64,000 nt of DNA from NCBI GenBank assembly GCA_902595425.1, contig CACJPV010000001.1:1-64000 (forward strand), read 5' to 3'. The stretch is from an uncultured Alphaproteobacteria bacterium. GTDB lineage: Bacteria > Pseudomonadota > Alphaproteobacteria > HIMB59 > GCA-002718135. The translations under genes were made by a program, and so were the position numbers. Positions 1-64,000 of the stretch are shown here, in pieces (within the stretch, counting starts at the first letter, position 1; every line of letters begins with the position of its first letter). Below the pieces are notes generated by a model. That model worked only from the letters and a program-made list of their open reading frames with translations, made no database searches and was not told the origin of the DNA.

Positions 1-291
1 AGAGCATACATACCAATTGAAGTAATTGGAAATGATGTAAATAAAGATATTTTTAAAGATAAAAATTTATTGGAGGTTCTGATTAATCAATTTAGAATTA
101 AAATAATTAGAAGTGAGCAAGAAGTTACTGCAATTCACTTAAATAAAAATGACTCTGAGTTATTTAAAACAACTCAAGGATACCCAGCGATTTCAAACAC
201 TTGGTATCTGCATGATATTGAAAATAAGTTAGTATTAATGGATCAGGAACTGACAGTTAAGCCCATAAAAGTGGAAAATTTATACAATTAA
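1..291 (+). CDS. GntR/HutC-family regulator, C-terminal UTRA part, cut by left edge
   Basis: The frame is open from base 1 to a TAA at 289-291, so 96 C-terminal residues are visible and the start lies outside the window. There is no DNA-binding domain in view. The strand pattern (FRIKIIRSEQ, then NTWYLHD, then LVLMDQELT) fits the end of a UTRA effector domain, which in GntR/HutC regulators binds a small metabolite, often a sugar phosphate. The stop codon is the first part of a perfect 20-bp palindrome (289-308), and a sugar-binding-protein gene follows. I infer a local regulator of this transport locus. The UTRA assignment rests on pattern only. Confidence 0.6.
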   Translation, partial: RAYIPIEVIGNDVNKDIFKDKNLLEVLINQFRIKIIRSEQEVTAIHLNKNDSELFKTTQGYPAISNTWYLHDIENKLVLMDQELTVKPIKVENLYN

Positions 292-308
292 CTTATTATA
301 ATAAGTTA
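289..308. promoter_or_regulatory. Probable GntR operator, copy 1
   Basis: TAACTTATTATAATAAGTTA is a perfect 20-bp palindrome that begins on the stop codon of the regulator and lies 68 bases before the binding-protein start at 376. An identical copy sits at 2314-2333. Two identical long palindromes, one beside each GntR-type reading frame, point to the regulator's binding site. A TATAAT at 352-357 could be the -10 of the downstream gene, but no well-spaced -35 is visible. Confidence 0.6.
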
Positions 309-375
309 TTTTCACTGCTTGAAAAAATTAAAATTCATTATTTGATTAAAATATAATTGTTTAATGGGAGGTAAA

Positions 376-1698
376 ATGATTAAAAAATTATTTATAGTTT
401 TTGTTACTTCTGTTTTTTCACTTTTTTCTTTTAGTATCTTTGCTAAGACAACAGTGACATGGTGGGCAGAAACTAATGCAGATAGAGATCCTGTGTTTCA
501 AGCAAAACTTGTGGATGCATTCAATGCTTCACAAAATGAGATTGAGCTTGTTATGGAGTTTAAAGAAGGACTAAATGATATACTTAGAACAGCGATGCTT
601 TCAGGAGAAGGTCCAGACATAGTTGAAACACCTGGTCCGTCATACGTTAAAGAATATCAAGAAGCTGGACTTCTACAGTCTATGCAAGGATATTCAAGTC
701 AATATGGATGGGAAGATAAGCTTTTACCTTGGTCTTATCAAGCTGGAGTATTTAATGGTGAATTTTACTCAGCACCAAAAACATTTGAAACAATGATTAT
801 GTTGTATAACAAAACATTATTTGATGAAAATGGTTGGAGTGTTCCTACTACTCTAAGTGAGTACGAGGATATTGCTAGTAAAATTAAAGCTGCGGGAATG
901 AATGTTTTTGCTTATGGTTCAACTGGCTGGCAGCCAACTCATGAACACTTAGCAGGTATGTATCTAAATAGTTATGCAGGACCCGATAATGTCTATAAAG
1001 CTCTTATTGGAGAAAAAGAATGGACAGACCCTGAATTTGTAGGAGCTGTAGAACTTCTTAGAAAACACATGGTTGATGATGGGTACTGGTCAGGTAGTCT
1101 TGAAAATTACTATGCTCTAGGTTGGGATGATTTTCATGCAATGTTTGCTTCAAGAGGGGCTGCAATGATGACAATTGGAACATGGACATTTGGAGCTACA
1201 GCTGCAGGTTTTGCAGACTCTTCAGATGAGTGGGATTGGGCCCCTTTCCCAGTTTTAAGAGATGGTGGAGCTGATCCAGCATATTTGCTTGCTTTAGGAA
1301 CCACAATGTCAATAAATGCATCTTCAGCAGATCCAGATGCTGCTGCTAAAGTTCTAGACTATATATTCAGTAACAAAAAAGTTGTACTTGATATGGCTGC
1401 AGATTTTAATTTTGGAGAGTTTGTTGTTCCATTGTATTTTTCAGCTGATGACATCAGGGATGATGTTAGCCCTCAGGTTAAAAGGTATCTAGTTGAATTT
1501 GCAGAAGCTACTGGAAAAGGAGATTACGGATATACTACATGGACTTTTTGGCCAGCTGATCCAGGTGTACATATTTGGAAAGATATGGAAGTAGTTTGGG
1601 CTGGAGATATATCTGTAGAAGACTACATGTATGATCACCAAAAACTATGGGATAAAGCTCGTAAAAAAGGTGAACTTCTCCCTGTAGGTGCTAGATAA
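376..1698 (+). CDS. ABC transporter solute-binding protein, sugar type (family 1)
   Basis: This periplasmic receptor for a sugar importer has 440 residues, a normal length. I chose the ATG at 376 because GGAGGT stands just before it; the in-frame ATG at 364 would swallow that ribosome site. Residues 1-24 form a Sec signal (KK, a hydrophobic run, then FA before K). The mature part begins with VTWWAETN and keeps the family features: GEGPDIVETPG early, MIMLYNKTLFDENGW in the middle, and aromatic residues late (TWTFWPADPG). A permease should follow, but only a stub does (1749-2012), so this receptor has no intact partner here. Substrate unknown. Confidence 0.88.
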   Translation: MIKKLFIVFVTSVFSLFSFSIFAKTTVTWWAETNADRDPVFQAKLVDAFNASQNEIELVMEFKEGLNDILRTAMLSGEGPDIVETPGPSYVKEYQEAGLLQSMQGYSSQYGWEDKLLPWSYQAGVFNGEFYSAPKTFETMIMLYNKTLFDENGWSVPTTLSEYEDIASKIKAAGMNVFAYGSTGWQPTHEHLAGMYLNSYAGPDNVYKALIGEKEWTDPEFVGAVELLRKHMVDDGYWSGSLENYYALGWDDFHAMFASRGAAMMTIGTWTFGATAAGFADSSDEWDWAPFPVLRDGGADPAYLLALGTTMSINASSADPDAAAKVLDYIFSNKKVVLDMAADFNFGEFVVPLYFSADDIRDDVSPQVKRYLVEFAEATGKGDYGYTTWTFWPADPGVHIWKDMEVVWAGDISVEDYMYDHQKLWDKARKKGELLPVGAR

Positions 1699-1710
1699 AT
1701 AAATTTAAAT

Positions 1711-1735
1711 TATAGTGAGGCTCTGCCTCACTATA
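1711..1735 (+). terminator. Hairpin after solute-binding protein gene
   Basis: An 11-bp perfect stem (1711-1721 with 1725-1735, arms starting TATAGTGAGGC) has a TCT loop and lies 12 bases after the stop codon. There is no T run after it. It may protect or attenuate the mRNA between receptor and permease, as is common in binding-protein operons. Confidence 0.6.
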
Positions 1736-1748
1736 TCTATTTCAGTCT

Positions 1749-2033
1749 ATGGGCATTTTTTTTAGTAAGAATTCTATTGCGTGGTATTTTATCTTACCTG
1801 TTTTAGCTGTTCACTTTATGGTAGTAGCGCTACCATCGCTATTAAGTCTTGCTTTATGCCTTACTGATTGGAATGGTTTTGGAAAAATTAATTATGTAGG
1901 ATTTGAAAATTTTTACGAATTATTTGATGATCGTTATTTTAAAAAAGCTGTTTGGCATAATATTATTTGGACTTGTTTATTTTTAACTATTCCAATCGCA
2001 TTGGCATTAACTTGCGCATCTAAAAGTTTATAA
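1749..2033 (+). pseudogene. Truncated MalF-type ABC permease (N-terminal stub)
   Basis: The first 88 residues match the start of a MalF/UgpA-type permease: a hydrophobic first segment (WYFILPVLAVHFMVVALPSLLSLAL), the early motif TDWNGFGKINYVGFENFYELF, and the start of a second hydrophobic segment ending near IPIALALT. Family members have about 290-300 residues. After about base 2012 the frame runs into the reverse complement of a GntR gene and stops at 2033. The MetI core and EAA loop are absent and no other piece of the permease follows. I read it as a remnant left by a deletion. Confidence 0.75.
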
Positions 2034-2305
2034 TCTGCATTTAGTGTTACACTAAAATCCTTGATTTCAGTATTTTTTTTATTTTTTAAAAGCTTATCAA
2101 GTATTAACGTTGCCTTTCCTCTACTTCTTAAAATCCTACCTTCATTTTCTAAAATATTTAATACATTCCTAATTGTAATCCTGCTAACACCAAAGAAATT
2201 AATTAACTCATTTTCAGATTTCATTTTGGATCCAACTGGCCATTCATTTGTTAAAATTAATTTAACAATTTGTTCATATATTTTTTTGTACTTAGGGATA
2301 TTCAT
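1934..2305 (-). pseudogene. Truncated GntR-family regulator (N-terminal DNA-binding part)
   Basis: Residues 1-75 are a classic GntR winged helix: YKKIYEQIVKLILTNEWPVGSKMKSENELINFFGVSRITIRNVLNILENEGRILRSRGKATLI. A linker follows (KDFSVTLNADYKLLDA, about residues 84-99). From about base 2016 down the frame is antisense to the permease stub and meaningless, so the UTRA domain is lost. The probable operator 2314-2333 lies just upstream of the ATG. It could still encode a roughly 120-residue DNA-binding protein, but I think it is a deletion product. Confidence 0.75.
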
Positions 2306-2313
2306 GTATTATC

Positions 2314-2333
2314 TAACTTATTATAATAAGTTA
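2314..2333. promoter_or_regulatory. Probable GntR operator, copy 2
   Basis: This is the same perfect 20-bp palindrome as at 289-308. It lies 8 bases upstream of the truncated GntR gene (minus strand) and 52 bases upstream of the aldolase start (plus strand), so it could control both directions. Copies with no mismatch, 2 kb apart, argue for a maintained binding site. Confidence 0.6.
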
Positions 2334-2385
2334 ATAATAAATAAAATATATTAAATTATATTTTTTCCTATATTTGGGTATTTGT

Positions 2386-3171
2386 ATGAATAATCTTTTA
2401 AAAATATGGGATCAAAACAAACCTGTAATTAATTCATGGCTTTCAATCCCCAATTCTTTTACAGCTGAAGCTTTTGGAAAAATGGGTTGGGATGCAATTA
2501 CAATTGATATGCAGCACGGACAAACAGATTATTCTTTAAGTTTACCCATGTTGCAAGCTTTATCATCAAGCCAGTCAACTCCAATGGTAAGAGTTCCGTG
2601 GTCTGAACCTGGAATCATAATGAGAATGTTGGATTTAGGCGTGCTTGGGATTATTGCACCAATGATTAATAACAAACAAGATTGTGAGAGATTTGTATCC
2701 TATTGTTACTATCCCCCAATTGGGCAAAGAAGCTTTGGTCCGATGCGAGCACAATTAGTTCATGGGTCTGATTATTTTTCAAAAGCTAATGAAAATATTT
2801 TAAGTTTTGCAATGATAGAAACTCAAGAAGCAGTTGATAATTTAGATGACATTTTATCTGTTCCAAGTTTGACTGGAGTATATATTGGCCCTGCCGATAT
2901 GAGTGTATCTTACGGAATGAAACCTAAATTTGATGTCAAAGAAGATCCTGTATTTTCAAATATTAAACTAATTGCAAAAAAAGCAAATGAAAAAGGTAAA
3001 ATTGCAGGCATACATAATGGCACAACTCAATACGCTAAAGAAATGATAGATATTGGTTTTAAATTAGTAACGATTTCATCGGATTTTAGATCAATGTCTG
3101 CTCATGCTCAATCAGTTATTGATGACATGAAGGAAAAAAATAAAAACTCTAATCCAACTGAAGCCTATTAG
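2386..3171 (+). CDS. HpcH/HpaI-family aldolase
   Basis: This class II, metal-dependent aldolase of the HpcH/HpaI family typically splits 2-keto-3-deoxy acids into pyruvate (or oxaloacetate) and an aldehyde. It is 261 residues from the ATG at 2386; an upstream in-frame TTG at 2374 is less likely, and neither has a clear ribosome site. Visible motifs are AITIDMQHGQ near the N-terminus, VRVPW, the metal-site glutamate in MIETQEAV, and GPADMSVSYG with the metal-site aspartate. The probable GntR operator lies upstream, so it may complete a sugar-acid route for the damaged transporter at 376-2012. Its 3' end overlaps a small convergent ORF by 4 bases. Confidence 0.85.
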   Translation: MNNLLKIWDQNKPVINSWLSIPNSFTAEAFGKMGWDAITIDMQHGQTDYSLSLPMLQALSSSQSTPMVRVPWSEPGIIMRMLDLGVLGIIAPMINNKQDCERFVSYCYYPPIGQRSFGPMRAQLVHGSDYFSKANENILSFAMIETQEAVDNLDDILSVPSLTGVYIGPADMSVSYGMKPKFDVKEDPVFSNIKLIAKKANEKGKIAGIHNGTTQYAKEMIDIGFKLVTISSDFRSMSAHAQSVIDDMKEKNKNSNPTEAY

Positions 3172-3338
3172 TCTTTTTTTTCCTTACGAAAAAAAGGAAT
3201 TAGAAAGACAAGACAAGCAATAAAGAAAAATAAACTCCCAAACATTGCCCAAAAACTTCCAACACTAGATATAATAAAGCCTATTGCTGAAAAAATAAAC
3301 AGTATCCATCCTATTAAATTGATTGATTTGTTACTCAT
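3168..3338 (-). CDS. Small membrane protein, 56 residues
   Basis: The frame encodes MSNKSINLIGWILFIFSAIG and continues with a second hydrophobic stretch (residues about 36-50), ending in a charged tail RKEKKD. That is two membrane spans and a positive C-terminus. Its ATG overlaps the end of the ABC-F gene in the string ATGAGTAA, an 8-base overlap, so it is probably translationally coupled to it. It converges on the aldolase gene with a 4-base stop overlap. Function unknown. The hydrophobic pattern and tight coupling, not similarity, support the call. Confidence 0.6.
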   Translation of the reverse strand: MSNKSINLIGWILFIFSAIGFIISSVGSFWAMFGSLFFFIACLVFLIPFFRKEKKD

Positions 3339-5148
3339 TTTCTTTTTTTACAGTCTCTTCCATTTCTAATAACTCCAACCATCGTTGTTCTTTTTCATCT
3401 ATTTCTTTTTCTAATATATTTAATTTTTTTGTTATTTCCTCAAATCTATCTGGATTGCTAATATAAAGATTATTATCTTTCAATTCATTTTTTATTAAAG
3501 AAAGCACATCCTCTTTTTTTGCAATTTCATTCGGAATATTTTCTAATTCAAATTTGAATTTAAAGGAAAGCTTATCGCTAGTTTTACTTCCTTTTACATT
3601 AGATATCTTTTTTCGAGGGCGATTAATTTCTTTTTGAGTTGATTGATGATTAAGAAAATCACTATACCCACCTAGAAACATTGATACTTTACCATCACCT
3701 TCAAAGTGCATAATTTTATTAACAGTTTGGTCTAAAAAATCTCTATCATGAGATACTATTAATAACGTCCCTTTATAATTAGATAGCATTTCAGTTAGCA
3801 AATCCATAGTTTCAAGATCTAGATCATTTGTAGGTTCATCCAAAATAAGTCCCGTTTTAGGATTGGATAAAACTTTTGAAAGCAATAATCTATTTTGTTG
3901 CCCACCTGATAAAGATAAAATTGTATCATTAACCCGTTTTGGATCAAATTGAAAATCTTTCAAATAACTACATACATGTCTTTCTTTTCCTTGCACTGAT
4001 AAATAATCCCCTCCATTTGGAACTAAAATTTCTTTAAGAGATTTGTTTGTATTTAGATCATTTCGGAGTTGATCAAAATAGGAGAACTCTAGATTTTTTT
4101 TAAGCTTAACACTCCCACTTGATGCTTCTAATTCTCCTATCAAAGTTTTCAAAAAAGTTGATTTGCCTGTTCCATTTTTACCAAGAAGTCCTATTCGGTC
4201 GTTTTTAGTAATCTTAATAGATAAATCTTTTAGAATTTTGTTTGATGAATTTGGGTATTGTACTGCAGCTTTATAAAATTCTGCAACAAAACGAGAGTTA
4301 TCGCTTGAAGGCTTGAATACAATAGGTTTCATTGATTTTATTGCCTTACGATAAGAAGACTCATCTTTTTCTAGTTGTTCTTTTAATTGTTTTGCCCTCT
4401 CCAATCTTTTAACATTTCTTTTAACTCTTGCTTTCACTCCTCTTTGTGCCCATTCAACTTCTAAATTGACAAACTGTTTTCTATTTCTTAATTCCCTGGC
4501 TTCTTGATCTAATAATTCTTCAGACCAAGAGTCAAAATTTTTAAATCCTTTAGGACTTACTTTTAAATCACCTCTATCTAGCCAGAAAACTTTATTGGTA
4601 AAATTAGCTAAAAATGTTCTATCGTGGCTAACACATAGCATTACTTTATTTGATTCTTTCAAATGTTTTTCTAACCATTGAATACATTCTAGATCTAAGT
4701 GGTTTGTTGGCTCATCCAGTAACACAATATCTGAGTCAGGTATCAAACTTTTAGCAAGAGCAATTCTTCTTTTTTGTCCTCCAGAAAGACTATCAGTTGG
4801 TGCATGTTTATTAAGATTTAAATTATCACAATAAATATCAATTTTATATTTTTCATCATCACTCAAAACAACTTTCATCATTTCTTCTTCTACTGTTTTA
4901 GATAAATCAATTTCAAAATTCTGAGTGAAGTAAGATATTTGTAAATTAGGGTAACTCCATAACTCACCATTATCTAGATCTTGAGTGCCCATAATTATTT
5001 TCATTAATGTTGTTTTGCCAACACCATTTTTCCCTACTAAGGCAATCAAGTCATTTCTATGGATATTTAAATTTAAATTTTTAAATATTTCCTTCTTTCC
5101 AAAACGTACGTCAACCTCTCTTAGTGAAAATATTAAATCACTAGGCAT
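3331..5148 (-). CDS. uup: ABC-F family ATPase, Uup type
   Basis: This soluble ABC-F protein has two ATPase domains and no membrane segment; the family acts on ribosomes. Domain 1 has Walker A GKNGVGKTT (about residues 39-47), signature LSGGQKRR and Walker B VLLDEPTNHLD. Domain 2 has GKNGTGKST (about 322), LSGGQQNR and LILDEPTNDLD. Between them is a charged linker helix (about 215-275). After residue about 520 comes a basic stretch and then a coiled coil (FEEITKKLNILEKEIDEKEQRW), the C-terminal DNA/RNA-binding extension typical of Uup. At 605 residues it is slightly shorter than E. coli Uup. Tiny ORFs abut it on both sides. Confidence 0.9.
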   Translation of the reverse strand: MPSDLIFSLREVDVRFGKKEIFKNLNLNIHRNDLIALVGKNGVGKTTLMKIIMGTQDLDNGELWSYPNLQISYFTQNFEIDLSKTVEEEMMKVVLSDDEKYKIDIYCDNLNLNKHAPTDSLSGGQKRRIALAKSLIPDSDIVLLDEPTNHLDLECIQWLEKHLKESNKVMLCVSHDRTFLANFTNKVFWLDRGDLKVSPKGFKNFDSWSEELLDQEARELRNRKQFVNLEVEWAQRGVKARVKRNVKRLERAKQLKEQLEKDESSYRKAIKSMKPIVFKPSSDNSRFVAEFYKAAVQYPNSSNKILKDLSIKITKNDRIGLLGKNGTGKSTFLKTLIGELEASSGSVKLKKNLEFSYFDQLRNDLNTNKSLKEILVPNGGDYLSVQGKERHVCSYLKDFQFDPKRVNDTILSLSGGQQNRLLLSKVLSNPKTGLILDEPTNDLDLETMDLLTEMLSNYKGTLLIVSHDRDFLDQTVNKIMHFEGDGKVSMFLGGYSDFLNHQSTQKEINRPRKKISNVKGSKTSDKLSFKFKFELENIPNEIAKKEDVLSLIKNELKDNNLYISNPDRFEEITKKLNILEKEIDEKEQRWLELLEMEETVKKENE

Positions 5149-5262
5149 TTATTTTAAATATAAAAAAAGAAACTCTATTAGGCCCAATATTAAAAATAAA
5201 AAAACTATTCTTTGTAAAGACCATTGGCCTGAAGGAAAAATTAAATTAAAAAATTTTTGCAT
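5149..5262 (-). CDS. Possible 37-residue membrane peptide upstream of uup
   Basis: The frame runs from an ATG at 5262 to a TAA at 5149-5151 that directly touches the uup start codon. The peptide begins MQKFFNLIFPSGQWSLQR and ends with one strong hydrophobic segment (VFLFLILGLIEFLFLYLK). It is preceded by a terminator (5296-5326), so it would be the first gene of the uup operon. No strong ribosome site is seen. In A+T-rich DNA a hydrophobic frame this short can arise by chance, so this is tentative. Confidence 0.4.
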   Translation of the reverse strand: MQKFFNLIFPSGQWSLQRIVFLFLILGLIEFLFLYLK

Positions 5263-5295
5263 AAAGGCTAATATTACTAAATATGGAAAAAATCT

Positions 5296-5326
5296 AACAT
5301 AAACGCTTTTAAAAAGCGTTTATGTT
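5296..5326 (-). terminator. Hairpin terminator after 5339-5704 gene
   Basis: A 15-bp perfect stem (5296-5310 with 5312-5326; core CATAAACGCTTTT) has a single-base centre and sits 13 bases beyond the stop of the minus-strand gene. T-rich sequence follows on both strands, so it may work both ways. Confidence 0.75.
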
Positions 5327-5338
5327 TTATTTGTTTTA

Positions 5339-5704
5339 TTAATCTTTACTGTACATGTAAAATAATACTGCAAAGACAGCAGTAATAACTAAATTTACAT
5401 AAGCTGTTGGACCACCTGCTGCTCCAGTAGCGACATGATAAATTATCATCAATGTCCATAAGGCCCCACCTAAAGAATAAAGCATGCCCATAGATTTTGC
5501 ACTATCACCAAGTGTATCCGGAATTCTCCAAGCCCAAATTCCTATTATGAGCAAGGTTAAACCAAATATTTGTCCTAGAGTTAACATATCTGCCGTTACT
5601 TCCCATCCAGCAGCACTAAAAAATGCTGTGCCTGCAAATATTCCAGCAAGACCATTGATAGCTAAAATTATTGCTTGAACCTTAAATATTGTTCTCAAAT
5701 TCAT
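5339..5704 (-). CDS. Small four-span membrane protein, family member 1
   Basis: The 121-residue protein is almost entirely hydrophobic with four predicted spans (about 7-27, 42-60, 73-92, 100-118). AGGAGG stands 8 bases before the ATG. It is a paralogue of 6288-6659: both have GD(S/A)xKSxGxL(Y/F) in the loop before span 3, a YxxAT motif after it, and (F/Y)xN in span 4. No catalytic motif is seen. It has slightly higher GC and more alanine and glycine than its neighbours. Function unknown; the repeated small membrane proteins around the nuclease gene suggest a local expansion. Confidence 0.75.
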   Translation of the reverse strand: MNLRTIFKVQAIILAINGLAGIFAGTAFFSAAGWEVTADMLTLGQIFGLTLLIIGIWAWRIPDTLGDSAKSMGMLYSLGGALWTLMIIYHVATGAAGGPTAYVNLVITAVFAVLFYMYSKD

Positions 5705-5764
5705 TGCTTCCTCCTGTTTATATTGCTTTACCTCTATTATATTTTTTACAGATTCGTTATGTTA

Positions 5765-6238
5765 TTAATTTTTATTCTGTCGACGATACGCATAAGGTTC
5801 AATAAATTCACTTTTCCATATTCCTAGTTTGTTATCATTTGCATATTTTTCTTCGACAACATAATCTTTAGAATAATAACGATATGCAATTGCCCAACCA
5901 TTTTTAACCATCCACTGGTTAATATTAATTTCATTGACAAAACAAACAGCTATATAGCGATTATACCTATCAACATCATTTGTAACACATTCCACTTTTT
6001 GATTATTGATTAAGTTTTTCAATTCTTTTGTTGATTGCTTGCCGCAGTACCAATCTTCATTATCAATTTTACATGTCTGTTTTGTTTCTGGAGAATCAAT
6101 GCCGTGTAGTCTTATTTTATTACTCTTAATATGAATTGTGTCTCCATCAATAATTCTTGCTTTACCCAATATTGTTTTAGAATTCCCAATATTTGTAACA
6201 GATAATAAAAAAAGGATAATTATAAGAGATGTTTTCAT
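5765..6238 (-). CDS. Secreted staphylococcal-nuclease-like protein
   Basis: The 157-residue protein has an N-terminal signal (hydrophobic to about residue 20, then GNSK) and one SNase fold. Motifs: GKARIIDGDTIHI, the active-site string RLHGIDSPE, GKQSTKELKNLI, and VDRYNRYIAVCFV with the second arginine. Length fits the single-domain family (YncB/thermonuclease type). Such enzymes cut DNA and RNA outside the cytoplasm, often for nutrient salvage. It lies between two paralogous small membrane proteins on the same strand, but a terminator at 6259-6276 separates it from the upstream one. Confidence 0.87.
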   Translation of the reverse strand: MKTSLIIILFLLSVTNIGNSKTILGKARIIDGDTIHIKSNKIRLHGIDSPETKQTCKIDNEDWYCGKQSTKELKNLINNQKVECVTNDVDRYNRYIAVCFVNEININQWMVKNGWAIAYRYYSKDYVVEEKYANDNKLGIWKSEFIEPYAYRRQNKN

Positions 6239-6258
6239 TAAGATTTTCAGAAATAAAA

Positions 6259-6276
6259 GCGGGAAAATTTTCCCGC
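6259..6276 (-). terminator. Intrinsic terminator after 6288-6659 gene
   Basis: GCGGGAAAATTTTCCCGC is a perfect 18-bp palindrome that is GC-rich in an AT-rich background. On the minus strand TTTTATTT follows directly. It sits 11 bases after the stop of the small membrane-protein gene. Confidence 0.85.
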
Positions 6277-6287
6277 CTTAATCAATC

Positions 6288-6659
6288 TTAAGTATTTTCT
6301 CTACTTGAATAAAAAAATGCTGAAGCCAATACTAAACTTATAATAATATTGAAATATACTGGAAAACCAGAAAATTGATCTGTTGCTGCTTGGTAAGCTG
6401 TAAGTAAAATAAATATACAATGTATTATTCCAAAAAGTTTCCCAAAAGATTTTATTGCATCACCCGCTATATCAGCAGTCCGCCAAGATATAATTGCTAA
6501 ACAAAACCCAAATGTACCAACAGCTTGCACTAAGGTATAAGCTGCTGCATTAGGAGTCAAGCCTCCTCCTTCAAACCACATATCTGGCATAAAGAACGCA
6601 GACAAGGAGCTTAATGCCATATAAACTCCATTAATTTTTAAAATTAGATTAGTACTCAT
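6288..6659 (-). CDS. Small four-span membrane protein, family member 2
   Basis: The 123-residue protein has four hydrophobic spans and no signal peptide. GGAGGT stands before the ATG. It aligns over its length with 5339-5704: GDAIKSFGKLF against GDSAKSMGMLY, and AYQAATDQFSG against IYHVATGAAGG. The conserved GD-x-x-KS loop is the best family signature I can see. It has its own intrinsic terminator, so it is probably transcribed alone. Function unknown. Confidence 0.75.
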   Translation of the reverse strand: MSTNLILKINGVYMALSSLSAFFMPDMWFEGGGLTPNAAAYTLVQAVGTFGFCLAIISWRTADIAGDAIKSFGKLFGIIHCIFILLTAYQAATDQFSGFPVYFNIIISLVLASAFFYSSRENT

Positions 6660-6784
6660 GTTATTACCTCCACTATTTAGATTTAATATACTACAAAGAA
6701 TGATTCACAAATTTATTGATCAATTATTTTAAAACATTTAGGATTATTGAGTAGCCCCCCACTCTATGCTAATAGGAATTTTAC

Positions 6785-6859
6785 GCTGATATAGTATAAT
6801 GGTTATTACAGGCCGTTGGTAACGGTCAGATCCAAGTTCGATTCTCGGTATCAGCACCA
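6785..6859 (+). tRNA. tRNA-Thr (anticodon GGT)
   Basis: A 75-base cloverleaf with encoded CCA. Acceptor stem GCTGATA pairs with TATCAGC. The anticodon stem GGCCG/CGGTC encloses loop TTGGTAA, giving anticodon GGT. The D arm GTAT-AATGGTTA-TTAC keeps A14, GG and A21. The T arm is CCAAG-TTCGATT-CTCGG. The acceptor and anticodon match bacterial tRNA-Thr(GGU). Oddities are a T-T mismatch closing the D stem and an A-C mismatch in the middle of the T stem. Confidence 0.9.
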
Positions 6860-6866
6860 TTTATAT

Positions 6867-6886
6867 AGCACTCTTTAAAGAGTGCT
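6867..6886. terminator. Palindrome between tRNA-Thr and a convergent gene
   Basis: AGCACTCTTTAAAGAGTGCT is a perfect 20-bp palindrome, 7 bases after the tRNA and 10 bases after the stop of the minus-strand gene. Its place between two converging transcripts suggests a shared terminator or processing site. Neither side has a T run. Confidence 0.45.
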
Positions 6887-6896
6887 AAAATAAAGT

Positions 6897-7298
6897 TTAT
6901 AAAGTGAAGTAACGAATTAAAATCACTACCATTGGTATTAATGGTCTGATAGCATTTTTAATATGGTGATCACTACCATCATAGGTTGGTAAGATTTTCA
7001 TGACCATTGCCATATTGTAAAGGAAAGCTAAAATAGTAAATACAAAAATTGCTCCAAATATTTCATTTGCTGATGTTACGCCTGCTATTCCAAACAATGC
7101 AAAAATTGCCATAACAATACATCCGGTCATCAAAAAGCCTAAAGGTCTACCCATATAAGCTGCCTGAATATTATCAAATCCAAAACTGTTTTGAGCAAAG
7201 TTCTTATTAAATGCAAAATTTAATCCAAAAAAACCACCGAATAAAATTAGAAAAACATGACAAAGAAAGGGTATCATGCCTCCAGCTGATTCAATCAT
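6897..7298 (-). CDS. Small membrane protein, about four spans
   Basis: The 133-residue hydrophobic protein has spans at about 8-28, 54-74, 80-100 and 114-132. A perfect AGGAGG precedes the ATG, so expression is likely. Loops carry NKNFAQNSFGFDN and MKILPTYDGSDHH. Size and layout resemble the proteins at 5339 and 6288, but I see no shared motif strong enough to call it the same family. Unknown function; nothing suggests a catalytic role. Confidence 0.7.
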   Translation of the reverse strand: MIESAGGMIPFLCHVFLILFGGFFGLNFAFNKNFAQNSFGFDNIQAAYMGRPLGFLMTGCIVMAIFALFGIAGVTSANEIFGAIFVFTILAFLYNMAMVMKILPTYDGSDHHIKNAIRPLIPMVVILIRYFTL

Positions 7299-7369
7299 AA
7301 AACCTCCTATATTTTATTTATTAATTATTATAGGCTATGAAATTATGATTCAATCTAATTATCAAAGAT

Positions 7370-7432
7370 CGAGTCTGGCATTTGTGCAAAGGTAGAAATC
7401 GGAAAAAAAATACCAGACTCGTTAAGCCTTTT
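7370..7432 (+). ncRNA. Candidate pseudoknotted RNA element upstream of GST gene
   Basis: A perfect 9-bp stem (CGAGTCTGG 7370-7378 with CCAGACTCG 7413-7421) closes a 34-base loop. The loop holds AAAGG (7388-7392), which can pair with CCTTT (7427-7431) just 3' of the stem, giving an H-type pseudoknot. The element lies 89 bases upstream of the GST start, in a gap with no ORF (7299-7520). A cis-regulatory RNA or small RNA is possible; the drawn structure works on the plus strand. No known class was recognised with certainty. Confidence 0.4.
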
Positions 7433-7520
7433 AGAGAATTTTATTACATAAATAAGCACTTTGCTTTATTGCTTAATAAATAAAGAAAAAAATCCAATTT
7501 TAAGATAGAATCGAGATACA

Positions 7521-8168
7521 ATGATTAAAATTTATTATAGTCATACACCTTTCTGGAGAGCTGAAGTGCTAAGAGTATCTTTATTTATAAGCAATACTCC
7601 TTTTGAGGATGTAAGGATTACGAGAGAAGAATTTATTAATATGATTAAAACTGGCTATTTACCTAATGGAAAAAAAGTGCCATTTCATCAGTTGCCTGTA
7701 ATAGAAGTAGATGGTGAGATTATTGGTCAGACAGGTGCCATAGCAAGATATTGTGGTAAGATTTCTAATTTATATTCCAATGATATCACTAATGCTGCAA
7801 AAATTGATCAGATTATAGATGCAGCAACAGATATAACAAATTTAGTAAGCCCAACAATCAGAGAAAAGGATGAAGAAAAAAAAATAGAAGATAGACTGTT
7901 ATTAAAAAATAAACTTTTACCAAGATGGTTTACGTATCTAGAAAACATTTTATCAGAAAGTACATCTGATTGGTTTGTAGAAAATAAGATGACTATTGCT
8001 GATATTGCTATGTGGCGATTACTTGGATGGCTTATATCTGGAATTATTGATGGTATACCTACCACAATAGTTGATAACTATCCAAAATTAAAAAATATTC
8101 ATACTAACGTTCATCACCACCCTAAAGTTCAAGAGTGGATGCTCAAAACGTATGGGAAAGAAATCTGA
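7521..8168 (+). CDS. Glutathione S-transferase-like protein
   Basis: The 215-residue protein begins with the thioredoxin-fold glutathione-binding domain (KIYYSHTPFWRAEVLRVSL), including the cis-proline region HQLPVIEVDG and the QTGAIARYCG motif that holds the glutathione gamma-glutamyl group. A helical C-terminal domain with the N-capping motif MTIADIAMWRLL follows. This layout fits sigma-like/Nu-type GSTs, which conjugate or reduce electrophiles in the cytoplasm. The stop is 3 bases before the pdxJ start, so the two are probably co-transcribed. A possible structured RNA lies upstream (7370-7432). Confidence 0.88.
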   Translation: MIKIYYSHTPFWRAEVLRVSLFISNTPFEDVRITREEFINMIKTGYLPNGKKVPFHQLPVIEVDGEIIGQTGAIARYCGKISNLYSNDITNAAKIDQIIDAATDITNLVSPTIREKDEEKKIEDRLLLKNKLLPRWFTYLENILSESTSDWFVENKMTIADIAMWRLLGWLISGIIDGIPTTIVDNYPKLKNIHTNVHHHPKVQEWMLKTYGKEI

Positions 8169-8171
8169 TTG

Positions 8172-8906
8172 ATGACTACTCTTAGTGTAAATGTAAATAA
8201 GTTTGCCTTAATAAGAAATGCAAGAGGAGCAGATCTTCCAAACTTACATAATATTAGTAAAAAATGTATTGAATTTGGTGCTGACGGTATAACTGTTCAC
8301 CCAAGACCGGATGAAAGGCATGCAAAATTTTCAGATTTGGAAATACTAAAAAATCTCACTAGTGAATTTGAAAATATTGAGTTTAATATTGAAGGATATC
8401 CTTCATATGATTTTATCCAAAAAGTAATTACTGTAAAGCCAGATCAAGTAACGTTAGTCCCTGACCCTCCAGATGCACTTACATCATCATTCGGTTGGGA
8501 TTGTGAAAAAAATAAAGATGTTCTGAAAGAAGTTATTAAGAAATTTAAAGACAACAACATCCGTGTTTCAATTTTCATCAATCCATCTATTGATACACTT
8601 TCTAACTTAGAAATTATTAACCCAGATAGAGTAGAATTATACACTTATGATTATGCAAAAAATTATCATAATGACAAAATATTAGCAATTGAACCCTATG
8701 TTGAAGTAACTAAATATTTAGAAAAAGAATTTCCCAACATTGAGTTGAATGCTGGGCATGATTTAAATCTGGATAATTTAGACTTTATACTAAAAAATAT
8801 TCCTAGAATAAAAGAGGTATCGATTGGTCATGCGCTGGTTTGTGATGCAATCGATTATGGACTTAAAGAAACAGTTAATAGATACAAACAAATAGCCCAA
8901 AGATAA
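8172..8906 (+). CDS. pdxJ: Pyridoxine 5'-phosphate synthase (PdxJ)
   Basis: PdxJ condenses 1-deoxyxylulose 5-phosphate and 3-amino-2-oxopropyl phosphate to make pyridoxine phosphate, the vitamin B6 precursor. I chose the ATG at 8172, not the TTG before it, giving 244 residues. Motifs: LSVNVNKFALIRNARG, GADGITVHPRPDERH, FNIEGYP, QVTLVPDPPDALTSSFGWD, VELYT and LNAGHDLNLDNL...VSIGHAL. The start reads N-V-N-K where most proteobacterial PdxJ proteins read N-I-D-H, and the whole sequence resembles the Bacteroidota subtype as I remember it. That suggests transfer. It lies between GST and LysE genes, 1 base from the latter. Confidence 0.9.
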   Translation: MTTLSVNVNKFALIRNARGADLPNLHNISKKCIEFGADGITVHPRPDERHAKFSDLEILKNLTSEFENIEFNIEGYPSYDFIQKVITVKPDQVTLVPDPPDALTSSFGWDCEKNKDVLKEVIKKFKDNNIRVSIFINPSIDTLSNLEIINPDRVELYTYDYAKNYHNDKILAIEPYVEVTKYLEKEFPNIELNAGHDLNLDNLDFILKNIPRIKEVSIGHALVCDAIDYGLKETVNRYKQIAQR

Positions 8907-8907
8907 T

Positions 8908-9531
8908 ATGAATAATTTATTTTGGGTACAATTTGCTGCAATCTGTATAGTTGGCGCTATGTCACCAGGCCCATCTATGGCTTTAATTATTAGAAATTCT
9001 ATAAAGTATGGACGCCTATCAGGAGTATTATTTTCACTAGGTCATGCGATAGGCATAGGGATTTATGCGACAGTATCGGTAGCTGGATTACAAATCATCT
9101 TAATCAATAATATATTCTTATTTAATGCTATTCAATTTTGTGGAAGTGTATTTTTATTAATTCTTGGCATCCTCTTTTTGCGCGACACTGAGCATAAGCT
9201 TTCAATTGAAGGTGAGAAAAAAAATGTTAATTCTTTTATGCAAGGATTTGCAATCTCTATTTTAAATCCTAAAATTTTAATTTGGTTTGCTGCTATATTT
9301 TCACAATTTATTGAAATTTCTTCTACAAATTTTGTCAAATTAGGCATGGTACTCATTGCTTCATCTATAGATGGGTTGTGGTACATCATATTGACAATTG
9401 TAGTTACAGGGTTCGGGTTAAAGCAATTTCTAGAAAATAATGCAAATATTATTCAAAAAATTTCAGGCATTGTATTAATATTCATATCAATACTTATTTT
9501 GTATAAGACTCTAAGCCCATACTTCTTCTAG
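8908..9531 (+). CDS. LysE/RhtB-family amino-acid exporter
   Basis: The 207-residue inner-membrane protein has about six spans. It carries the family signature near the N-terminus, GAMSPGPSMALIIRNSIKYGR, and then GVLFSLGHAIGIGIYA. A typical mid-protein string is FAISILNPKILIWFAAIFSQF, with the conserved NPK. These proteins export amino acids or related compounds by proton antiport. It starts 1 base after pdxJ. Its last 21 bases overlap the convergent dipeptidase gene. Substrate cannot be read from sequence. Confidence 0.88.
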   Translation: MNNLFWVQFAAICIVGAMSPGPSMALIIRNSIKYGRLSGVLFSLGHAIGIGIYATVSVAGLQIILINNIFLFNAIQFCGSVFLLILGILFLRDTEHKLSIEGEKKNVNSFMQGFAISILNPKILIWFAAIFSQFIEISSTNFVKLGMVLIASSIDGLWYIILTIVVTGFGLKQFLENNANIIQKISGIVLIFISILILYKTLSPYFF

Positions 9532-10593
9532 AACTCTTAAAATATTTTTACCCATAATTTTTTCAATCGAGTCTGATGAATAACCTCTTTTATCTAATTC
9601 CTCAGTTATAATCATATGGTCCATACAATCATTCCAATGTTGAGGAAGACAATCAAGACCATCATAATCACTTCCTATTCCTACATAATCATCACCAATC
9701 ATTTTTATAATGTATTCAATATGATCAACAAAGATAGTGATACTTGGACAAACTTCTGATAATTTCTTTTGAAGAAAATGTTGTTTCGCAATCCATTTGC
9801 CCGCAGTAGTTTCTTGCTTGTTGGCAATTTCATTTAGCTTTTCTCTGTATTGATTTCTTATTTTTTCTTCTCTGATTTTAAATTTTGGATCAATAAAAAA
9901 AGGATATGGATTTAAACCAACTAATCCTTTTGCATCTTTAATGGCTTTAATCTGGTCATCTTTTAAATTTCGAAAATGTGGACATAAGTTGTGAACACTT
10001 GAATGAGAGGCAATAAATGGTTTTTTTGAATTTTCTTTAATATCCCAAAAACTTTTCTCCCCAATATGAGAAACATCAATTAGTACTTTGTTTTCTTGAC
10101 ATATATGAATGACCTCAACACCAAATTTATTCAAACCAAAAGTTTTTAAGGAGTTTTTTTTATGAGTTTCTCCGTAACCAGAGCTAACCCAGTCAAGTGA
10201 ATGATTCCACGTAGGGCCAAAATAAAAAAGACCTTTATTAATAAAGTATTCTAAATTTTCTATTTTATTTTCTAAGGCCTCCCCTCCTTCCATTCCAATT
10301 GGAAGAGAAAGTTCATTCTTTTCTTTTGCAGATTTGATATCATCAAGTGTTTTAGGAACGGCGACTCCTTCAATTTTATTTAATGCTTTAAGCTTGTCAT
10401 ACATTTTTGATGCAAAATCAAAATAACTTGTATTGGCTTCTTTTTCTGAAGCCCAGACAATCATTACTTCCAAATCGATAGAGGATAACTTTAGTCTTTC
10501 AATGTCTGTATGACCTGAGGATGTGTTCTTTGTCACATCCTCACCAATCATCATTCTTTGCACAAGGTCATTATGCAAATCAGCAACAAACAT
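9511..10593 (-). CDS. Membrane dipeptidase-like metallopeptidase (M19)
   Basis: Family M19 enzymes cut dipeptides, including D-amino acid types, using two zinc ions. The 360-residue protein starts with the metal motif DLHNDL (His7, Asp9). The bridging glutamate is probably in GMEGGEAL (about 124-126). Later metal ligands lie in LIDVSHIG and FIASHSSVHN, and GIGSDYDG is near the C-terminus. No signal peptide is visible, so it is likely cytoplasmic. It starts 2 bases after the cyclophilin stop on the same strand, so the two probably share an mRNA. Confidence 0.9.
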   Translation of the reverse strand: MFVADLHNDLVQRMMIGEDVTKNTSSGHTDIERLKLSSIDLEVMIVWASEKEANTSYFDFASKMYDKLKALNKIEGVAVPKTLDDIKSAKEKNELSLPIGMEGGEALENKIENLEYFINKGLFYFGPTWNHSLDWVSSGYGETHKKNSLKTFGLNKFGVEVIHICQENKVLIDVSHIGEKSFWDIKENSKKPFIASHSSVHNLCPHFRNLKDDQIKAIKDAKGLVGLNPYPFFIDPKFKIREEKIRNQYREKLNEIANKQETTAGKWIAKQHFLQKKLSEVCPSITIFVDHIEYIIKMIGDDYVGIGSDYDGLDCLPQHWNDCMDHMIITEELDKRGYSSDSIEKIMGKNILRVLEEVWA

Positions 10594-10595
10594 AA

Positions 10596-11162
10596 TTATT
10601 CCGAAATAATTTCCATTTTGATGATTTTGTCTGGATCCTGAGGTGGCTCTCCTCTAGTAATATTATCAACTAGTTCCATGCCCTCTGTTACTTGTGCCCA
10701 AACTGTATATTGACCATCTAAAAAGCTAGCATCATTAAAGACAATAAAAAACTGACTGTTTGCACTATTTGGATTTTGTGCTCTTGCCATTGATACTGCG
10801 CCTCTTCCATGATTTGCATCAGAAAATTCAGCAGGAATATCCGGTAGTCTAGACCCTCCTGTTCCAGCTCTGGACATATTAAATTTGTCATTTGAAGAAT
10901 TTCCAAATTCAACATCCCCCGTTTGAGCCATGAAACCATCAATTACTCTATGAAAAACAACTCCATCATATTGTCCCTCACTAATTAGCTGTTTGATTTG
11001 CGCTACATGCTTTGGTGCTAAATCTGGTCGTGTTTCCATTTTTACCACACCATCTTTAAGCGTCATGTGTATTATATCTCTTTCTTGTGCCATAACTGAT
11101 CCTCCATAGATTAAAGTTGAGATTGCCAGGCTTAGAAATAAAGATTTTAAAATTTTAATCAT
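10596..11162 (-). CDS. Peptidyl-prolyl cis-trans isomerase, cyclophilin type, exported
   Basis: I chose the ATG at 11162 (MIKILKSLFLSLAI), preceded by AAGGG, over the upstream in-frame ATG at 11183; that gives 188 residues. The first 25 residues form a signal peptide. The cyclophilin core follows: VVFHRVIDGFMAQTGDV (catalytic arginine in FHR), GRGAVSMARAQNPNSANSQFFI and LDGQYTVWAQVTEGM. It would catalyse proline isomerisation during folding in the periplasm. The family is about 165-190 residues, so the length is normal. Probable operon with the dipeptidase downstream. Confidence 0.92.
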   Translation of the reverse strand: MIKILKSLFLSLAISTLIYGGSVMAQERDIIHMTLKDGVVKMETRPDLAPKHVAQIKQLISEGQYDGVVFHRVIDGFMAQTGDVEFGNSSNDKFNMSRAGTGGSRLPDIPAEFSDANHGRGAVSMARAQNPNSANSQFFIVFNDASFLDGQYTVWAQVTEGMELVDNITRGEPPQDPDKIIKMEIISE

Positions 11163-11207
11163 ATATGTTCCCTTTACCTTCACTCAAAAAGTTTTATATA
11201 GTGTCTA

Positions 11208-11672
11208 ATGCATTTGTTTGATGAAAATATCAAGAACTTAGGTTTAAATATTCCAGATCTGCCCAAAGCTCTAGCAAATTACGTTCCTTATAAAATTATT
11301 GGCAAAAGTATGTATATTTCTGGCCAAGCTCCTGTTCAAAATGGTGAAATAATTTACCATGGAAAAGTTGGATCTGATGTAACAATTGAAGATGGTATTG
11401 CAGCAGCAAAGCTCTGCTGTATAAATATTATTGCAGCAGTAAAAAAAGGGCTAGATGGAGATTGGGATAAGTTAGATAGTTTCGTAAAATTGACTGGCTA
11501 TGTAAATTGCAAAGATGATTTCAAAGACCAACCTAAAATTATTAACGGTGCCTCAGATATTTTAGTTGAAATCTTTGGGGATCAAGGAAGGCACACCAGA
11601 GCTGCTGTTGGGTCTAATGCCTTACCATTAGGTATCTCAGTAGAAATAGACGCTATCATACATTTAAAATAG
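11208..11672 (+). CDS. RidA/YjgF-family protein
   Basis: The 154-residue protein is of the longer Rid subgroup. Motifs: ISGQAPVQNGEI, GKVGSDVTIEDGIAAAKLCCIN, VKLTGYVNCKDDF and HTRAAVGSNALPLGISVEIDA. The arginine in HTRAAVG aligns with the arginine that binds the substrate carboxylate in RidA. RidA-type enzymes hydrolyse reactive enamine/imine intermediates released by PLP enzymes. It abuts the acyltransferase gene at 11673 with no gap, suggesting one transcript. Confidence 0.85.
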   Translation: MHLFDENIKNLGLNIPDLPKALANYVPYKIIGKSMYISGQAPVQNGEIIYHGKVGSDVTIEDGIAAAKLCCINIIAAVKKGLDGDWDKLDSFVKLTGYVNCKDDFKDQPKIINGASDILVEIFGDQGRHTRAAVGSNALPLGISVEIDAIIHLK

Positions 11673-12818
11673 ATGACTTCACCAAAGAGTGAATTTTTTT
11701 TTATAGATAGTCTGAAAAAAATTAAGAAAGATAATTGGAATAATTGTGTAAATAATGATCATCCATTCTTACAATATGAATTTTTACTAGCCTTAGAAGA
11801 AAGTAAAAGTGCTTGTACACAGACAGGATGGAAACCGCACCATTATATTGAATTAAATAATAAAAAAAAAATAATTGCAGCTTGCCCTCTTTACTTAAAA
11901 AATCATTCGTATGGAGAATATATATTTGATCATGCATGGGCAGACGCTTATCATAGGCATGGACTGAATTATTATCCTAAACTTCAATCGGCAATTCCTT
12001 TTACCCCAGTCACTGGAGAGAGAATTATTATTAGTAATAAAATTGAAAATAAAAAAAATAAATTGCAGCAAGTCATTGAAAATATCATTGATGAGGCAAA
12101 AAAACTAAATGTATCGTCAACGCATTTTAATTTTATAAAAAATCCAAATGAATGGCGTAATGATGCAATCATGATTAGGGAAGGTATCCAATTCCATTGG
12201 GAAAATAAAAATTTCAAAACATTTGAGGAATTTTTATCAACACTTTCCTCCAGAAAAAGAAAACAAATTAAGAAAGAAAGACAATGTTTAAAAAATTATA
12301 ATTTAGAAGTAAAACTTTTAAAGGGGGAAGGGATTTTAGATGAACACATAGATTTTTTTTATGAATGCTACTTAGATACAACTGGAAGAAAATGGGGTTC
12401 TACTTATTTAAAAAAAGAATTTTTCACTAATCTACTTCATAATTTTAAAGAAAAAATACTACTTATCATTGCTTTTCGAGAAAATCAAAAAATCGCATCT
12501 GCACTGAATTTTTTGAGTCAAACACATTTGTATGGACGTCTATGGGGATCAAAGTTTGAAATCCCTTATTTACATTTTGAACTCTGTTATTATCAAGCAA
12601 TTGATTATGCGATTAAGCATCAAATAAAATATGTTGAGGCTGGAGCACAAGGTGAACATAAATTAAGTAGAGGATATTTACCTCAAAAAACATGGAGTGC
12701 TCATTGGATAAAAGAAAAAGAATTCTCTAGTGCTATAAATAAATTTTTAGATCAAGAAACTAGGATGATAAATATTCATAAAGAAGATTTAGAAGCTTTG
12801 GCTCCTTATAAGAATTAG
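11673..12818 (+). CDS. COG3146/DUF482-type GNAT/FemAB-like acyltransferase
   Basis: The 381-residue protein matches the proteobacterial DUF482 group (predicted N-acyltransferases with a FemAB-like double GNAT fold). Typical strings: NDHPFLQYEFLLALEESKSA, GWKPHHYIE, CPLYLKNHSYGEYIFDHAWADAY, FLSTLSSRKRKQIKKER, YECYLDTTGRKWGSTYLKKEFF, LYGRLWGS, HFELCYYQAIDYAI and EAGAQGEHKLSRGYLP. The last two blocks are the most diagnostic. No membrane segment. The true acceptor is unknown. Its last 4 bases overlap clpA, which converges on it. Confidence 0.85.
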   Translation: MTSPKSEFFFIDSLKKIKKDNWNNCVNNDHPFLQYEFLLALEESKSACTQTGWKPHHYIELNNKKKIIAACPLYLKNHSYGEYIFDHAWADAYHRHGLNYYPKLQSAIPFTPVTGERIIISNKIENKKNKLQQVIENIIDEAKKLNVSSTHFNFIKNPNEWRNDAIMIREGIQFHWENKNFKTFEEFLSTLSSRKRKQIKKERQCLKNYNLEVKLLKGEGILDEHIDFFYECYLDTTGRKWGSTYLKKEFFTNLLHNFKEKILLIIAFRENQKIASALNFLSQTHLYGRLWGSKFEIPYLHFELCYYQAIDYAIKHQIKYVEAGAQGEHKLSRGYLPQKTWSAHWIKEKEFSSAINKFLDQETRMINIHKEDLEALAPYKN

Positions 12819-15088
12819 ACCAATTCTTTCTTTTTATCTTGGTTAGAAGAGTACTTAAAAGAAATTTCACCCTTATCTAAAGTTATAGCTACATGACCAC
12901 CTTTAGATAAAGCTCCAAAGATTAATTCTTCCGCCATAGGTTTTTTTACTTTTTCTTGTATGACTCTTCCTAACTCTCTTGCACCATAAACTTCATCATA
13001 GCCAATATCAGCTAAATGTTCTTTTGCCTCCTTATCAATAGATAAAGATACCCCTTTGTCTTCTAGTTGCGCTTCAACTTGAATTATAAATTTATCAACA
13101 ATTGATAAAACAATTTCTCTATTTAAATGATTGAAATGAATAATTGCATCTATACGATTTCTAAATTCAGGTGAGAATATTTTATTAATTGCATCATTGT
13201 TATCATCTTTTGAGCGAGCAGAATTAAAACCAATGCTTTTCTTCGATAAATCTATCGCACCTGCATTAGAAGTCATGATCAATATGACATTTCTAAAATC
13301 AACCGACTTGCCGTTATGATCTGTTAATTTTCCGTAGTCCATTACTTGAAGAAGGATATTAAATAAATCATAATGAGCTTTTTCAATTTCATCTAAAAGC
13401 AACACACAATGTGGGTTTTGATCAACACCATCAGTCAGCAAACCACCTTGATCAAAGCCAACGTATCCCGGGGGAGCACCTATTAAACGACTAACAGTAT
13501 GTCTTTCCATATATTCAGACATATCAAATCTTAAAAGCTTGATGCCAAGAGTTTTACTTAATTGTCTCGCCACTTCTGTTTTCCCTACTCCAGTTGGTCC
13601 TGAGAATAAGTAAGATCCAATAGGCTTTCCATCTTCTCTGAGTCCAGCTCTTGCAAGTTTAATTGTAGAGGATAACTCTTTAATAGCTTTGTCTTGACCG
13701 AAAACAAAATTTTTGAGATCTCTCTCAAGATTTTTTAAATTTTCTTTATCGTTTTTATTTACTGACTTTGGTGGAATTCTTGCCATGATAGCCACAACCG
13801 CCTCTATATCTTTAGAGCTTATTGTTTTTTTTCTTTTTGATTTAGGTAGCAAGTATTGTGATGCTCCAGCTTCATCTATAACATCTATTGCTTTATCTGG
13901 CAATTTTCGATCGCCAATATATTTATTTGATAACTCTACAGCACTTATAATTGCATCTGAAGAATATTTAATCTGATGATGTTCCTCATAATAATTTTTT
14001 AAGCCATTTAATATTTTTATAGTTTCTTCTTTAGTAGGTTCTTTAATATCAATTTTCTGAAATCTTCTAACAAGTGCCCTATCTTTTTCAAAATAATTAT
14101 TAAATTCTTTATATGTTGTTGAGCCAATACATCTTAGTGATCCGTTGCTTAATGAAGGTTTTAAAAGATTGCTTGCATCCATAGAACCACCACTTGTTGC
14201 CCCTGCCCCTATAACTGTGTGAATTTCATCGATAAATAAAATTGATTTTTTTTCCTTTTGTAAATCTTTCAATACTTCTTTTAATCTTTCTTCAAAATCT
14301 CCACGATATCTAGTCCCAGCAAGTAATGCGCCCATATCTAAAGAGTAAATAACAGAATCAAGTATCACATCAGGTACATTTTTTTCAACGATACGCTTTG
14401 CTAAACCTTCAGCGATTGCTGTTTTGCCAACACCAGGATCGCCAACAAAAATTGGATTATTTTTTTGTCTTCTGCATAAAATTTGTATCGTTCTTTCAAC
14501 CTCAAGCTTTCTTCCTATCAAAGGATCAATCTTTCCATCTTGAGATTTTTTATTTAAGTTTATACAAAATTGATCAAGAGCTTTTTTAGATGACTTTTTC
14601 TGTTGCTGACCATCGACTGTTTCCTCAACAATCTCTTCCCCGTCTTTATCTTCTTGTACTTTTGAAATTCCATGCGAAATATATTGCACAGCATCTAACC
14701 TTGTCATTTTTTGTTGGTGTAAAAAATATACTGCATGACTTTCTTTTTCTGAAAAAAGTGCGACAATCATATTTGCACCTGTAACACTTTCCCTGCCACT
14801 AGACTGAACATGGATTGCTGCTCGCTGCAGAACTCTTTGAAAACTGTTTGTTAATTTTGGCTCACCAGAAAAATTATCTGTCAAGTTAGACAAATCATTT
14901 TTGATAAATTCCTCTAAATTATTTTTAAGCTCTTCGATCTCAACACCACAAGCTTTTAAAACACTTAAAGCATCTTTATCATCTGTTAGAGATTTTAGTA
15001 AATGCTCGAGTGTTACAAATTCATGCTTGCTATCTGTTGCTAACTGATACGCATTTCTTAATGTTTTTTCTAAGTTTGATGAAAGCAT
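12815..15088 (-). CDS. clpA: ATP-dependent Clp protease ATPase subunit ClpA
   Basis: ClpA is the hexameric unfoldase that feeds proteins into ClpP. The 757-residue protein has the N-terminal Clp repeats (about 1-145), AAA module 1 with GDPGVGKT (about 216) and FIDEIHTVIGAGATSGG, and AAA module 2 with GPTGVGKT (about 497), LLLDEIEKAH and the arginine-finger region. The loop SIGFN (about 620) corresponds to the IGL/IGF loop that docks on ClpP. There is no ClpB middle coiled coil, which excludes ClpB. clpS ends exactly where clpA begins. Confidence 0.95.
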   Translation of the reverse strand: MLSSNLEKTLRNAYQLATDSKHEFVTLEHLLKSLTDDKDALSVLKACGVEIEELKNNLEEFIKNDLSNLTDNFSGEPKLTNSFQRVLQRAAIHVQSSGRESVTGANMIVALFSEKESHAVYFLHQQKMTRLDAVQYISHGISKVQEDKDGEEIVEETVDGQQQKKSSKKALDQFCINLNKKSQDGKIDPLIGRKLEVERTIQILCRRQKNNPIFVGDPGVGKTAIAEGLAKRIVEKNVPDVILDSVIYSLDMGALLAGTRYRGDFEERLKEVLKDLQKEKKSILFIDEIHTVIGAGATSGGSMDASNLLKPSLSNGSLRCIGSTTYKEFNNYFEKDRALVRRFQKIDIKEPTKEETIKILNGLKNYYEEHHQIKYSSDAIISAVELSNKYIGDRKLPDKAIDVIDEAGASQYLLPKSKRKKTISSKDIEAVVAIMARIPPKSVNKNDKENLKNLERDLKNFVFGQDKAIKELSSTIKLARAGLREDGKPIGSYLFSGPTGVGKTEVARQLSKTLGIKLLRFDMSEYMERHTVSRLIGAPPGYVGFDQGGLLTDGVDQNPHCVLLLDEIEKAHYDLFNILLQVMDYGKLTDHNGKSVDFRNVILIMTSNAGAIDLSKKSIGFNSARSKDDNNDAINKIFSPEFRNRIDAIIHFNHLNREIVLSIVDKFIIQVEAQLEDKGVSLSIDKEAKEHLADIGYDEVYGARELGRVIQEKVKKPMAEELIFGALSKGGHVAITLDKGEISFKYSSNQDKKKELV

Positions 15089-15424
15089 TTAATTTTTTTC
15101 CATCGTGCATTGAAGAGGATGTTCATGTTTTTTTGCCAAATCTATAACTGTTTTGCATTTGCTCTCAGCTACTTCATATGTAAAAGTGCCACAAACACCA
15201 ATTCCATTTTTGTGAACATGCAACATGATTTGAGTTGCCTCTTCCTGTTTTTTATTGAAAACACTCTCAAGGACTAAAACAACAAATTCCATTGGAGTAT
15301 AATCATCATTAAGTAATAAAACGTTGTACATGGAAGGTTTCTTAATTTTAGGTTTAGCTTCTAAAAGAACACCATTGTCTAAATCATTGTTTAAATTATT
15401 ATTATCTTTATCACTTAATTTCAT
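15089..15424 (-). CDS. clpS: ATP-dependent Clp protease adaptor ClpS
   Basis: ClpS delivers N-degron substrates to ClpA. I prefer the ATG at 15424 (MKLSDKDN); an in-frame ATG at 15442 adds six residues. Core motifs are [24 protein letters not shown], with the aspartate pair and methionine of the N-degron pocket, then [23 protein letters not shown]. Length (111 residues) is typical. The stop codon directly touches the clpA start, so the two are translated from one mRNA. Confidence 0.95.
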
Positions 15425-15512
15425 AGAATTATAGATAAGCACTTTTTTAAGAATTTAAAGAGATTTTTTTAGATTGTTAAGATCGAATTGCATATGTTAA
15501 TTAGGCTTATTT

Positions 15513-16607
15513 ATGAATTTGCATAGGTACATTTTATTTCCTATTTTTGTATTTTTCATTCTATCCACTTCTGTAACATTCGCAAAAAAGGCAGCAATTG
15601 TAATAGATTTTGATACTAAAGAAGTTTTATTTGAGGTTAACGCAAATACAAAAAATTACCCTGCATCATTAACGAAGATTATGACTCTTTACATCATGTT
15701 TGATCAAATTGAAAAAGGATTAATTGATTATAAAACTAAACTAAAAGTTTCGAAAATTGCATCTTCTCGGTCTCCAAGTAAACTATACCTTGAAGCCGGT
15801 TCCTATATCAAAGTTGAGGACGCAATTATGGCTCTAATAATTAAATCTGCAAATGATGTAGCTACAGTTGTGGCAGAAAATATTTCTGGAACAGAAAAAG
15901 AGTTTGCAAAACTCATGACTAGGTATGCAAGAAACTTAGGTATGACTAGCACAACTTTCAAAAATGCATCTGGACTTCCAAATAGAGCTCAACTTACTAC
16001 TGCAAGAGATATTTCTATTCTATCGCATGCACTTATTTCTAATTTTCCAAAAGAATATAAATTATTTAGTAAACAAAATTTTACTTACAATGGAAAGACT
16101 TACAAAACGCATAATAAGTTAATGCTTAGTTATGAGGGTGCTGACGGAATTAAAACTGGATATATTAAAGCCTCTGGATTTCAACTAGCTTTTTCAGCAG
16201 TTAGAAATAATAAAAGATTAATTGGTGTAATATTTGGTGGTGATTCAGGTAAGCAACGCAATAGATCTCTAAAAATCATTATGGATAAAGAATTTGCTGA
16301 GTTAGGAATAAATAAAAAAGAAAAAAAATCTTTAATAGTAAAAAAAGAAGCAAAAAAAACTAAAACTAACCCTTATTCAATAGTTGTGGGAACCTTTAAG
16401 TATCGCAATAGTGCAGAAAAACAGTTAAAGTTAATTAAAAGCAAATATCCAAAAACAACAACTGATAGAAAAGCAAACATTGTTCTTATTAAAGTAAGCG
16501 GGAAACAATTATATGAGTCTCGATTTGAGAATTTTTCAAAAAAAGAAGCTTATTTAGCCTGCAAAAGATTAAAAAAGTATAATAGAGATTGTTTTGTTAG
16601 ATTGTAA
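15513..16607 (+). CDS. D-alanyl-D-alanine carboxypeptidase (S11, DacF-like) with SPOR domain
   Basis: This penicillin-binding enzyme trims the terminal D-Ala from peptidoglycan stem peptides. Signal peptide: residues 1-24. Catalytic motifs: SLTK (Ser52, Lys55), SAN (about 110) and KTG (about 211). The C-terminus after a lysine-rich linker is a SPOR domain (about 288-364; NPYSIVVGTFKYRNSAEKQL), which binds denuded glycan strands at the division site. The S11-plus-SPOR pairing is common in Alphaproteobacteria. Its last 11 bases overlap the convergent phosphohexomutase gene. Confidence 0.93.
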   Translation: MNLHRYILFPIFVFFILSTSVTFAKKAAIVIDFDTKEVLFEVNANTKNYPASLTKIMTLYIMFDQIEKGLIDYKTKLKVSKIASSRSPSKLYLEAGSYIKVEDAIMALIIKSANDVATVVAENISGTEKEFAKLMTRYARNLGMTSTTFKNASGLPNRAQLTTARDISILSHALISNFPKEYKLFSKQNFTYNGKTYKTHNKLMLSYEGADGIKTGYIKASGFQLAFSAVRNNKRLIGVIFGGDSGKQRNRSLKIIMDKEFAELGINKKEKKSLIVKKEAKKTKTNPYSIVVGTFKYRNSAEKQLKLIKSKYPKTTTDRKANIVLIKVSGKQLYESRFENFSKKEAYLACKRLKKYNRDCFVRL

Positions 16608-18003
16608 ATTTATAATTTACTCCACTCAAAGATAATTGATCTTCAATAATCTTAACTAATTTATGCAAACCATCTTTTGTAGTAGACTCTGCTCTGCACG
16701 TAAGTTGATTTTGGGTATTGCTTGCTCGCATTAAGAACCATCCATGTTCATTTTCAACTCTGACACCATCTATATCTATTATTTTTTGGTCTGTTTTTTT
16801 TATTCTATCTTTTACCTCGTCAATTATAGAAAATTTTTTAGACTCATCTACATCAAATCTAGTTTCTGGAGTCGAATATGTATTTGGATAAGTTCTAATC
16901 AATTCACTGATAGACAAGTTTTCATTTGATAACATTCTAAGTAATCTCAAACCAACATACATAGCATCATCATATCCATAAAAGTCATCCCCGTAGCAAA
17001 CGTGGCCACTCATTTCTCCAGATAAAGGTGATTTTAATTCTTTCATTTTTTCTTTGATAGGAGAATGACCAGTTCTAGACATTACTGGCTCACAACCCAT
17101 TTTTTTTGCCTCATCAAAAAATACTTTGCTACATTTCACATCCATAATAATTTTAGGATTATCATATAAATTACTAATTTCCTTACAGAGTAAAAGCATA
17201 TATTGATCTGCCCAAACTAAATTACCAATATTGTCAATAACGCCTAGTCGATCCCCATCACCATCGAAAGCTAAACCTATATCGCAATTATTATTGATTA
17301 CAGTTTCAATTAATTGTTCCATATTTTTTGGCACTGTTGGATCAGGATGATGATTTGGAAAGTTGCCATCAACCTCTTCATTAATTATAATATTTTCAGA
17401 ATTACTTAATTTATCTGTAATTCCTCTGATCAATGCTCCCATAGCTCCATTTCCAGGATCCCAAGCAATCTTAAGTTGTTTCTTTAAATTTATATTTAGA
17501 AGATTTCTGTTGATATAATCTTGGTTAATATCTTTGTTTATGATTTCACCTTTTGTGAGTTTAAGAACATCATTATCAATTAATTTTTGAAGATTTTGAA
17601 TATCTTCAGAAAAGAAAGAGTGCTTGTTAAAAACCATTTTAAAACCATTATACTCTGATGGATTATGTGAGCCAGTTACCATCACAGCGGCATCTGCATC
17701 TAAGTGATAATGAGCAAAATAAGTCATTGGGGTTGGACCCATTCCAATATTTATTACTTTGGCACCAGAGTCTCTAAGGCCAAAACATAGTGCTTTATGC
17801 AATAAAGGAGATGTCAATCTTCCATCACAACCAGTAACTATTGTATTTGAACTTAATTTTGATTTTACAGTATGCCCAAACGTTCTACCGATAGTATAAG
17901 CGGTATTTTCATTAATATTTTGTCCTACTATACCTCTAATGTCATATTCACGAAGTACTTCGGTATCAAAATTTTCAATTAGATATTTATGTTCCTGTTC
18001 CAA
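16597..18003 (-). CDS. Phosphomannomutase/phosphoglucomutase
   Basis: The enzyme interconverts hexose 1- and 6-phosphates. The 468-residue protein shows all four domains. Key sites: EYDIRGIVG at the start, the phosphoserine loop VTGSHNPSEYNGFK, the magnesium loop AFDGDGDRLG, the sugar-binding loop SPLSGEMSGHVCYGDD, and the phosphate-binding RASNTQNQLTCRAES at the end. EMSGH with D-rich follow-up fits the AlgC/ManB group using mannose or glucose. It overlaps ugd by 17 bases, so the two form an operon supplying nucleotide-sugar precursors. Confidence 0.93.
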   Translation of the reverse strand: MEQEHKYLIENFDTEVLREYDIRGIVGQNINENTAYTIGRTFGHTVKSKLSSNTIVTGCDGRLTSPLLHKALCFGLRDSGAKVINIGMGPTPMTYFAHYHLDADAAVMVTGSHNPSEYNGFKMVFNKHSFFSEDIQNLQKLIDNDVLKLTKGEIINKDINQDYINRNLLNINLKKQLKIAWDPGNGAMGALIRGITDKLSNSENIIINEEVDGNFPNHHPDPTVPKNMEQLIETVINNNCDIGLAFDGDGDRLGVIDNIGNLVWADQYMLLLCKEISNLYDNPKIIMDVKCSKVFFDEAKKMGCEPVMSRTGHSPIKEKMKELKSPLSGEMSGHVCYGDDFYGYDDAMYVGLRLLRMLSNENLSISELIRTYPNTYSTPETRFDVDESKKFSIIDEVKDRIKKTDQKIIDIDGVRVENEHGWFLMRASNTQNQLTCRAESTTKDGLHKLVKIIEDQLSLSGVNYKFTI

Positions 18004-19288
18004 AATAATTAAATCCTAATTCTTGTAATTCTTTTGGATTATATATGTTTCTCAAATCAAAAATACATAATTTGTTTTTATTATTGATTATTTTTTTTAA
18101 ATCGAGTGCACGAAACTCATTCCACTCTGTTCCAATTATTATTGCTTTGGAGTTGTTACAAGCAGCATACGAATCATCACACAAAGTCAAAAATGCATTT
18201 TCTTTTTTTGCATTGGGCATTGCCTCAGGGTCATAACATTTAATATTTATACCTTTTGTATTTAAAATTTTTGCTATTTTTATTGAAGTAGAATCTCTTA
18301 CATCATCAGTATTTGGTTTAAAGCTTAAACCCAATATTGTAGCAGTATCTCCTTTATTTAGATTAGACTTTGAAATAATTTTATTTGTTATTTCACTCAC
18401 TCGTCTATCATTAAAACTATCTACAGCATTGAGAATGGAAAAATCTACATTATGTTTTTTAGCAGTATTTATAAAAGCTTTAACATCTTTAGGGAAGCAA
18501 GATCCTCCATAACCAGGTCCAGCATGCAAAAATTTAGACCCTATTCTCTTATCGATGCCCATACCCTTTGCAACATCTTGAATGTTAGCTCCAACTTTCT
18601 CACTAAGATCAGCTACTTGGTTAATAAAACTAATTTTTGTAGCTAAAAAACTATTTGATGCATATTTAATGATTTCTGATGTCTCAATACTAGTTGATAC
18701 TATAGGTGTTTCATTTAAGTTTAGTGGCCTATATAATTCTTTGATTAAGCTTTCAGATTTTTGATTTTCACAACCAATGACTACTCGGTCAGGTCGCATA
18801 AAATCATCTATAGCAGAACCTTCACGTAAAAATTCAGGGTTTGATACTACATCAAAATTCTCTTCATGAATATTTTCTAAAATTATTTGTTTTACTTGCT
18901 TTGTTGTTCCTACAGGTACTGTTGATTTAGTAACAATAAGGCAATATTTTTTAATATTTTGACTTATTTGTCTGGCAACGTCCCAAACAAAACTTAAATC
19001 AGCATCACCCTCTAATCTTTTTGATGGAGTGCCAACAGTTATAAAAATAATATCTGCATCCTTAACAGACTCAGCAAGAGAGTTAGAAAAGCTAAGCAAT
19101 TTAGTTTTATTTAAATGCTTATTTAAAAGATCTTCAATGCCAGGCTCATAAAAAGGGCATTTTGATTGATTCAATTCATCTATTCTATTTTGATCCTTAT
19201 CGACACAAACAGTCTGATAACCAAATTCAGCAAAACATGCGCCTGAGATTAAGCCAACATAACCTGTGCCTATAATTGTTAAATTCAT
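17987..19288 (-). CDS. ugd: UDP-glucose 6-dehydrogenase
   Basis: This enzyme oxidises UDP-glucose twice to UDP-glucuronate with NAD. The 433-residue protein opens with the Rossmann motif IGTGYVGLISGACFAEFG. STVPVGTTKQVK and NPEFLREGSAIDDFMRPDRVVIG follow, then the catalytic cysteine in GPGYGGSCFPKD (about 264) and GLSFKPNTDDVRDS late. Length is normal. It is upstream of, and overlaps, the phosphohexomutase gene, so glucose 6-phosphate could be carried to UDP-glucuronate by these two plus a UTP transferase not in the window. Confidence 0.95.
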   Translation of the reverse strand: MNLTIIGTGYVGLISGACFAEFGYQTVCVDKDQNRIDELNQSKCPFYEPGIEDLLNKHLNKTKLLSFSNSLAESVKDADIIFITVGTPSKRLEGDADLSFVWDVARQISQNIKKYCLIVTKSTVPVGTTKQVKQIILENIHEENFDVVSNPEFLREGSAIDDFMRPDRVVIGCENQKSESLIKELYRPLNLNETPIVSTSIETSEIIKYASNSFLATKISFINQVADLSEKVGANIQDVAKGMGIDKRIGSKFLHAGPGYGGSCFPKDVKAFINTAKKHNVDFSILNAVDSFNDRRVSEITNKIISKSNLNKGDTATILGLSFKPNTDDVRDSTSIKIAKILNTKGINIKCYDPEAMPNAKKENAFLTLCDDSYAACNNSKAIIIGTEWNEFRALDLKKIINNKNKLCIFDLRNIYNPKELQELGFNYFGTGT

Positions 19289-19429
19289 ATATGTCTCTAT
19301 AAACTCAGATCAATGATGTTAAAACATATTTAGTCAATTATTTTGAACTCAATTAAGATAATAATTTTATCATTTAATTTAATAAGCAATATCCTAAAAT
19401 ATAAATTAAAATTTATAAAATACCAAACT

Positions 19430-20455
19430 TTAATTACTTTTTTTTAGAGTTAACACAGACCCCCTTTCTATAATTTCAGGTTTTGCTAAATAATAAGAAT
19501 TATTTTTAATTTTTGTCTCACTAGTTAAAATTTCTATTGCTTTACTTCCTAATACTTTCCTATCATGATTGATTGCAGTTAACGACGGGCTTGTAATAAA
19601 ATTAACTACATTTCCATCAAATGTAATTAAAGAAATATCAATTCCAATCTTTTTATTTGCTTTATTACAAGCTTTAATAGCTCCAGCAGCTGAATATTCA
19701 GTTGAGCAAATAATTGCAGTGATTTTTGAATTCTTTAGTATTTTTTTTTCAATTACTGAAGCAACTTGATCAGGATTTTCATATGCAACAGATATGTAGT
19801 TTTCTTTTTTAAATTTAATTTTATTTTTTTTTAAAAACTTTAGGTAACCTTGTTTTCTTTGATATGCAAAGTTATACTTTTCATCAACATTAATGAATGC
19901 AATATTTCTATGATTTCTATCAAACAAGTATTGCATTATTAAATTAGTACTGCTTTCGTTATCTAAATCTACCCAGGGATAATTGATTCTACCTTGTGTT
20001 CTTCCCCAACCAACAAAATTTATTTTATTTTTTTGTAAAAATTTAATTCTTGGATCATTTTTTTTTAAATTATGCAAAATTACTTTATTAACTTTTTCAA
20101 CTTTAATTAAATTGTCATATGCTTTTTTTTCCTCTTCAATAGTGTTTGCAAATTTCATTATAAACTGAATATTTTCTGAATTAATTTTATTTGACATTCC
20201 AGAAATAAATTCAAAAAATGAAGCTTGGTTTAATTTATTAGAATTTAAACCATACAAAGGAATTACAAATCCAAGAGTGTTAGTTTTTCGGGAGGCTAAA
20301 TTACTAGCATTTGGGTTAGGGGCATAATTGTATTTTTTTGCAAATTTGATAATTTTTTTTCTGGTAGTTTCACTTACATCAGAATACCCACCCAATCCTC
20401 TTGAAACAGTAGTAATTGAAAGTCCTAATTTCTTTGCTAGCTTCTTAATATTCAT
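19430..20455 (-). CDS. LacI-family transcriptional regulator
   Basis: The 341-residue protein has the LacI helix-turn-helix at residues 1-22 (IKKLAKKLGLSITTVSRGLGGY), a hinge-helix region (about 46-60), and a periplasmic-binding-protein-like sensor domain with FVIPLY, NDL-type and ITFDGN strings. It is divergent from aglE. Two perfect palindromes centred on CCAAAACGTTTTGG lie between the genes (20511-20528, 20534-20553) and match the central-CpG operators of this family. A third perfect copy is at 27851. I infer that it represses agl and the second sugar operon and itself until a sugar is bound. Confidence 0.92.
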   Translation of the reverse strand: MNIKKLAKKLGLSITTVSRGLGGYSDVSETTRKKIIKFAKKYNYAPNPNASNLASRKTNTLGFVIPLYGLNSNKLNQASFFEFISGMSNKINSENIQFIMKFANTIEEEKKAYDNLIKVEKVNKVILHNLKKNDPRIKFLQKNKINFVGWGRTQGRINYPWVDLDNESSTNLIMQYLFDRNHRNIAFINVDEKYNFAYQRKQGYLKFLKKNKIKFKKENYISVAYENPDQVASVIEKKILKNSKITAIICSTEYSAAGAIKACNKANKKIGIDISLITFDGNVVNFITSPSLTAINHDRKVLGSKAIEILTSETKIKNNSYYLAKPEIIERGSVLTLKKSN

Positions 20456-20505
20456 AAAATTATCAACATATACCTAACTTTTTTAAAAAAAAACACTATT
20501 TATAT

Positions 20506-20534
20506 TTGACTACCAAAACGTTTTGGTATTTAAT
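20506..20534 (+). promoter_or_regulatory. aglE promoter with operator in the spacer
   Basis: TTGACT (20506-20511) and TTTAAT (20529-20534) are 17 bases apart, each one mismatch from consensus. The spacer is filled by the first operator. The same arrangement recurs at 27845. Confidence 0.75.
20511..20528. promoter_or_regulatory. LacI-type operator 1
   Basis: TACCAAAACGTTTTGGTA is a perfect 18-bp palindrome with the central CpG of LacI/CcpA-type sites. It lies between the -35 and -10 boxes of the aglE promoter. Confidence 0.85.
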
Positions 20535-20553
20535 TTCCAAAACGTTTTGGAAA
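20534..20553. promoter_or_regulatory. LacI-type operator 2
   Basis: TTTCCAAAACGTTTTGGAAA is a perfect 20-bp palindrome, 24 bp centre to centre from operator 1. It covers the expected transcription start and lies 24 bases before the start codon. Confidence 0.85.
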
Positions 20554-20577
20554 ACATTATTTAATTGGGAGGAATTT

Positions 20578-21891
20578 ATGAAAAAATTTGTTAAATACTT
20601 TTTTATTTCGTTAATTTCTTTTGTATTATTCAATTCAACTGCATTCGCGGGTGGTCATAAATATTCAGGTCCTGATTTGAGTGGTCAGAAAGTTGTTATT
20701 TCTGGTCCTTGGCTAGCTCCTGAAGATGGATATATGAGAGAAATTGCTTCAATTTTTGAAAAAGCAACAGGCGCTGAAGTAGAATATGGAGGATCTGATA
20801 GTTTCGAGCAACAAATAGTGATTGATATAAAGGCAGGAAGTCCTGCAGATATCGCTATTTTCCCTCAACCAGGTTTAGCAGCTAACATGGCAGCGATAGG
20901 TGGCTTAACACCTTTAAGTGCTGATGTTAAACAAGCCGTTCTTGATAATTACGCTGCTGGACAGTCTTGGGTTGATCTTGCAACTTATGCCGATGAAAAT
21001 GGTAACGATCAATTTTATGCTATTTTTTACAAAGTTAATGTTAAAAGTTTAGTTTGGTATTCACCAGACAACTTTGAAGACAATGGTTATGAGGTTCCTG
21101 GAACTATGGAAGAGCTTATTGCCCTTACTGAACAAATGGCTAATGATGGGAATACACCTTGGTGTATTGGTCTTGGTTCTGGAGATGCTACTGGTTGGCC
21201 TGCTACAGACTGGATGGAAGATATCATGCTAAGAACACATGAACCTTCAGTATATGACATGTGGGTTTCAAATGAAATGCCCTTCAATGACCCAAGAGTC
21301 TTAGAAGCGATGGATTTCTTTGGATCATTTGCTTTAAATGACAAGTATGTAAATGGTGGTTCTAAAGCAGTAGCAACTACTGATTTTAGAGATGCGCCAA
21401 ACGGACTATTTACTTCACCTGCTGAATGTATGATGCATCGTCAGGCAAGCTTTATCCCTGCTTTCTTCCCTGAAGGAGTTGAAGCTGGTGTAGATTATGA
21501 TTTCTTCTATTTCCCAGCTTATTCTACAAAGGATTTAGGTAAGCCAGTTCTTGGTGGTGGAACATTATTTGCAGCAACAAATGATAATGAAGCTACTATG
21601 GAATTCCTTAAATTTTTACTTCATCCTGAACCAAATGAGTGGTGGATGGCAAAAGGTGGTTTCTTAACTCCAAATAAAAATGCTGATTTAAGTAAGTATT
21701 CAAGTGATACTTTTAGAAAGTTAGGTGAAGTACTTACTAATGCAACGACATTTAGATTTGATGGTTCAGATCTTATGCCGGGTGCGATAGGTGCTGGTAG
21801 TTTCTGGACTGGTATGGTTGACTATACCAATGGAAAATCTGCTAAAGATGTTGCTGATGCAATACAAGCAAGCTGGGATGCTATAAAATAA
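20578..21891 (+). CDS. aglE: Alpha-glucoside ABC transporter solute-binding protein (AglE-like)
   Basis: I chose the ATG at 20578 with GGGAGGAA before it; an in-frame TTG far upstream crosses the promoter. The 437-residue protein has a signal peptide (to about AFAGG). The strings KVVISGPWLAPEDGYMREI, GSPADIAIFPQPG, GLGSGDATGWPATDWMEDIMLR and MPGAIGAGSFWTGMVDY resemble AglE of rhizobia, the receptor for sucrose, maltose, trehalose and similar sugars. The two following permeases also match AglF and AglG, including the long insert in AglG. Controlled by the LacI operators upstream. Confidence 0.88.
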   Translation: MKKFVKYFFISLISFVLFNSTAFAGGHKYSGPDLSGQKVVISGPWLAPEDGYMREIASIFEKATGAEVEYGGSDSFEQQIVIDIKAGSPADIAIFPQPGLAANMAAIGGLTPLSADVKQAVLDNYAAGQSWVDLATYADENGNDQFYAIFYKVNVKSLVWYSPDNFEDNGYEVPGTMEELIALTEQMANDGNTPWCIGLGSGDATGWPATDWMEDIMLRTHEPSVYDMWVSNEMPFNDPRVLEAMDFFGSFALNDKYVNGGSKAVATTDFRDAPNGLFTSPAECMMHRQASFIPAFFPEGVEAGVDYDFFYFPAYSTKDLGKPVLGGGTLFAATNDNEATMEFLKFLLHPEPNEWWMAKGGFLTPNKNADLSKYSSDTFRKLGEVLTNATTFRFDGSDLMPGAIGAGSFWTGMVDYTNGKSAKDVADAIQASWDAIK

Positions 21892-21899
21892 TACCTCCA

Positions 21900-21934
21900 A
21901 TTTCAGGCGAACAAATTTCTTGTTCGCCTGAAAT
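21900..21934 (+). terminator. Hairpin between aglE and aglF
   Basis: A perfect 15-bp stem (21900-21914 with 21920-21934; core TTTCAGGCGAACAA) has a 5-base loop. It starts 9 bases after the aglE stop and lacks a T run, so partial termination or 3' protection of the aglE message is likely. Confidence 0.65.
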
Positions 21935-21954
21935 ATTTCCAATAAAAATACATA

Positions 21955-22938
21955 GTGCTAGATATATCTCCATTATTATATGTATGCTTAGGTATATTAT
22001 TTTTTTTATGTTATTTTCATTTTTCTAATTTTTTTTTAGATAAAATAGATAAAAAAAAAGGAAAAATTAAATCTCATAATCTTAACTTAAGAGCATTTAT
22101 TTTTGTAGCTCCTGCATTAATAGTATTTCTAATTTTTATTATATATCCTGTATTAGAAACTTTTAGACTTAGTTTTTATGATAAATATGGAAGAGATTTT
22201 GTTGGTTTTAATAATTATTTATGGGCTTTTAAAGATCCAGAGTTAAGAAGAGGATTATTAAACAATTTAGGATGGTTAGTTGTCGTCCCTACTTTAAGCA
22301 CTGCTTTTGGATTAATAATTGCCAATCTTGCAGATAGAATTTGGTGGGGAACTATTGCAAAATCTATTATTTTTATGCCAATGGCTATTTCATTTGTGGG
22401 AGCAGGAGTCATTTGGAAGTTTATATATGATTACCGAGGCCCTGGTGATGCACAAATTGGTTTGCTTAATGCAATAGTAGTTTCATTTGGTTATGAACCT
22501 CAAGCATGGATCACTATACCTATTTGGAATAATCTTTTTTTAATGGCCATAATGATTTGGATACAAACAGGTCTTGCTTTGGTCATTTTTAGTGCTGCTC
22601 TAAGAGGTATCCCTAAGGAAACTCTAGAAGCTGCAAAAATTGATGGAGCAAGTGAATTCAAAACATTTACATCAATTATTGTGCCCTATCTAGGTCCAAC
22701 AATTTTAGTAATTTGGACTATCATAACTATTGTAGTATTAAAAATATTCGACATTGTCCTGGCCATGACTAATGGCCAATGGCAAACAGAAGTTCTGGCT
22801 AACTTAATGTTTGATTGGATGTTTAGAGGTGGCGGAGACTCAGGCAGAGGAAGTGTTTTAGCCTTATTCATAATGATAGGAGTAATACCAATAATGGCTT
22901 TAAATATTTACAAACACAAACAAGAGCAAAAAATTTAA
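21955..22938 (+). CDS. aglF: Alpha-glucoside ABC transporter permease (AglF-like)
   Basis: This MalF-type inner-membrane permease has 327 residues. It begins with GTG and has no clear ribosome site. It has an N-terminal span, a short basic linker (KIDKKKGKIKSHNLNL), and a MetI domain with about six spans. The ATPase-docking EAA loop is EAAKIDGASEFKTFTSIIVPYLGP. The extra N-terminal span before the usual first segment fits AglF. The stop overlaps the aglG start by one base. Confidence 0.88.
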   Translation: MLDISPLLYVCLGILFFLCYFHFSNFFLDKIDKKKGKIKSHNLNLRAFIFVAPALIVFLIFIIYPVLETFRLSFYDKYGRDFVGFNNYLWAFKDPELRRGLLNNLGWLVVVPTLSTAFGLIIANLADRIWWGTIAKSIIFMPMAISFVGAGVIWKFIYDYRGPGDAQIGLLNAIVVSFGYEPQAWITIPIWNNLFLMAIMIWIQTGLALVIFSAALRGIPKETLEAAKIDGASEFKTFTSIIVPYLGPTILVIWTIITIVVLKIFDIVLAMTNGQWQTEVLANLMFDWMFRGGGDSGRGSVLALFIMIGVIPIMALNIYKHKQEQKI

Positions 22939-24074
22939 TGAAAAAATTTACTTTATCTTCTTTATTGTCACAACTATTGCTTTTGTTTTTTGTTGTCATA
23001 TGGATCATTCCTACTTTTGGACTTTTTATAAGTTCTCTTAGAGACAAAGATCTGCTAGCTATTAGTGGATGGTGGACCTCGTTAAAGACAACACAAATTA
23101 ATGAAATCTTCAGATCTGAAGGAAATAAAGAACAATTTCAGGAAAATGATCTATTTTTAATTAAAGGAAATATTTTTGAAGATGACTCAAATAAAAAAAT
23201 TATAAGTTATGGAGTTACCTCTAAAAATATTAACGAATTTGATATTGAGCAAGTAGGAGTATTTAAAGATGGAACAAAAATTCAATTATTTGAAAATGGA
23301 AATTATATTCTTACTTCTTCAAAGGAATTCAAAAAAAAAGGAAAGAGGATTTTCGTAACGTCTTTAAGCCCCCCTAAATTTACATTAGACAATTATAGAG
23401 AGGTTCTTTTTAATGAAGGATTAGGACAAGCTTTTATCAACACCCTAGCAGTTGCAATACCATCTGCAATCATACCTCTAGTTATATGTTCTTTTTTTGC
23501 TTACGCTTTAACTTGGATGAATTTCTTTGGCAGAGATACTTTACTTGCGCTCGTTATAGCATCACTAGTTGTTCCGTTACAGATGTCGTTAATTCCATTA
23601 TTAAGCATATATAATGACATAGGGTCTATCATGGGAGTTGGTGCTAAATCATATCCTGGGGTATGGATGGCTCATACAGGTTTTGGCTTAGCTTCAACCA
23701 CTTTCCTTCTTCGAAACTTTCTTAAATCCTTACCTAAAGAAATGATTGAAGCCGCAAAAGTTGATGGAGCTTCTCATTATGATACTTTTTTAAGAATTAT
23801 ATTGCCCTTATCTATCCCTGCTTTTGCTTCAATTTTTATTCTTCAATTTTTATGGGTCTGGAATGATCTCCTAGTTGGCTTAGTTTTTCTTGATCAGGTG
23901 CCAAGTGAAATTATTTTAAGTGCAAAACTAAGAGAGCTTTTAGGATCGAGAGGTGAAAATTGGGAAATTTTAACCACTGGTGCTTTTATCTCAATGACAA
24001 TTCCTTTATTGATATTTTTCTCATTACAAAAATATTTCATCAGAGGTTTGGTTGCGGGTTCAGTAAAGGGCTGA
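22938..24074 (+). CDS. aglG: Alpha-glucoside ABC transporter permease (AglG-like)
   Basis: This MalG-type permease of 378 residues is about 100 longer than usual because of a periplasmic insert after span 1 (about residues 35-135). Such an insert is a known trait of AglG. The insert starts SLRDKDLLAISGWWTSLKTT. The MetI domain has the EAA loop EAAKVDGASHYDTFLRIILPLSIP. No ATPase gene follows; the nearest MalK-type ATPase in the same direction is at 32605, in the second LacI-controlled operon. Confidence 0.88.
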   Translation: MKKFTLSSLLSQLLLLFFVVIWIIPTFGLFISSLRDKDLLAISGWWTSLKTTQINEIFRSEGNKEQFQENDLFLIKGNIFEDDSNKKIISYGVTSKNINEFDIEQVGVFKDGTKIQLFENGNYILTSSKEFKKKGKRIFVTSLSPPKFTLDNYREVLFNEGLGQAFINTLAVAIPSAIIPLVICSFFAYALTWMNFFGRDTLLALVIASLVVPLQMSLIPLLSIYNDIGSIMGVGAKSYPGVWMAHTGFGLASTTFLLRNFLKSLPKEMIEAAKVDGASHYDTFLRIILPLSIPAFASIFILQFLWVWNDLLVGLVFLDQVPSEIILSAKLRELLGSRGENWEILTTGAFISMTIPLLIFFSLQKYFIRGLVAGSVKG

Positions 24075-24076
24075 AA

Positions 24077-24397
24077 TTAAGGAATCTTTATATATATTTT
24101 CTCTTCTTCTAATTTTACTGCGTATGTTCTTAAATCCTTACAAGGTGGATCTTGGATTACAGTTCCTGTCTTAATATTGAATATCCCTTGATGCATTGGG
24201 CACTCTATTTCATCATCAGTTACGAAACCATCTTCTAAATGAACATCTTCATGAGTACAAATTCCATCAGTTGCAAAAAAACCATCTTTAATATTATAGA
24301 TACAAAAAGTCTTATCTTTATAATCAAACCTTTTTAGATCTTCAAAATCAATATCACTTGTATCGCAAACATAAATCCAATTATCCATAATATTCAA
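24077..24397 (-). CDS. Rieske [2Fe-2S] ferredoxin (MocE/NirD-like)
   Basis: This small electron-transfer protein has 106 residues (103 if the second ATG, at 24388, is used). The cluster-binding motif is C-T-H, 16 residues, then C-P-M-H (about residues 45-66). It contains nothing else, so it needs a separate oxygenase and reductase. The divergently placed desaturase-like gene at 24502 is the obvious oxygenase partner. Rhizobial MocE/MocD, from rhizopine breakdown, show a similar pairing. That link is by analogy only. Confidence 0.88.
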   Translation of the reverse strand: MNIMDNWIYVCDTSDIDFEDLKRFDYKDKTFCIYNIKDGFFATDGICTHEDVHLEDGFVTDDEIECPMHQGIFNIKTGTVIQDPPCKDLRTYAVKLEEEKIYIKIP

Positions 24398-24501
24398 TTA
24401 TATTTATATAGTTTAATAAATTTCAACAATCAATTATCTTGATTGATAATGATATAATATTGTATTTACTCTAATAAATATTAAAGATAGCAAATTGTTA
24501 A

Positions 24502-25515
24502 ATGACAGAATCAAAAAAAATACAAATTGGAATAAATAACATTTCTAGTGAATGGTTCAGAGCAAATATAGACAGAAAAAAACTAAAAGAATTGTCTAGA
24601 AGAAATGATTATGAGGGATGGAAACATATAATTATATTCACTATTACTCTTTTGACCCTTGGAACACTAAGTGTTTATTCATGGGGCAGTATTTGGTTTA
24701 TCCCTATATACTTATCTTACTGTATGTTTTGGGGTGGTGCTGACGCAATTTGGCATGAATGTGGTCATCGAACAGCTTTTAAAACAAGAAAACTTAATAA
24801 CTTTTTTTATATTATTGCTAGTTTTATGAATAATTTTGAACCAATAAGATGGAGAAGCAGTCATTCACTTCATCATAGTTATACAGCTTCAGTAGATCCT
24901 CATGACTTTGAAGTTGATGAAAGTATTTTTTCAAAACCAACTCTGTTTGGTTTTCTTATAAGATTTATTCCAGGCTATTATTTTCTTATTCTTCACAAAT
25001 CTTTACATCTGGAAATAATTAAGCATGCCTTAGGTTATAAAACACGAGTGATGAAAGAATGTATACCCGAAGACAAAAAAAATGATTGTATTCGAAGTTC
25101 AAGAATATTTGTTATACTATGGCTGACAATTATTATATTTAGTTTTATTTTTAATTCATTTCTACCAATACTATTATTTCTCCTTCCAAAATTTTTTATA
25201 TTTATGAATGTTGTTTGGGGACTGACACAACATATGGGACTTAAAGAAAGTACTAAGGATCATAGAGAATCAACAAGGTCTGTCAGACTAAATCCAATTT
25301 TTAGTTTTATATACTGGAAAATGGAATATCACATTGAGCATCATATGTTTCCAATGGTTCCCTCCTATAATCTTCCTAAACTTCATGAAGAAATAAAAAA
25401 TCAACTTCCAAAACCGCAAACATTATTTGAAGCATATAAAGAAATTATTCCAGCTGTGATCAAAAAATCTAAAAATCCTGATTATTACATACCTGTTAAA
25501 ATCCCAAATTTTTAA
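24502..25515 (+). CDS. Membrane fatty-acid desaturase/hydroxylase-family enzyme
   Basis: The 337-residue membrane protein has the three histidine boxes of the di-iron desaturase/alkane hydroxylase superfamily: HECGHR (about 87-92), HSLHHS (about 122-127) and HIEHHMFP (about 276). About four spans are visible. The first box has E where most have D. Such enzymes insert oxygen or a double bond using electrons from a ferredoxin, and a Rieske ferredoxin gene lies divergently 104 bases away. The next genes are an aldehyde dehydrogenase and a PanB-like enzyme, so a catabolic hydroxylase is as likely as a lipid desaturase. Confidence 0.85.
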   Translation: MTESKKIQIGINNISSEWFRANIDRKKLKELSRRNDYEGWKHIIIFTITLLTLGTLSVYSWGSIWFIPIYLSYCMFWGGADAIWHECGHRTAFKTRKLNNFFYIIASFMNNFEPIRWRSSHSLHHSYTASVDPHDFEVDESIFSKPTLFGFLIRFIPGYYFLILHKSLHLEIIKHALGYKTRVMKECIPEDKKNDCIRSSRIFVILWLTIIIFSFIFNSFLPILLFLLPKFFIFMNVVWGLTQHMGLKESTKDHRESTRSVRLNPIFSFIYWKMEYHIEHHMFPMVPSYNLPKLHEEIKNQLPKPQTLFEAYKEIIPAVIKKSKNPDYYIPVKIPNF

Positions 25516-25580
25516 TTTAAAGATATTGACAGCAAATATAAATTTCGATTTATTATAAATAGTTAGATAAATATATTTTT

Positions 25581-27017
25581 ATGGAAACAAGAAATTTTAT
25601 TAATGGAAAATTTATAGACTCTATATCTAAAGAAAATATTCCGATAATTAATCCTGCAAATCAAAAAGTGGTTGGAAATATTGATCAAGCTTTAGACGAT
25701 GAAATTAATTTAGCCTTTGAGTCAGCTAAAAAAACTTTTGATAAAAGAATACTTTTAGATATGGATCCAAAAAAAAAATCCAATATGATGAGGGCTATTG
25801 CATCAAAACTTCGTGAATATAAGAACGAAGGAGGGAAGCTTTTAAGCGAAGAAAACGGAAAAACAGTTGCTCAGTGTGTTGATGAATTTATTGGAGCTGC
25901 GGATACTTTTGATTTTTATGCTGGTATGACTGATAAAATTCAAAATAAACTTATTCCGTCTGGAAAAGATACATTTAATTACGTAGTTTTAGAACCTTTT
26001 GGAGTTAGTCTTCAAATTGTCCCTTGGAACTATCCAGTTTCTATTTTTTCTGGCATGGTGGCTCAAAATTTAATTGTTGGAAATACAATTGTAATTAAAC
26101 CTCCTGAACTATGCCCTCTATCATCAAATTTTTATGGAAAAATATTTGAGGAGGTTGGAGTTCCTGACGGAATAATAAATATAGTTCATGGCTTTGGGGA
26201 GGTTACTGGAAGAAAACTTGTTCAAAATAATGGAAGTGACTATATTGTCTTTACTGGATCTCCAGAAGTAGCCTCAGAAATATTAAAAGAAACTGCAGAT
26301 AGAATTGTTCCATGTCATTTTGAGTTAGGAGGAAAATCTGCAGCAATAATTTTTCCTGATGCAGATATTGATAAAGCTGTGGATAGTACTATCAAAGGAA
26401 TTTTTAAACCCAACGCTGGTCAAATATGTGTTGCTATGTCTAGAGTAATTGTTCATCCAAAAATAAAAGATGAATATATGACTAAATTAATTGCTAAATC
26501 AAAAAAACTTAAAATTGGCTCAGGAGAAAATCCAGAAACTGAAGTAACTCCCCTAATATCTAAAGATCAAATGCAAAGAGTTTCAAATTATGTAAATTCA
26601 GGTATACAGTCTGGAGCTACATTGGAGCTGGGTGGTAAAGAAGATAAAAATAAAGATGGAAATTTTTATCAACCAACAATTTTTGATAATGTTTCAACAA
26701 ATGCTACTATTGCGCAAGAAGAAATATTCGGTCCAGTTGCTTCTGTGTTTGATTTTGAAACTGAAAATGAAGCTATAGAAATAGCAAATTCAACAAGCTA
26801 TGGATTAGCCTCAGGAGTTTTCACAGCTGATGATCAAAAAGCAAAATGGACTGCAGAAAGAATTAAAGCTGGAATAATTTGGCATAATGATTGGTTTGTT
26901 GATGGAATAAATTTACCTGGTGGTGGTTATAAAAAATCTGGATATGGAAGAGATGGTGGAGTTGATGGAATATATAGCCACGGTCAAACAAAACGAGTAA
27001 GTAAAAGATTATATTAA
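25581..27017 (+). CDS. NAD(P)-dependent aldehyde dehydrogenase
   Basis: The 478-residue enzyme oxidises an aldehyde to the acid. Motifs: cofactor and anchor region QIVPWNYPV, VIKPPELCPLSS, FTGSPEVASEI, the base glutamate in FELGGKSAA, and the catalytic cysteine in NAGQICVAMSRV (about 282). QEEIFGPVASVFDF and a GYGRDGG end are typical of the betaine-aldehyde group. Substrate unknown. It stands between the oxygenase-like gene and the PanB-like gene (5-base gap), so it may handle an aldehyde made by the former. Confidence 0.92.
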   Translation: METRNFINGKFIDSISKENIPIINPANQKVVGNIDQALDDEINLAFESAKKTFDKRILLDMDPKKKSNMMRAIASKLREYKNEGGKLLSEENGKTVAQCVDEFIGAADTFDFYAGMTDKIQNKLIPSGKDTFNYVVLEPFGVSLQIVPWNYPVSIFSGMVAQNLIVGNTIVIKPPELCPLSSNFYGKIFEEVGVPDGIINIVHGFGEVTGRKLVQNNGSDYIVFTGSPEVASEILKETADRIVPCHFELGGKSAAIIFPDADIDKAVDSTIKGIFKPNAGQICVAMSRVIVHPKIKDEYMTKLIAKSKKLKIGSGENPETEVTPLISKDQMQRVSNYVNSGIQSGATLELGGKEDKNKDGNFYQPTIFDNVSTNATIAQEEIFGPVASVFDFETENEAIEIANSTSYGLASGVFTADDQKAKWTAERIKAGIIWHNDWFVDGINLPGGGYKKSGYGRDGGVDGIYSHGQTKRVSKRLY

Positions 27018-27022
27018 ATATT

Positions 27023-27811
27023 GTGAAAAAACTAACTGTAAAAGAAATATTAGGATTAAAAGGAATTAGGAAATTATCAGAGGTATATACTCATAACCCT
27101 CTAGAAGCCGAAGCTTGTCAAAGTGCTGGAATTGAAATGATTGTTTCATCTGAATTAAATGATATCGAAGGAATAAGAAATGCTGCAAAGAATACATTCT
27201 TCACAATTGGATTGCCATATGGCAAATATTTAAACGAAAATGAAATAGTAAAGAGATCTTTTGAATTATTGAAAATTGGAGCAGATGCAATTTATTGCCC
27301 ACAATCAACAAAACTTATCAAAGCAATTGCAGATGAAGGTATTCCAGTTGTTGGTCATTCTGGTTTCATTCCATACAAGTCAACTTTATATGGAGGTTTT
27401 AGAGCATATGGCAAAACTGCCAATGAAGCAAAAAAAATTTATGATCAATGTATGGCACTTCGTGATGTAGGAGTATTTGCAATTGAAATTGAAATAGTTC
27501 CTTTTAAAGTTGCTGAGTTAATATCAAGAAATATCGATGTTTTTATGATAGGAATGGGAAGTGGATTAGGTTGCGATGCGCAATATTTATTCGCAGAAGA
27601 TATCTTAGGTTATAATGAAGGCCATATACCTAGACATGCTAAAGTATATTCAAATATTGATAAAGATTATAAAAGAATAAAAGAGAAATCAAAAGAAGCA
27701 TTTAAAATGTTTAAAAGTGATGTAGAGTCTGAAAAATATCCTTCAAAAGAACATGACATAAAAATCCCCGATAGTGAATATAATTCTTTTGCTAAAATTA
27801 TTAAAAGCTAA
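27023..27811 (+). CDS. PanB-like protein (ketopantoate hydroxymethyltransferase / PEP mutase superfamily)
   Basis: The 262-residue protein begins with GTG at 27023. The TIM-barrel pattern of PanB is visible: VVGHSGFIPYKSTLYGGFRAYGKT, AIEIEIVPFKVAELI, MIGMGSGLGCDAQYLFAEDILGY. The first metal motif of PanB (G-D-S after ILV) reads IVSSELNDIEG here, so the usual magnesium-binding aspartate is not in place. It is probably not the pantothenate enzyme but a related aldol-type lyase or transferase. It is 5 bases after the aldehyde dehydrogenase gene. Confidence 0.7.
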   Translation: MKKLTVKEILGLKGIRKLSEVYTHNPLEAEACQSAGIEMIVSSELNDIEGIRNAAKNTFFTIGLPYGKYLNENEIVKRSFELLKIGADAIYCPQSTKLIKAIADEGIPVVGHSGFIPYKSTLYGGFRAYGKTANEAKKIYDQCMALRDVGVFAIEIEIVPFKVAELISRNIDVFMIGMGSGLGCDAQYLFAEDILGYNEGHIPRHAKVYSNIDKDYKRIKEKSKEAFKMFKSDVESEKYPSKEHDIKIPDSEYNSFAKIIKS

Positions 27812-27844
27812 TTTTGAAAATAATTAAATTAGACTATCTTTTGC

Positions 27845-27872
27845 TTGACTTCCAAAACGTTTTGGATTTAAT
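27845..27872 (+). promoter_or_regulatory. Promoter of second LacI-controlled sugar operon
   Basis: TTGACT (27845-27850) and TTTAAT (27867-27872) are 16 bases apart, with the operator filling the spacer as in the aglE promoter. The boxes are identical to those at 20506. Confidence 0.75.
27851..27866. promoter_or_regulatory. LacI-type operator 3
   Basis: TCCAAAACGTTTTGGA is a perfect 16-bp palindrome that shares its core with the two aglE operators, which puts this operon in the same regulon. Confidence 0.85.
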
Positions 27873-27911
27873 TTAATATTATTAAAATTAACTAATTTTT
27901 TTGGAGGAAAA

Positions 27912-28907
27912 ATGAAAATATTAAAAATTTTTTTAGCTTCAATTTTTTTATTACCTTTATCTTATCAAGCTATTGCAGCTCCAACAGGTCAAGATTTAGG
28001 GGATAACTGGTGTTCAGATGTTAAAATGCATTTTTATGCTGGCGGACCTGAAGCTGGAGGTTTTGCAGGAATTGTTGCTGCAGGCGCAATGAATGCAATT
28101 AGAGATACAGGTGCTGATGCAGAAATCATTTATTCAGAATGGGATTTTGAAAAAATGGTTCGTCAATTAAGAGAGTCTGTTGGTTTAGGAGTTGATGCTA
28201 TCGCGATGATGGGACACCCAGGCAATGAAGCTTTAATGCCTCTTGCAAAACAAGCAGCAGAAAAAGGGATCTTGATGACATATCAAAATGTTGATCCATC
28301 AGAAGTGCGTGCAACATATGGTGGTGGTTATGTTGGTGCAAATTTAGCGACACAAGGTAAAGCGCTAGCAAGAGAAGCTATAAGACAATATGGCTTCAAA
28401 GCTGGTGATCATGCGATAGTAATGGTTCCAATTGGAGACTATGCACGAGCACAAAGAGAGGATGGTGCAAGAATCATCTTTGAAGAGCACGGTATGACAG
28501 TAACTGTGGTTGATGGAGATCCAAAATATGCATCTGACCCTAACATGTCTATTCCAATTTTTTCTGCTGCACTTGCAGCTAATCCAGAAACTAAAGTAAT
28601 TGTTCATTCTGGAAGTGATATAATGAATGTTGCTGAAGGAATTGCAAAAGCTTCTGGATATGGACCAAATGAAATACTTCAGATTGGTTTTGATACTAGT
28701 CCACAAATAATGTCAGCCTTTGAAAAAGGTTATGTTCATCTTACTTCAGATCAACAACCTTTCTTGCAGGGTTATTTGCCTGTACTGTCTTTATGTCAAA
28801 CAGCTGTACTAGGAACTGGAGCTATAAATCAAGATACTGGTGCTGGTTTTGTTGATACAAGCAATTATCAAGCAGTTAAGGCTCTTGCAGACGCAGGTTT
28901 AAGATAG
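27912..28907 (+). CDS. Ribose/fructose-type ABC transporter solute-binding protein
   Basis: The 331-residue receptor has a signal peptide (residues 1-22, ending AIAA) and a type-I periplasmic binding fold (RbsB/FrcB group). Strings: MHFYAGGPEAGGFAGIVAAGAMNAIRDTGADAEIIYSEWDFEKMVRQLRESVGLGVDAIAMMGHPGNEALMPLAKQAAEKGI is recognisable in its halves, and later GFDTSPQIMSAFEKGYVHLTSDQQP. GGAGG precedes the ATG. It heads an operon controlled by LacI operator 3; a cognate ATPase and permease follow. Substrate unknown; the ThuA/ThuB-like enzymes downstream suggest a disaccharide, keto-sugar or polyol. Confidence 0.9.
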   Translation: MKILKIFLASIFLLPLSYQAIAAPTGQDLGDNWCSDVKMHFYAGGPEAGGFAGIVAAGAMNAIRDTGADAEIIYSEWDFEKMVRQLRESVGLGVDAIAMMGHPGNEALMPLAKQAAEKGILMTYQNVDPSEVRATYGGGYVGANLATQGKALAREAIRQYGFKAGDHAIVMVPIGDYARAQREDGARIIFEEHGMTVTVVDGDPKYASDPNMSIPIFSAALAANPETKVIVHSGSDIMNVAEGIAKASGYGPNEILQIGFDTSPQIMSAFEKGYVHLTSDQQPFLQGYLPVLSLCQTAVLGTGAINQDTGAGFVDTSNYQAVKALADAGLR

Positions 28908-28920
28908 TAATTAAAATGTT

Positions 28921-28947
28921 AACTGACCCATTAAATATGGGTCAGTT
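28921..28947 (+). terminator. Hairpin between binding-protein and ATPase genes
   Basis: An 11-bp perfect stem (AACTGACCCAT 28921-28931 with 28937-28947) with loop TAAAT ends in TTTTA. It resembles a weak terminator after the receptor gene. Confidence 0.65.
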
Positions 28948-28964
28948 TTATCTAGAATTAATTT

Positions 28965-29711
28965 ATGGAAAAAATAATTGAATTAAAAAATGTAACGAAA
29001 AGATTTGGTGGAATTACAGCATTAAATAGAGCATCGTTGCATGTTAATAAAGGTGAGGTAGTAGGTTTAATTGGAGATAATGGTGCTGGAAAATCTACAT
29101 TAATAAAAACACTTGTTGGCGTTTATGGCCCTGATGAAGGAGAAATAGCAATAAGAGGTAAAAAAGTTTTTAATTGGACGGCATTAAAGGCAAGAGAATC
29201 AGGAATTGAAACAGTTTTTCAAGATAGAGCTTTATGTCCACAACAATCAATAGTTTGGAATATCTTTATGGGGAAAGAATTAAGATATCCTTTTGGATTT
29301 GTTAGAGAAAAAGAACAAGTTAAAGAAGCAAATAGACTAATTAGAGAAATAGGTTTTACATCAAAATTAATTGATGCTGAATCACCGGTAGGAAATTTGT
29401 CTGGTGGAGAGAGACAAGGAGTGGCTATAGCAAGAGCAATATATAATAATGCAGAATTAATTATACTTGATGAGCCAACAAATGCTTTATCACTGAATGA
29501 AACGCAAAAAGTTTTTGAATTTGTAAACAATGTTAAAAAATCTAATAGATCTGTTTTATTCATAGGTCATAATATTTATCATGTATATGATATATCAGAT
29601 CGATTTGTTATCCTAGATCGAGGAGAAGTTGTTCATCAACTTAACAAAGAAGAGATACAATCTCCTGAAGAATTAATGAAATTAATGCGTGATACAATTA
29701 AAAAACATTAG
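28965..29711 (+). CDS. Sugar ABC transporter ATP-binding protein (FrcA-like)
   Basis: This single-domain ATPase has 248 residues: Walker A GDNGAGKST (about 39), Q-loop VFQDRALCPQQS, signature LSGGERQG, Walker B LIILDEPTNAL, and the switch histidine in FIGHNIYHVYD. Most RbsA-type ATPases are fused pairs of about 500 residues. A single 248-residue domain fits the FrcA subtype (rhizobial fructose/mannose/ribose importer). The stop overlaps a possible GTG start of the next gene by one base. Confidence 0.9.
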   Translation: MEKIIELKNVTKRFGGITALNRASLHVNKGEVVGLIGDNGAGKSTLIKTLVGVYGPDEGEIAIRGKKVFNWTALKARESGIETVFQDRALCPQQSIVWNIFMGKELRYPFGFVREKEQVKEANRLIREIGFTSKLIDAESPVGNLSGGERQGVAIARAIYNNAELIILDEPTNALSLNETQKVFEFVNNVKKSNRSVLFIGHNIYHVYDISDRFVILDRGEVVHQLNKEEIQSPEELMKLMRDTIKKH

Positions 29712-29719
29712 TGCAAAAA

Positions 29720-30694
29720 ATGAATAAAGAAAAATCAACATTAGTAAATATTTTTCATAAAAATGGAAGAGCTTTAGGAAGTATGGGTTATTTCATATTA
29801 TTAATGATTGTATTTCTTATTGGAGCACCAGAAGCATGGATGAGACCGAGTTTACATCAATCTGTTTTTGTTATGCTGCCAACTCTTATTTTTTTAGTAA
29901 TTCCATTAGTTTTTTTAGTAGCTTCAGGAGAAATTGATTTATCTTTCGCCTCAACCTATGCAGTTGCTGCCTATGTTTTTGCTATAATGGTTAAATCGGG
30001 TATAGATCCTGCTATTGCTATTTTAGCTGGTATTTTAACTGGCGCAATTATTGGAGCATTAGTGGGTGCTCTAATAGTTGTGTTTCGACTGTCGTCTCTA
30101 GTTGCATCTTTAGGTATGCTTTTTCTTTTAAGAGGTGTCATATTACTACTAACTGAAAGTCGTTCGATCACTATTATGGAAATTGACACTCATTGGACTT
30201 ATTATACTCTGGTTGGAAATTTTTATGGATTTCCAATGCAAATATTTTGGGCATCTTTATTTGTAATTTATTGTTATTATCTATTTAGTAAACATGTTTT
30301 TGGAATTCATATCCATCATGTAGGTGATAATTCTGTAAGTGCTGAACAAATGGGAATTAATGTAAAGGCCGTTAAAATAAAAGCTTTCATGTTTGTTGGT
30401 ATTGGAGCAGCGATAGGAGGTATCTTTACTACATTAATCACTTATACTTTTTTTCCAACACAAGGATTTGGATACTTATTATTGGCGCTTGCAGCAGTTT
30501 TTGTTGGAGGCACACCTTATTGGGGAGGATTAGGCACAATTGTTGGAGCTATATTTGGAGTAGGAATTATAGCTTATATGGAAATTGGAATAATAGCCAT
30601 AGGATGGAGTGGTACTTGGAGGCAATTTTTTAATGGTTTAATTATTTTGTTAGCACTTTTAGGTCACAGATTACACGGGGAAAGAGTTAGGTAA
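29720..30694 (+). CDS. Sugar ABC transporter permease (FrcC/RbsC-like)
   Basis: This inner-membrane permease of the BPD_transp_2 type has about 324 residues and eight to ten spans. I chose the ATG at 29720; a GTG at 29711, overlapping the ATPase stop, is also possible. Signature strings: GEIDLSFASTYAVAAY, RLSSLVASLGMLFLLRGV, HHVGDNSVSAEQMGINV and AVFVGGTPYWGGLGTIVGAIFGV. It forms the membrane channel with the ATPase upstream. One permease gene is seen, so a homodimer is likely. Confidence 0.9.
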   Translation: MNKEKSTLVNIFHKNGRALGSMGYFILLMIVFLIGAPEAWMRPSLHQSVFVMLPTLIFLVIPLVFLVASGEIDLSFASTYAVAAYVFAIMVKSGIDPAIAILAGILTGAIIGALVGALIVVFRLSSLVASLGMLFLLRGVILLLTESRSITIMEIDTHWTYYTLVGNFYGFPMQIFWASLFVIYCYYLFSKHVFGIHIHHVGDNSVSAEQMGINVKAVKIKAFMFVGIGAAIGGIFTTLITYTFFPTQGFGYLLLALAAVFVGGTPYWGGLGTIVGAIFGVGIIAYMEIGIIAIGWSGTWRQFFNGLIILLALLGHRLHGERVR

Positions 30695-30704
30695 TTATTT
30701 TAAT

Positions 30705-31484
30705 ATGACTAATATAATAATCTGGAATGAAAATATCCATGAAAAAGAAAATAAAGAAGTTAAGAAAATTTATCCAAATGGAATACATAATTGTATAAAA
30801 AGTTTTTTATCAAAAGATAATTCTTTTAAAATTGAAACTGCAACACTAGATCAAGAAAATAACGGTCTTAATAAAGAAAATTTAAGTAAATGTAATGTGC
30901 TAATATGGTGGGGGCACAAAGCACATTCTAAAGTTTTAGACAAAACAGTGGATTTAGTTCAGAGGCGAGTACTGGAAGGAATGGGCTTAATAGTATTACA
31001 TTCAGCGCATCATTCTAAAATTTTTCAAAGACTAATGGGTACAAATTGTAATCTTACATGGCGCGAATATGGAGAGAGAGAAAGACTTTGGATCTGTAAC
31101 CCTGCACACCCAATTTGCGAAGGACTTGATCCTTATGTAGAAATAGAAATGGAAGAAATGTATGGAGAGCCTTTTCAAGTTCCCTCACCTGATGAAACAC
31201 TTTTTACAAGTTGGTTTGAGGGTGGAGAAACATTTAGATCTGGATTATTATATAAAAGAGGTAATGGTCAAATATTTTATTTTCGTCCTGGTCATGAAGC
31301 ATATCCTACATATCACAACACAAACGTTCAGAAGATCATTAGAAATGCAGTTAACTATGTGAAACCTAAGAATTATAATATCTGGGAAGATATTCATTCT
31401 CCAGTGCCTAAAAGTAATAGACCTAAACCAATTGAAGATATTAAAAAAAAGGGTATTTCAGTTGAGCATCCTACTGAAAAGTAA
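30705..31484 (+). CDS. thuA: ThuA-like protein
   Basis: The 259-residue protein belongs to the ThuA family, with a class-I glutamine-amidotransferase-like fold. Strings: IIWNENIHEKEN, VLIWWGHKAHSKV, GMGLIVLHSAHHSKIFQRLMGT, PAHPICEGLD and RGNGQIFYFRPGHEAYPTYHNTNVQKIIRNAVNYV. In Sinorhizobium, ThuA and ThuB act on trehalose-type disaccharides by way of 3-keto sugars. The Gfo/Idh gene 5 bases downstream is the matching ThuB-like partner. The catalytic role of ThuA itself is less settled. Confidence 0.85.
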   Translation: MTNIIIWNENIHEKENKEVKKIYPNGIHNCIKSFLSKDNSFKIETATLDQENNGLNKENLSKCNVLIWWGHKAHSKVLDKTVDLVQRRVLEGMGLIVLHSAHHSKIFQRLMGTNCNLTWREYGERERLWICNPAHPICEGLDPYVEIEMEEMYGEPFQVPSPDETLFTSWFEGGETFRSGLLYKRGNGQIFYFRPGHEAYPTYHNTNVQKIIRNAVNYVKPKNYNIWEDIHSPVPKSNRPKPIEDIKKKGISVEHPTEK

Positions 31485-31489
31485 ATAAA

Positions 31490-32551
31490 ATGAAAATCGG
31501 CATCGTAGGAACAGGAAATATAGCGGCCCGTCATTTAGAAGAATTTAATAAAATAGATAATGTTAAAGTTGAAGCAGCTTGCGATACTAATAAAGACAAC
31601 TTAGAAAAATTTTTATCATTAAACAATAAATACAAAATAAGAGGTTATACTAACTTAGATGAAATGCTTTCTAATGAAAAAAATTTTGATGGTATAACTA
31701 ATGCAACTCCTGATAAATTTCATAAAGAAACATCCATTAAAGTTTTAAATAGTGGTTATAATATTTTTTGTGAAAAACCTTTAGCTGAAAATTATGAAGA
31801 TGCTAAGAAAATGGTGGAGGCTGCTGTAAGTGCGAAAAAAATAAATATGGTTAATTTTACATATAGAGAGTCAAGTGCATATCAAAAACTAGTCGATATT
31901 ATAAAATCGGGAGATGTAGGAGTGCCTAGGCACGTTAGTGCGTGTTATTATCAATCATGGCTTTCGAGTAACAAATGGGGAAATTGGAAAAAAGAAGATA
32001 AGTGGCTCTGGAGACTATCTAAAAAACATGGAAGCAATGGAGCTCTTGGAGATACTGGTGTTCATATATTTGATTTTGCAATTAATGCAGTTGGAGATAT
32101 AAAAGAAATATTTACGGATATAAAAACATATCATGATAAAGGAAAGCAAATAGGCGATTATATACTTGATGCTAATGATGGTTTTAATTCATTGGTTAGA
32201 TATGAAAATGGGGCAATTGGGACAATAACTAACACAAGATATGCAACAGGACATGCAAACTCTATTATTTTAGAGGTATTTTGTACAAAAGGTGCTTTGA
32301 AAGTTGAACTTGATGAAGCTAGATCAAAATGGTCAACATTAAATATATGTCAAAACGATAATATTAATAAAATTCTCTGGGAAACAATTGAATGTCCTAA
32401 AACTCCAAATAACTATGAAAATTTTATTAAATCAATAAAATCCAACATAAAAATTCAACCTGATTTCAATCAGGGCGCAAAAATCCAAAAAATAATCGAT
32501 TCTTGCATAAAAAGTAATGACAATAATATTTGGGTTGATATAAATTATTAG
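31490..32551 (+). CDS. Gfo/Idh/MocA-family oxidoreductase (ThuB-like position)
   Basis: The 353-residue dehydrogenase has an N-terminal Rossmann domain (GIVGTGNIAARHLEEF) and the family signature GYNIFCEKPLAENYEDAKKMVEAA with the conserved E-K-P lysine. A C-terminal sheet domain includes LGDTGVHIFDFAINAVG with the catalytic aspartate and histidine. It oxidises or reduces a sugar or polyol with NAD(P). Next to ThuA it may produce 3-keto sugars, as ThuB does. I left the symbol blank because the family is broad. Confidence 0.87.
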   Translation: MKIGIVGTGNIAARHLEEFNKIDNVKVEAACDTNKDNLEKFLSLNNKYKIRGYTNLDEMLSNEKNFDGITNATPDKFHKETSIKVLNSGYNIFCEKPLAENYEDAKKMVEAAVSAKKINMVNFTYRESSAYQKLVDIIKSGDVGVPRHVSACYYQSWLSSNKWGNWKKEDKWLWRLSKKHGSNGALGDTGVHIFDFAINAVGDIKEIFTDIKTYHDKGKQIGDYILDANDGFNSLVRYENGAIGTITNTRYATGHANSIILEVFCTKGALKVELDEARSKWSTLNICQNDNINKILWETIECPKTPNNYENFIKSIKSNIKIQPDFNQGAKIQKIIDSCIKSNDNNIWVDINY

Positions 32552-32604
32552 ATAAGAACTTATTGTAAGTTCTGCACTTGAAAGATCGCTCAAAGGAGGA
32601 TGAA

Positions 32605-33684
32605 GTGGCTGATATAAATATTAATACAGTTAATAAGTACTATGGAGATGTTCACGTCATAAAGGACGTATCTCTAGATATAAAAAGTCAATCTTTTACA
32701 GTTCTAGTTGGACCATCAGGATGTGGTAAATCAACAATGCTGAGAATGATAGCAGGTTTAGAAGATATAAATTCTGGAACTATTTCAATTGATGGTCAGG
32801 TTGTGAACGACCTACCACCAAAACAAAGAAATATAGCAATGGTTTTCCAATCATACGCTTTATATCCACATATGACAGTTTTTGACAATATGGCATTTGG
32901 ATTAAAGTTAGAGAAAAGATCTAAAGATGAAATTAATGAAAGAGTTCAAGAGGCAGCAAGAATTCTTCAAATAGAAGACTATCTACACAGAAAACCAAAA
33001 CAACTATCTGGGGGTCAAAGACAAAGGGTTGCAATTGGAAGGGCCATTACTCGAAAACCTAAAGTTTTTTTATTTGATGAGCCGTTATCAAACTTAGATG
33101 CAGCACTACGTGTTCAGATGCGTGTTGAACTAGCAAAATTACATGACCAACTAAATGCTACAATGATTTATGTTACACATGATCAAACTGAAGCAATGAC
33201 CCTGGCAAATGATATTGTTGTATTAGATGAAGGTATAGTATCTCAAAAAGGTTCACCAATGGATCTCTACAACAATCCAAATAACTTATTTGTAGGTGGC
33301 TTTATTGGTTCCCCAAAAATGAATTTTATCTCAACTAAAATTACAAGCAAAAGTGGTGATAAGACTGAGGTTGATATTATGGGCTCTTCTAAAATTAGTA
33401 TTCCTAAAAAATCTGCTTCAGCTTCTGAAGGTGACTCAGTTGAATTAGGCATTAGACCCGAACACTTAACTGTTAACCAGGGTGGTGATGCAAGCTGGGA
33501 AAGCAAAGTGTTTGTAGTAGAAAAACTAGGTTCAGGAACCTTTTTATATCTTGAAAAAGAAGGAGAGCCATTAGTTGTAGAAACTGATGGTGACTCAAAT
33601 ATTAAAGTTGGTGACACAGTAAAAGTAGGATTTGATGCTGCACGCTGTCACCTATTTGATAGCTCAAAACAAGCTTTCAAATAA
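32605..33684 (+). CDS. Sugar ABC transporter ATPase, MalK/UgpC type (AglK/ThuK-like)
   Basis: AGGAGG (32594-32599) lies 5 bases before a GTG at 32605, which I take as the start (359 residues). Motifs: Walker A GPSGCGKST (about 37), Q-loop VFQSYALYPHMTV, signature LSGGQRQR, Walker B VFLFDEPLSNLD, switch YVTHDQTE. A C-terminal TOBE/OB regulatory domain (about 240-359) has GIRPEHL and AARCHLFD. It energises MalFG-type permeases, yet the genes beside it encode a different importer class with its own ATPase. Its natural partners are AglF/AglG, 8.5 kb upstream in the same regulon. The ATPase-less amino-sugar importer may share it. Confidence 0.92.
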   Translation: MADININTVNKYYGDVHVIKDVSLDIKSQSFTVLVGPSGCGKSTMLRMIAGLEDINSGTISIDGQVVNDLPPKQRNIAMVFQSYALYPHMTVFDNMAFGLKLEKRSKDEINERVQEAARILQIEDYLHRKPKQLSGGQRQRVAIGRAITRKPKVFLFDEPLSNLDAALRVQMRVELAKLHDQLNATMIYVTHDQTEAMTLANDIVVLDEGIVSQKGSPMDLYNNPNNLFVGGFIGSPKMNFISTKITSKSGDKTEVDIMGSSKISIPKKSASASEGDSVELGIRPEHLTVNQGGDASWESKVFVVEKLGSGTFLYLEKEGEPLVVETDGDSNIKVGDTVKVGFDAARCHLFDSSKQAFK

Positions 33685-33701
33685 CAGAATCGATATTTTT
33701 T

Positions 33702-33726
33702 AAATGCCCCGTATTAAGGGGCATTT
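33702..33726 (+). terminator. Hairpin terminator after ATPase gene
   Basis: A 9-bp perfect stem (AAATGCCCC 33702-33710 with 33718-33726) with a 7-base loop, 17 bases after the stop. The stem ends in TTT but no longer T run follows. Its last base is the first base of a LacI-like operator. Confidence 0.6.
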
Positions 33727-33741
33727 CCAAAGCGTTTTGGA
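33726..33741. promoter_or_regulatory. LacI-type operator 4 (one mismatch), between convergent genes
   Basis: TCCAAAGCGTTTTGGA matches operator 3 in 15 of 16 bases. Unlike the others it has no TTGACT box before it and no gene start after it on either strand. It lies between the end of the ATPase gene and the end of glpD. Confidence 0.6.
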
Positions 33742-33768
33742 TATATATAGCCATAAAATACTACTAAT

Positions 33769-33798
33769 TTATATTAATTTTTGAGCAGAGGGTTTCAT
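33769..33798 (-). other. Nine-codon ORF with perfect Shine-Dalgarno
   Basis: On the minus strand AGGAGG (33811-33806) stands 7 bases before an ATG at 33798. The frame reads MKPSAQKLI and stops with TAA at 33769. So good a ribosome site on so short a frame suggests a leader peptide or the start of a deleted gene. The upstream 70 bases are strongly self-complementary. Confidence 0.45.
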
Positions 33799-33881
33799 AT
33801 TATTTCCTCCTATAAGAAGTATTCCTCTTGTAAACTTCTCTGCTCTTAAAATGAGAAGATCGTGCACGAGGAATGCTTTTT
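33783..33881. ncRNA. Structured element with alternative stems behind truncated glpD
   Basis: Stem A: GAGCAGAG (33783-33790) with CTCTGCTC (33838-33845), perfect. Stem B: 33819-33830 with 33865-33876, 12 positions with one mismatch and one wobble. Inside B: CTTCTC (33835-33840) with GAGAAG (33853-33858). A and B are mutually exclusive because the strands cross and overlap. On the plus strand B is followed by TTTTTA like a terminator. On the minus strand the TTCCTC arm could instead pair with the Shine-Dalgarno region. A riboswitch-like leader or small RNA is possible. Confidence 0.4.
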
Positions 33882-35043
33882 ATAGTGGTTTAGAGTCTGT
33901 CCAATTTTTTGTTTTAGTATCTGGTAAATAAGGAGATAATTCTTCCATTACATTTTCTGATAACTTTCTATAGGTGGTAAGTTTTCCACCATAAATATTT
34001 AGTAAAGGTAAATTATTGTTTTCACAATTTAAATCAAAAACATAGTCTCTAGTTACTTTTGAAGCTTCTTTAAAATCTTCAATCAAAGGACGTATACCTG
34101 AATAAGTCTCAACAATATCCTCTTCAGAAATTTGCCTAATAAAATGATTATTAATTGTATTAATTAAATAAATTTTCTCTTCATCAGAAATTGATGGGTT
34201 GTCAGGTGAATTAACATCAACTTCCGTTGTCCCAATGAGAGAGTACTCATCTTTATATGGAATTACAAAAACAATTCTATTATCCTCATTTTGTAAAGTG
34301 AACGCAACTTCTTCATCGTATAATTTTTTTGTAATGATATGACTTCCTCTTACAAGCCTAATTGATTTTTTTGCATTAATTTTGAGAACATTATTGACGG
34401 TTTCATTAATCCATGGACCTGCTGCATTTATTAAAATTTTTGATTTTATTTTTTTATTATTATTAAGAGTTATTTCCCAATAATTGTCTATTCTATTAGC
34501 ATTTATTACTTTTGTATCTTCTGCAATATTAGCTCCCATTTTTTTTGCATCATCTATATTCATTTCCACTAATTTCTTGTCATCAACTTTGACATCATAA
34601 TACTGGAAACCATCTGAAAACTTTGATTGTAAAATATTTTGATACTTTTTATTAAAATTAATTTTAGATGATTTAGGTATTTTTGATTTACCACCAAGAT
34701 TATCATATAAAAATAATCCGAGTCTAATCAATAATTTTGATCTTAGTTTTTTTGTATGCGGAATGACAAATGGCAAAGGCTTAGTAATTGATGGGGCAAT
34801 TTTAGTAATTACTTCTCTTTCTCTAAGAGACTCAGCAACAAGTTTGAACTCATAATTTTCTAAATATCTTAAACCACCATGTATTAGCTTAGATGACCAA
34901 GAAGATGTTGCAGAACCTACCTTTCCCTTTTCTGCCAAATAAACTTTTAAACCTCTGCCACTGGCATCTCTTGCGATTCCAGCGCCATTTATCCCACCAC
35001 CTATTATAAAAATATCATATTTAATATTTTGTGTTTCCATCAT
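33880..35043 (-). CDS. glpD: Glycerol-3-phosphate dehydrogenase, C-terminally truncated
   Basis: This FAD enzyme oxidises glycerol 3-phosphate to dihydroxyacetone phosphate at the membrane. Present: the FAD motif DIFIIGGGINGAGIARDASGRGLKV, SSWSSKLIHGGLRYLENYEFKLV, the mid-domain NAAGPWI, RLVRGSHII, IPYKDEYSLIGTTEVD and NIYGGKLTTYRKLSE. The protein stops at residue 387, right after NWTDSKPL. Family members normally continue with PGG and a C-terminal helical domain to about 500 residues. The catalytic domain is complete, so it may still work, or it may be decaying. It is divergent from the ugp operon, which imports its substrate. Confidence 0.85.
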   Translation of the reverse strand: MMETQNIKYDIFIIGGGINGAGIARDASGRGLKVYLAEKGKVGSATSSWSSKLIHGGLRYLENYEFKLVAESLREREVITKIAPSITKPLPFVIPHTKKLRSKLLIRLGLFLYDNLGGKSKIPKSSKINFNKKYQNILQSKFSDGFQYYDVKVDDKKLVEMNIDDAKKMGANIAEDTKVINANRIDNYWEITLNNNKKIKSKILINAAGPWINETVNNVLKINAKKSIRLVRGSHIITKKLYDEEVAFTLQNEDNRIVFVIPYKDEYSLIGTTEVDVNSPDNPSISDEEKIYLINTINNHFIRQISEEDIVETYSGIRPLIEDFKEASKVTRDYVFDLNCENNNLPLLNIYGGKLTTYRKLSENVMEELSPYLPDTKTKNWTDSKPL

Positions 35044-35120
35044 ATATTTTGTATTTTTTTTATAATTTTTATATTTATTAATTTTATAATAATTATAAAA
35101 AAATTAATTAAAAAATTTAG

Positions 35121-35134
35121 GTAAAACGCTTTAC
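35121..35134. promoter_or_regulatory. Possible operator between glpD and ugpB
   Basis: GTAAAACGCTTTAC is a 14-bp near-palindrome (one asymmetric pair) with a central CpG, in a 193-base divergent gap that is otherwise almost pure A+T. The half-site differs from the CCAAAA sites, so a different LacI-type regulator would be expected. TTGATA (35135-35140) follows directly as a possible -35 toward ugpB, but a matching -10 is unclear. Confidence 0.4.
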
Positions 35135-35236
35135 TTGATATCATATTTGTTTAAGTATTTTATTATAAAAATGTAATATTTTTATTTTAAAAAAATTATG
35201 TTTTTATAATTATAAATCTTTTTTTTAGGAGGATAA

Positions 35237-36547
35237 ATGAAAAATTTATTTAAATTTTTTATAGCTTTAATAACTGCTTCCTTTTTATCATTTCCAACAA
35301 TTGCAAAGCCTATAGAGCTTCATTATTGGCATGGTCATACAGGAAAACTTGAAGCTATTATTAATGAAATTGCAGACAGATGGAATGCGAGTCAAGATGA
35401 GTCAGTTTTAATTCCAACCAGTAAAGGTAGTTATGAGGATATCTTAGCTGCGTTTATTGCGGCCTACAGAGCCGGTGAACATCCGCACATGGTTCAAGTA
35501 TATGATGCAGGTGCTGCAATAATGGTAGCTCAAGTTAAAAATGGTGTTGTATACCCATTTGAAGACATGGCAGCTGAATATGGTGTAGACTTTAATAAGG
35601 ATGACTACATTCCTGGTATTAGAAATTTCTATGCTGACTCAGATGGAAAAATGATTGGTATACCTTTTAATAGTTCAACTTGTTTGATGTATGCCAACAT
35701 GGATATCCTAGAAGCTGCTGGAGTTGAAGTTCCAAAAACTTATGAGGAATTTGAGCAAATTGCTCCTAAAATTCTAGAAGCTGGCTATACTCCATTACTA
35801 CAAAGTCACAGTCCTTGGATTTGGACAGAAAATTTCTTTTCAAGACATAATCTGCTTATGACTGATGGTAACAATGGTTATGATGATGTACCAACGACTA
35901 CTTTATTTGCTGATACTCCAGAATTTATTACTCACTGGACTAAAGTAAAAGAGTGGAAAGATAAAGGATGGTACGATTATAAAGGCCGTGCATGGGGAGA
36001 TAACCAAGCACCATTTATTGCTGGTGAAGCTGCTTTCTGGCTTGGATCTGCTGCTTCATTTAGTGGTATGAAAGGTGTTGTTCCAAACTTCACTGTTAAT
36101 CACATCCCTTATTGGGATTCAATTACTGGAGGTAAGGAATATCCAACATTTATTGGTGGTGCTGCAAACTGGATTTTATCAGGTAAATCTGATGAAGAGT
36201 ACGCTGCACTAATGAAATTAGCTGAATTCATGACATCTCCCGAACAACAATTGTTCTATCATAACATGTCAGGTTATGCTGCTGTTACGTACTCAGCAAC
36301 AGATCTAGCTAATGAGATTGGCTTCTACGAAGCTTCTCCTTATCATAAAGCTGTTGGTGAACAGCTAAGTTTAACTGGTTCAACTATTCCTGGTGGATAT
36401 AGAGCTGGAAACTGGCCGCAAATTCGTGAAGTCCTATATGAGAATTACCCTAAAATGTTGAATGGGGAAATAAGTATAGAGGAAGGCATGAAAAGAATGG
36501 ATGAGGGAGCTTCTAAATTGCTTGCTCAGTTCGCTAAAACTTTATAA
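35237..36547 (+). CDS. ugpB: Glycerol-3-phosphate ABC transporter solute-binding protein (UgpB-like)
   Basis: The 436-residue periplasmic receptor has AGGAGGA 5 bases before its ATG and a signal peptide ending SFPTIAK. UgpB-like strings: IELHYWHGHTGKLEAIINEIADRWN, YEDILAAFIAAYRAGEHPHMVQVYDAGAA, MIGIPFNSSTCLMYANMDILEAAG, PFIAGEAAFWLGSAAS and the late ligand site YRAGNWPQIREVLYENYPKML. It binds glycerol 3-phosphate or glycerophosphodiesters. It heads ugpBAEE'C and is divergent from glpD, which uses the imported product. Confidence 0.92.
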   Translation: MKNLFKFFIALITASFLSFPTIAKPIELHYWHGHTGKLEAIINEIADRWNASQDESVLIPTSKGSYEDILAAFIAAYRAGEHPHMVQVYDAGAAIMVAQVKNGVVYPFEDMAAEYGVDFNKDDYIPGIRNFYADSDGKMIGIPFNSSTCLMYANMDILEAAGVEVPKTYEEFEQIAPKILEAGYTPLLQSHSPWIWTENFFSRHNLLMTDGNNGYDDVPTTTLFADTPEFITHWTKVKEWKDKGWYDYKGRAWGDNQAPFIAGEAAFWLGSAASFSGMKGVVPNFTVNHIPYWDSITGGKEYPTFIGGAANWILSGKSDEEYAALMKLAEFMTSPEQQLFYHNMSGYAAVTYSATDLANEIGFYEASPYHKAVGEQLSLTGSTIPGGYRAGNWPQIREVLYENYPKMLNGEISIEEGMKRMDEGASKLLAQFAKTL

Positions 36548-36563
36548 CATCAACACAATATAT

Positions 36564-36583
36564 GGAGGGCTTTAAGGCCCTCC
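36564..36583 (+). terminator. Hairpin between ugpB and ugpA
   Basis: A GC-rich 7-bp stem (GGAGGGC 36564-36570 with GCCCTCC 36577-36583) with a 6-base loop, 16 bases after the ugpB stop and 9 bases before the ugpA start. No long T run. Confidence 0.55.
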
Positions 36584-36592
36584 TATTAAATT

Positions 36593-37471
36593 ATGAAAAG
36601 AGTCCAATTTAGTTCTTATTTTACACAATATTTTTTTATTGCTCCTCAACTTGCAATAATATTAATTTTTTTATATTTGCCTATTGTTCAAACATTTAGA
36701 GATGCATTTACAATACAAGATGCATTTGGCTTTGGACGATATTTTTCTGGTCTTGATAATTTTACTTTTGTCTTATCTGATCCTAATTATATTACTGCAT
36801 TAAAATTTACTTTGATTTTTATTTTTGTTATCACATTATTTTCTTGCTCAATTGGATTACTATTGGCTGTTCAAGCAAACAATGTCATTCATGGTAAAAG
36901 CGCATATAAAACACTCTTAATTTGGCCTTATGCAATTGCACCGGCTGTTGTTGGAGTAACTGCTAATTACTTTTTTAGTGAAAGACTAGGAATACTCTAT
37001 AATTTTTTTAACGGACTTTGGGGATTTGATTGGTATGACAATGTATACGATGCTTATATTTATGTGTTCATTGCAGCCTCGTGGAAACAAATCAGTGCAA
37101 ATTTTATTTTCTTTTTGGCAGGCCTACAAAATATTCAAAAATCAATAATTGAAGCATCGATTATTGATTGTAAAAGTAGTTTTAGAAGATTTTGGACAAT
37201 AACCTTCCCTCTTCTCATGCCAACAACATTCTTTCTCATAATTATAAATATAACTTATTCATTTTTTGATACTTTAGGAATTATAGACACAACTACTATT
37301 GGTGCTCCAAGTGGAGAAACAAAAACACTTGTTTATAAAGCTTATATTGATGGATTTAAAGGTTTGGACCTTGGAAGTGCTGGCGCACAATCCATAATAA
37401 TGATGCTAATTGTGTTAGTCATTACTGTATTTCAATTTAGATTTATTGAAGGAAAAATTCATTACAATTAA
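36593..37471 (+). CDS. ugpA: Glycerol-3-phosphate ABC transporter permease (UgpA-like)
   Basis: This MalF-type permease has 292 residues and six spans. Strings typical of UgpA: FIAPQLAIILIFLYLPIVQTFRDAF, GLDNFTFVLSDPNYITALKFTLIF, LIWPYAIAPAVVGV and FFLAGLQNIQKSIIEAS. The EAA loop that contacts the ATPase reads EASIIDCKSSFRRFWTITFP; the usual EAA-x-x-DGA is changed at two places (A to S and G to C). The rest of the loop is intact, so I think it is functional. It is 1 base from the next permease start. Confidence 0.9.
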   Translation: MKRVQFSSYFTQYFFIAPQLAIILIFLYLPIVQTFRDAFTIQDAFGFGRYFSGLDNFTFVLSDPNYITALKFTLIFIFVITLFSCSIGLLLAVQANNVIHGKSAYKTLLIWPYAIAPAVVGVTANYFFSERLGILYNFFNGLWGFDWYDNVYDAYIYVFIAASWKQISANFIFFLAGLQNIQKSIIEASIIDCKSSFRRFWTITFPLLMPTTFFLIIINITYSFFDTLGIIDTTTIGAPSGETKTLVYKAYIDGFKGLDLGSAGAQSIIMMLIVLVITVFQFRFIEGKIHYN

Positions 37472-37472
37472 T

Positions 37473-38297
37473 ATGAGCAGAATATTTAGAATAACTGTAT
37501 CTCACTCAATCTTAATTTGGGGTGTGCTTCTTATGATTGTTCCTCTTTGGTTGGTATTTGCAAGTTCAACACACAGTAATAGTTTTATTTATAATGAAGG
37601 CATGCAATGGAAGATTGGAGGAGAGTTTTTTGATAATTACGATAGAGTACTAAATAGAAAAGGTGGTTTTACAAAAGAAATTACTGCAAGTGGAATTTTT
37701 TATAATAGTTTTATCATGGCTTTTGGTATCGCAAGCCTATCTGTATTTGTTTCTATGATGGCTGCTTACTCTCTTGTGTATTTTAAAACACGTTTTTCAA
37801 CATTATTTTTTTGGTTAATATTTGTAACACTACTTGTTCCTTTAGAACTTCGCATTTTGCCTAGCTATCAAATTGTTTCTGATTTAAATTTATTAAATTC
37901 TTATGCAGGTTTAATTCTGCCTTTATCCGCATCAGCTATTGCTACATTTTTCTTTCGTCAATATTACCGATCTATTCCTGAAGAACTTTTGGAAGCTGCA
38001 AAATTAGATGGGGCAAATAGCTGGAAATTCTTTATCGATTTTTTAGTTCCACTATCTAAAACGATGATAGCTGCAATGTTTATCTTTATGTTTGTGTACG
38101 GGTACAATCAATATCTTTGGCCACTGATAATGACAACTTCTGAGAAGTATTGGACAGTAGTTATGGGGCTAAAAATGATTTACGGCGGTAACAGTGTTGA
38201 TAGATATACCTATGTAATATTATCATTGATACCACCAGTGATAATAATTGTATTTTTGCAAAGACTTTTTATTCAAGGATTATTTCAGTCAAAATGA
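37473..38297 (+). CDS. ugpE: Glycerol-3-phosphate ABC transporter permease (UgpE-like), copy 1
   Basis: This MalG-type permease has 274 residues from the ATG at 37473; an upstream in-frame ATG would overlap ugpA. UgpE strings: PLWLVFASSTHSN, FFDNYDRVLNRKGGF, LFFWLIFVTLLVPLELRILPSYQIVSDL and the EAA loop EAAKLDGANSWKFFIDFLVPLSKTMIAA. The next gene is a tandem copy. The stop overlaps that gene's start in ATGA. Copy 1 lacks the insert QESYEGGNLPRVAE found near the C-terminus of copy 2. Confidence 0.9.
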   Translation: MSRIFRITVSHSILIWGVLLMIVPLWLVFASSTHSNSFIYNEGMQWKIGGEFFDNYDRVLNRKGGFTKEITASGIFYNSFIMAFGIASLSVFVSMMAAYSLVYFKTRFSTLFFWLIFVTLLVPLELRILPSYQIVSDLNLLNSYAGLILPLSASAIATFFFRQYYRSIPEELLEAAKLDGANSWKFFIDFLVPLSKTMIAAMFIFMFVYGYNQYLWPLIMTTSEKYWTVVMGLKMIYGGNSVDRYTYVILSLIPPVIIIVFLQRLFIQGLFQSK

Positions 38298-39145
38298 GTT
38301 CCAGAACCCTTCAATTTACTGCACATTTTATTTTATGGCTTGGTGTCTTGGTTATGGTCGTACCAATTTGGATTGCTTTTGCAAGTTCAACACACGAAAA
38401 TGTTGACATTATTACTGAGGGGATGAAATGGGGATTAGGTGATAAGTTTTTTGATAACTACAATGAAGTACTAAATCGAAAAGGCGGTTTCTCACAAGAA
38501 ATAACAGCTACGAGCATGTTTATAAATAGCTTCATTATGGCTTTTGGTATTGCAACTGTAAAAGTAATAATATCAGCTATGTCTGCTTATGCTATTGTTT
38601 ACTTTAGATTTAGACTAGCTACACCAATTTTTTGGTTAATCTTTATCACTCTTCTTGTGCCTCTTGAGGTAAGAATATTGCCTAGCTATCAAATAGTGTC
38701 AGATTTAAATTTAACAAATTCATATACAGGGTTAGTACTACCTCTTGTAGCTTCAGCTACAGCAACATTTTTCTTTAGACAATTTTATAAATCTGTTCCA
38801 GATGAACTTTTGGAAGCTGCAAAATTAGATGGGGCAAATAGTTGGAAATTCTTTATTGATTTTCTTCTACCTTTGTCCAAAACAATGATAGCAGCTATGT
38901 TTATTTTCATGTTCGTTTATGGTTATAGCCAATATTTATGGCCATTAATTATGACTACAGATGAGAAATATTGGACAGTAGTAATGGGAATGAAGATTAT
39001 ATTTCAAGAGTCTTACGAGGGTGGAAATCTCCCAAGAGTTGCTGAGAGATTTTCATATATAATTTTATCAATGATACCTCCAGTGTTGGTGGTAATCTTT
39101 TTACAACGATGGTTTATTAAGGGCCTAATACAAACGGAGAAATAA
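38294..39145 (+). CDS. ugpE: Glycerol-3-phosphate ABC transporter permease (UgpE-like), copy 2
   Basis: The 283-residue protein is a tandem duplicate of 37473-38297. Most of spans 2-5 and the EAA loop (EAAKLDGANSWKFFIDFLLPLSKTMIAA) are nearly identical, while the N-terminal span and the first cytoplasmic part differ. It has the extra string ESYEGGNLPRVAERF between the last two spans, as in standard UgpE of about 281 residues, so this is likely the ancestral form. It may pair with UgpA instead of copy 1 or form a second transporter. ugpC follows with no gap. Confidence 0.9.
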   Translation: MSSRTLQFTAHFILWLGVLVMVVPIWIAFASSTHENVDIITEGMKWGLGDKFFDNYNEVLNRKGGFSQEITATSMFINSFIMAFGIATVKVIISAMSAYAIVYFRFRLATPIFWLIFITLLVPLEVRILPSYQIVSDLNLTNSYTGLVLPLVASATATFFFRQFYKSVPDELLEAAKLDGANSWKFFIDFLLPLSKTMIAAMFIFMFVYGYSQYLWPLIMTTDEKYWTVVMGMKIIFQESYEGGNLPRVAERFSYIILSMIPPVLVVIFLQRWFIKGLIQTEK

Positions 39146-40198
39146 ATGAGTTATTTAGAGTTAGAAAATGTAACTAAAATTTATCCAAATGGAACAAAAG
39201 CTGTAAATGAAACTTCTCTAAGTATTAATGAAGGAGAACTAATGGTATTTGTTGGTCCAAGTGGATGTGGCAAATCAACTTTATTAAGAATGATAGCTGG
39301 TTTAGAAGATATTACTGGTGGAGAAATTAAATTAGATAATAGAGTAATTAATAAAGTTGACCCTTCTGAAAGAGATGTTGCAATGGTTTTTCAAAATTAT
39401 GCTCTTTACCCACACATGAATGTTTACAAGAATTTAGCATATGGATTAAAAAATAAAGGAGAATCAAAGGAAGAGATAGAAAAAAAAGTAAATCAAGTAG
39501 CTGAACTTTTAGAAATCAAAGAATTTCTATTAAGAAAACCGGGTCAACTTTCAGGTGGACAAAGACAACGTGTTGCGATGGGCAGAGCTATAGTCAGAAA
39601 CCCAAAAGCCTTTTTATTTGATGAGCCTTTATCTAACCTAGATGCAAAATTAAGAGGACAAGTTAGAATTGAAATTAAAAAATTGCAAAAGCAAATGGAT
39701 GTTACAAGTGTATTTGTTACACATGATCAAGTAGAAGCTATGACATTAGGAGATCGATTAGCTGTAATAAATGAAGGGGTTATTGAGCAAGTAGGCTCAC
39801 CCATTGAGGTTTATGAAAAGCCAGCAACATATTTTGTAGCAGAATTTATAGGAACACCACAAATGAATTTTATTAATGGTAAAATTCATTCAAATAAATT
39901 TATTTCAGATGGATTTGAATTTTCAATAAATAAAGATGTAAAGGATCAAGAAGTAATTTTTGGTATTAGACCAGAAAACCTAAAAGTGAGCGCAAATGGC
40001 AGTATAAAGATTAAAGTAGATCTAATAGAAAAGCTTGGCGCTGACAGTATTATCTATGGTTATGATAAATCAAACAATTATTTATGTTATAGAGAAAATG
40101 GTAATACTAAAATAAAAGCGAATGAAGAAATTTCATTAGAAATTGATGATGAAAATTATCACTTGTTTGATCAAGAGACAAAAAAAAGATTAAACTAA
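39146..40198 (+). CDS. ugpC: Glycerol-3-phosphate ABC transporter ATPase (UgpC-like)
   Basis: This MalK-type ATPase has 350 residues: Walker A GPSGCGKST (about 37), VFQNYALYPHMNV, signature LSGGQRQR, Walker B FLFDEPLSNLD and switch VTHDQVE. The C-terminal OB/TOBE regulatory domain starts at about 235 (FIGTPQMNFINGKI, FGIRPENLKV). It starts 1 base after the second permease, so it belongs to the ugp operon. Such ATPases often serve several permeases; the amino-sugar importer here has none of its own. Its 3' end overlaps the convergent HAD gene by 9 bases. Confidence 0.92.
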   Translation: MSYLELENVTKIYPNGTKAVNETSLSINEGELMVFVGPSGCGKSTLLRMIAGLEDITGGEIKLDNRVINKVDPSERDVAMVFQNYALYPHMNVYKNLAYGLKNKGESKEEIEKKVNQVAELLEIKEFLLRKPGQLSGGQRQRVAMGRAIVRNPKAFLFDEPLSNLDAKLRGQVRIEIKKLQKQMDVTSVFVTHDQVEAMTLGDRLAVINEGVIEQVGSPIEVYEKPATYFVAEFIGTPQMNFINGKIHSNKFISDGFEFSINKDVKDQEVIFGIRPENLKVSANGSIKIKVDLIEKLGADSIIYGYDKSNNYLCYRENGNTKIKANEEISLEIDDENYHLFDQETKKRLN

Positions 40199-40783
40199 AA
40201 ATTTTTTAATTTCTGTCTCAATAATATTTGGATTTGTTAAATGTATAGTTTTAAAATTCATTTCTTGAGCTGCCTGAATATTTTCTAACTTATCATCAAT
40301 AAACACGGTCTCTTCCGGATTTAAATTAAAACGATCTCTTGCTAATTGATAAATAGCATGATCAGGTTTAATAAGTTTATCCTCACCAGAAATAAGAAGT
40401 CCGTCAAATAATTTTAAAAAAGGATAATCATCAGTCATCCCTGCAAAAGTTTCTGCTGACCAATTAGATAATACGTAGCATTCGTAATTTTTATCTTTAA
40501 GTTTTTTTAAGATATCTACTGCCTCCTCAAAAACTCCTCTGATCATTTTTCGATGATTTTTGTAATACATCTTAATTTCTTTTTCATAATGAGGATATTT
40601 AGGAATTAGCTCTAACTCAGCTTTAGCAATAGATCTTCCAGCATCTTGTTGAACGTTCCAATGATCATTACAAACTTCAGCTAAGAAGAATTCTCTCTCT
40701 TCAATATTTTCAAATACATCCTTATAAAAGTGATTAGGATCCCAATCAAAAAATACACCACCTAAATCAAAAAGAAATTTCAT
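40190..40783 (-). CDS. HAD-superfamily hydrolase (HAD-IA, haloacid dehalogenase-like)
   Basis: I chose the ATG at 40783 (MKFLFDLGGVFFDWD), giving 197 residues; an upstream ATG at 40819 would add 12 unlike the family. Motif I is FDLGGVFFDWD, in which the usual second aspartate (DxD) is replaced by glycine: D-L-G. That is the HAD pattern of YihX/epoxide-hydrolase N-domain-type phosphatases. Motif II is VLSNWS, motif III K in LIKPDHAIYQLA, and motif IV FIDDKLENI. It may dephosphorylate a small sugar phosphate. Convergent with ugpC. Confidence 0.85.
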   Translation of the reverse strand: MKFLFDLGGVFFDWDPNHFYKDVFENIEEREFFLAEVCNDHWNVQQDAGRSIAKAELELIPKYPHYEKEIKMYYKNHRKMIRGVFEEAVDILKKLKDKNYECYVLSNWSAETFAGMTDDYPFLKLFDGLLISGEDKLIKPDHAIYQLARDRFNLNPEETVFIDDKLENIQAAQEMNFKTIHLTNPNIIETEIKKFLV

Positions 40784-40833
40784 AAAATCTATTTTGTTGT
40801 ATAATTTAATTACTATCAAAATTCATTATATTT

Positions 40834-41697
40834 ATGAAAAAAAAAATTGAATTAATTATTCAAAAAGAATTAAATAATTTAATAGGAAAAAAATTTTCTA
40901 AAAGTTACATTTGTAAATATATATTACCAATTATTCAGTATATTGATAAAAGTAATGATAAGAAATTTATAATTTCTGGCTCTCAAGGTGCTGGTAAATC
41001 AACTTTATCAAAGTTAATTAAAATTATTATTGAAAAAACTTCATCAAAAAAAGTAATGCTTCTTAGTATTGATGATTACTACTTATCTAAAATAGATAGA
41101 TATAATATCTCACAGCAAATCCATCCCCTTCTAATAACTAGAGGTGTTCCAGGTACTCACGATATAAAAAAACTAAAAGAGCATTTAGGACAATTTAAAA
41201 AAAAACAGTTTCCAATTATAACTCCAACTTTTAATAAACTTAAAGATGATATTTCAAAAAAAACTAAAGTTTTTAATAAAGCTGATATATTAATTTTAGA
41301 AGGCTGGTGCTGTGGGGCAAAACCCATAGCAAAAAATTATCTTCATAAGAATTTGAATAAAATTGAAAAGAAATTTGATAAAAATTTTAAATGGAGAAAA
41401 TATTATAATTCGAAATTAAAAAATGAATATCAACAAATATTTAAGACTTTTGACAGAATAATTTATCTTCAACCTTCATCATTTCATTTTGTTCTAAATT
41501 GGAGGTATGCACAAGAAAAAGATAATGCAAAAAAAACAAAAACTAAAAATTTCATGAATAAAAATACAACAAAAAATTTTATTCTTTACTATGAAAAATT
41601 AACAAAATGGATGATTAAAAACATGCCTGACAAAGCAGACATGTTAATTAAAGTCGATAAGGCGCAGAAAATTAAGAAAATTATTTATTATGATTGA
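40834..41697 (+). CDS. D-glycerate 3-kinase-like P-loop kinase
   Basis: The 287-residue kinase has P-loop GSQGAGKST (about 47-55). The plant/fungal-type glycerate kinase pattern follows: LSIDDYYLSKIDR, then HPLLITRGVPGTHD, then FNKLKDD and LILEGWCCGAKPI. These fit the GLYK/Tda10/YggC-type group, which makes 3-phosphoglycerate from D-glycerate. A lysine-rich insert (about 170-250) is common in this AT-rich genome. It may channel glycerate from glycerol or sugar-acid breakdown into glycolysis. Its last 10 bases overlap the TPR gene, which converges on it. Confidence 0.85.
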   Translation: MKKKIELIIQKELNNLIGKKFSKSYICKYILPIIQYIDKSNDKKFIISGSQGAGKSTLSKLIKIIIEKTSSKKVMLLSIDDYYLSKIDRYNISQQIHPLLITRGVPGTHDIKKLKEHLGQFKKKQFPIITPTFNKLKDDISKKTKVFNKADILILEGWCCGAKPIAKNYLHKNLNKIEKKFDKNFKWRKYYNSKLKNEYQQIFKTFDRIIYLQPSSFHFVLNWRYAQEKDNAKKTKTKNFMNKNTTKNFILYYEKLTKWMIKNMPDKADMLIKVDKAQKIKKIIYYD

Positions 41698-42158
41698 TAA
41701 TTTTCAATAGCTTGAAGAAGGTCTTTATACTCCTCAGCATTTTTTCCAACAAGGTTTTCTAATTTACTTAACATTCTCATAGCTTGATTTTTTTGATCTC
41801 GCATCAAGTATAGTTCACCTAAATATTCATGAGCACCTGCATGCTCTGGATCTATTTCTAAAGCCATCATATAAGCAGCAAAAGACTTATCGAGTTCAGG
41901 ATTTTCTAATTTTCTATAACTAAAACCAAGAAGATTATAAATGTCTGCTCTCCTTGTGCCTAAGTCCTCTCTTTTTGTAAGTTTTTTAAGTAACTTAAGA
42001 GATTTGTCATATTTTTTGTTATAGATGTGTTTTTCAGCTAACTCATATAAACTGTTAATTTGGTCAGATGTTGTCGTAGAGTCACTATTGCTCGACTCTG
42101 TACCAGCACCACTAACATTAAATGAAGTTAGTAAAAGTAATATTAATAGTTTTTTCAT
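41688..42158 (-). CDS. Exported TPR-repeat protein
   Basis: The 156-residue protein has a signal peptide (MKKLLILLLLTSFNVSGAG), a serine/threonine-rich stretch and about two to three TPR helix pairs: SLYELAEKHIYNKKYDKSLKLLKKL, ADIYNLLGFSYRKLENPELDKSFAAYMMALEIDPEHAGAHEYLGELYL, in pieces typical of the repeat. TPR proteins are protein-protein adaptors. No enzyme motif. Neighbours give no hint of a partner. Likely periplasmic. Confidence 0.82.
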   Translation of the reverse strand: MKKLLILLLLTSFNVSGAGTESSNSDSTTTSDQINSLYELAEKHIYNKKYDKSLKLLKKLTKREDLGTRRADIYNLLGFSYRKLENPELDKSFAAYMMALEIDPEHAGAHEYLGELYLMRDQKNQAMRMLSKLENLVGKNAEEYKDLLQAIENYQS

Positions 42159-42196
42159 TTTGGTGATATATTCCAGTAATTTTAGATTTCAATAGT

Positions 42197-42655
42197 CTAA
42201 AAAAACATCCATTTTTTTACAGCAATTAGATACCGATCATACTCATCCCCAAAAGTTTCGATGAGATGTTTTTCTTCCTTAGGAATAACAAAGTTATTTA
42301 TCCAGAAAAATAAACCTAAAGAGCTTAGAAAATAAGCCACATTCTCAAATATTAAAAACATACTCAAATGAAAAAGAATGAATGCCATGTACATTGGATT
42401 TCTGCAGTAAGCAAAAATACCAGTTTTAATAATCCTTTTTGTATGAGTTTGAGGTGTTGGATTTTCTTTATATGAATTAAAAATATTTAATGCTGAAAAA
42501 AAAAGTGCTAAACTTAACACCAAACAAATCACTCCTGTTAAGTTAAAAATAGTAAATAAACTATACTTAGGCATCAGAAATTCTCCAACTACATATGATA
42601 TTATTAATAGATATCCAAATATTTGAAGAGGATTGCCTTTGATTGCTGGACCCAT
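42197..42655 (-). CDS. Isoprenylcysteine carboxyl methyltransferase-family membrane protein
   Basis: The membrane protein has about 152 residues and four spans. The C-terminal half shows the ICMT/PEMT signature: GIFAYCRNPMYMAFILFHLSMFLIF, then FWINNFVIPKEEKHLIETFGDEYDRYL, which binds S-adenosylmethionine at the membrane surface. Two starts are possible. The ATG at 42655 begins 1 base after the HAD stop; the ATG at 42670 would overlap it by 14 bases. I prefer the former. The acceptor is unknown; family members methylate lipids or protein carboxyls. Confidence 0.82.
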   Translation of the reverse strand: MGPAIKGNPLQIFGYLLIISYVVGEFLMPKYSLFTIFNLTGVICLVLSLALFFSALNIFNSYKENPTPQTHTKRIIKTGIFAYCRNPMYMAFILFHLSMFLIFENVAYFLSSLGLFFWINNFVIPKEEKHLIETFGDEYDRYLIAVKKWMFF

Positions 42656-42656
42656 A

Positions 42657-43316
42657 TTAGTAACTTTCAATTATCTCTTTAATTTTATTATAATTATTTG
42701 TAACAGCAATAGCTCCAGCTTCAAGAAGATCTTTTTCATCTCTATTTTCATACCAGTGGCCACCTGCTGTGAGGCCTATAACCTTAACACCGGCGCTAAC
42801 TCCTGCTTTAACACCCACCATGCTGTCTTCAATAATTATTGTGTGTTTTTTATTTAGATTGTTATCTTTGATGGCTTTCAAATAAACATCAGGGCTAGGT
42901 TTTGGTTTTTCTACAAGATCAAATGAGTAGACTTGTTCAGGTTTAAAATATTTATTTAATTCTACTCTTTGTAAACCATCAATTATTCTATCTTTTACGC
43001 TATTAGAACCAATGTATAAGTTGAGCTTTGTCTTACTTACAAATTCATAAGCACCTTCAACAGTAGTTAATTCATTTTTATAAATATTTAAAGATATATC
43101 CTGAATATCAGTAGAAAATTTTTGCTGATCTTTAATTGAATATTTTTGCGATAAAATATCTATGACTTGGACTGTTTTTTTACCTGCAAAATTTGCAAAT
43201 TCTTTTTCATCTAATTCGATGCCAAAATTTTTCATATACTTAACAAAAGCTTTTGCGACCAAAATTTCACTATCTACAAGGACTCCATCAAAATCAAAAA
43301 TGATATTTTTAATCAT
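42657..43316 (-). CDS. HAD-superfamily hydrolase, phosphoglycolate phosphatase/beta-phosphoglucomutase group
   Basis: The 219-residue protein has motif I IIFDFDGVLVDSE, motif II IGSNS, motif III KPKPSPDVYLKA, and motif IV IIEDSMVGVKAGVSAGVKVIGLTAGGH. The helical cap domain lies at about 15-80. This fits sugar-phosphate phosphatases and phosphomutases. The pattern DFDGVLVDS plus EDS is shared by YfbT, GS1-like and PgmB proteins, so the substrate cannot be fixed. It is upstream of the ICMT-like gene on the same strand. Confidence 0.88.
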   Translation of the reverse strand: MIKNIIFDFDGVLVDSEILVAKAFVKYMKNFGIELDEKEFANFAGKKTVQVIDILSQKYSIKDQQKFSTDIQDISLNIYKNELTTVEGAYEFVSKTKLNLYIGSNSVKDRIIDGLQRVELNKYFKPEQVYSFDLVEKPKPSPDVYLKAIKDNNLNKKHTIIIEDSMVGVKAGVSAGVKVIGLTAGGHWYENRDEKDLLEAGAIAVTNNYNKIKEIIESY

Positions 43317-43399
43317 AATTGAGTATAGTTTTTATAGGTTTTTTTTAGATTTGGACGTTTTTTATTGAAATTTTATCAATTTATAATACGAATTATATA

Positions 43400-43463
43400 G
43401 CGATACATAACTCGTCGTCGTCATACGGAAGTGGGATAGGTCGCCTTCACATTGGGAGGTAAA
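43400..43463 (+). promoter_or_regulatory. GC-rich leader of the monooxygenase operon
   Basis: The leader contains CGTCGTCGTC and then GGAAGTGGGATAGGTCGCC. Its G+C is clearly above the roughly 30% of nearby intergenic DNA. GAAG and CTTC can close a small hairpin. GGGAGGT (43454-43460) is the ribosome site for the ATG at 43464. A TATAAT lies at 43382-43387. A regulatory RNA is possible but unproven. Confidence 0.35.
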
Positions 43464-44636
43464 ATGAAAATTGGCTATTTCTGCAATTCAACTAACTGGG
43501 GAAATAAAAAAACTTATAATCAAATTCTTAACGAAATAAGAGAGATTGCTACTTATTGTGATCAAAATGATTGGGACTCAATTTGGTTTTCGGAACATCA
43601 CTTTAGTCATGAAGGTATGGAGATTTGCCCCAATCCTATTCTTTTAAGTTCTGATATAGCAGCAAGAACAAACAAAATTAGAATTGGTCAAGCTGCATCA
43701 ATAATAACATTTTGGAATCCTATCCGTGCTGCTGAAGATATCGCATTATTAGATCAATTATCTAATGGGAGAGTTGAAGCTGGAGTGGGAAGAGGAATTT
43801 ATGGCAGAGAAGCATTAAACATGAACGCTGATGCTGATATGAAAGATCAAGCTAAAAATTTCAGGTTATTTGAAGAAACTCTTACAATTATTAAAAAAGC
43901 TTGGACTGAAAAATTTTTCCAACATACTGGAGAATTCTACACCTACCCAGCACCAAATTTCGAATGGGAGCATGATATGAGCCCTCCAAGTTCTGAATTC
44001 ATGAATATGGACAGTAAAATTTTAGAAAAAATAAGTGTTATACCTCAACCAGTTCAAAAACCACACCCTCCATTGTGGCAAGTAGTAGATAGTCCAAGCT
44101 CAATAGAATGGGCAGCAAAAAATGATATTAGTATTATTATGTGGATACCTCCGGTTCAATCTCTAAAAAAGCGTTTTGAAATTTATCAAAAGGCAAAAGC
44201 TGAAAAAGAAAAACGTCATGTTGAATTAGGTGAAGGTATTAGCGTTGTGAGAGATATGTTTGTTGCTGAAAGTATGGAAGAGGCAAAAGAAAAAGCTGGG
44301 GAGCAAATGGTTAATTATATGCGATGGGTGTGTCACTGGAGAGGTTTAGGAACTCACATGAATCCAGGAGAGGAACTACCTAAAACAGATCATAAATTAG
44401 ATTTACTATCATATGAATTTTTGCATGAAAGAAACATGCTCTTTGGAACGGTAGATTACATTATAGCTAAAATAGAGGAAATGCAAACAGAGCTAAACTT
44501 GCAAAATTTAAAAGTTTGGTCTAATTTTCCCGAAGTTAAACATGAAGATTGCATGAAAAGTATTAAATTATTTACTGAAAAAATAATTCCACATTTTAAA
44601 AGTAAATCAAAAAGAAAAGTTAAAGCTGTATCCTAA
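43464..44636 (+). CDS. LLM-class flavin-dependent oxidoreductase
   Basis: This luciferase-like monooxygenase has 390 residues. I chose the ATG at 43464 because the TTG at 43452 lies upstream of the ribosome site. Strings: KIGYFCNSTNWG, IATYCDQNDWDSIWFSEHHFSHEG, ARTNKIRIGQAASIITFWNPIRAAEDIALLDQLSNGRVEAGVGRG (in parts), VIPQPVQKPHPPLWQ. These form the TIM barrel that binds FMN/FMNH2. It would use reduced flavin from a separate reductase to oxygenate an organic substrate. The stop overlaps the start of the ThDP-enzyme gene by one base (TAATG). Confidence 0.9.
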   Translation: MKIGYFCNSTNWGNKKTYNQILNEIREIATYCDQNDWDSIWFSEHHFSHEGMEICPNPILLSSDIAARTNKIRIGQAASIITFWNPIRAAEDIALLDQLSNGRVEAGVGRGIYGREALNMNADADMKDQAKNFRLFEETLTIIKKAWTEKFFQHTGEFYTYPAPNFEWEHDMSPPSSEFMNMDSKILEKISVIPQPVQKPHPPLWQVVDSPSSIEWAAKNDISIIMWIPPVQSLKKRFEIYQKAKAEKEKRHVELGEGISVVRDMFVAESMEEAKEKAGEQMVNYMRWVCHWRGLGTHMNPGEELPKTDHKLDLLSYEFLHERNMLFGTVDYIIAKIEEMQTELNLQNLKVWSNFPEVKHEDCMKSIKLFTEKIIPHFKSKSKRKVKAVS

Positions 44637-46330
44637 TGATTAATAAAAAAAACCTACCTATCTCAGGAGGTAAAGCAGTTGTTGAGTGCTTAAAAGCGAA
44701 TAATGTAAAGTACGTTTTTGGACTAATAGGTTCTGCCACAATGGAACTTTTTGATGCATTATATGATGAACAGAGTATAAAATTTATAGATGTAAGAGAT
44801 GAGCGCACTGGTTCTCATATGGCTGACGCATATGCAAGAGCTTCAGGCAATCATGGTGTGATGATTGCAGGTCAGAATGGTCCTGGTGCTACAAACTTAG
44901 TTACGGGCGTTGCTCAAGCTAAAGCAGCTTTTTCACCACTTTTATCGATAGCCGGAGCAATAGCAACCGAACATCAAGGAAAGGATGCCTTCCAAGAAGT
45001 TGATCAACAAAAACTCTTTGAGCCAATAACAAAAAAGACATTTTCTATAGAAGAAACAAAAAACATAGCAGTTGATTTAAATGAGGCTATGAGGTTAGCA
45101 AAAAATGGTAAATGGGGACCTGTACATGTAAATATTCCTCGAGATGTCTTGTCAGGAAATGAAAGTTTTAAAAGTTTTGTATTTAAAAATAAAATAGAAG
45201 ACAAACAAATTGACAAAAATGATTTAGAGAAAATCATTGCATTAATCAAAGAAGCTAAAAAGCCAGTAATAATTTGTGGTGCAGGTATTAAAAATTCAAA
45301 TTCTCAAAAAGAAGTAATCTCTCTTTCAAAACATTTAAATATACCACTTGTATCATCTGCAGGTCATGGCGATGTTATTCCCTTTAATTGCAATCTATAT
45401 GCAGGTCAAATGGGTCCAAGAGGTAATAAAATTGCTTCACAATTAGTAAATAATGCAGACCTTATTATAGCCATTGGGACAAGACTTGGCTTTAATTCAA
45501 CTTTTTATTCTTACGACAATATCTCTAAATCTGCAAAAATAGTACAGGTGGATATTGATCCAATTGCTTTAGGTAGATATTTTCCTATTGAGTTAGGGAT
45601 AAATAACGATGCAAAAAAATTTTTAGAAAATTTACTAACTTTATTAAGTCTAAAAAAATTAAAGTATAATAATAGTGTTTGGGTAAACAGTTTTATAAAT
45701 GAAAGAAATAATTATTATAAAAAAAGAGATAGTGAAGCGGATGTAGGATCAGAAACAATTCAACCTTCTGGCCTTTTCAAAGAATTAAGAGATGTCATGC
45801 CAAAAAATTCATCAGTCACATTAGATGCAGGTACTTTATGCCTTCAAGCAACTGATCAATTTAATTTTGCTGAGTCGAAATCATTGTTTACACCTCTAGA
45901 TTTTGGGTTAGTAGGATTCTCATTTGCTGCAGGGCTAGGAGTCAAACTTGCAAAACCTAATTCACCAGTATTTAGTTTGATGGGTGATGGTGGTTTTGGA
46001 ATGACGGTATCAGAGCTATCAACTGCCGTTCAGCACAACATAAATACCATTACAATCGTTATGAACAATAAATCATGGGGAGCAGAAAAAGCATATCAAA
46101 GAGATTATTATAAAAAAAGATATATTGGGGCTGATATTTCAAGCCCACCATTTCATGAACTTGCCGAATTATACGGTGCAAAAGGGTATCACATAACTCA
46201 GCTTAAAGACTTCAAAAATGCTGTTACTGATGCTTTAGTGTGTAACATGCCATCTGTAATTAACGTAGAAGTTGACCCGACAGCTTTATACAGTTTCAGA
46301 AAAGACTCTTTTACACATAGAGTGAAATGA
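44636..46330 (+). CDS. ThDP-dependent enzyme, Xsc/acetolactate-synthase-like
   Basis: The 564-residue protein has the three domains of ThDP enzymes. N-terminal PYR domain: VKYVFGLIGSATMELFDAL, MIAGQNGPGATNLVTGVAQA and DAFQEVDQQ. Centre: LIIAIGTRLGF. C-terminal PP domain: MGDGGFGMTVSELSTAV followed by NNKSWGAEKAYQRDYY. The active-site glutamate is probably in VRDERTGSHMADAYARA. The strings FGLIGSA, FQEV-x-Q and WGAEK resemble sulfoacetaldehyde acetyltransferase more than biosynthetic acetolactate synthase, by memory. Substrate uncertain. It overlaps both neighbours, so it belongs to one operon with the monooxygenase and hydrolase. Confidence 0.85.
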   Translation: MINKKNLPISGGKAVVECLKANNVKYVFGLIGSATMELFDALYDEQSIKFIDVRDERTGSHMADAYARASGNHGVMIAGQNGPGATNLVTGVAQAKAAFSPLLSIAGAIATEHQGKDAFQEVDQQKLFEPITKKTFSIEETKNIAVDLNEAMRLAKNGKWGPVHVNIPRDVLSGNESFKSFVFKNKIEDKQIDKNDLEKIIALIKEAKKPVIICGAGIKNSNSQKEVISLSKHLNIPLVSSAGHGDVIPFNCNLYAGQMGPRGNKIASQLVNNADLIIAIGTRLGFNSTFYSYDNISKSAKIVQVDIDPIALGRYFPIELGINNDAKKFLENLLTLLSLKKLKYNNSVWVNSFINERNNYYKKRDSEADVGSETIQPSGLFKELRDVMPKNSSVTLDAGTLCLQATDQFNFAESKSLFTPLDFGLVGFSFAAGLGVKLAKPNSPVFSLMGDGGFGMTVSELSTAVQHNINTITIVMNNKSWGAEKAYQRDYYKKRYIGADISSPPFHELAELYGAKGYHITQLKDFKNAVTDALVCNMPSVINVEVDPTALYSFRKDSFTHRVK

Positions 46331-47127
46331 GTTTACAAGAATTTAAAGACTCCCATGGCAGCTATTATCAATTAAATAATATTAAAGATACACCGATTAC
46401 AATTTTTATTCATGGAGTTGGTTTGGATAATACAATGTGGTACCCACAAAAAAAATTTTTTTCCTCTAAACCAGTTTTGTTCTATGATTTAATCAATCAT
46501 GGCCAATCTACTGGTGGTTATAAAAAACTCAATTTTGAAATTTTTAGCAACCAATTATTAAATTTAATAAATGAAATAAAAACAGATAAAATTAATATTG
46601 TTGGATTTTCAATTGGAGCACTAATTGCGCAACATTTTACAGAGAAATTTTATGAGAAAGTAAATAAATTAGTTTTGATTGCAAGCGTGTTTAAAAGATC
46701 AGAAGAACAAATTAAAATTGTTCAAGATCGTTATAGAGCTGCCAGAAATGGCACTAGCATAACTATAGATTCCATTAACAGATGGTTTTCAGATGATTTT
46801 TTAAAAAATAACCCTGAAGTTTATAAATTTTTTTACAGCCTTTTAGAGAAAAAAAATAATGAAGATTTTTTATCTGCCTACAAAGTTTTTGTTGATTCTG
46901 ATCAATATAATATTAGCTACTTAAATTTTAAAATGTCTACTTTAATTATGACTGGTGAAAATGAAATCGGCTCGACACCTTTAATGAGTGAGGGCATTTC
47001 AAAAGAAATTAATAATAGTGAATTATATATTATTAAAAACGCAAAGCACGGTGCAACTATTGAGCAAGCCGAGGCTGTTAATCAAAAATTAAATAATTTT
47101 TTATTTCAACTTAAAGTAAATAGTTAG
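46327..47127 (+). CDS. Alpha/beta hydrolase
   Basis: The 266-residue enzyme has the oxyanion string FIHGVGLDNTMW, the nucleophile elbow GFSIGALIAQ (Ser, about 97) and a late catalytic histidine in NAKHGATIEQA. The acid is probably in MTGENEIGSTP. Length and order fit 3-oxoadipate enol-lactonase/MhpC-type hydrolases. It overlaps the ThDP gene in ATGA, so it is translated with the two genes upstream. The three together look like an oxygenate-cleave-hydrolyse route for an unknown compound. It converges on the enolase-superfamily gene with a 4-base overlap. Confidence 0.88.
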   Translation: MSLQEFKDSHGSYYQLNNIKDTPITIFIHGVGLDNTMWYPQKKFFSSKPVLFYDLINHGQSTGGYKKLNFEIFSNQLLNLINEIKTDKINIVGFSIGALIAQHFTEKFYEKVNKLVLIASVFKRSEEQIKIVQDRYRAARNGTSITIDSINRWFSDDFLKNNPEVYKFFYSLLEKKNNEDFLSAYKVFVDSDQYNISYLNFKMSTLIMTGENEIGSTPLMSEGISKEINNSELYIIKNAKHGATIEQAEAVNQKLNNFLFQLKVNS

Positions 47128-48227
47128 TTGATCTTAGAAACTCTGTATTCTGATGTTTCTAGCCAACTTGGATTGATCTCCACTCCCCATCCAGGTTTAT
47201 CAGTAATATCAACACAGCCATTTTTTACTTCAAAAGGCTTACCCAAAAATAATTCTTGCTGCCATGGATAATAATCTTCTCCCTCAATGGATAGTTCTAA
47301 ATATGGCCCAGCGTTTGGTATAGCTTTCAGTAAATGCATTGTGCAAATTGTAACTAGAGACAAATTAGCCGCATGAGGTGTGCAGATATATCCTGCCTCC
47401 TCAATTATTTTTGCAACTTGAAGAGTTCTGGTTAACCCTCCTAAATACATCACATCAGGTTGAAATATATTAACTATTTTTCTATCAACCATATCTTTCC
47501 AAATGCGCAAATCACAATCTTGTTCACCCCCTGTAACATCAATCGATAAAGCATCAGTAACTATTTTTGTTTGTTCTGGCTCCCAATAAGGACAGGGCTC
47601 CTCAAAATGAGAAACATTATTATCTTCTAAAAGTTTTCCAATCTCAATTGCCTGATCTGATGAATAGCAACTATTTGCATCAACTAATCTTTTTACTGCT
47701 TTATCTAATGATTTATTTATTGTCTGAACAATATCTTGTGTTCTGCCTTCCCACTCATCAAGACCTCTCCCGCATTCAGCGCCTATTCTAAATTTAAACG
47801 CATCAATACCTTTTTCTTGATAAAGTTTCTTAAATCTCTCAGCTTCATCAATCGCCGAGATATCTCTCTTCATAGATGAACCATAAACTTTCAAGGTTCC
47901 AGACTTTCCTCCTATTAATGAAGTAACTGGTTGGTTTTGCATTTTGCCTTTTAAATCCCACAAAGATGTATCTAAACCTGCAATTGCTCTTAATAAGTAT
48001 GATCCTGGAAATTTATGTTCTTTTTCTAATACTAAGTTTTCGATATCATTAAAATCTTCCCATGATTTGTTCAGAATCCAAGGCGCAACCTGTTTGTGAA
48101 ATATTTGTACAGTAATATCTGCATGATAAGTTGACATTTGTCCAAAGCCAACTGAGCCATCTTCTAATGTAGTTTTAACAAAACTAACAAATGGCTTTGT
48201 AAAAGTTTCTAATTTTTTTATTTTCAT
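47124..48227 (-). CDS. Enolase-superfamily enzyme (mandelate racemase/muconate lactonizing group)
   Basis: The 367-residue protein has the capping domain (1-110) and the barrel: FKFRIGAECGRG with the basic residues, metal ligands in VDANSCYSSDQAIEIG, FEEPCPYWE and TGGEQDCDLRIW, then FQPDVMYLGGLTRTLQVAKI, and a late TPHAAN with a possible catalytic histidine. Such enzymes dehydrate sugar acids or epimerise/cycloisomerise other acids. Its start overlaps the GMC oxidoreductase gene in ATGA. An oxidase or dehydrogenase followed by a dehydratase suggests oxidation of a sugar to its acid and then dehydration. Confidence 0.88.
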   Translation of the reverse strand: MKIKKLETFTKPFVSFVKTTLEDGSVGFGQMSTYHADITVQIFHKQVAPWILNKSWEDFNDIENLVLEKEHKFPGSYLLRAIAGLDTSLWDLKGKMQNQPVTSLIGGKSGTLKVYGSSMKRDISAIDEAERFKKLYQEKGIDAFKFRIGAECGRGLDEWEGRTQDIVQTINKSLDKAVKRLVDANSCYSSDQAIEIGKLLEDNNVSHFEEPCPYWEPEQTKIVTDALSIDVTGGEQDCDLRIWKDMVDRKIVNIFQPDVMYLGGLTRTLQVAKIIEEAGYICTPHAANLSLVTICTMHLLKAIPNAGPYLELSIEGEDYYPWQQELFLGKPFEVKNGCVDITDKPGWGVEINPSWLETSEYRVSKIN

Positions 48228-49843
48228 TTATTGTATTGTTTTAGTTCTTCTAAAATTAATTTACTAGATAAATATGATAACATCATAACTGGGGCATTGA
48301 TATTACCTGAAGTTATATTTGGCATAATGGATGCATCAACTATCCATAAATTCTCTAAACCGTGAACTTTTAATTTATCTGAAACAACGCCTGAGTTAAT
48401 GTCTTTACTCATACGGCAAGTACCACAAGGATGATAAATGGTAGTTGCCATAGACTTAAAATGATCAAGCAGTTCCTTATCACTTGCTTTGATTGGGTCT
48501 ATATTTATTGGCGCTTTAATAATATTTTTAATGTGCTTATTAGATGAAAATTTTCGTACAAAATCAAATGCTGAGTACAAATCATGAATATCTCTTTCAT
48601 CACTCAAATAATTTGGGTTTATACTTGGATAATATTCTTCATTTTCAAGTCTCAGCTTAACTTCCCCTAAACTTTTAGGTCTACAAGAATTAAAGCCTAT
48701 AATAAAACCACTGAACTTATCAGTCTTAAGTAATGGTCTTTTATTTTTATAAGACACTGAATAAGTCAGTGGATTAAAATATAATTGAATATTTGGGAAA
48801 GGATCGAGAGATTTCCAATTAATATATCCACCTCCTTGATTGAGACTTAAAGATAGAGGTCCTTTTCTATTATAAAGGTATCTTAAAACTGTTTTAATTC
48901 TGCCAGTCCAAGTGCCTAATTCGTCATTCAATGTTGGCATGTGAGTTTTATATAAATAGTCTAAACCTAAATGATCCTGAAAGTTTTTACCTACATGAGG
49001 GCTATTAAATTGAACAGGTATATTGTATTGACGTAATTCCTCTGCTTTACCAATCCCAGATTTAAGTAAAAGATATGGAGTCATTATAGACCCACTTGAT
49101 AATATTGTCCCTATGTTGGATTTGATTACAATTATTTTTTTTTTGTGTTTAATTTTTAAGCTTGATATTTTTCTATTTTCAAAATTTAATTTTAAAACTT
49201 CAGTGTTGGTTAAAATAGTAAGATTTGGATGATTTTTAATTGGTTTTAGAAAAATTTTTGCTGAAGAAGCTCTAAAACCATTCATAATATTAACATTATA
49301 ATTACCTACTTGATCATCAATAGAACTATTTAATTGACGATTAAATTGAAAATCAAAATCATTTGCCGCAGTAAAATAATTTTTTAATATTGAATGATGC
49401 TCATTGCTTACATCATTAACAGGTATTTTATTTATAGAGATTTTTTTTGACTTACCTTTGATTGGTACTTCAATTTTTTCATATGTATCTTTGATATTTT
49501 CCCAAGACCAACTTTTATTTAGGTTCCAGTTCTCAAAATCAGTTTTTAAGCCACGAGCATATATCATTGCATTGATTGATCCAGAACCTCCAATTACTTT
49601 GCCTCGTGGATAATATACCTCCCTATCATTTAATTTTTTTTGTTTTTCAGAATAAAAATTCCAATTCATTCTTTTATGAAAAAAAGTCATTCCATAACCA
49701 AGTGGAATTTGAATAACAGGGTGATTATCACTTGGACCTGCCTCTATTAAGAGAACTTTTAAATTAGTATTATTTATTATTTGATTAGTTACAATACATC
49801 CAGCTGAACCAGCCCCAACTATAACTATGTCAAAATTTTTCAA
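48224..49843 (-). CDS. GMC-family FAD oxidoreductase (choline dehydrogenase-like)
   Basis: The 539-residue flavoprotein has the FAD motif IVIVGAGSAGCIVTNQI (about 6-22), signature 1 YYPRGKVIGGSGSINAMIYARG, signature 2 ILSSGSIMTPYLLLKSGIG, and the C-terminal ATTIYHPCGTCRMSKD with the catalytic histidine, then LWIVDASIMPNITSGNINAPVMML. Such proteins oxidise alcohols, sugars or polyols. It ends 4 bases into the enolase-like gene and starts 4 bases after the SIS gene stop, so it may be the distal part of the amino-sugar operon. Confidence 0.92.
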   Translation of the reverse strand: MKNFDIVIVGAGSAGCIVTNQIINNTNLKVLLIEAGPSDNHPVIQIPLGYGMTFFHKRMNWNFYSEKQKKLNDREVYYPRGKVIGGSGSINAMIYARGLKTDFENWNLNKSWSWENIKDTYEKIEVPIKGKSKKISINKIPVNDVSNEHHSILKNYFTAANDFDFQFNRQLNSSIDDQVGNYNVNIMNGFRASSAKIFLKPIKNHPNLTILTNTEVLKLNFENRKISSLKIKHKKKIIVIKSNIGTILSSGSIMTPYLLLKSGIGKAEELRQYNIPVQFNSPHVGKNFQDHLGLDYLYKTHMPTLNDELGTWTGRIKTVLRYLYNRKGPLSLSLNQGGGYINWKSLDPFPNIQLYFNPLTYSVSYKNKRPLLKTDKFSGFIIGFNSCRPKSLGEVKLRLENEEYYPSINPNYLSDERDIHDLYSAFDFVRKFSSNKHIKNIIKAPINIDPIKASDKELLDHFKSMATTIYHPCGTCRMSKDINSGVVSDKLKVHGLENLWIVDASIMPNITSGNINAPVMMLSYLSSKLILEELKQYNK

Positions 49844-49847
49844 AATC

Positions 49848-50870
49848 TTAATAAGTTTGGGTAACTTTTGTTAAATATCTAGGATTGTCAGGATCAAGTC
49901 CTTTTAATTGAGCGTATTTTACAATCCAAGGGTAAAACTTCGTCATAATTACAATTGAATCAAATTCAGATAGATCTGAAGGTTGATAGTAAAAACTTTT
50001 ATCAGAGTTATTTTTTGAAGATATTTTGAAAATTAAATTTGTGTAATTTGCTATTTCCTCACTGTCTTTTTCTACAGTTTTGCCGCTTTTATCATTCATG
50101 TTCAATATAAACAATTTAAACGAATCTTGTATAAGACTTTTAGGGCCATGCATTACTTCTGCACTACTAAAAGGTTCTATCATTTCTTGACATAACTCTT
50201 TAAACTTAAGAGAAATTTCATTTGATAATGCAAAGCCAACACCTCTACCAATTATAAAACCTGTATTGATCTGATTGTTAACGATATTAGGATCCCAATG
50301 ATTGTCAGAGTCTTGAATAAGCGTTTGACCTAATTTCTTAATACTGTCATTAATATCTTTCTTGCCTTTAATAAAAAATACAAGTTTGATTAAAATTAAT
50401 AATGTTTGTACAAATGATTTAGTTGCTGCAACACTTTTTTCTTCACCAGCAAACATATTAAAAAAATAATTTGTTTCATTTACAATAGGGCTTTTTTCAT
50501 TGTTAGAAATTAAAATAGTTTTTGCACCCATAGATCTACATTGTTTTTCACATTCTATTAAATCTTTACTTTTTCCTGACTGAGAAATTACTATAACTAA
50601 AGCATCAGTAAAATTAAACGTAGAATTTTCAAGGGTAATTATAGAAGGCGGCATACTATAAGATGGCAAACCTAGATACTTAGCAAAAATATATGAACTG
50701 TATAAAGCAGCACAATCAGAAGTGCCCCTTGCTATAGTAACTACATATTTAATTTTTTTCTGATTAATTAAATTTGTTATTTCTACATATGGATTATTAT
50801 CTACATTAGAAAAATTTTCAATAACTGATGGAATACTTAAAGCCTCATTTAATACCAAAGATTTACTCAT
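49848..50870 (-). CDS. SIS-domain aminosugar isomerase/deaminase (NagB-II/GlmS-like)
   Basis: I chose the ATG at 50870 (MSKSLVLNEAL), 340 residues; the upstream in-frame start lies further inside nagA. There are two SIS domains: TIARGTSDCAALYSSYIF and ISQSGKSKDLIECEKQCRSMGA in the first, then IGRGVGFALSNEISLKFKELCQEMIEPFSSAEVMHGP in the second. There is no N-terminal glutaminase domain, so it is not GlmS but a NagB-II-type glucosamine-6-phosphate deaminase, which yields fructose 6-phosphate and ammonia. It overlaps nagA by 8 bases (ATGAGTAA), matching the NagA-then-NagB step order. Confidence 0.87.
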   Translation of the reverse strand: MSKSLVLNEALSIPSVIENFSNVDNNPYVEITNLINQKKIKYVVTIARGTSDCAALYSSYIFAKYLGLPSYSMPPSIITLENSTFNFTDALVIVISQSGKSKDLIECEKQCRSMGAKTILISNNEKSPIVNETNYFFNMFAGEEKSVAATKSFVQTLLILIKLVFFIKGKKDINDSIKKLGQTLIQDSDNHWDPNIVNNQINTGFIIGRGVGFALSNEISLKFKELCQEMIEPFSSAEVMHGPKSLIQDSFKLFILNMNDKSGKTVEKDSEEIANYTNLIFKISSKNNSDKSFYYQPSDLSEFDSIVIMTKFYPWIVKYAQLKGLDPDNPRYLTKVTQTY

Positions 50871-51942
50871 TAATTTTAATGCCATTTAAATATATTTCTT
50901 TTAAATTAAAATTTTTATCAAGAACTAAAATATTTGAAATTTTATTTTTGCCCAAATATCCCAAATCATCTATACCTAAGTATTTTGCTGCATTGAAACT
51001 TGTCATTTTAACTATATCATTTAACGAAAAGTTTAATTGTTTTAGATTTAAAAAAGTATCGTGCATATTAATTATACTTCCAGCTAGCGAATTTGTACCT
51101 TCTAAAACCGCAATTTTATCTTTTTTTTCAACCTCAGTATTAAAAAAATTATAAATACCATTTTCTAATCCTGTTGCTCCCATAGAGTCTGTAACTGCAT
51201 ATAAATTTTCAATACATTTTTTTGCAATCTTAATTGACTCTTTGCTAACATGATTAAAATCACATATAATTTCAGCAAATGATCCTAAATCTAATGCAGC
51301 AGTTAGAACGCCTGAACTTCTATGGTGATTTCCAGACATTGCATTATAAAGATGAGTAAAGCCTATATTATAATTACTCATAAACCTAACACAACAATTA
51401 TAATCTGCAAGCGAATGACCAAACTGAATTTTTATTCCAAGTTTATTTACTTCCTCTATAAAAAAGTCCATGTCGTTTAGTTCTGGTGCAAGTGTAATGA
51501 CTTTTATTGGCGCTAAGTCTTGTAATTTTTTTACAAAATCAACAGAAGGATTAATAGCTAGGGGTGGTTGAGCTCCAAGTTTATTAGGATTAATAAATGG
51601 CCCTTCAAGATGCACACCTAAGATATTAGAATTTTCTTTATTGTAATTTTTAAATCCTTTCAGTGCATTAAAAGTATGTTCAAAAGTACTAGTCCAAGTA
51701 GTAGGTAAAATTGATGTAGTTCCTTTTTTCAAATGATAATCAGTCATTTTTTTTATAGAGTCCCAACCATCCATTGTATCAAAACCATTAGCTCCATGAC
51801 AGTGAAGATCTATAAAACCAGGAATTATATAATTATCTGTTTGGATATTTAATTTGTTAACTTTATTAATTTTTTGATCAAATATAATTTCACCACTAAA
51901 TGTTTCATCAAAATTAATTATATTTCCTTTTATTGATATCAA
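50863..51942 (-). CDS. nagA: N-acetylglucosamine-6-phosphate deacetylase
   Basis: The 359-residue amidohydrolase removes acetate from GlcNAc-6-phosphate. Metal motif: FIDLHCHGANGFD (His47, His49). Others: GVHLEGPFINPNKLGAQPP with the metal glutamate, FGHSLADYN, FTHLYNAMSG, ICDFNHVS, AVTDSMGATG with the catalytic aspartate, LEGTNSLAGS. Length is slightly under the usual 380. It lies between the UPF0309 sugar isomerase and NagB-II genes. The route expected here is import, NagA, NagB-II. A GlcNAc 6-kinase is not visible in the window. Confidence 0.93.
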   Translation of the reverse strand: MISIKGNIINFDETFSGEIIFDQKINKVNKLNIQTDNYIIPGFIDLHCHGANGFDTMDGWDSIKKMTDYHLKKGTTSILPTTWTSTFEHTFNALKGFKNYNKENSNILGVHLEGPFINPNKLGAQPPLAINPSVDFVKKLQDLAPIKVITLAPELNDMDFFIEEVNKLGIKIQFGHSLADYNCCVRFMSNYNIGFTHLYNAMSGNHHRSSGVLTAALDLGSFAEIICDFNHVSKESIKIAKKCIENLYAVTDSMGATGLENGIYNFFNTEVEKKDKIAVLEGTNSLAGSIINMHDTFLNLKQLNFSLNDIVKMTSFNAAKYLGIDDLGYLGKNKISNILVLDKNFNLKEIYLNGIKINE

Positions 51943-51964
51943 TTTTTACTCTATTCTAATAAAT

Positions 51965-52693
51965 TTATAAATGAGGATTATTTTTTCTAAATTTATTTTC
52001 AAGTTTATTATTATTTCTATCTGCATTTGGCATATTTGAACTTATGTAAAAAGGAAATATTTTTTCCAATTTTAACATATCAGCTACTTCTATTAATATT
52101 GAATTTAAAATAAATGAACCTGTAATAGTTGATACTGGCCCAACACTAAATTTATTTATATTTATAATTGAGTCACCAGGAGGTATTTTATTATCAATAT
52201 ACACATCTACTATTTCATATAATCTTTTATTTAAATCTGAAAGAGGTGCTTTTTTTGAATATTTTACAGAAGTTATAGCAATACTTTTAATTTTTTTTTG
52301 TTTAGCGATCATCGCTGCCTCTACAGGCGCATGATTTACACCTGAATTGGAAACAATCATCAAGATATCTTTATTAGTGATTTTATACTTACTAAGTGCT
52401 TTTTTTGCAATATTTGGAGTTCTTTCTAAGGAAGTAGCTTTTTTTGCTCCTTTTTTAAAAGTAAGATTATCATCTCTTATAGGACACGCTGCAGCAAACC
52501 CTCCCGCTCGGTGAAAAGCTTCTTCACCTAAAAGTCTAGAGTGCCCAGTGCCAAAAATATATAATTGACCTCCTCTTTTGTAAGAGTCTCTAATTAGTTT
52601 AGCGCTACTTACAATTTTGTTTTTTTCTTCTTTTAATATTTTATCTAATATTGAGTTAATTTTAGTTAAGTAATTTTTAGTTAATCTACTCAT
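51965..52693 (-). CDS. SIS-domain sugar isomerase (UPF0309-like)
   Basis: The 242-residue protein has one SIS domain: LYIFGTGHSRLLGEEAFHRAGGFAA, ILMIVSNSGVNHAPVEAAMIAKQK and IAITSVKYSK. The strings GTGHS and SNSG-x-N are typical of the UPF0309 group, which binds phosphosugars. It is placed between the binding-protein gene and nagA, so it probably acts on an amino-sugar phosphate, for example releasing or isomerising it; the exact reaction is unknown. The C-terminal tail (NKLENKFRKNNPHL) is charged and asparagine-rich. Confidence 0.85.
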   Translation of the reverse strand: MSRLTKNYLTKINSILDKILKEEKNKIVSSAKLIRDSYKRGGQLYIFGTGHSRLLGEEAFHRAGGFAAACPIRDDNLTFKKGAKKATSLERTPNIAKKALSKYKITNKDILMIVSNSGVNHAPVEAAMIAKQKKIKSIAITSVKYSKKAPLSDLNKRLYEIVDVYIDNKIPPGDSIININKFSVGPVSTITGSFILNSILIEVADMLKLEKIFPFYISSNMPNADRNNNKLENKFRKNNPHL

Positions 52694-52708
52694 AAAAATA
52701 GGAGAGTT

Positions 52709-52731
52709 TGCTGGGGCTTTTCACCCCAGCA
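52709..52731 (-). terminator. Hairpin after amino-sugar binding-protein gene
   Basis: An 8-bp perfect stem (TGCTGGGG 52709-52716 with CCCCAGCA 52724-52731) and 7-base loop, 10 bases after the binding-protein stop and before the UPF0309 gene. There is no T run on the minus strand, so it more likely protects the receptor message than ends transcription. Confidence 0.6.
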
Positions 52732-52741
52732 TTTTTATTAT

Positions 52742-53953
52742 TTACTTGTATTCTTCCAACTCTTCAGCTGCTTCAGCAACTAAATCTGCAGGATCTCCTT
52801 CTTCAAGAATAGCTCCTTGAATCATTGAGTTCATAACAGCTTGGAAAGCTTTATAATCAACAAATAATGGCTCTGGTCCACCATCGCCAATTGCATCAAT
52901 AAACATCATCCAATAATCTTCATTGTATGGTGCTACTGAACCAATTTGTGGATACTTCATTATTGGAGTTAATCCCCAATCAGTATCTAAACTGTATTGA
53001 GAGTCACCAGATGAAATAATACTAGCCAATGCCATTGCATGCTCTTCAACACCTGTATTATTGAAAACCGCAATACTATCAGTGATCAAAAGAGTGCCTT
53101 GGCTACCTTGTGGTCCAGCAGGAATTCTAACTGTTTTAACATCTAGACCTTCCTTATGCTGACCTCTGCCCCAAGGTCCATTGATATACATAGCAATTTT
53201 TTCATCATTAAATAGTTCTGTTAACTGAGATCTCTCCCAAGCTAAAGGACCTTCCTGAGAAACATTTGCTAACTTTCCATAGAATGCTAATGTCTCAACA
53301 GTATTAGATGAATTCAAAGTTATTTCGTTTGTCATTGGATCAATAACTTGTCCTCCATTGCTATATAGGTAGTTTAAGAATTGATGCATAGTATTATCAA
53401 AATCTTTACCAGCTAGTCCAATTCCTGACGCACCATCAACGTTATTTGTTACAGCTTCAGCCATTGAATATAATTCATCCCAAGTTTGAGGGCCTTCACA
53501 TGCAACACCTGCTTTTTCTAAAAGACCACAATTCATGAAAAGTGCTTTAGTTGAAAACGCATGAGGGAAACCCCAAGTTTTACCCATGTGAGTAACTGTG
53601 TTTAAGATACCTGGCTGATACATTGCTTTTTGTGAAGCAGGAATATTTGTTTCTAAAATATGTCCGTTTTCTGCAAGACCTTTTAAAGTTCTAGATCCAA
53701 CATATGAAAATGCAACAGGATCACCTGCAATAGCAAGATTGATTACTTTATCCTGACATGTTCCCCAAGGAACTGCCTCTAGAGTTACGTTAACTCCAGG
53801 ATTGTCTTCCATGTACTTATCAGCTATTTCAACATAATTAGGTCGAAGTTCACCACCACAGAATACACCATGAACGTCAGCAGCATATGCTTTAAAACCA
53901 ACTAGTGAAAGTATAGCAATTGTAAGAAATGAAGATAGTTTTTTGAAAGTCAT
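52742..53953 (-). CDS. ABC transporter solute-binding protein, amino-sugar cluster
   Basis: I chose the ATG at 53953, with GGAGG before it (403 residues). The signal peptide ends AYAAD. It is a family-1 sugar receptor: FCGGELRPNYVEIADKYMEDNPGVNVTLEAVPWGTCQDKVINLAIAGDPVAFSYVGSRTLKGLAENGHI is recognisable in parts, and later MYINGPWGRGQHKEGL. Four cysteines in the mature part are unusual for this fold. The genes around it (GH20, NagA, NagB-II) suggest GlcNAc, GalNAc or chitobiose-like ligands. The permease genes lie upstream in the same operon; the ATPase is absent. Confidence 0.9.
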   Translation of the reverse strand: MTFKKLSSFLTIAILSLVGFKAYAADVHGVFCGGELRPNYVEIADKYMEDNPGVNVTLEAVPWGTCQDKVINLAIAGDPVAFSYVGSRTLKGLAENGHILETNIPASQKAMYQPGILNTVTHMGKTWGFPHAFSTKALFMNCGLLEKAGVACEGPQTWDELYSMAEAVTNNVDGASGIGLAGKDFDNTMHQFLNYLYSNGGQVIDPMTNEITLNSSNTVETLAFYGKLANVSQEGPLAWERSQLTELFNDEKIAMYINGPWGRGQHKEGLDVKTVRIPAGPQGSQGTLLITDSIAVFNNTGVEEHAMALASIISSGDSQYSLDTDWGLTPIMKYPQIGSVAPYNEDYWMMFIDAIGDGGPEPLFVDYKAFQAVMNSMIQGAILEEGDPADLVAEAAEELEEYK

Positions 53954-54029
53954 ATTTCCTCCATTAAAATTATAGAAAAGAGATAACATTAACTGGCTCT
54001 ATGAAGCAAGTTAGATTTTAAGTATTTCT

Positions 54030-54869
54030 TTAGTTTTTTACCGCTCCAGAAGTCAACCCAGCAACAATATATTTTTGTAGAAAAAGAAAGATAATTAAGA
54101 CAGGCGCTATTCCAACAAGAGAAGCTGCCATCATTTCATTCCATTTGACTGTAGTATAACCAATAAATTCATAGAGTCCTGAGGGAATTGGCATGTATTC
54201 TTTCTTTTGATTGAAAGTTATCGCAAATAAAAACTGTTGAGCATAAGATCCTATAAAAGCATATATTCCAACAACTACTAGACCAGGAGTGCTAAGAGGT
54301 GCAATTATATGTCTTAAGATTTGAATTCTAGAAGCTCCATCAACGAAAGCAGCCTCCTCTAAATCTATTGGTATTTTTTCAAAGTAAGACTTAAGTAACC
54401 ATATTGATGTTGGAATTAGAAAAGCAACTCCTGGAACTATCATAGCTTGATATGTATTTAGCAAACCAAATGTTCTTAATACTTTATAAAGAGGAATTAA
54501 TAATACAGCACCTGAAAACATATTAATTGCTAATAAAATATAGAGTGAAGAGTTTTTAAATGGAAATTTGAAACGTGCGTAAGAGTAAGCTGCAGGTATA
54601 ACAAAAAGCAAAGTGATTAAAGAAGTTACTGAGGCAAGAAAAAAACTATTAAAGATATATCGTGGAAGCATTGGTACAGTATTCCACATTTCTCGATAAG
54701 CCCAAAAAGATAAATCATCTGAGTAAAATTGGTATGGTGAACGAAATAAATGGTCTAAGGGACGAAGGGATGCATAAAACATTTCGACAAAAGGCAAAAG
54801 AATAAAAGTCATGAAGACAAATATGCCAGAATAGATCAATATCTTTTCGTAAATATTATATTTATCCAA
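54030..54869 (-). CDS. Sugar ABC transporter permease, MalG type, copy A
   Basis: The 279-residue permease has six spans and starts with TTG at 54869, one base after the stop of its twin. Strings: FRSPYQFYSDDLSFWAYREMWNTVPML, AAYSYARFKFPFKNSSLYILLAINMFSGAVLL, and the EAA loop EEAAFVDGASRIQILRHIIAPLSTPG. It aligns base for base with 54871-55710 at a constant 841-base offset, with two stretches of full identity (54184-54436 and 54666-54842). So one of the two is a young or gene-converted duplicate. The TTG start suggests this copy is translated more weakly. Confidence 0.9.
   Translation of the reverse strand: MDKYNIYEKILIYSGIFVFMTFILLPFVEMFYASLRPLDHLFRSPYQFYSDDLSFWAYREMWNTVPMLPRYIFNSFFLASVTSLITLLFVIPAAYSYARFKFPFKNSSLYILLAINMFSGAVLLIPLYKVLRTFGLLNTYQAMIVPGVAFLIPTSIWLLKSYFEKIPIDLEEAAFVDGASRIQILRHIIAPLSTPGLVVVGIYAFIGSYAQQFLFAITFNQKKEYMPIPSGLYEFIGYTTVKWNEMMAASLVGIAPVLIIFLFLQKYIVAGLTSGAVKN
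54184..54436 (-). repeat. 253-bp exact direct repeat, copy A (twin at 55025-55277)
   Basis: By eye this stretch is identical to 55025-55277. It encodes the EAA loop and spans 4-5. Flanking parts of the two genes differ at scattered positions, so identity is patchy, as expected from gene conversion. Confidence 0.8.
54666..54842 (-). repeat. 177-bp exact direct repeat, copy A (twin at 55507-55683)
   Basis: This matches 55507-55683 exactly by eye and encodes span 1 and the first periplasmic loop. It shares the 841-base offset of the other repeat. Confidence 0.8.
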
Positions 54870-54870
54870 T

Positions 54871-55710
54871 TTAGTTTTTTACTGCACCAGCAGTGAGTCC
54901 CTCAACAATATATTTTTGTAAAAAAATAAATAATAATAAAACAGGTAAAATTCCTACTAAGGCAGCTGCCATCATTTCATTCCATTTAACACTCTGATAT
55001 CCTATAAATTCATATAACCCTGTTGGAATTGGCATGTATTCTTTCTTTTGATTGAAAGTTATCGCAAATAAAAACTGTTGAGCATAAGATCCTATAAAAG
55101 CATATATTCCAACAACTACTAGACCAGGAGTGCTAAGAGGTGCAATTATATGTCTTAAGATTTGAATTCTAGAAGCTCCATCAACGAAAGCAGCCTCCTC
55201 TAAATCTATTGGTATTTTTTCAAAGTAAGACTTAAGTAACCATATTGATGTTGGAATTAGAAAAGCAACTCCTGGAATAATCATAGATTGATAACTATTT
55301 AATAAACCCAAAGTCCTTAAGAGTTTATATAGCGGAATTAAAATTACTGCACCAGAAAACATATTAATTGCCAGGAGTAAGTATAAGCTAGTATTCTTAC
55401 CAGGAAATTTAAAACGTGCGTAAGAGTAAGCTGCAGGAATTACAAATATAAGAGTTAGTATAGCAACGCAAGAAGCCAGAAAAAAACTATTAAAGATATA
55501 TCTTCCAAGCATTGGTACAGTATTCCACATTTCTCGATAAGCCCAAAAAGATAAATCATCTGAGTAAAATTGGTATGGTGAACGAAATAAATGGTCTAAG
55601 GGACGAAGGGATGCATAAAACATTTCGACAAAAGGCAAAAGAATAAAAGTCATGAAGACAAATATGCCAGAATAGATCAATATTTTTTCAAAATGATTAT
55701 ATTTATTCAT
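54871..55710 (-). CDS. Sugar ABC transporter permease, MalG type, copy B
   Basis: The 279-residue twin of copy A starts at the ATG 55710, which overlaps the MalF-type gene end in ATGAATAA (8 bases). An earlier in-frame start would add nine residues not present in copy A. Differences from copy A cluster in spans 2-3 (for example ASCVAILTLIFV against ASVTSLITLLFV) and near the C-terminus (PVLLLFIFLQKYIVEGLTAG). The EAA loop is identical. It probably pairs with the permease at 55703-56602. Confidence 0.92.
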   Translation of the reverse strand: MNKYNHFEKILIYSGIFVFMTFILLPFVEMFYASLRPLDHLFRSPYQFYSDDLSFWAYREMWNTVPMLGRYIFNSFFLASCVAILTLIFVIPAAYSYARFKFPGKNTSLYLLLAINMFSGAVILIPLYKLLRTLGLLNSYQSMIIPGVAFLIPTSIWLLKSYFEKIPIDLEEAAFVDGASRIQILRHIIAPLSTPGLVVVGIYAFIGSYAQQFLFAITFNQKKEYMPIPTGLYEFIGYQSVKWNEMMAAALVGILPVLLLFIFLQKYIVEGLTAGAVKN

Positions 55711-56602
55711 GAGAAATTTTCTTATTAATTCTAGCAAGTAAAGCTAGATAAAAACCTGCAAATAACATTAATAAAATCATTACAACTACGGCTCTAGCAG
55801 CACCTCTTCCAAATTTATAATTTCCTAATGCTTGTTTATAGGTATCAATAATTAATGTAGTTGTAGAACCTCTTGGGCCACCTTCTGTCAATATCCAAAT
55901 TATTTCAAATGAGTTGAATGTCCAAATAGCAGATAACAATGACATTGTAATAATTACAGGGGTAATTTGAGGTAACGTGATTTTAAAAAATCTATCCCAT
56001 TTTGAAGCACCATCACAATAAGCAGCTTCATATAAATCCCTTGGAACACCTTGCATTGCGGCTAAAAAGAAAACTGTTACCATTGGTGTTCCAACCCATA
56101 CATCTGCAATTATTGTAGAAATAAAGGCACTTTGTTTGTAAGCAAGAAATCCAAAAGGGCCATCCAAAATACCAGTTCGCATACCTACACCTGCGATAAT
56201 TCCAAAATAACCGTTATATAACCATAACCAGCCAAGCATCCCAATTGCAATCGGAACTACCCAAGGAGGCATTACAAGTACCCTGAAAATTGATCTTCCT
56301 TTTAAATTGGCATTAAGTAAAACAGCTCCAATTAAACCAATAATAAGTTTTAAAGAGACTGAAAAAAACATCCAAACAAATGTTCTGGTAACTATTCCAT
56401 TAAATTTTTTACTAGAAAACATTTTTTGATAATTTTCTAAACCAACATAATCTTCTCCTGCTAAGCTAGAATTTGTAAAAGATAATCTAATTGTTTCTAA
56501 TAATGGCCAAGCAACAATAAGAATTATATAAATGGCAGCAGGCGCAATTAGTGCATATGCCATATATGTTTGTGAGTTATATGATTTTAATTTTTGATTC
56601 AT
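55703..56602 (-). CDS. Sugar ABC transporter permease, MalF type
   Basis: The 299-residue permease has six spans. Strings: TYMAYALIAPAAIYIILIVAWPLLETIRLSFTNSSLAGEDYVGLENYQKMF in parts, VMPPWVVPIAIGMLGWLWLYN, and the EAA loop YEAAYCDGASKWDRFFKITLPQITP. The third position of the loop has a cysteine (YCDGA), a small change. It forms the channel with one or both MalG-type copies downstream. The start is 5 bases after the Gfo/Idh gene stop. Confidence 0.92.
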   Translation of the reverse strand: MNQKLKSYNSQTYMAYALIAPAAIYIILIVAWPLLETIRLSFTNSSLAGEDYVGLENYQKMFSSKKFNGIVTRTFVWMFFSVSLKLIIGLIGAVLLNANLKGRSIFRVLVMPPWVVPIAIGMLGWLWLYNGYFGIIAGVGMRTGILDGPFGFLAYKQSAFISTIIADVWVGTPMVTVFFLAAMQGVPRDLYEAAYCDGASKWDRFFKITLPQITPVIITMSLLSAIWTFNSFEIIWILTEGGPRGSTTTLIIDTYKQALGNYKFGRGAARAVVVMILLMLFAGFYLALLARINKKISHE

Positions 56603-56607
56603 AATTA

Positions 56608-57753
56608 CTAATTTAATAAAGAGTCGAATTTATCCCAAGTGCTTGTTAAGTCAATTACTTTACCAGTATTTCTAGCTTCGTCAATTTTCATAGCAACAAT
56701 TCCCGCCTCCATACACTCTATTACACCAACTGGTAATTCTTTATTATTTTTTAACAAATAATTATTAATGTCTTTAGCCATCAAGCTGTCTGCACCATAG
56801 TGACCTTTGATTTCTTTTCCAAACGCTGCTCCATAATCTTCGTCTATAAGTAGATTATTATTTTCATCATGAGCTTTCATAAATCCCCTAACAAAATCTC
56901 CCTCGATCATTCCTGAAGATCCTATGACTGCAAATCTTCTAAATTCGTCTGGAACTTTCATATTGGTGTGAAAAGATAATACGGCTTTATTTTCATATTC
57001 TATTATTGCTACTTGGTGATCTACAATATCAGCGTCACTATCAAAAACATTTGATTTCGACTCCCAACCTTTCAGTCTATCTTTTGTATATTGTTCGTGC
57101 GAACCTGTTGGCAGATTATCAGGAATAAAAGATCTTCTTGAGCCAAAACTAGCAACTTTAATAGGTCTGCTTGCTGTAATCATTGAATAAAAATCAATAT
57201 CATGGCAACATTTTTCAAGCATAAAGCCTCCAGAATATTTTTGCTTTCTTCTCCAATTTCTCATAAAAAAAGCACCATGCGAAGGCACGATATGTTCTGA
57301 AGCTTCAATCGATATAATCTTTCCTATAGCGTTTTGGTCTAACAATTTTCTTACAGATCTTGCTTGTTGAGAATATCTTAGAACCAGACCAACAATAATT
57401 CGTTCTTTACCATATTCTTTTATTAGTTTTGCTAACTCAAAAGTTTCTTGCTCACTTATTACTATAGGTTTTTCAACAAATATTTGTAATCCAGCTTTTA
57501 ATCCAACCTTAATATGATCTAAATGTAAGTGATTTGGAGATCCAATCATTAGCATATCTAGTTTTTCTTGATCTAACATTTCATTTAAACTTAAATACGC
57601 TTTTTTAGGAAAAAAATTATTTTTCTGAGCAAAGTCTTTACCTATTGGCTGTGGATCTACATAAGCAACCATTTCAAAATTTGGATTAATTTTAGAAAAC
57701 TCATTATAGACACCTGCTGTTCTACTTCCAAAACCTACTGCACCAATTTTCAT
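56608..57753 (-). CDS. Gfo/Idh/MocA-family oxidoreductase
   Basis: The 381-residue NAD(P)-binding protein starts IGAVGFGSRTAGVYNEFS. Signature: AGLQIFVEKPIVISEQETFELAKLI with the conserved lysine; then RNWRRKQKYSGGFMLEKCCHDIDFYSMIT in the catalytic region, where the usual D/H pair reads C-C-H-D-I-D. It probably oxidises or isomerises a sugar brought in by the adjoining importer. In some glycoside clusters such proteins carry out redox-assisted hydrolysis. The GH20 gene is 29 bases upstream. Confidence 0.88.
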   Translation of the reverse strand: MKIGAVGFGSRTAGVYNEFSKINPNFEMVAYVDPQPIGKDFAQKNNFFPKKAYLSLNEMLDQEKLDMLMIGSPNHLHLDHIKVGLKAGLQIFVEKPIVISEQETFELAKLIKEYGKERIIVGLVLRYSQQARSVRKLLDQNAIGKIISIEASEHIVPSHGAFFMRNWRRKQKYSGGFMLEKCCHDIDFYSMITASRPIKVASFGSRRSFIPDNLPTGSHEQYTKDRLKGWESKSNVFDSDADIVDHQVAIIEYENKAVLSFHTNMKVPDEFRRFAVIGSSGMIEGDFVRGFMKAHDENNNLLIDEDYGAAFGKEIKGHYGADSLMAKDINNYLLKNNKELPVGVIECMEAGIVAMKIDEARNTGKVIDLTSTWDKFDSLLN

Positions 57754-57782
57754 TTTATCACCTTAAAAAAATAATCATAATA

Positions 57783-59651
57783 CTAAAAATTATGAAAGTT
57801 CCAGCCCAATTTTGATAAATAATCTAAATTATGAAGCAATGATGACCTAAATTGAGCCCATGGTCTTTTTGCTTTTGAACACCAAGCAATTTCGGCAAGA
57901 GTTGCTAATCTAGGATTAATCATTTCATCAAAAAAATCTTTATTTGTGATTGTTTCTGACCAGAGCTGGCCCTGAATACCTAATACATTTTTTAAATCTT
58001 CATTTTCAATATCTCTAAGAGGCTGCCAATCAAAAACATCTTTAACTTCTATAGTAGCTGCCCAACAAATTCCTCTTTCATAAGTGGAATTATTATGAGC
58101 CATATCAAAATATGTTTTATGGCCGGGGCAAAGAACTGTTTTAAATCCTTTTTTTGCAGACATTTTCCCGACATCTGGATGTTCCCAAGCAAAAATAATA
58201 CAAGATTTATCAATTTTGCCTGCACTACCAGCAGAACCTATATCATTATGAGGAGGTAAAGCTGCTTCATTCCAAGCTGCTGTTAATTTATTTGATTTTT
58301 TTAAAATATTAATAATATTGTTCATGTATTCATCTTGCAATTCATCAAAAGAGCCAATGCCGTTTTTTTTCATATATTCGATAACCTTGGGAGATCCTTC
58401 CCAAGACTCCTTAGGTCTCTCATCGACACCAACATGAATAATATTAAATAAAAAAATTTCACTTAATTCCTCTAAAATATCTTTTAAAAATCTATGAGTC
58501 TCCTCCACAGCAGGATTGATTGTATTATTTTGATAATTGCCAACATCTTCTGAAACTATATTAGAGCTTGAGTCTCTAAGCTCAGGCATCACTTGAAGCA
58601 ATGTCCATGAGTGTGCTGGCAAATCTATTTCAGGCATTATTTCAATATTTCTCTCTCTTGCATATTCGATTAATTCTAAGATTTGACTTCGAGAATAATA
58701 ACCTCCAGTTTTATTATATCCAGTTCCATAGAATGGAGGAATTATTTCATTATATCCTCTAAATGCACCAACTTTTGTTAAGTTTGGATAACATTCTAAT
58801 TCAACTCTCCAAGCCTCATTGTCAGTTAGATGCCAATGAAAACGATTTAATTTGAAAAAGCACATGTAATCCATAAGTCTTTTTATTTCATCAATTGTGT
58901 AAAATTGCCTTGCACAATCCAAATGCATTCCTCTCCAATTTAAAGAGGGTTTGTCCTCTATTGAACAAATTGGGAGATATGTTTTATAAAAATTAATAAG
59001 CTGAATAAGAGTAATAATAGAATATAATTTGCCTCCATAATCAGAATACTCAATTGAAATAAATTCTTTTTTAATATTAATTTTATATTCTTCAGATTTT
59101 AAATTTTGTCTTTTAAAAACAATAGAATAACCTGATGATGTATTAAATTTTATATTAGATGCATAAAATATATTTTTTAAGTTATCAAAAAAATTTTTTT
59201 CATCTGCAGGAATTTTAAAATTTAAATCATTGATTGGAATAGTTTCTTCTTCTAATTTTAATAAATTAGGTAATGGAATTACTGGATCAAATATTTTATC
59301 TTTTTCATCTATATAGACTATTGGGTCAATTGGATTTTCAAATTTAAGAGGAATGATTTTGCATTCTACATTGTGATCATTTTTATCAAGAACAAATAAA
59401 CCTTCAGGGCCACAAGAGAGATTATAGGAACCAATTCTTGGTTCTTGCAAAGTCAAAAATATTTCATCTTCCTGGGAACAAATTTCATAATAGCGACCAA
59501 CTTTCTTAAATATAGTTGCGCCACTTATATCTTGAATAGAATAAACTAAAGAAAAACAGATTTTGAAATCACCGTGTACATATTGATTATTAATAATCTG
59601 AATTTTTAATTTATTATTTTGAGTAAAAATTAACTGTATTTCCATAATCAA
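57783..59651 (-). CDS. Beta-N-acetylhexosaminidase (GH20), no signal peptide
   Basis: The 622-residue glycosidase removes terminal GlcNAc or GalNAc. N-terminal GH20b domain (about 125-220), then the GH20 barrel: LNWRGMHLDCARQFYTIDEIKRLMDYMCFFKLNRFHWHLTDNEAWRVEL in parts, EIMPEIDLPAHSW, and the catalytic pair in HVGVDERPKESW (Asp-Glu, about 407). Later WEHPD and GIQGQLWSET. No signal or membrane segment, so it should act in the cytoplasm on imported glycosides. The start could be 59651 or the ATG at 59645. It opens the amino-sugar operon, only 22 bases from the divergent kinase gene. Confidence 0.9.
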   Translation of the reverse strand: MIMEIQLIFTQNNKLKIQIINNQYVHGDFKICFSLVYSIQDISGATIFKKVGRYYEICSQEDEIFLTLQEPRIGSYNLSCGPEGLFVLDKNDHNVECKIIPLKFENPIDPIVYIDEKDKIFDPVIPLPNLLKLEEETIPINDLNFKIPADEKNFFDNLKNIFYASNIKFNTSSGYSIVFKRQNLKSEEYKINIKKEFISIEYSDYGGKLYSIITLIQLINFYKTYLPICSIEDKPSLNWRGMHLDCARQFYTIDEIKRLMDYMCFFKLNRFHWHLTDNEAWRVELECYPNLTKVGAFRGYNEIIPPFYGTGYNKTGGYYSRSQILELIEYARERNIEIMPEIDLPAHSWTLLQVMPELRDSSSNIVSEDVGNYQNNTINPAVEETHRFLKDILEELSEIFLFNIIHVGVDERPKESWEGSPKVIEYMKKNGIGSFDELQDEYMNNIINILKKSNKLTAAWNEAALPPHNDIGSAGSAGKIDKSCIIFAWEHPDVGKMSAKKGFKTVLCPGHKTYFDMAHNNSTYERGICWAATIEVKDVFDWQPLRDIENEDLKNVLGIQGQLWSETITNKDFFDEMINPRLATLAEIAWCSKAKRPWAQFRSSLLHNLDYLSKLGWNFHNF

Positions 59652-59673
59652 TAATTTATATATTTAGATTATC

Positions 59674-60741
59674 ATGGCTTTTAAAGAACTATTTAAAGTA
59701 GATTTTTCAGCTTCTTGTAGTGCTCATGCAAGAGTCAATTTAATAGGTGAACATACCGATTATACTGGTGGATTTGTATTGCCCTCTCTATTAAATTTTC
59801 AAACAACTATTCAAATTTCTAAAAATGATAAAAAAGAGTATCAGGTGTATTCTGAAAATTTTAACGAAATAAAAAAATTTAATGATTTTATAAAATCAAA
59901 AAATAATGATTGGATTGATTATATAAAAGGATGTCTTTTTGTTTTTTACGATGAGAATAAACACATACCAAATGCTCATCTAAACGTTTATATATCCTCA
60001 ACTATTCCAATGGGAAGAGGTATTTCTTCATCTTCAGCTCTTTGTGTTAGTTTTTTAAAATCATTAAATAGTTTTTTTAATACAAATTATTCTGACAAAC
60101 ATATCGCCATTCTAGCTCAAAAAGTTGAACGAAATTATATAGGTGTTTCGGGTGGAATCATGGATCAAATGGTATCTTCAATAGGTATACATCGTAAAGC
60201 TTTTTTTTTAGATTGCTTAAGTTTAAAATTTGAATTGATAGCTCTTCCCCCTGATTGGGTTTTTTGCTTAGTAGACTCAGCAGTGCAGCGCAATCTAAGA
60301 GAAAGTGCGTATAACGAGAGGTACAATCAACTTAAAAAAGCTGAGGAATATCTTGGGGCAGAATATTTGGGTTCAATTAAACCTGAGCAATTTGATGAAA
60401 ATAAAATTAATGATGAATTAATCTTAAAAAGAGCAAGACATGTTATTACCGAAAATGCTAGGGTGCTTGAAGCAAAAGAATGCATAATAAATGGTGATAT
60501 TAAATCGTTTGGAAATTTAATGAATGAGAGTCATCAATCATATGCAAAAGATTTTGAAGCATCAACTGAAGATGTTGATTTAATAGTTGCAAAATCAATA
60601 ACATCTGGAGCGGAAGGAGCTAGATTGACTGGTGGAGGTTTTGGAGGTTTTACAGTATCACTAATACATAAAAATAAATTTGATGAATGGAAAAAAAATA
60701 TGAAAAAATTTTATAATGAAAAAAATATATTTGAAATGTAA
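59674..60741 (+). CDS. Galactokinase-family GHMP sugar kinase
   Basis: The 355-residue kinase phosphorylates the C1 hydroxyl of galactose or a related sugar. GalK signature: RVNLIGEHTDYTGGFVLP (about 22). ATP loop: IPMGRGISSSSALCVSF, slightly off the usual P-x-G-x-G-L-S-S-S-A. Base site: GVSGGIMDQMVSSIG. Motif 3: GARLTGGGFGGFTVSL. Next to GH20 and NagA, the real substrate may be GalNAc or another amino sugar rather than galactose, so I give no symbol. The stop overlaps the next gene start (TAATG). Confidence 0.88.
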   Translation: MAFKELFKVDFSASCSAHARVNLIGEHTDYTGGFVLPSLLNFQTTIQISKNDKKEYQVYSENFNEIKKFNDFIKSKNNDWIDYIKGCLFVFYDENKHIPNAHLNVYISSTIPMGRGISSSSALCVSFLKSLNSFFNTNYSDKHIAILAQKVERNYIGVSGGIMDQMVSSIGIHRKAFFLDCLSLKFELIALPPDWVFCLVDSAVQRNLRESAYNERYNQLKKAEEYLGAEYLGSIKPEQFDENKINDELILKRARHVITENARVLEAKECIINGDIKSFGNLMNESHQSYAKDFEASTEDVDLIVAKSITSGAEGARLTGGGFGGFTVSLIHKNKFDEWKKNMKKFYNEKNIFEM

Positions 60742-62213
60742 TGCAAAAATTTAAAAATTATATCAATGGAGAATTTATTAATTCAAAGTCAGACTCCTCG
60801 TTTAAATCAATTGATCCATCAAATGAAAAAGAATTTGCAGAAATTAGTCTTGCTGAAGAGTTTGAAGTAAATTCCGCTGTTGAAGCAGCTTACAAAGCAT
60901 TTCATGGAGAGTGGTCAAAAATTTTGCCATCTAAAAGAGCTCAGTATTTAAGAGCAATTGGTGATCAGTTAAAAGATAAAGCTGAACTGCTTGGAACGAT
61001 TGAAACAAAAGATACTGGTAAATTATTTAAAGAAACAAAGTTTCAAGCAAATTACATAGCTGAATATTATTACTACTATGCAGGTTTAGTTGATAAAATT
61101 GAGGGCTCAACACTTCCAATAGATAAGGAAGATATGCATGTTTTTACTACAAGAGTACCTGTTGGTGTTATTGCTGCAATCATACCATGGAATTCTCAAA
61201 TGTTTCTAACCGCAGTTAAACTTGCACCAGCTTTAGCAATGGGCAACACCATAGTAATTAAAGCATCAGAAATTGCTCCTACTCCTTTATTAGAATTTGC
61301 CAAAATAATTGACAAAGTTGAACTGCCAAAAGGGGTTGTAAATATAATAACTGGTTATGCAGATACGTGCAGTAAAATACTTACTTCACATCCTAAAATT
61401 AATAAAATTGCTTTTACAGGTGGCGTCCATACAGCAAAACATATTGTAAGAAATTCTGCAGAAAATTTATCTCAAGTATCTCTTGAGCTTGGAGGAAAAA
61501 GTCCAGTAGTAGTCTTTAATGATGCACGCAAAGACAATGCGATAAATGGAATTATGGCGAGTATTTTTGGTGCCGGTGGTCAAAGCTGCATTGCGGGCTC
61601 AAGACTTTATTTGCAAAAGAATATATACGAAGAATATATTGAAGAGTTAAAAACTAAAGCCGAAGCAATTAAAATAGGTGACCCAATGTCCAATACAACG
61701 CAATTAGGACCTTTGGCTACTTTAAATCAGTTACAAAACATAGAAGATAAAATCAAACAAACCCTAGATCAAGGAGGCAGAATAATAACTGGCGGAAATA
61801 GAGTAAATGATTTTAAAAATGGTTTTTATTTTGAACCTACCATCATCGCATGTGATCATCATAGTTTGCCTGCAGCAGAGAATGAGTTATTCGGTCCTGT
61901 TTTATCAGTAATGAAATTTAACGATGAGGATGAAGCAATTAAGCTAATGAATGATAACATTTTTGGCTTAGCAGCAGGAATCTTTACTGAAAACAACGGA
62001 ATTGCGATGAGAGTGTCGAAAGCTGTTCAAGCAGGAATTGTTTTTGTGAATACTTACAGATTAATTTCGCCTATAGCTCCTTTTGGTGGCTTTAAAAATA
62101 GTGGGTATGGGAGAGAGTCAGGAATTGAAGTGATGAAAGGTTATTCTAATATTAAAACTACTTGGATTAGCACTTCTAAAGAGCCTTTAAGTGATCCCTT
62201 TAATTTGCGATGA
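60741..62213 (+). CDS. NAD(P)-dependent aldehyde dehydrogenase
   Basis: The 490-residue enzyme has AAIIPWNSQMFLTAVKLAPALAMGNTIVIKASE, FTGGVHTAKHIV, the base glutamate in SLELGGKSPVV (about 249), and the catalytic cysteine in GAGGQSCIAGSRLY (about 285). The end GYGRESGIEVMKGY is typical. It differs clearly from the aldehyde dehydrogenase at 25581. It overlaps the kinase stop by one base and is followed 3 bases later by an M24 gene. Substrate unknown; the neighbours M24 and a butyrobetaine-type dioxygenase hint at nitrogen-compound breakdown. Confidence 0.92.
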   Translation: MQKFKNYINGEFINSKSDSSFKSIDPSNEKEFAEISLAEEFEVNSAVEAAYKAFHGEWSKILPSKRAQYLRAIGDQLKDKAELLGTIETKDTGKLFKETKFQANYIAEYYYYYAGLVDKIEGSTLPIDKEDMHVFTTRVPVGVIAAIIPWNSQMFLTAVKLAPALAMGNTIVIKASEIAPTPLLEFAKIIDKVELPKGVVNIITGYADTCSKILTSHPKINKIAFTGGVHTAKHIVRNSAENLSQVSLELGGKSPVVVFNDARKDNAINGIMASIFGAGGQSCIAGSRLYLQKNIYEEYIEELKTKAEAIKIGDPMSNTTQLGPLATLNQLQNIEDKIKQTLDQGGRIITGGNRVNDFKNGFYFEPTIIACDHHSLPAAENELFGPVLSVMKFNDEDEAIKLMNDNIFGLAAGIFTENNGIAMRVSKAVQAGIVFVNTYRLISPIAPFGGFKNSGYGRESGIEVMKGYSNIKTTWISTSKEPLSDPFNLR

Positions 62214-62216
62214 TAA

Positions 62217-63389
62217 ATGAATTCTCAAACTAACATAAAAAAAGGTTTTGCAGATAAAGAATTTGAAAATCGAACCCTTCGTGCTCAAGAAATTATGCAT
62301 GAGTACGAATTAGATGGTATTTTATTAACCACCCCACAAAATATTAGATACTTTACTGGATATGATTCTCAATTCTGGGAAAGTCCTACTCGTCCTTGGT
62401 TTGTTATTGTGCCATTATCAGGAAAGCCGATTGCCATTGTTCCAGAAATTGGTGAATCTGAATTTAAAAAAACTTGGTTAGATGAAATTAAAACTTGGCC
62501 GTCGCCCAGACCTGAAGATGAAGGTGTTAGTTTATTAAAATCAAATCTAGAAAATGTAAAAAAAACTTTTGGACAAATAGGTTTAGAATTAGGTAGTGAA
62601 ATGGCACTAAGAATGCCGGTTAGGGACTTCTTGAAATTAAAAGAAGTTGTCGGCACTAATTTAGTGGATGGATCAAATGCTATTTGGAATATGCGCATGA
62701 TTAAAACTAATGAAGAAATAAAAAAAATTAAATTTGTCTGCTCAATAGCAAGTGATGCATATAATGTATTACCATCAACTCTCTCTATTGGAAATACAGA
62801 GAGAGAGGCAGTTAACAAATTAAAAATAGATATTCTAAACAGAGGTGCTGACAGCGTGCCTTTCATGCCTGGAATTTCTGGTCAAGGAGGTGTTTCGCAA
62901 ATTGTTTGCGGACCTACCGATCGCATACTAGACGATGGTGATATTCTTTTCATAGATACAGGGTCTACTTTTGATGGATATTTTTGTGATTTTGATAGGA
63001 ATTATGCGTTTGGGCGAGTAACTAGTGATGTAGAAAAAGTATATGAGATTTTATGGCAAGCTACGGAAATAGGTATTAAAACATCAATTCCAGGAGCTAC
63101 TACGAATGACATTTTCAATGCGATGAATAAAGTTATTCAAGATGGTGGGACAATAGGAAATAATGTTGGAAGATTAGGTCATGGTCTTGGCCTACAACTT
63201 ACTGAGCCACCTTCACATCGATTAGGGGATAAAACAGTAATAAAAGAGAATATGATTTTAACTATTGAGCCTGCTATTGAATATGCTCCAGGAAAAATGA
63301 TTGTTCATGAAGAGAATATAATAATCCAGCAAGATGGCGCTGAATTAATTACCAAAAGAGCACCTAAAGAAATCCCAGTGATCAAATAA
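62217..63389 (+). CDS. M24-family metallopeptidase (Xaa-Pro peptidase/creatinase-like)
   Basis: The 390-residue protein has a creatinase-type N-domain (about 1-160; LTTPQNIRYFTGYDSQFWE) and the pita-bread catalytic domain with metal ligands in FIDTGSTFDGYFCDFDRNYAFG (two aspartates), GRLGHGLGLQLTEPPS (His), MILTIEPAIEY (Glu) and HEENIIIQ (Glu). All five ligands look present. Relatives include proline peptidases, creatinase and ectoine hydrolase DoeA, so the substrate may not be a peptide. It is linked to the aldehyde dehydrogenase upstream. It converges on the dioxygenase gene with a 2-base gap. Confidence 0.9.
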   Translation: MNSQTNIKKGFADKEFENRTLRAQEIMHEYELDGILLTTPQNIRYFTGYDSQFWESPTRPWFVIVPLSGKPIAIVPEIGESEFKKTWLDEIKTWPSPRPEDEGVSLLKSNLENVKKTFGQIGLELGSEMALRMPVRDFLKLKEVVGTNLVDGSNAIWNMRMIKTNEEIKKIKFVCSIASDAYNVLPSTLSIGNTEREAVNKLKIDILNRGADSVPFMPGISGQGGVSQIVCGPTDRILDDGDILFIDTGSTFDGYFCDFDRNYAFGRVTSDVEKVYEILWQATEIGIKTSIPGATTNDIFNAMNKVIQDGGTIGNNVGRLGHGLGLQLTEPPSHRLGDKTVIKENMILTIEPAIEYAPGKMIVHEENIIIQQDGAELITKRAPKEIPVIK

Positions 63390-63391
63390 AC

Positions 63392-64000
63392 TTATAAATT
63401 TGATTTTAATCTTCTTAATTTTCCTTCAGTTGAATCATGATCGATGTAACAACCCTGTAAGTGCCTAAATCCAGTATTAACATCATACTCAGTTCTGCCA
63501 TGTAAAACTCTGATATTATCAAACATCATTAACATCCCATTCTCCAGACGAAAATTTAACTCAAACTCTTCTGACTCATATAAATAATATAATTTTTTTC
63601 TTGCGGCATAAAAACTTTCTAATTTCTCTGGTTCTAAGTAAGGAACATAATCTAAACGACCGCTAAATCTACTTTGTACATAATTACCATTATCATCCAA
63701 TTCAATTAACTTACCATAATTTTCAAGAATAATATCCTGATCTACAAACTTAAATAATACATTTGTAGTTGTAAGAATTTCATACATCTCAGGCTCTTCT
63801 TTTTTTAGATGCTCAGCTACAGCATATCCATCTACTAGAGAAGAATCTCCTCCTTTAGCCTCATTAGCTATACAATGTAATATTTGAATTCCTGGCATAG
63901 GTTTTCTGTATGGATTATCAGTATGAGCTTTAATCCCAAGACTTGTATATGCCAAATCATTAGCTTTTGGTTTTGACACAACGTCAAAATGCTTTCCAAA
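63392..64000 (-). CDS. Gamma-butyrobetaine/TauD-type dioxygenase, start cut by right edge
   Basis: The frame stays open to the last base on this strand, so the N-terminus is outside. About 202 C-terminal residues are visible. They contain the iron-binding motif HTDNPYR (H-x-D), GGDSSLVDGYAVAEHL, and the distal histidine in NIRVLHGRTEYD followed by GFRHLQGCYIDHD with a 2-oxoglutarate-binding arginine. This pattern fits gamma-butyrobetaine hydroxylase/trimethyllysine dioxygenase. A GTG at 63979 is in frame but lies inside the conserved FGKHFDV-SKP region, so it is not the start. Confidence 0.88.
   Translation of the reverse strand, partial: FGKHFDVVSKPKANDLAYTSLGIKAHTDNPYRKPMPGIQILHCIANEAKGGDSSLVDGYAVAEHLKKEEPEMYEILTTTNVLFKFVDQDIILENYGKLIELDDNGNYVQSRFSGRLDYVPYLEPEKLESFYAARKKLYYLYESEEFELNFRLENGMLMMFDNIRVLHGRTEYDVNTGFRHLQGCYIDHDSTEGKLRRLKSNL

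Follow-up and report, generated by a model that had tools for sequence, protein, structure and literature searches.

A lineage-restricted hairpin, conserved as a putative minus-strand RNA, precedes a small membrane-protein gene in AEGEAN-169/HIMB59-type bacteria

In the window (the whole 64,000-nucleotide stretch of DNA that was analyzed), a gap of 222 bases (positions 7299 to 7520) separates two divergent genes. On the minus strand lies orf133, and on the plus strand the series GST-pdxJ-LysE starts at position 7521. The gap had been described, from the letters alone, as free of open reading frames, and this was confirmed: it contains no ORF of at least 50 amino acids, and stops interrupt all six frames. 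Searches of Pfam and NCBIfam assigned orf133 to no family; the names Tetraspanin and DUF4064 came up weakly, far below the cut-offs. A structure model of its product, which is of low confidence (mean pLDDT, 58), predicts helices of membrane length. Furthermore, orf133 is one of three neighboring minus-strand ORFs for small membrane proteins (5339 to 5704, 6288 to 6659, and 6897 to 7298). No Pfam or NCBIfam family was found for any of the three, and the first two look alike by eye.

Within the gap, CGAGTCTGG (7370 to 7378) and CCAGACTCG (7413 to 7421) are perfectly complementary and form a 9-bp stem. The letters and coordinates given for this stem in the sequence-only reading, and for AAAGG in its loop and CCTTT on its 3' side, were correct. 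Because none of 1,000 dinucleotide shuffles of the gap gave a comparable perfect stem (at least 9 bp, at least 5 G/C, loop of 3 to 60), we conclude that the stem is real and not a product of chance. If A/T-only stems were allowed, 219 of the 1,000 shuffles yielded a qualifying stem, and the whole 64-kb window contains eight stems under the same definition (at least 9 bp, at least 5 G/C, loop of 3 to 60). A perfect 15-bp stem with a loop of 5 (21900 to 21934) and a perfect 14-bp stem with a loop of 10 (20513 to 20550) are the longest G+C-containing stems in the window. The arms of the hairpin studied here extend to 14 columns; the sole mismatch, 7379/7412, is a C.A when the plus strand is read but pairs as U.G on the minus strand. 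The features of the region are listed in Table 1.

Table 1. Coordinates of the hairpin, its parts, and the neighboring features in the window
Feature	Position	Strand	Basis or occurrence
Conserved hairpin as modeled	7368..7423	-	Covariance model R1, 58 positions
12-bp core helix, 5' arm (minus-strand reading)	7408..7419	-	Minus-strand pairing retained in 12 of 13 parsimony changes
12-bp core helix, 3' arm (minus-strand reading)	7372..7383	-	Alignment and parsimony
Loop, pyrimidine-rich on the minus strand (UUUUUCCGAUUUCUACCUUUGCAC)	7384..7407	-	23 to 27 nt across loci
Two outer pairs, fraying	7370..7371 with 7420..7421	.	Not preserved in relatives
AAAGG, proposed pseudoknot strand, within the loop	7388..7392	+	11 of 13 loci
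CCTTT, proposed pseudoknot partner, not conserved	7427..7431	+	6 of 13 loci, window's clade only
orf133, 133-aa membrane ORF preceded by the hairpin	6897..7298	-	No Pfam or NCBIfam family
AGGAGG, likely ribosome-binding site of orf133	7303..7308	-	Direct reading; similar in relatives
TTGAAT (7353-7348) and TATAAT (7332-7327), possible orf133 promoter between hairpin and gene	7327..7353	-	Putative
TCTAAA, weak box resembling a -10 element, adjacent to the hairpin on its 5' side	7430..7435	-	Putative; TATAAT in L117, TATAAA in L118
TAGAAT, putative box near the GST start	7506..7511	+	Kept in most relatives

The occurrence of the hairpin was analyzed with a covariance model (R1) made from alignment A2, which comprises eight rows picked from the distinct hairpins then known and leaves out the near-identical L053 to L055. 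R1 matched 16 of the 162 genomes of the order (E ≤ 2.5e-7), 14 of them from the window's genus and two (G137 and G138) from another genus of the family. In a sample of 385 genomes of the class, the window's own genome was the sole match. A search with the arm pattern detected 13 of 102 congeneric genomes, and the reversed control pattern detected none. Two weaker order-wide matches (G113, E 0.015; G077, E 0.084) lack an orf133 context and were not counted. Each genome had a single covariance-model match at E < 1e-6, and on this basis a dispersed repeat or a mobile hairpin was rejected. The relatives retrieved with the GST query are single-cell genomes and MAGs and probably belong to the AEGEAN-169/HIMB59 group. 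According to a part of the text of PMC10308909, AEGEAN-169 and HIMB59 are two names for one clade. The hairpin is lineage restricted.

A plain MAFFT alignment (A3) misplaced the arms of rows with short loops, and the model alignment A4 was used instead. It contains 13 of the 16 hairpin loci (11 of the 13 rows are distinct); G042, G099, and G121, whose hairpins equal others in the set, were left out. The relatives show a common 12-bp core helix that closes a loop of slightly varying length. In A4, which was fitted to the structure and hence leans towards it, 95.5% of the pair cells are standard, compared with 26 to 41% in slid versions. Ten of 500 shuffles equaled the covariation score, and 9 of 500 reached the count of cells changed on both sides, while the number of pairs changed on both sides (170/500) and the number of pair types (442/500) did not stand out. 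Using RNAalifold on the hairpin plus leader, the core helix was the only structure returned. Four diverged loci retain 83 to 100% identity to the window in the arms, 50 to 83% in the loop, and 54 to 69% in the flanks, and in three of the four the loop is more conserved than the flanks. In one locus of the other genus (L121), a G.A mismatch interrupts the core.

The changes in the core reveal the strand. Twelve core pairs in nine distinct arm sets correspond to 108 cells, of which 93 are Watson-Crick, 14 are G.U on the minus strand, and one is of another kind; none is G.U on the plus strand (i.e., A.C on the minus strand). By parsimony, 12 of 13 core changes occurred between Watson-Crick and minus-strand G.U pairs (two-sided sign test on the 12 changes, P = 0.0005, subject to a tree that was built from the hairpin alignment itself). 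This bias was first noticed on rows that are also in A2; L120 and L121 were found later, using R1. The two outer pairs lean the opposite way: their 18 cells comprise 11 Watson-Crick pairs, one minus-strand G.U, four A.C (G.U on the plus strand), and two others. For the most diverged congener, L097 (G081), the minus strand folds with -19.2 kcal/mol, which none of 200 shuffles reached; for the plus strand, the value is -5.5 kcal/mol, which 109 of 200 shuffles attained. Since the core changes are compatible with pairing on the minus strand but disrupt it on the plus strand, the comparison shows a helix that, as judged from its substitutions, is under selection as minus-strand RNA, and the strand to which it was first assigned appears to be wrong. 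Thus, of the earlier claim of a structured RNA on the plus strand, the structure, its maintenance by selection, and the compatible stem changes stood, but the strand did not. Since the loop length varies by single bases, the hairpin is neither coding nor a rigid operator. A coding explanation was rejected because stem-loop lengths differ by single bases and because none of the gap's six frames is free of stops.

In all 16 hairpin genomes of the order, the hairpin is located 26 to 69 nt upstream of the orf133 start and in the same direction. The distance to the ATG was measured in 13 loci, with G042, G099, and G121 taken from coordinates; it is 61 to 69 nt in 12 of the 13 loci and 26 nt in L118. 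In G084, the contig ends inside orf133. The sequence-only reading had placed the element upstream of GST-pdxJ. This link fails, because the hairpin occurs without GST, and GST occurs without the hairpin where orf133 is absent. In G137 and G138 (L120 and L121), hairpin and orf133 are accompanied by a tRNA fragment and a cupredoxin gene in the place of GST (the cupredoxin ORF was read in G137). At L060, a GST 89% identical to that of the window has other neighbors, no orf133, and no hairpin. We conclude that the hairpin belongs with orf133 and not with GST-pdxJ.

There are also orf133 genes without the hairpin. Twelve of 25 orthologues with at least 66% identity lack it, and it is missing from G097, whose orf133 is 90% identical to that of the window. 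At L079 / L130 (G097:C16), orf133 is found in a different neighborhood, with the tRNA-end-like TGGTGCCACAACC just upstream. In G011, G099, and G121 (L091, L090, and L086), orf133 is 68 to 70% identical to that of the window; in the hairpin region, however, they hardly differ from G001 (L077), whose orf133 is 99% identical to that of the window. Compared with G001, this pattern suggests that an allele replacement may have taken place inside orf133 or at its start.

Our favored reading, to which we assign a probability of about 50%, is that of a family-restricted minus-strand RNA stem-loop that is located within the orf133 leader or at its 5' end and acts in cis. The relatives show a helix conserved on one strand, together with a constant place and orientation before one gene (16 of 16 genomes), two features expected of a leader RNA. 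We infer that the hairpin is transcribed and that the transcript runs into orf133, and the regulatory steps would be as follows. Located most likely at, or close to, the start of a longer orf133 transcript, the 12-bp helix would present the pyrimidine-rich loop of 23 to 27 nt, in which ACCUUUGC is the best-kept part and is mostly retained. The loop could be contacted by a protein or by another RNA, and the hairpin could set the stability or the translation of the orf133 transcript. Pairing of the loop with the orf133 Shine-Dalgarno sequence, which by eye looked plausible in the window and L118, was rejected after comparison of the 13 loci with shuffled loops (P = 0.20 to 1.0).

Promoter-like boxes are relevant to this leader reading in two ways. 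In L118, where the hairpin is nearest to the ATG, the intervening box is gone and TATAAA directly precedes the hairpin; L117 has TATAAT at the same place, and the box of the window is weak. The boxes of L118 and L117 would have transcription begin at the base of the hairpin. On the other hand, promoter-like boxes between hairpin and ATG are also present in hairpin-less orf133 orthologues, and because of this resemblance the orf133 mRNA need not contain the hairpin. The 12 of 25 orthologues without hairpin count against a leader, and at L120 and L121 a tRNA fragment lies 5' of the hairpin, with no evident promoter.

The arms could alternatively be an inverted repeat acting as DNA, namely, an operator between divergent promoters for a regulator of orf133 and/or GST. 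The position between divergent genes, with promoter-like boxes on both sides, is consistent with an operator, and so is AGTCTG, the outer half of one arm, which is invariant in 10 of 10 rows of A3. However, double-stranded DNA offers no reason for the core changes to favor one strand, the spacing of the half-sites varies by up to 4 bp, the element is present in a single copy per genome, and two of the hairpins have a divergent gene other than GST. We therefore regard an operator as unlikely.

Similarly doubtful is a separate small RNA, which would be transcribed from its own promoter at about 7430 to 7470, end before orf133, and act in trans via its loop. Its own promoter could be represented by the -10-like boxes that immediately precede the hairpin in several loci (such as those of L117 and L118), orf133 appears to possess boxes of its own further downstream, and the conservation of the loop above the flanks in three of the four diverged loci would suit a trans-acting RNA. 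However, neither strand carries a U-tract after the hairpin, the terminator scan gave no site at this position, the place before orf133 is constant, and at L120 and L121 the upstream region is replaced by a tRNA fragment. An intrinsic terminator was rejected as an explanation for the hairpin itself: it has a 24-nt loop and no T-run and is absent from the terminator sites listed for 6500 to 9500.

A tRNA gene is also found in the surroundings of orf133. The window and many relatives, both those that carry the hairpin and those that lack it, have tRNA-Thr(GGT) near the 3' end of orf133. In G137 (L128, G137:C6:56500-64500), a full tRNA-Thr(GGT) is present at 1847 to 1921 of the locus, and its 3' end is repeated directly at 4513 to 4563 (identical over 51 nt) and at 5130 to 5180 (86%). 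The copy at 5130 to 5180 abuts the hairpin, and the last two copies bracket 617 bp that hold only orf133 and the hairpin. Likewise, in G138:C6 the tRNA end occurs twice, at 56607 and 57224, 617 bp apart. The tRNA-Thr repeats of G137 also bound a 2.6-kb insert with three ORFs, for which Pfam revealed no family and no recombinase. These repeats suggest that the 3' end of tRNA-Thr(GGT) is an insertion hotspot. It could be speculated that orf133 and the hairpin are a minimal cassette inserted at this 3' end, with the hairpin as part of the cassette end. The hairpin would then be folded from one DNA strand and serve as a recombination or replication signal in these AEGEAN-169/HIMB59-type bacteria. 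Such a cassette would account for the tRNA-end repeats of G137 as well as for the G.T/G.U bias toward one strand. Nevertheless, no second tRNA 3' end was found in the window, whose hairpin region is kept without any repeat; the other repeat carries no hairpin (one match per genome, E < 1e-6); and the insert ORFs of G137 are without a Pfam family. We consider insertion as a cassette, and equally a role of the hairpin as a DNA signal, to be quite improbable.

The sequence-only reading had also proposed an H-type pseudoknot, in which the AAAGG of the loop pairs with CCTTT. In the window and five near relatives this 5-bp pairing is possible, but the partner is missing in 7 of 13 loci: with CCTTT sought within 30 nt after the hairpin, five loci have AAAGG without it and two have neither motif. 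In L116, L117, and L105, the best loop/flank pairing found was the A/T-rich GTAAT/ATTAC, which is not the best in the window's clade, L118, or the other genus (L120 and L121); L106 has the longer pairing GTAATTAAAT/ATTTAATTAC. Thus, when covariation and intactness of the stem were checked in near relatives, the stem passed and the pseudoknot did not. A search of the whole window against Rfam at the gathering score returned tRNA only, as did a search of seven related loci, and at E ≤ 10 the region from 7290 to 7540 gave two chance microRNA matches far under the cut-offs. The box near the GST start would place the GST promoter downstream of the hairpin. With the pairing partner absent from 7 of 13 loci, the core changes favoring the other strand, no Rfam match, hairpin and GST each occurring without the other, and a box that would exclude the hairpin from the GST transcript, a plus-strand H-type pseudoknot riboswitch ahead of GST-pdxJ is very improbable.

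Stem-loops in the 5' leaders of bacterial mRNAs have a long stem at the 5' end, upstream of the ribosome-binding site. The hairpin of the window resembles them in its long stem, its likely position at a 5' end, and its location upstream of the ribosome-binding site. Integron attC sites are folded from a single strand of a gene cassette, and such folding would also explain the strand bias. Unlike attC, the hairpin is single-copy and no recombinase was seen adjoining; GTTAAGC at 7421 to 7427, which is similar to the GTTRRRY of attC, is not kept in diverged relatives.

With SAM-II and SAM-V, as described in parts of PMC6061858, the window's hairpin has in common a short RNA (approximately 55 nt) that precedes a gene of a marine alphaproteobacterium and a possible pairing of the loop with the 3' side. 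It differs from them in that the pseudoknot is unconserved, the plus strand is disfavored, and no Rfam family matches, so that the resemblance suggested by the sequence-only reading is not supported. Moreover, the adjoining genes are orf133 and GST rather than a methionine gene, and the hairpin keeps the above-described distance from the orf133 ATG.

For "Candidatus Pelagibacter ubique," Meyer et al. 2009 (PMC2704228) describe, in the sections available, an ffh motif and four weaker motifs. According to the same sections, these are single hairpins with compatible changes that lie in long intergenic regions before a gene, and one of them is a single bulged hairpin whose lower part is also an inverted repeat (PMC2704228). 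The element of the window is like these, as far as those sections describe them, in being a conserved hairpin in a long intergenic region before a gene of a streamlined, AT-rich marine alphaproteobacterium. By the same description it is set apart by lineage and by genes (ffh, rhtB, and others in Pelagibacter) (PMC2704228). It had no Rfam match, although not all of the Pelagibacter motifs are necessarily in Rfam, and R1 detected nothing else in the 385 genomes of the class. Among the papers listed on AEGEAN-169, HIMB59 riboswitches, and Pelagibacter structured RNAs, no title or abstract opening mentions the hairpin. Judged by the portions of the Pelagibacter study considered here (PMC2704228), the hairpin joins a known kind, the conserved intergenic RNA hairpin. 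If our reading is true, it adds one more structured RNA that is restricted to a lineage and has a clear host gene, an uncharacterized membrane protein gene, to the few known in abundant streamlined marine alphaproteobacteria. In addition, it illustrates that G.U bias allows the strand of a hairpin to be deduced; here, this bias reassigns the element from GST-pdxJ to the divergent gene.
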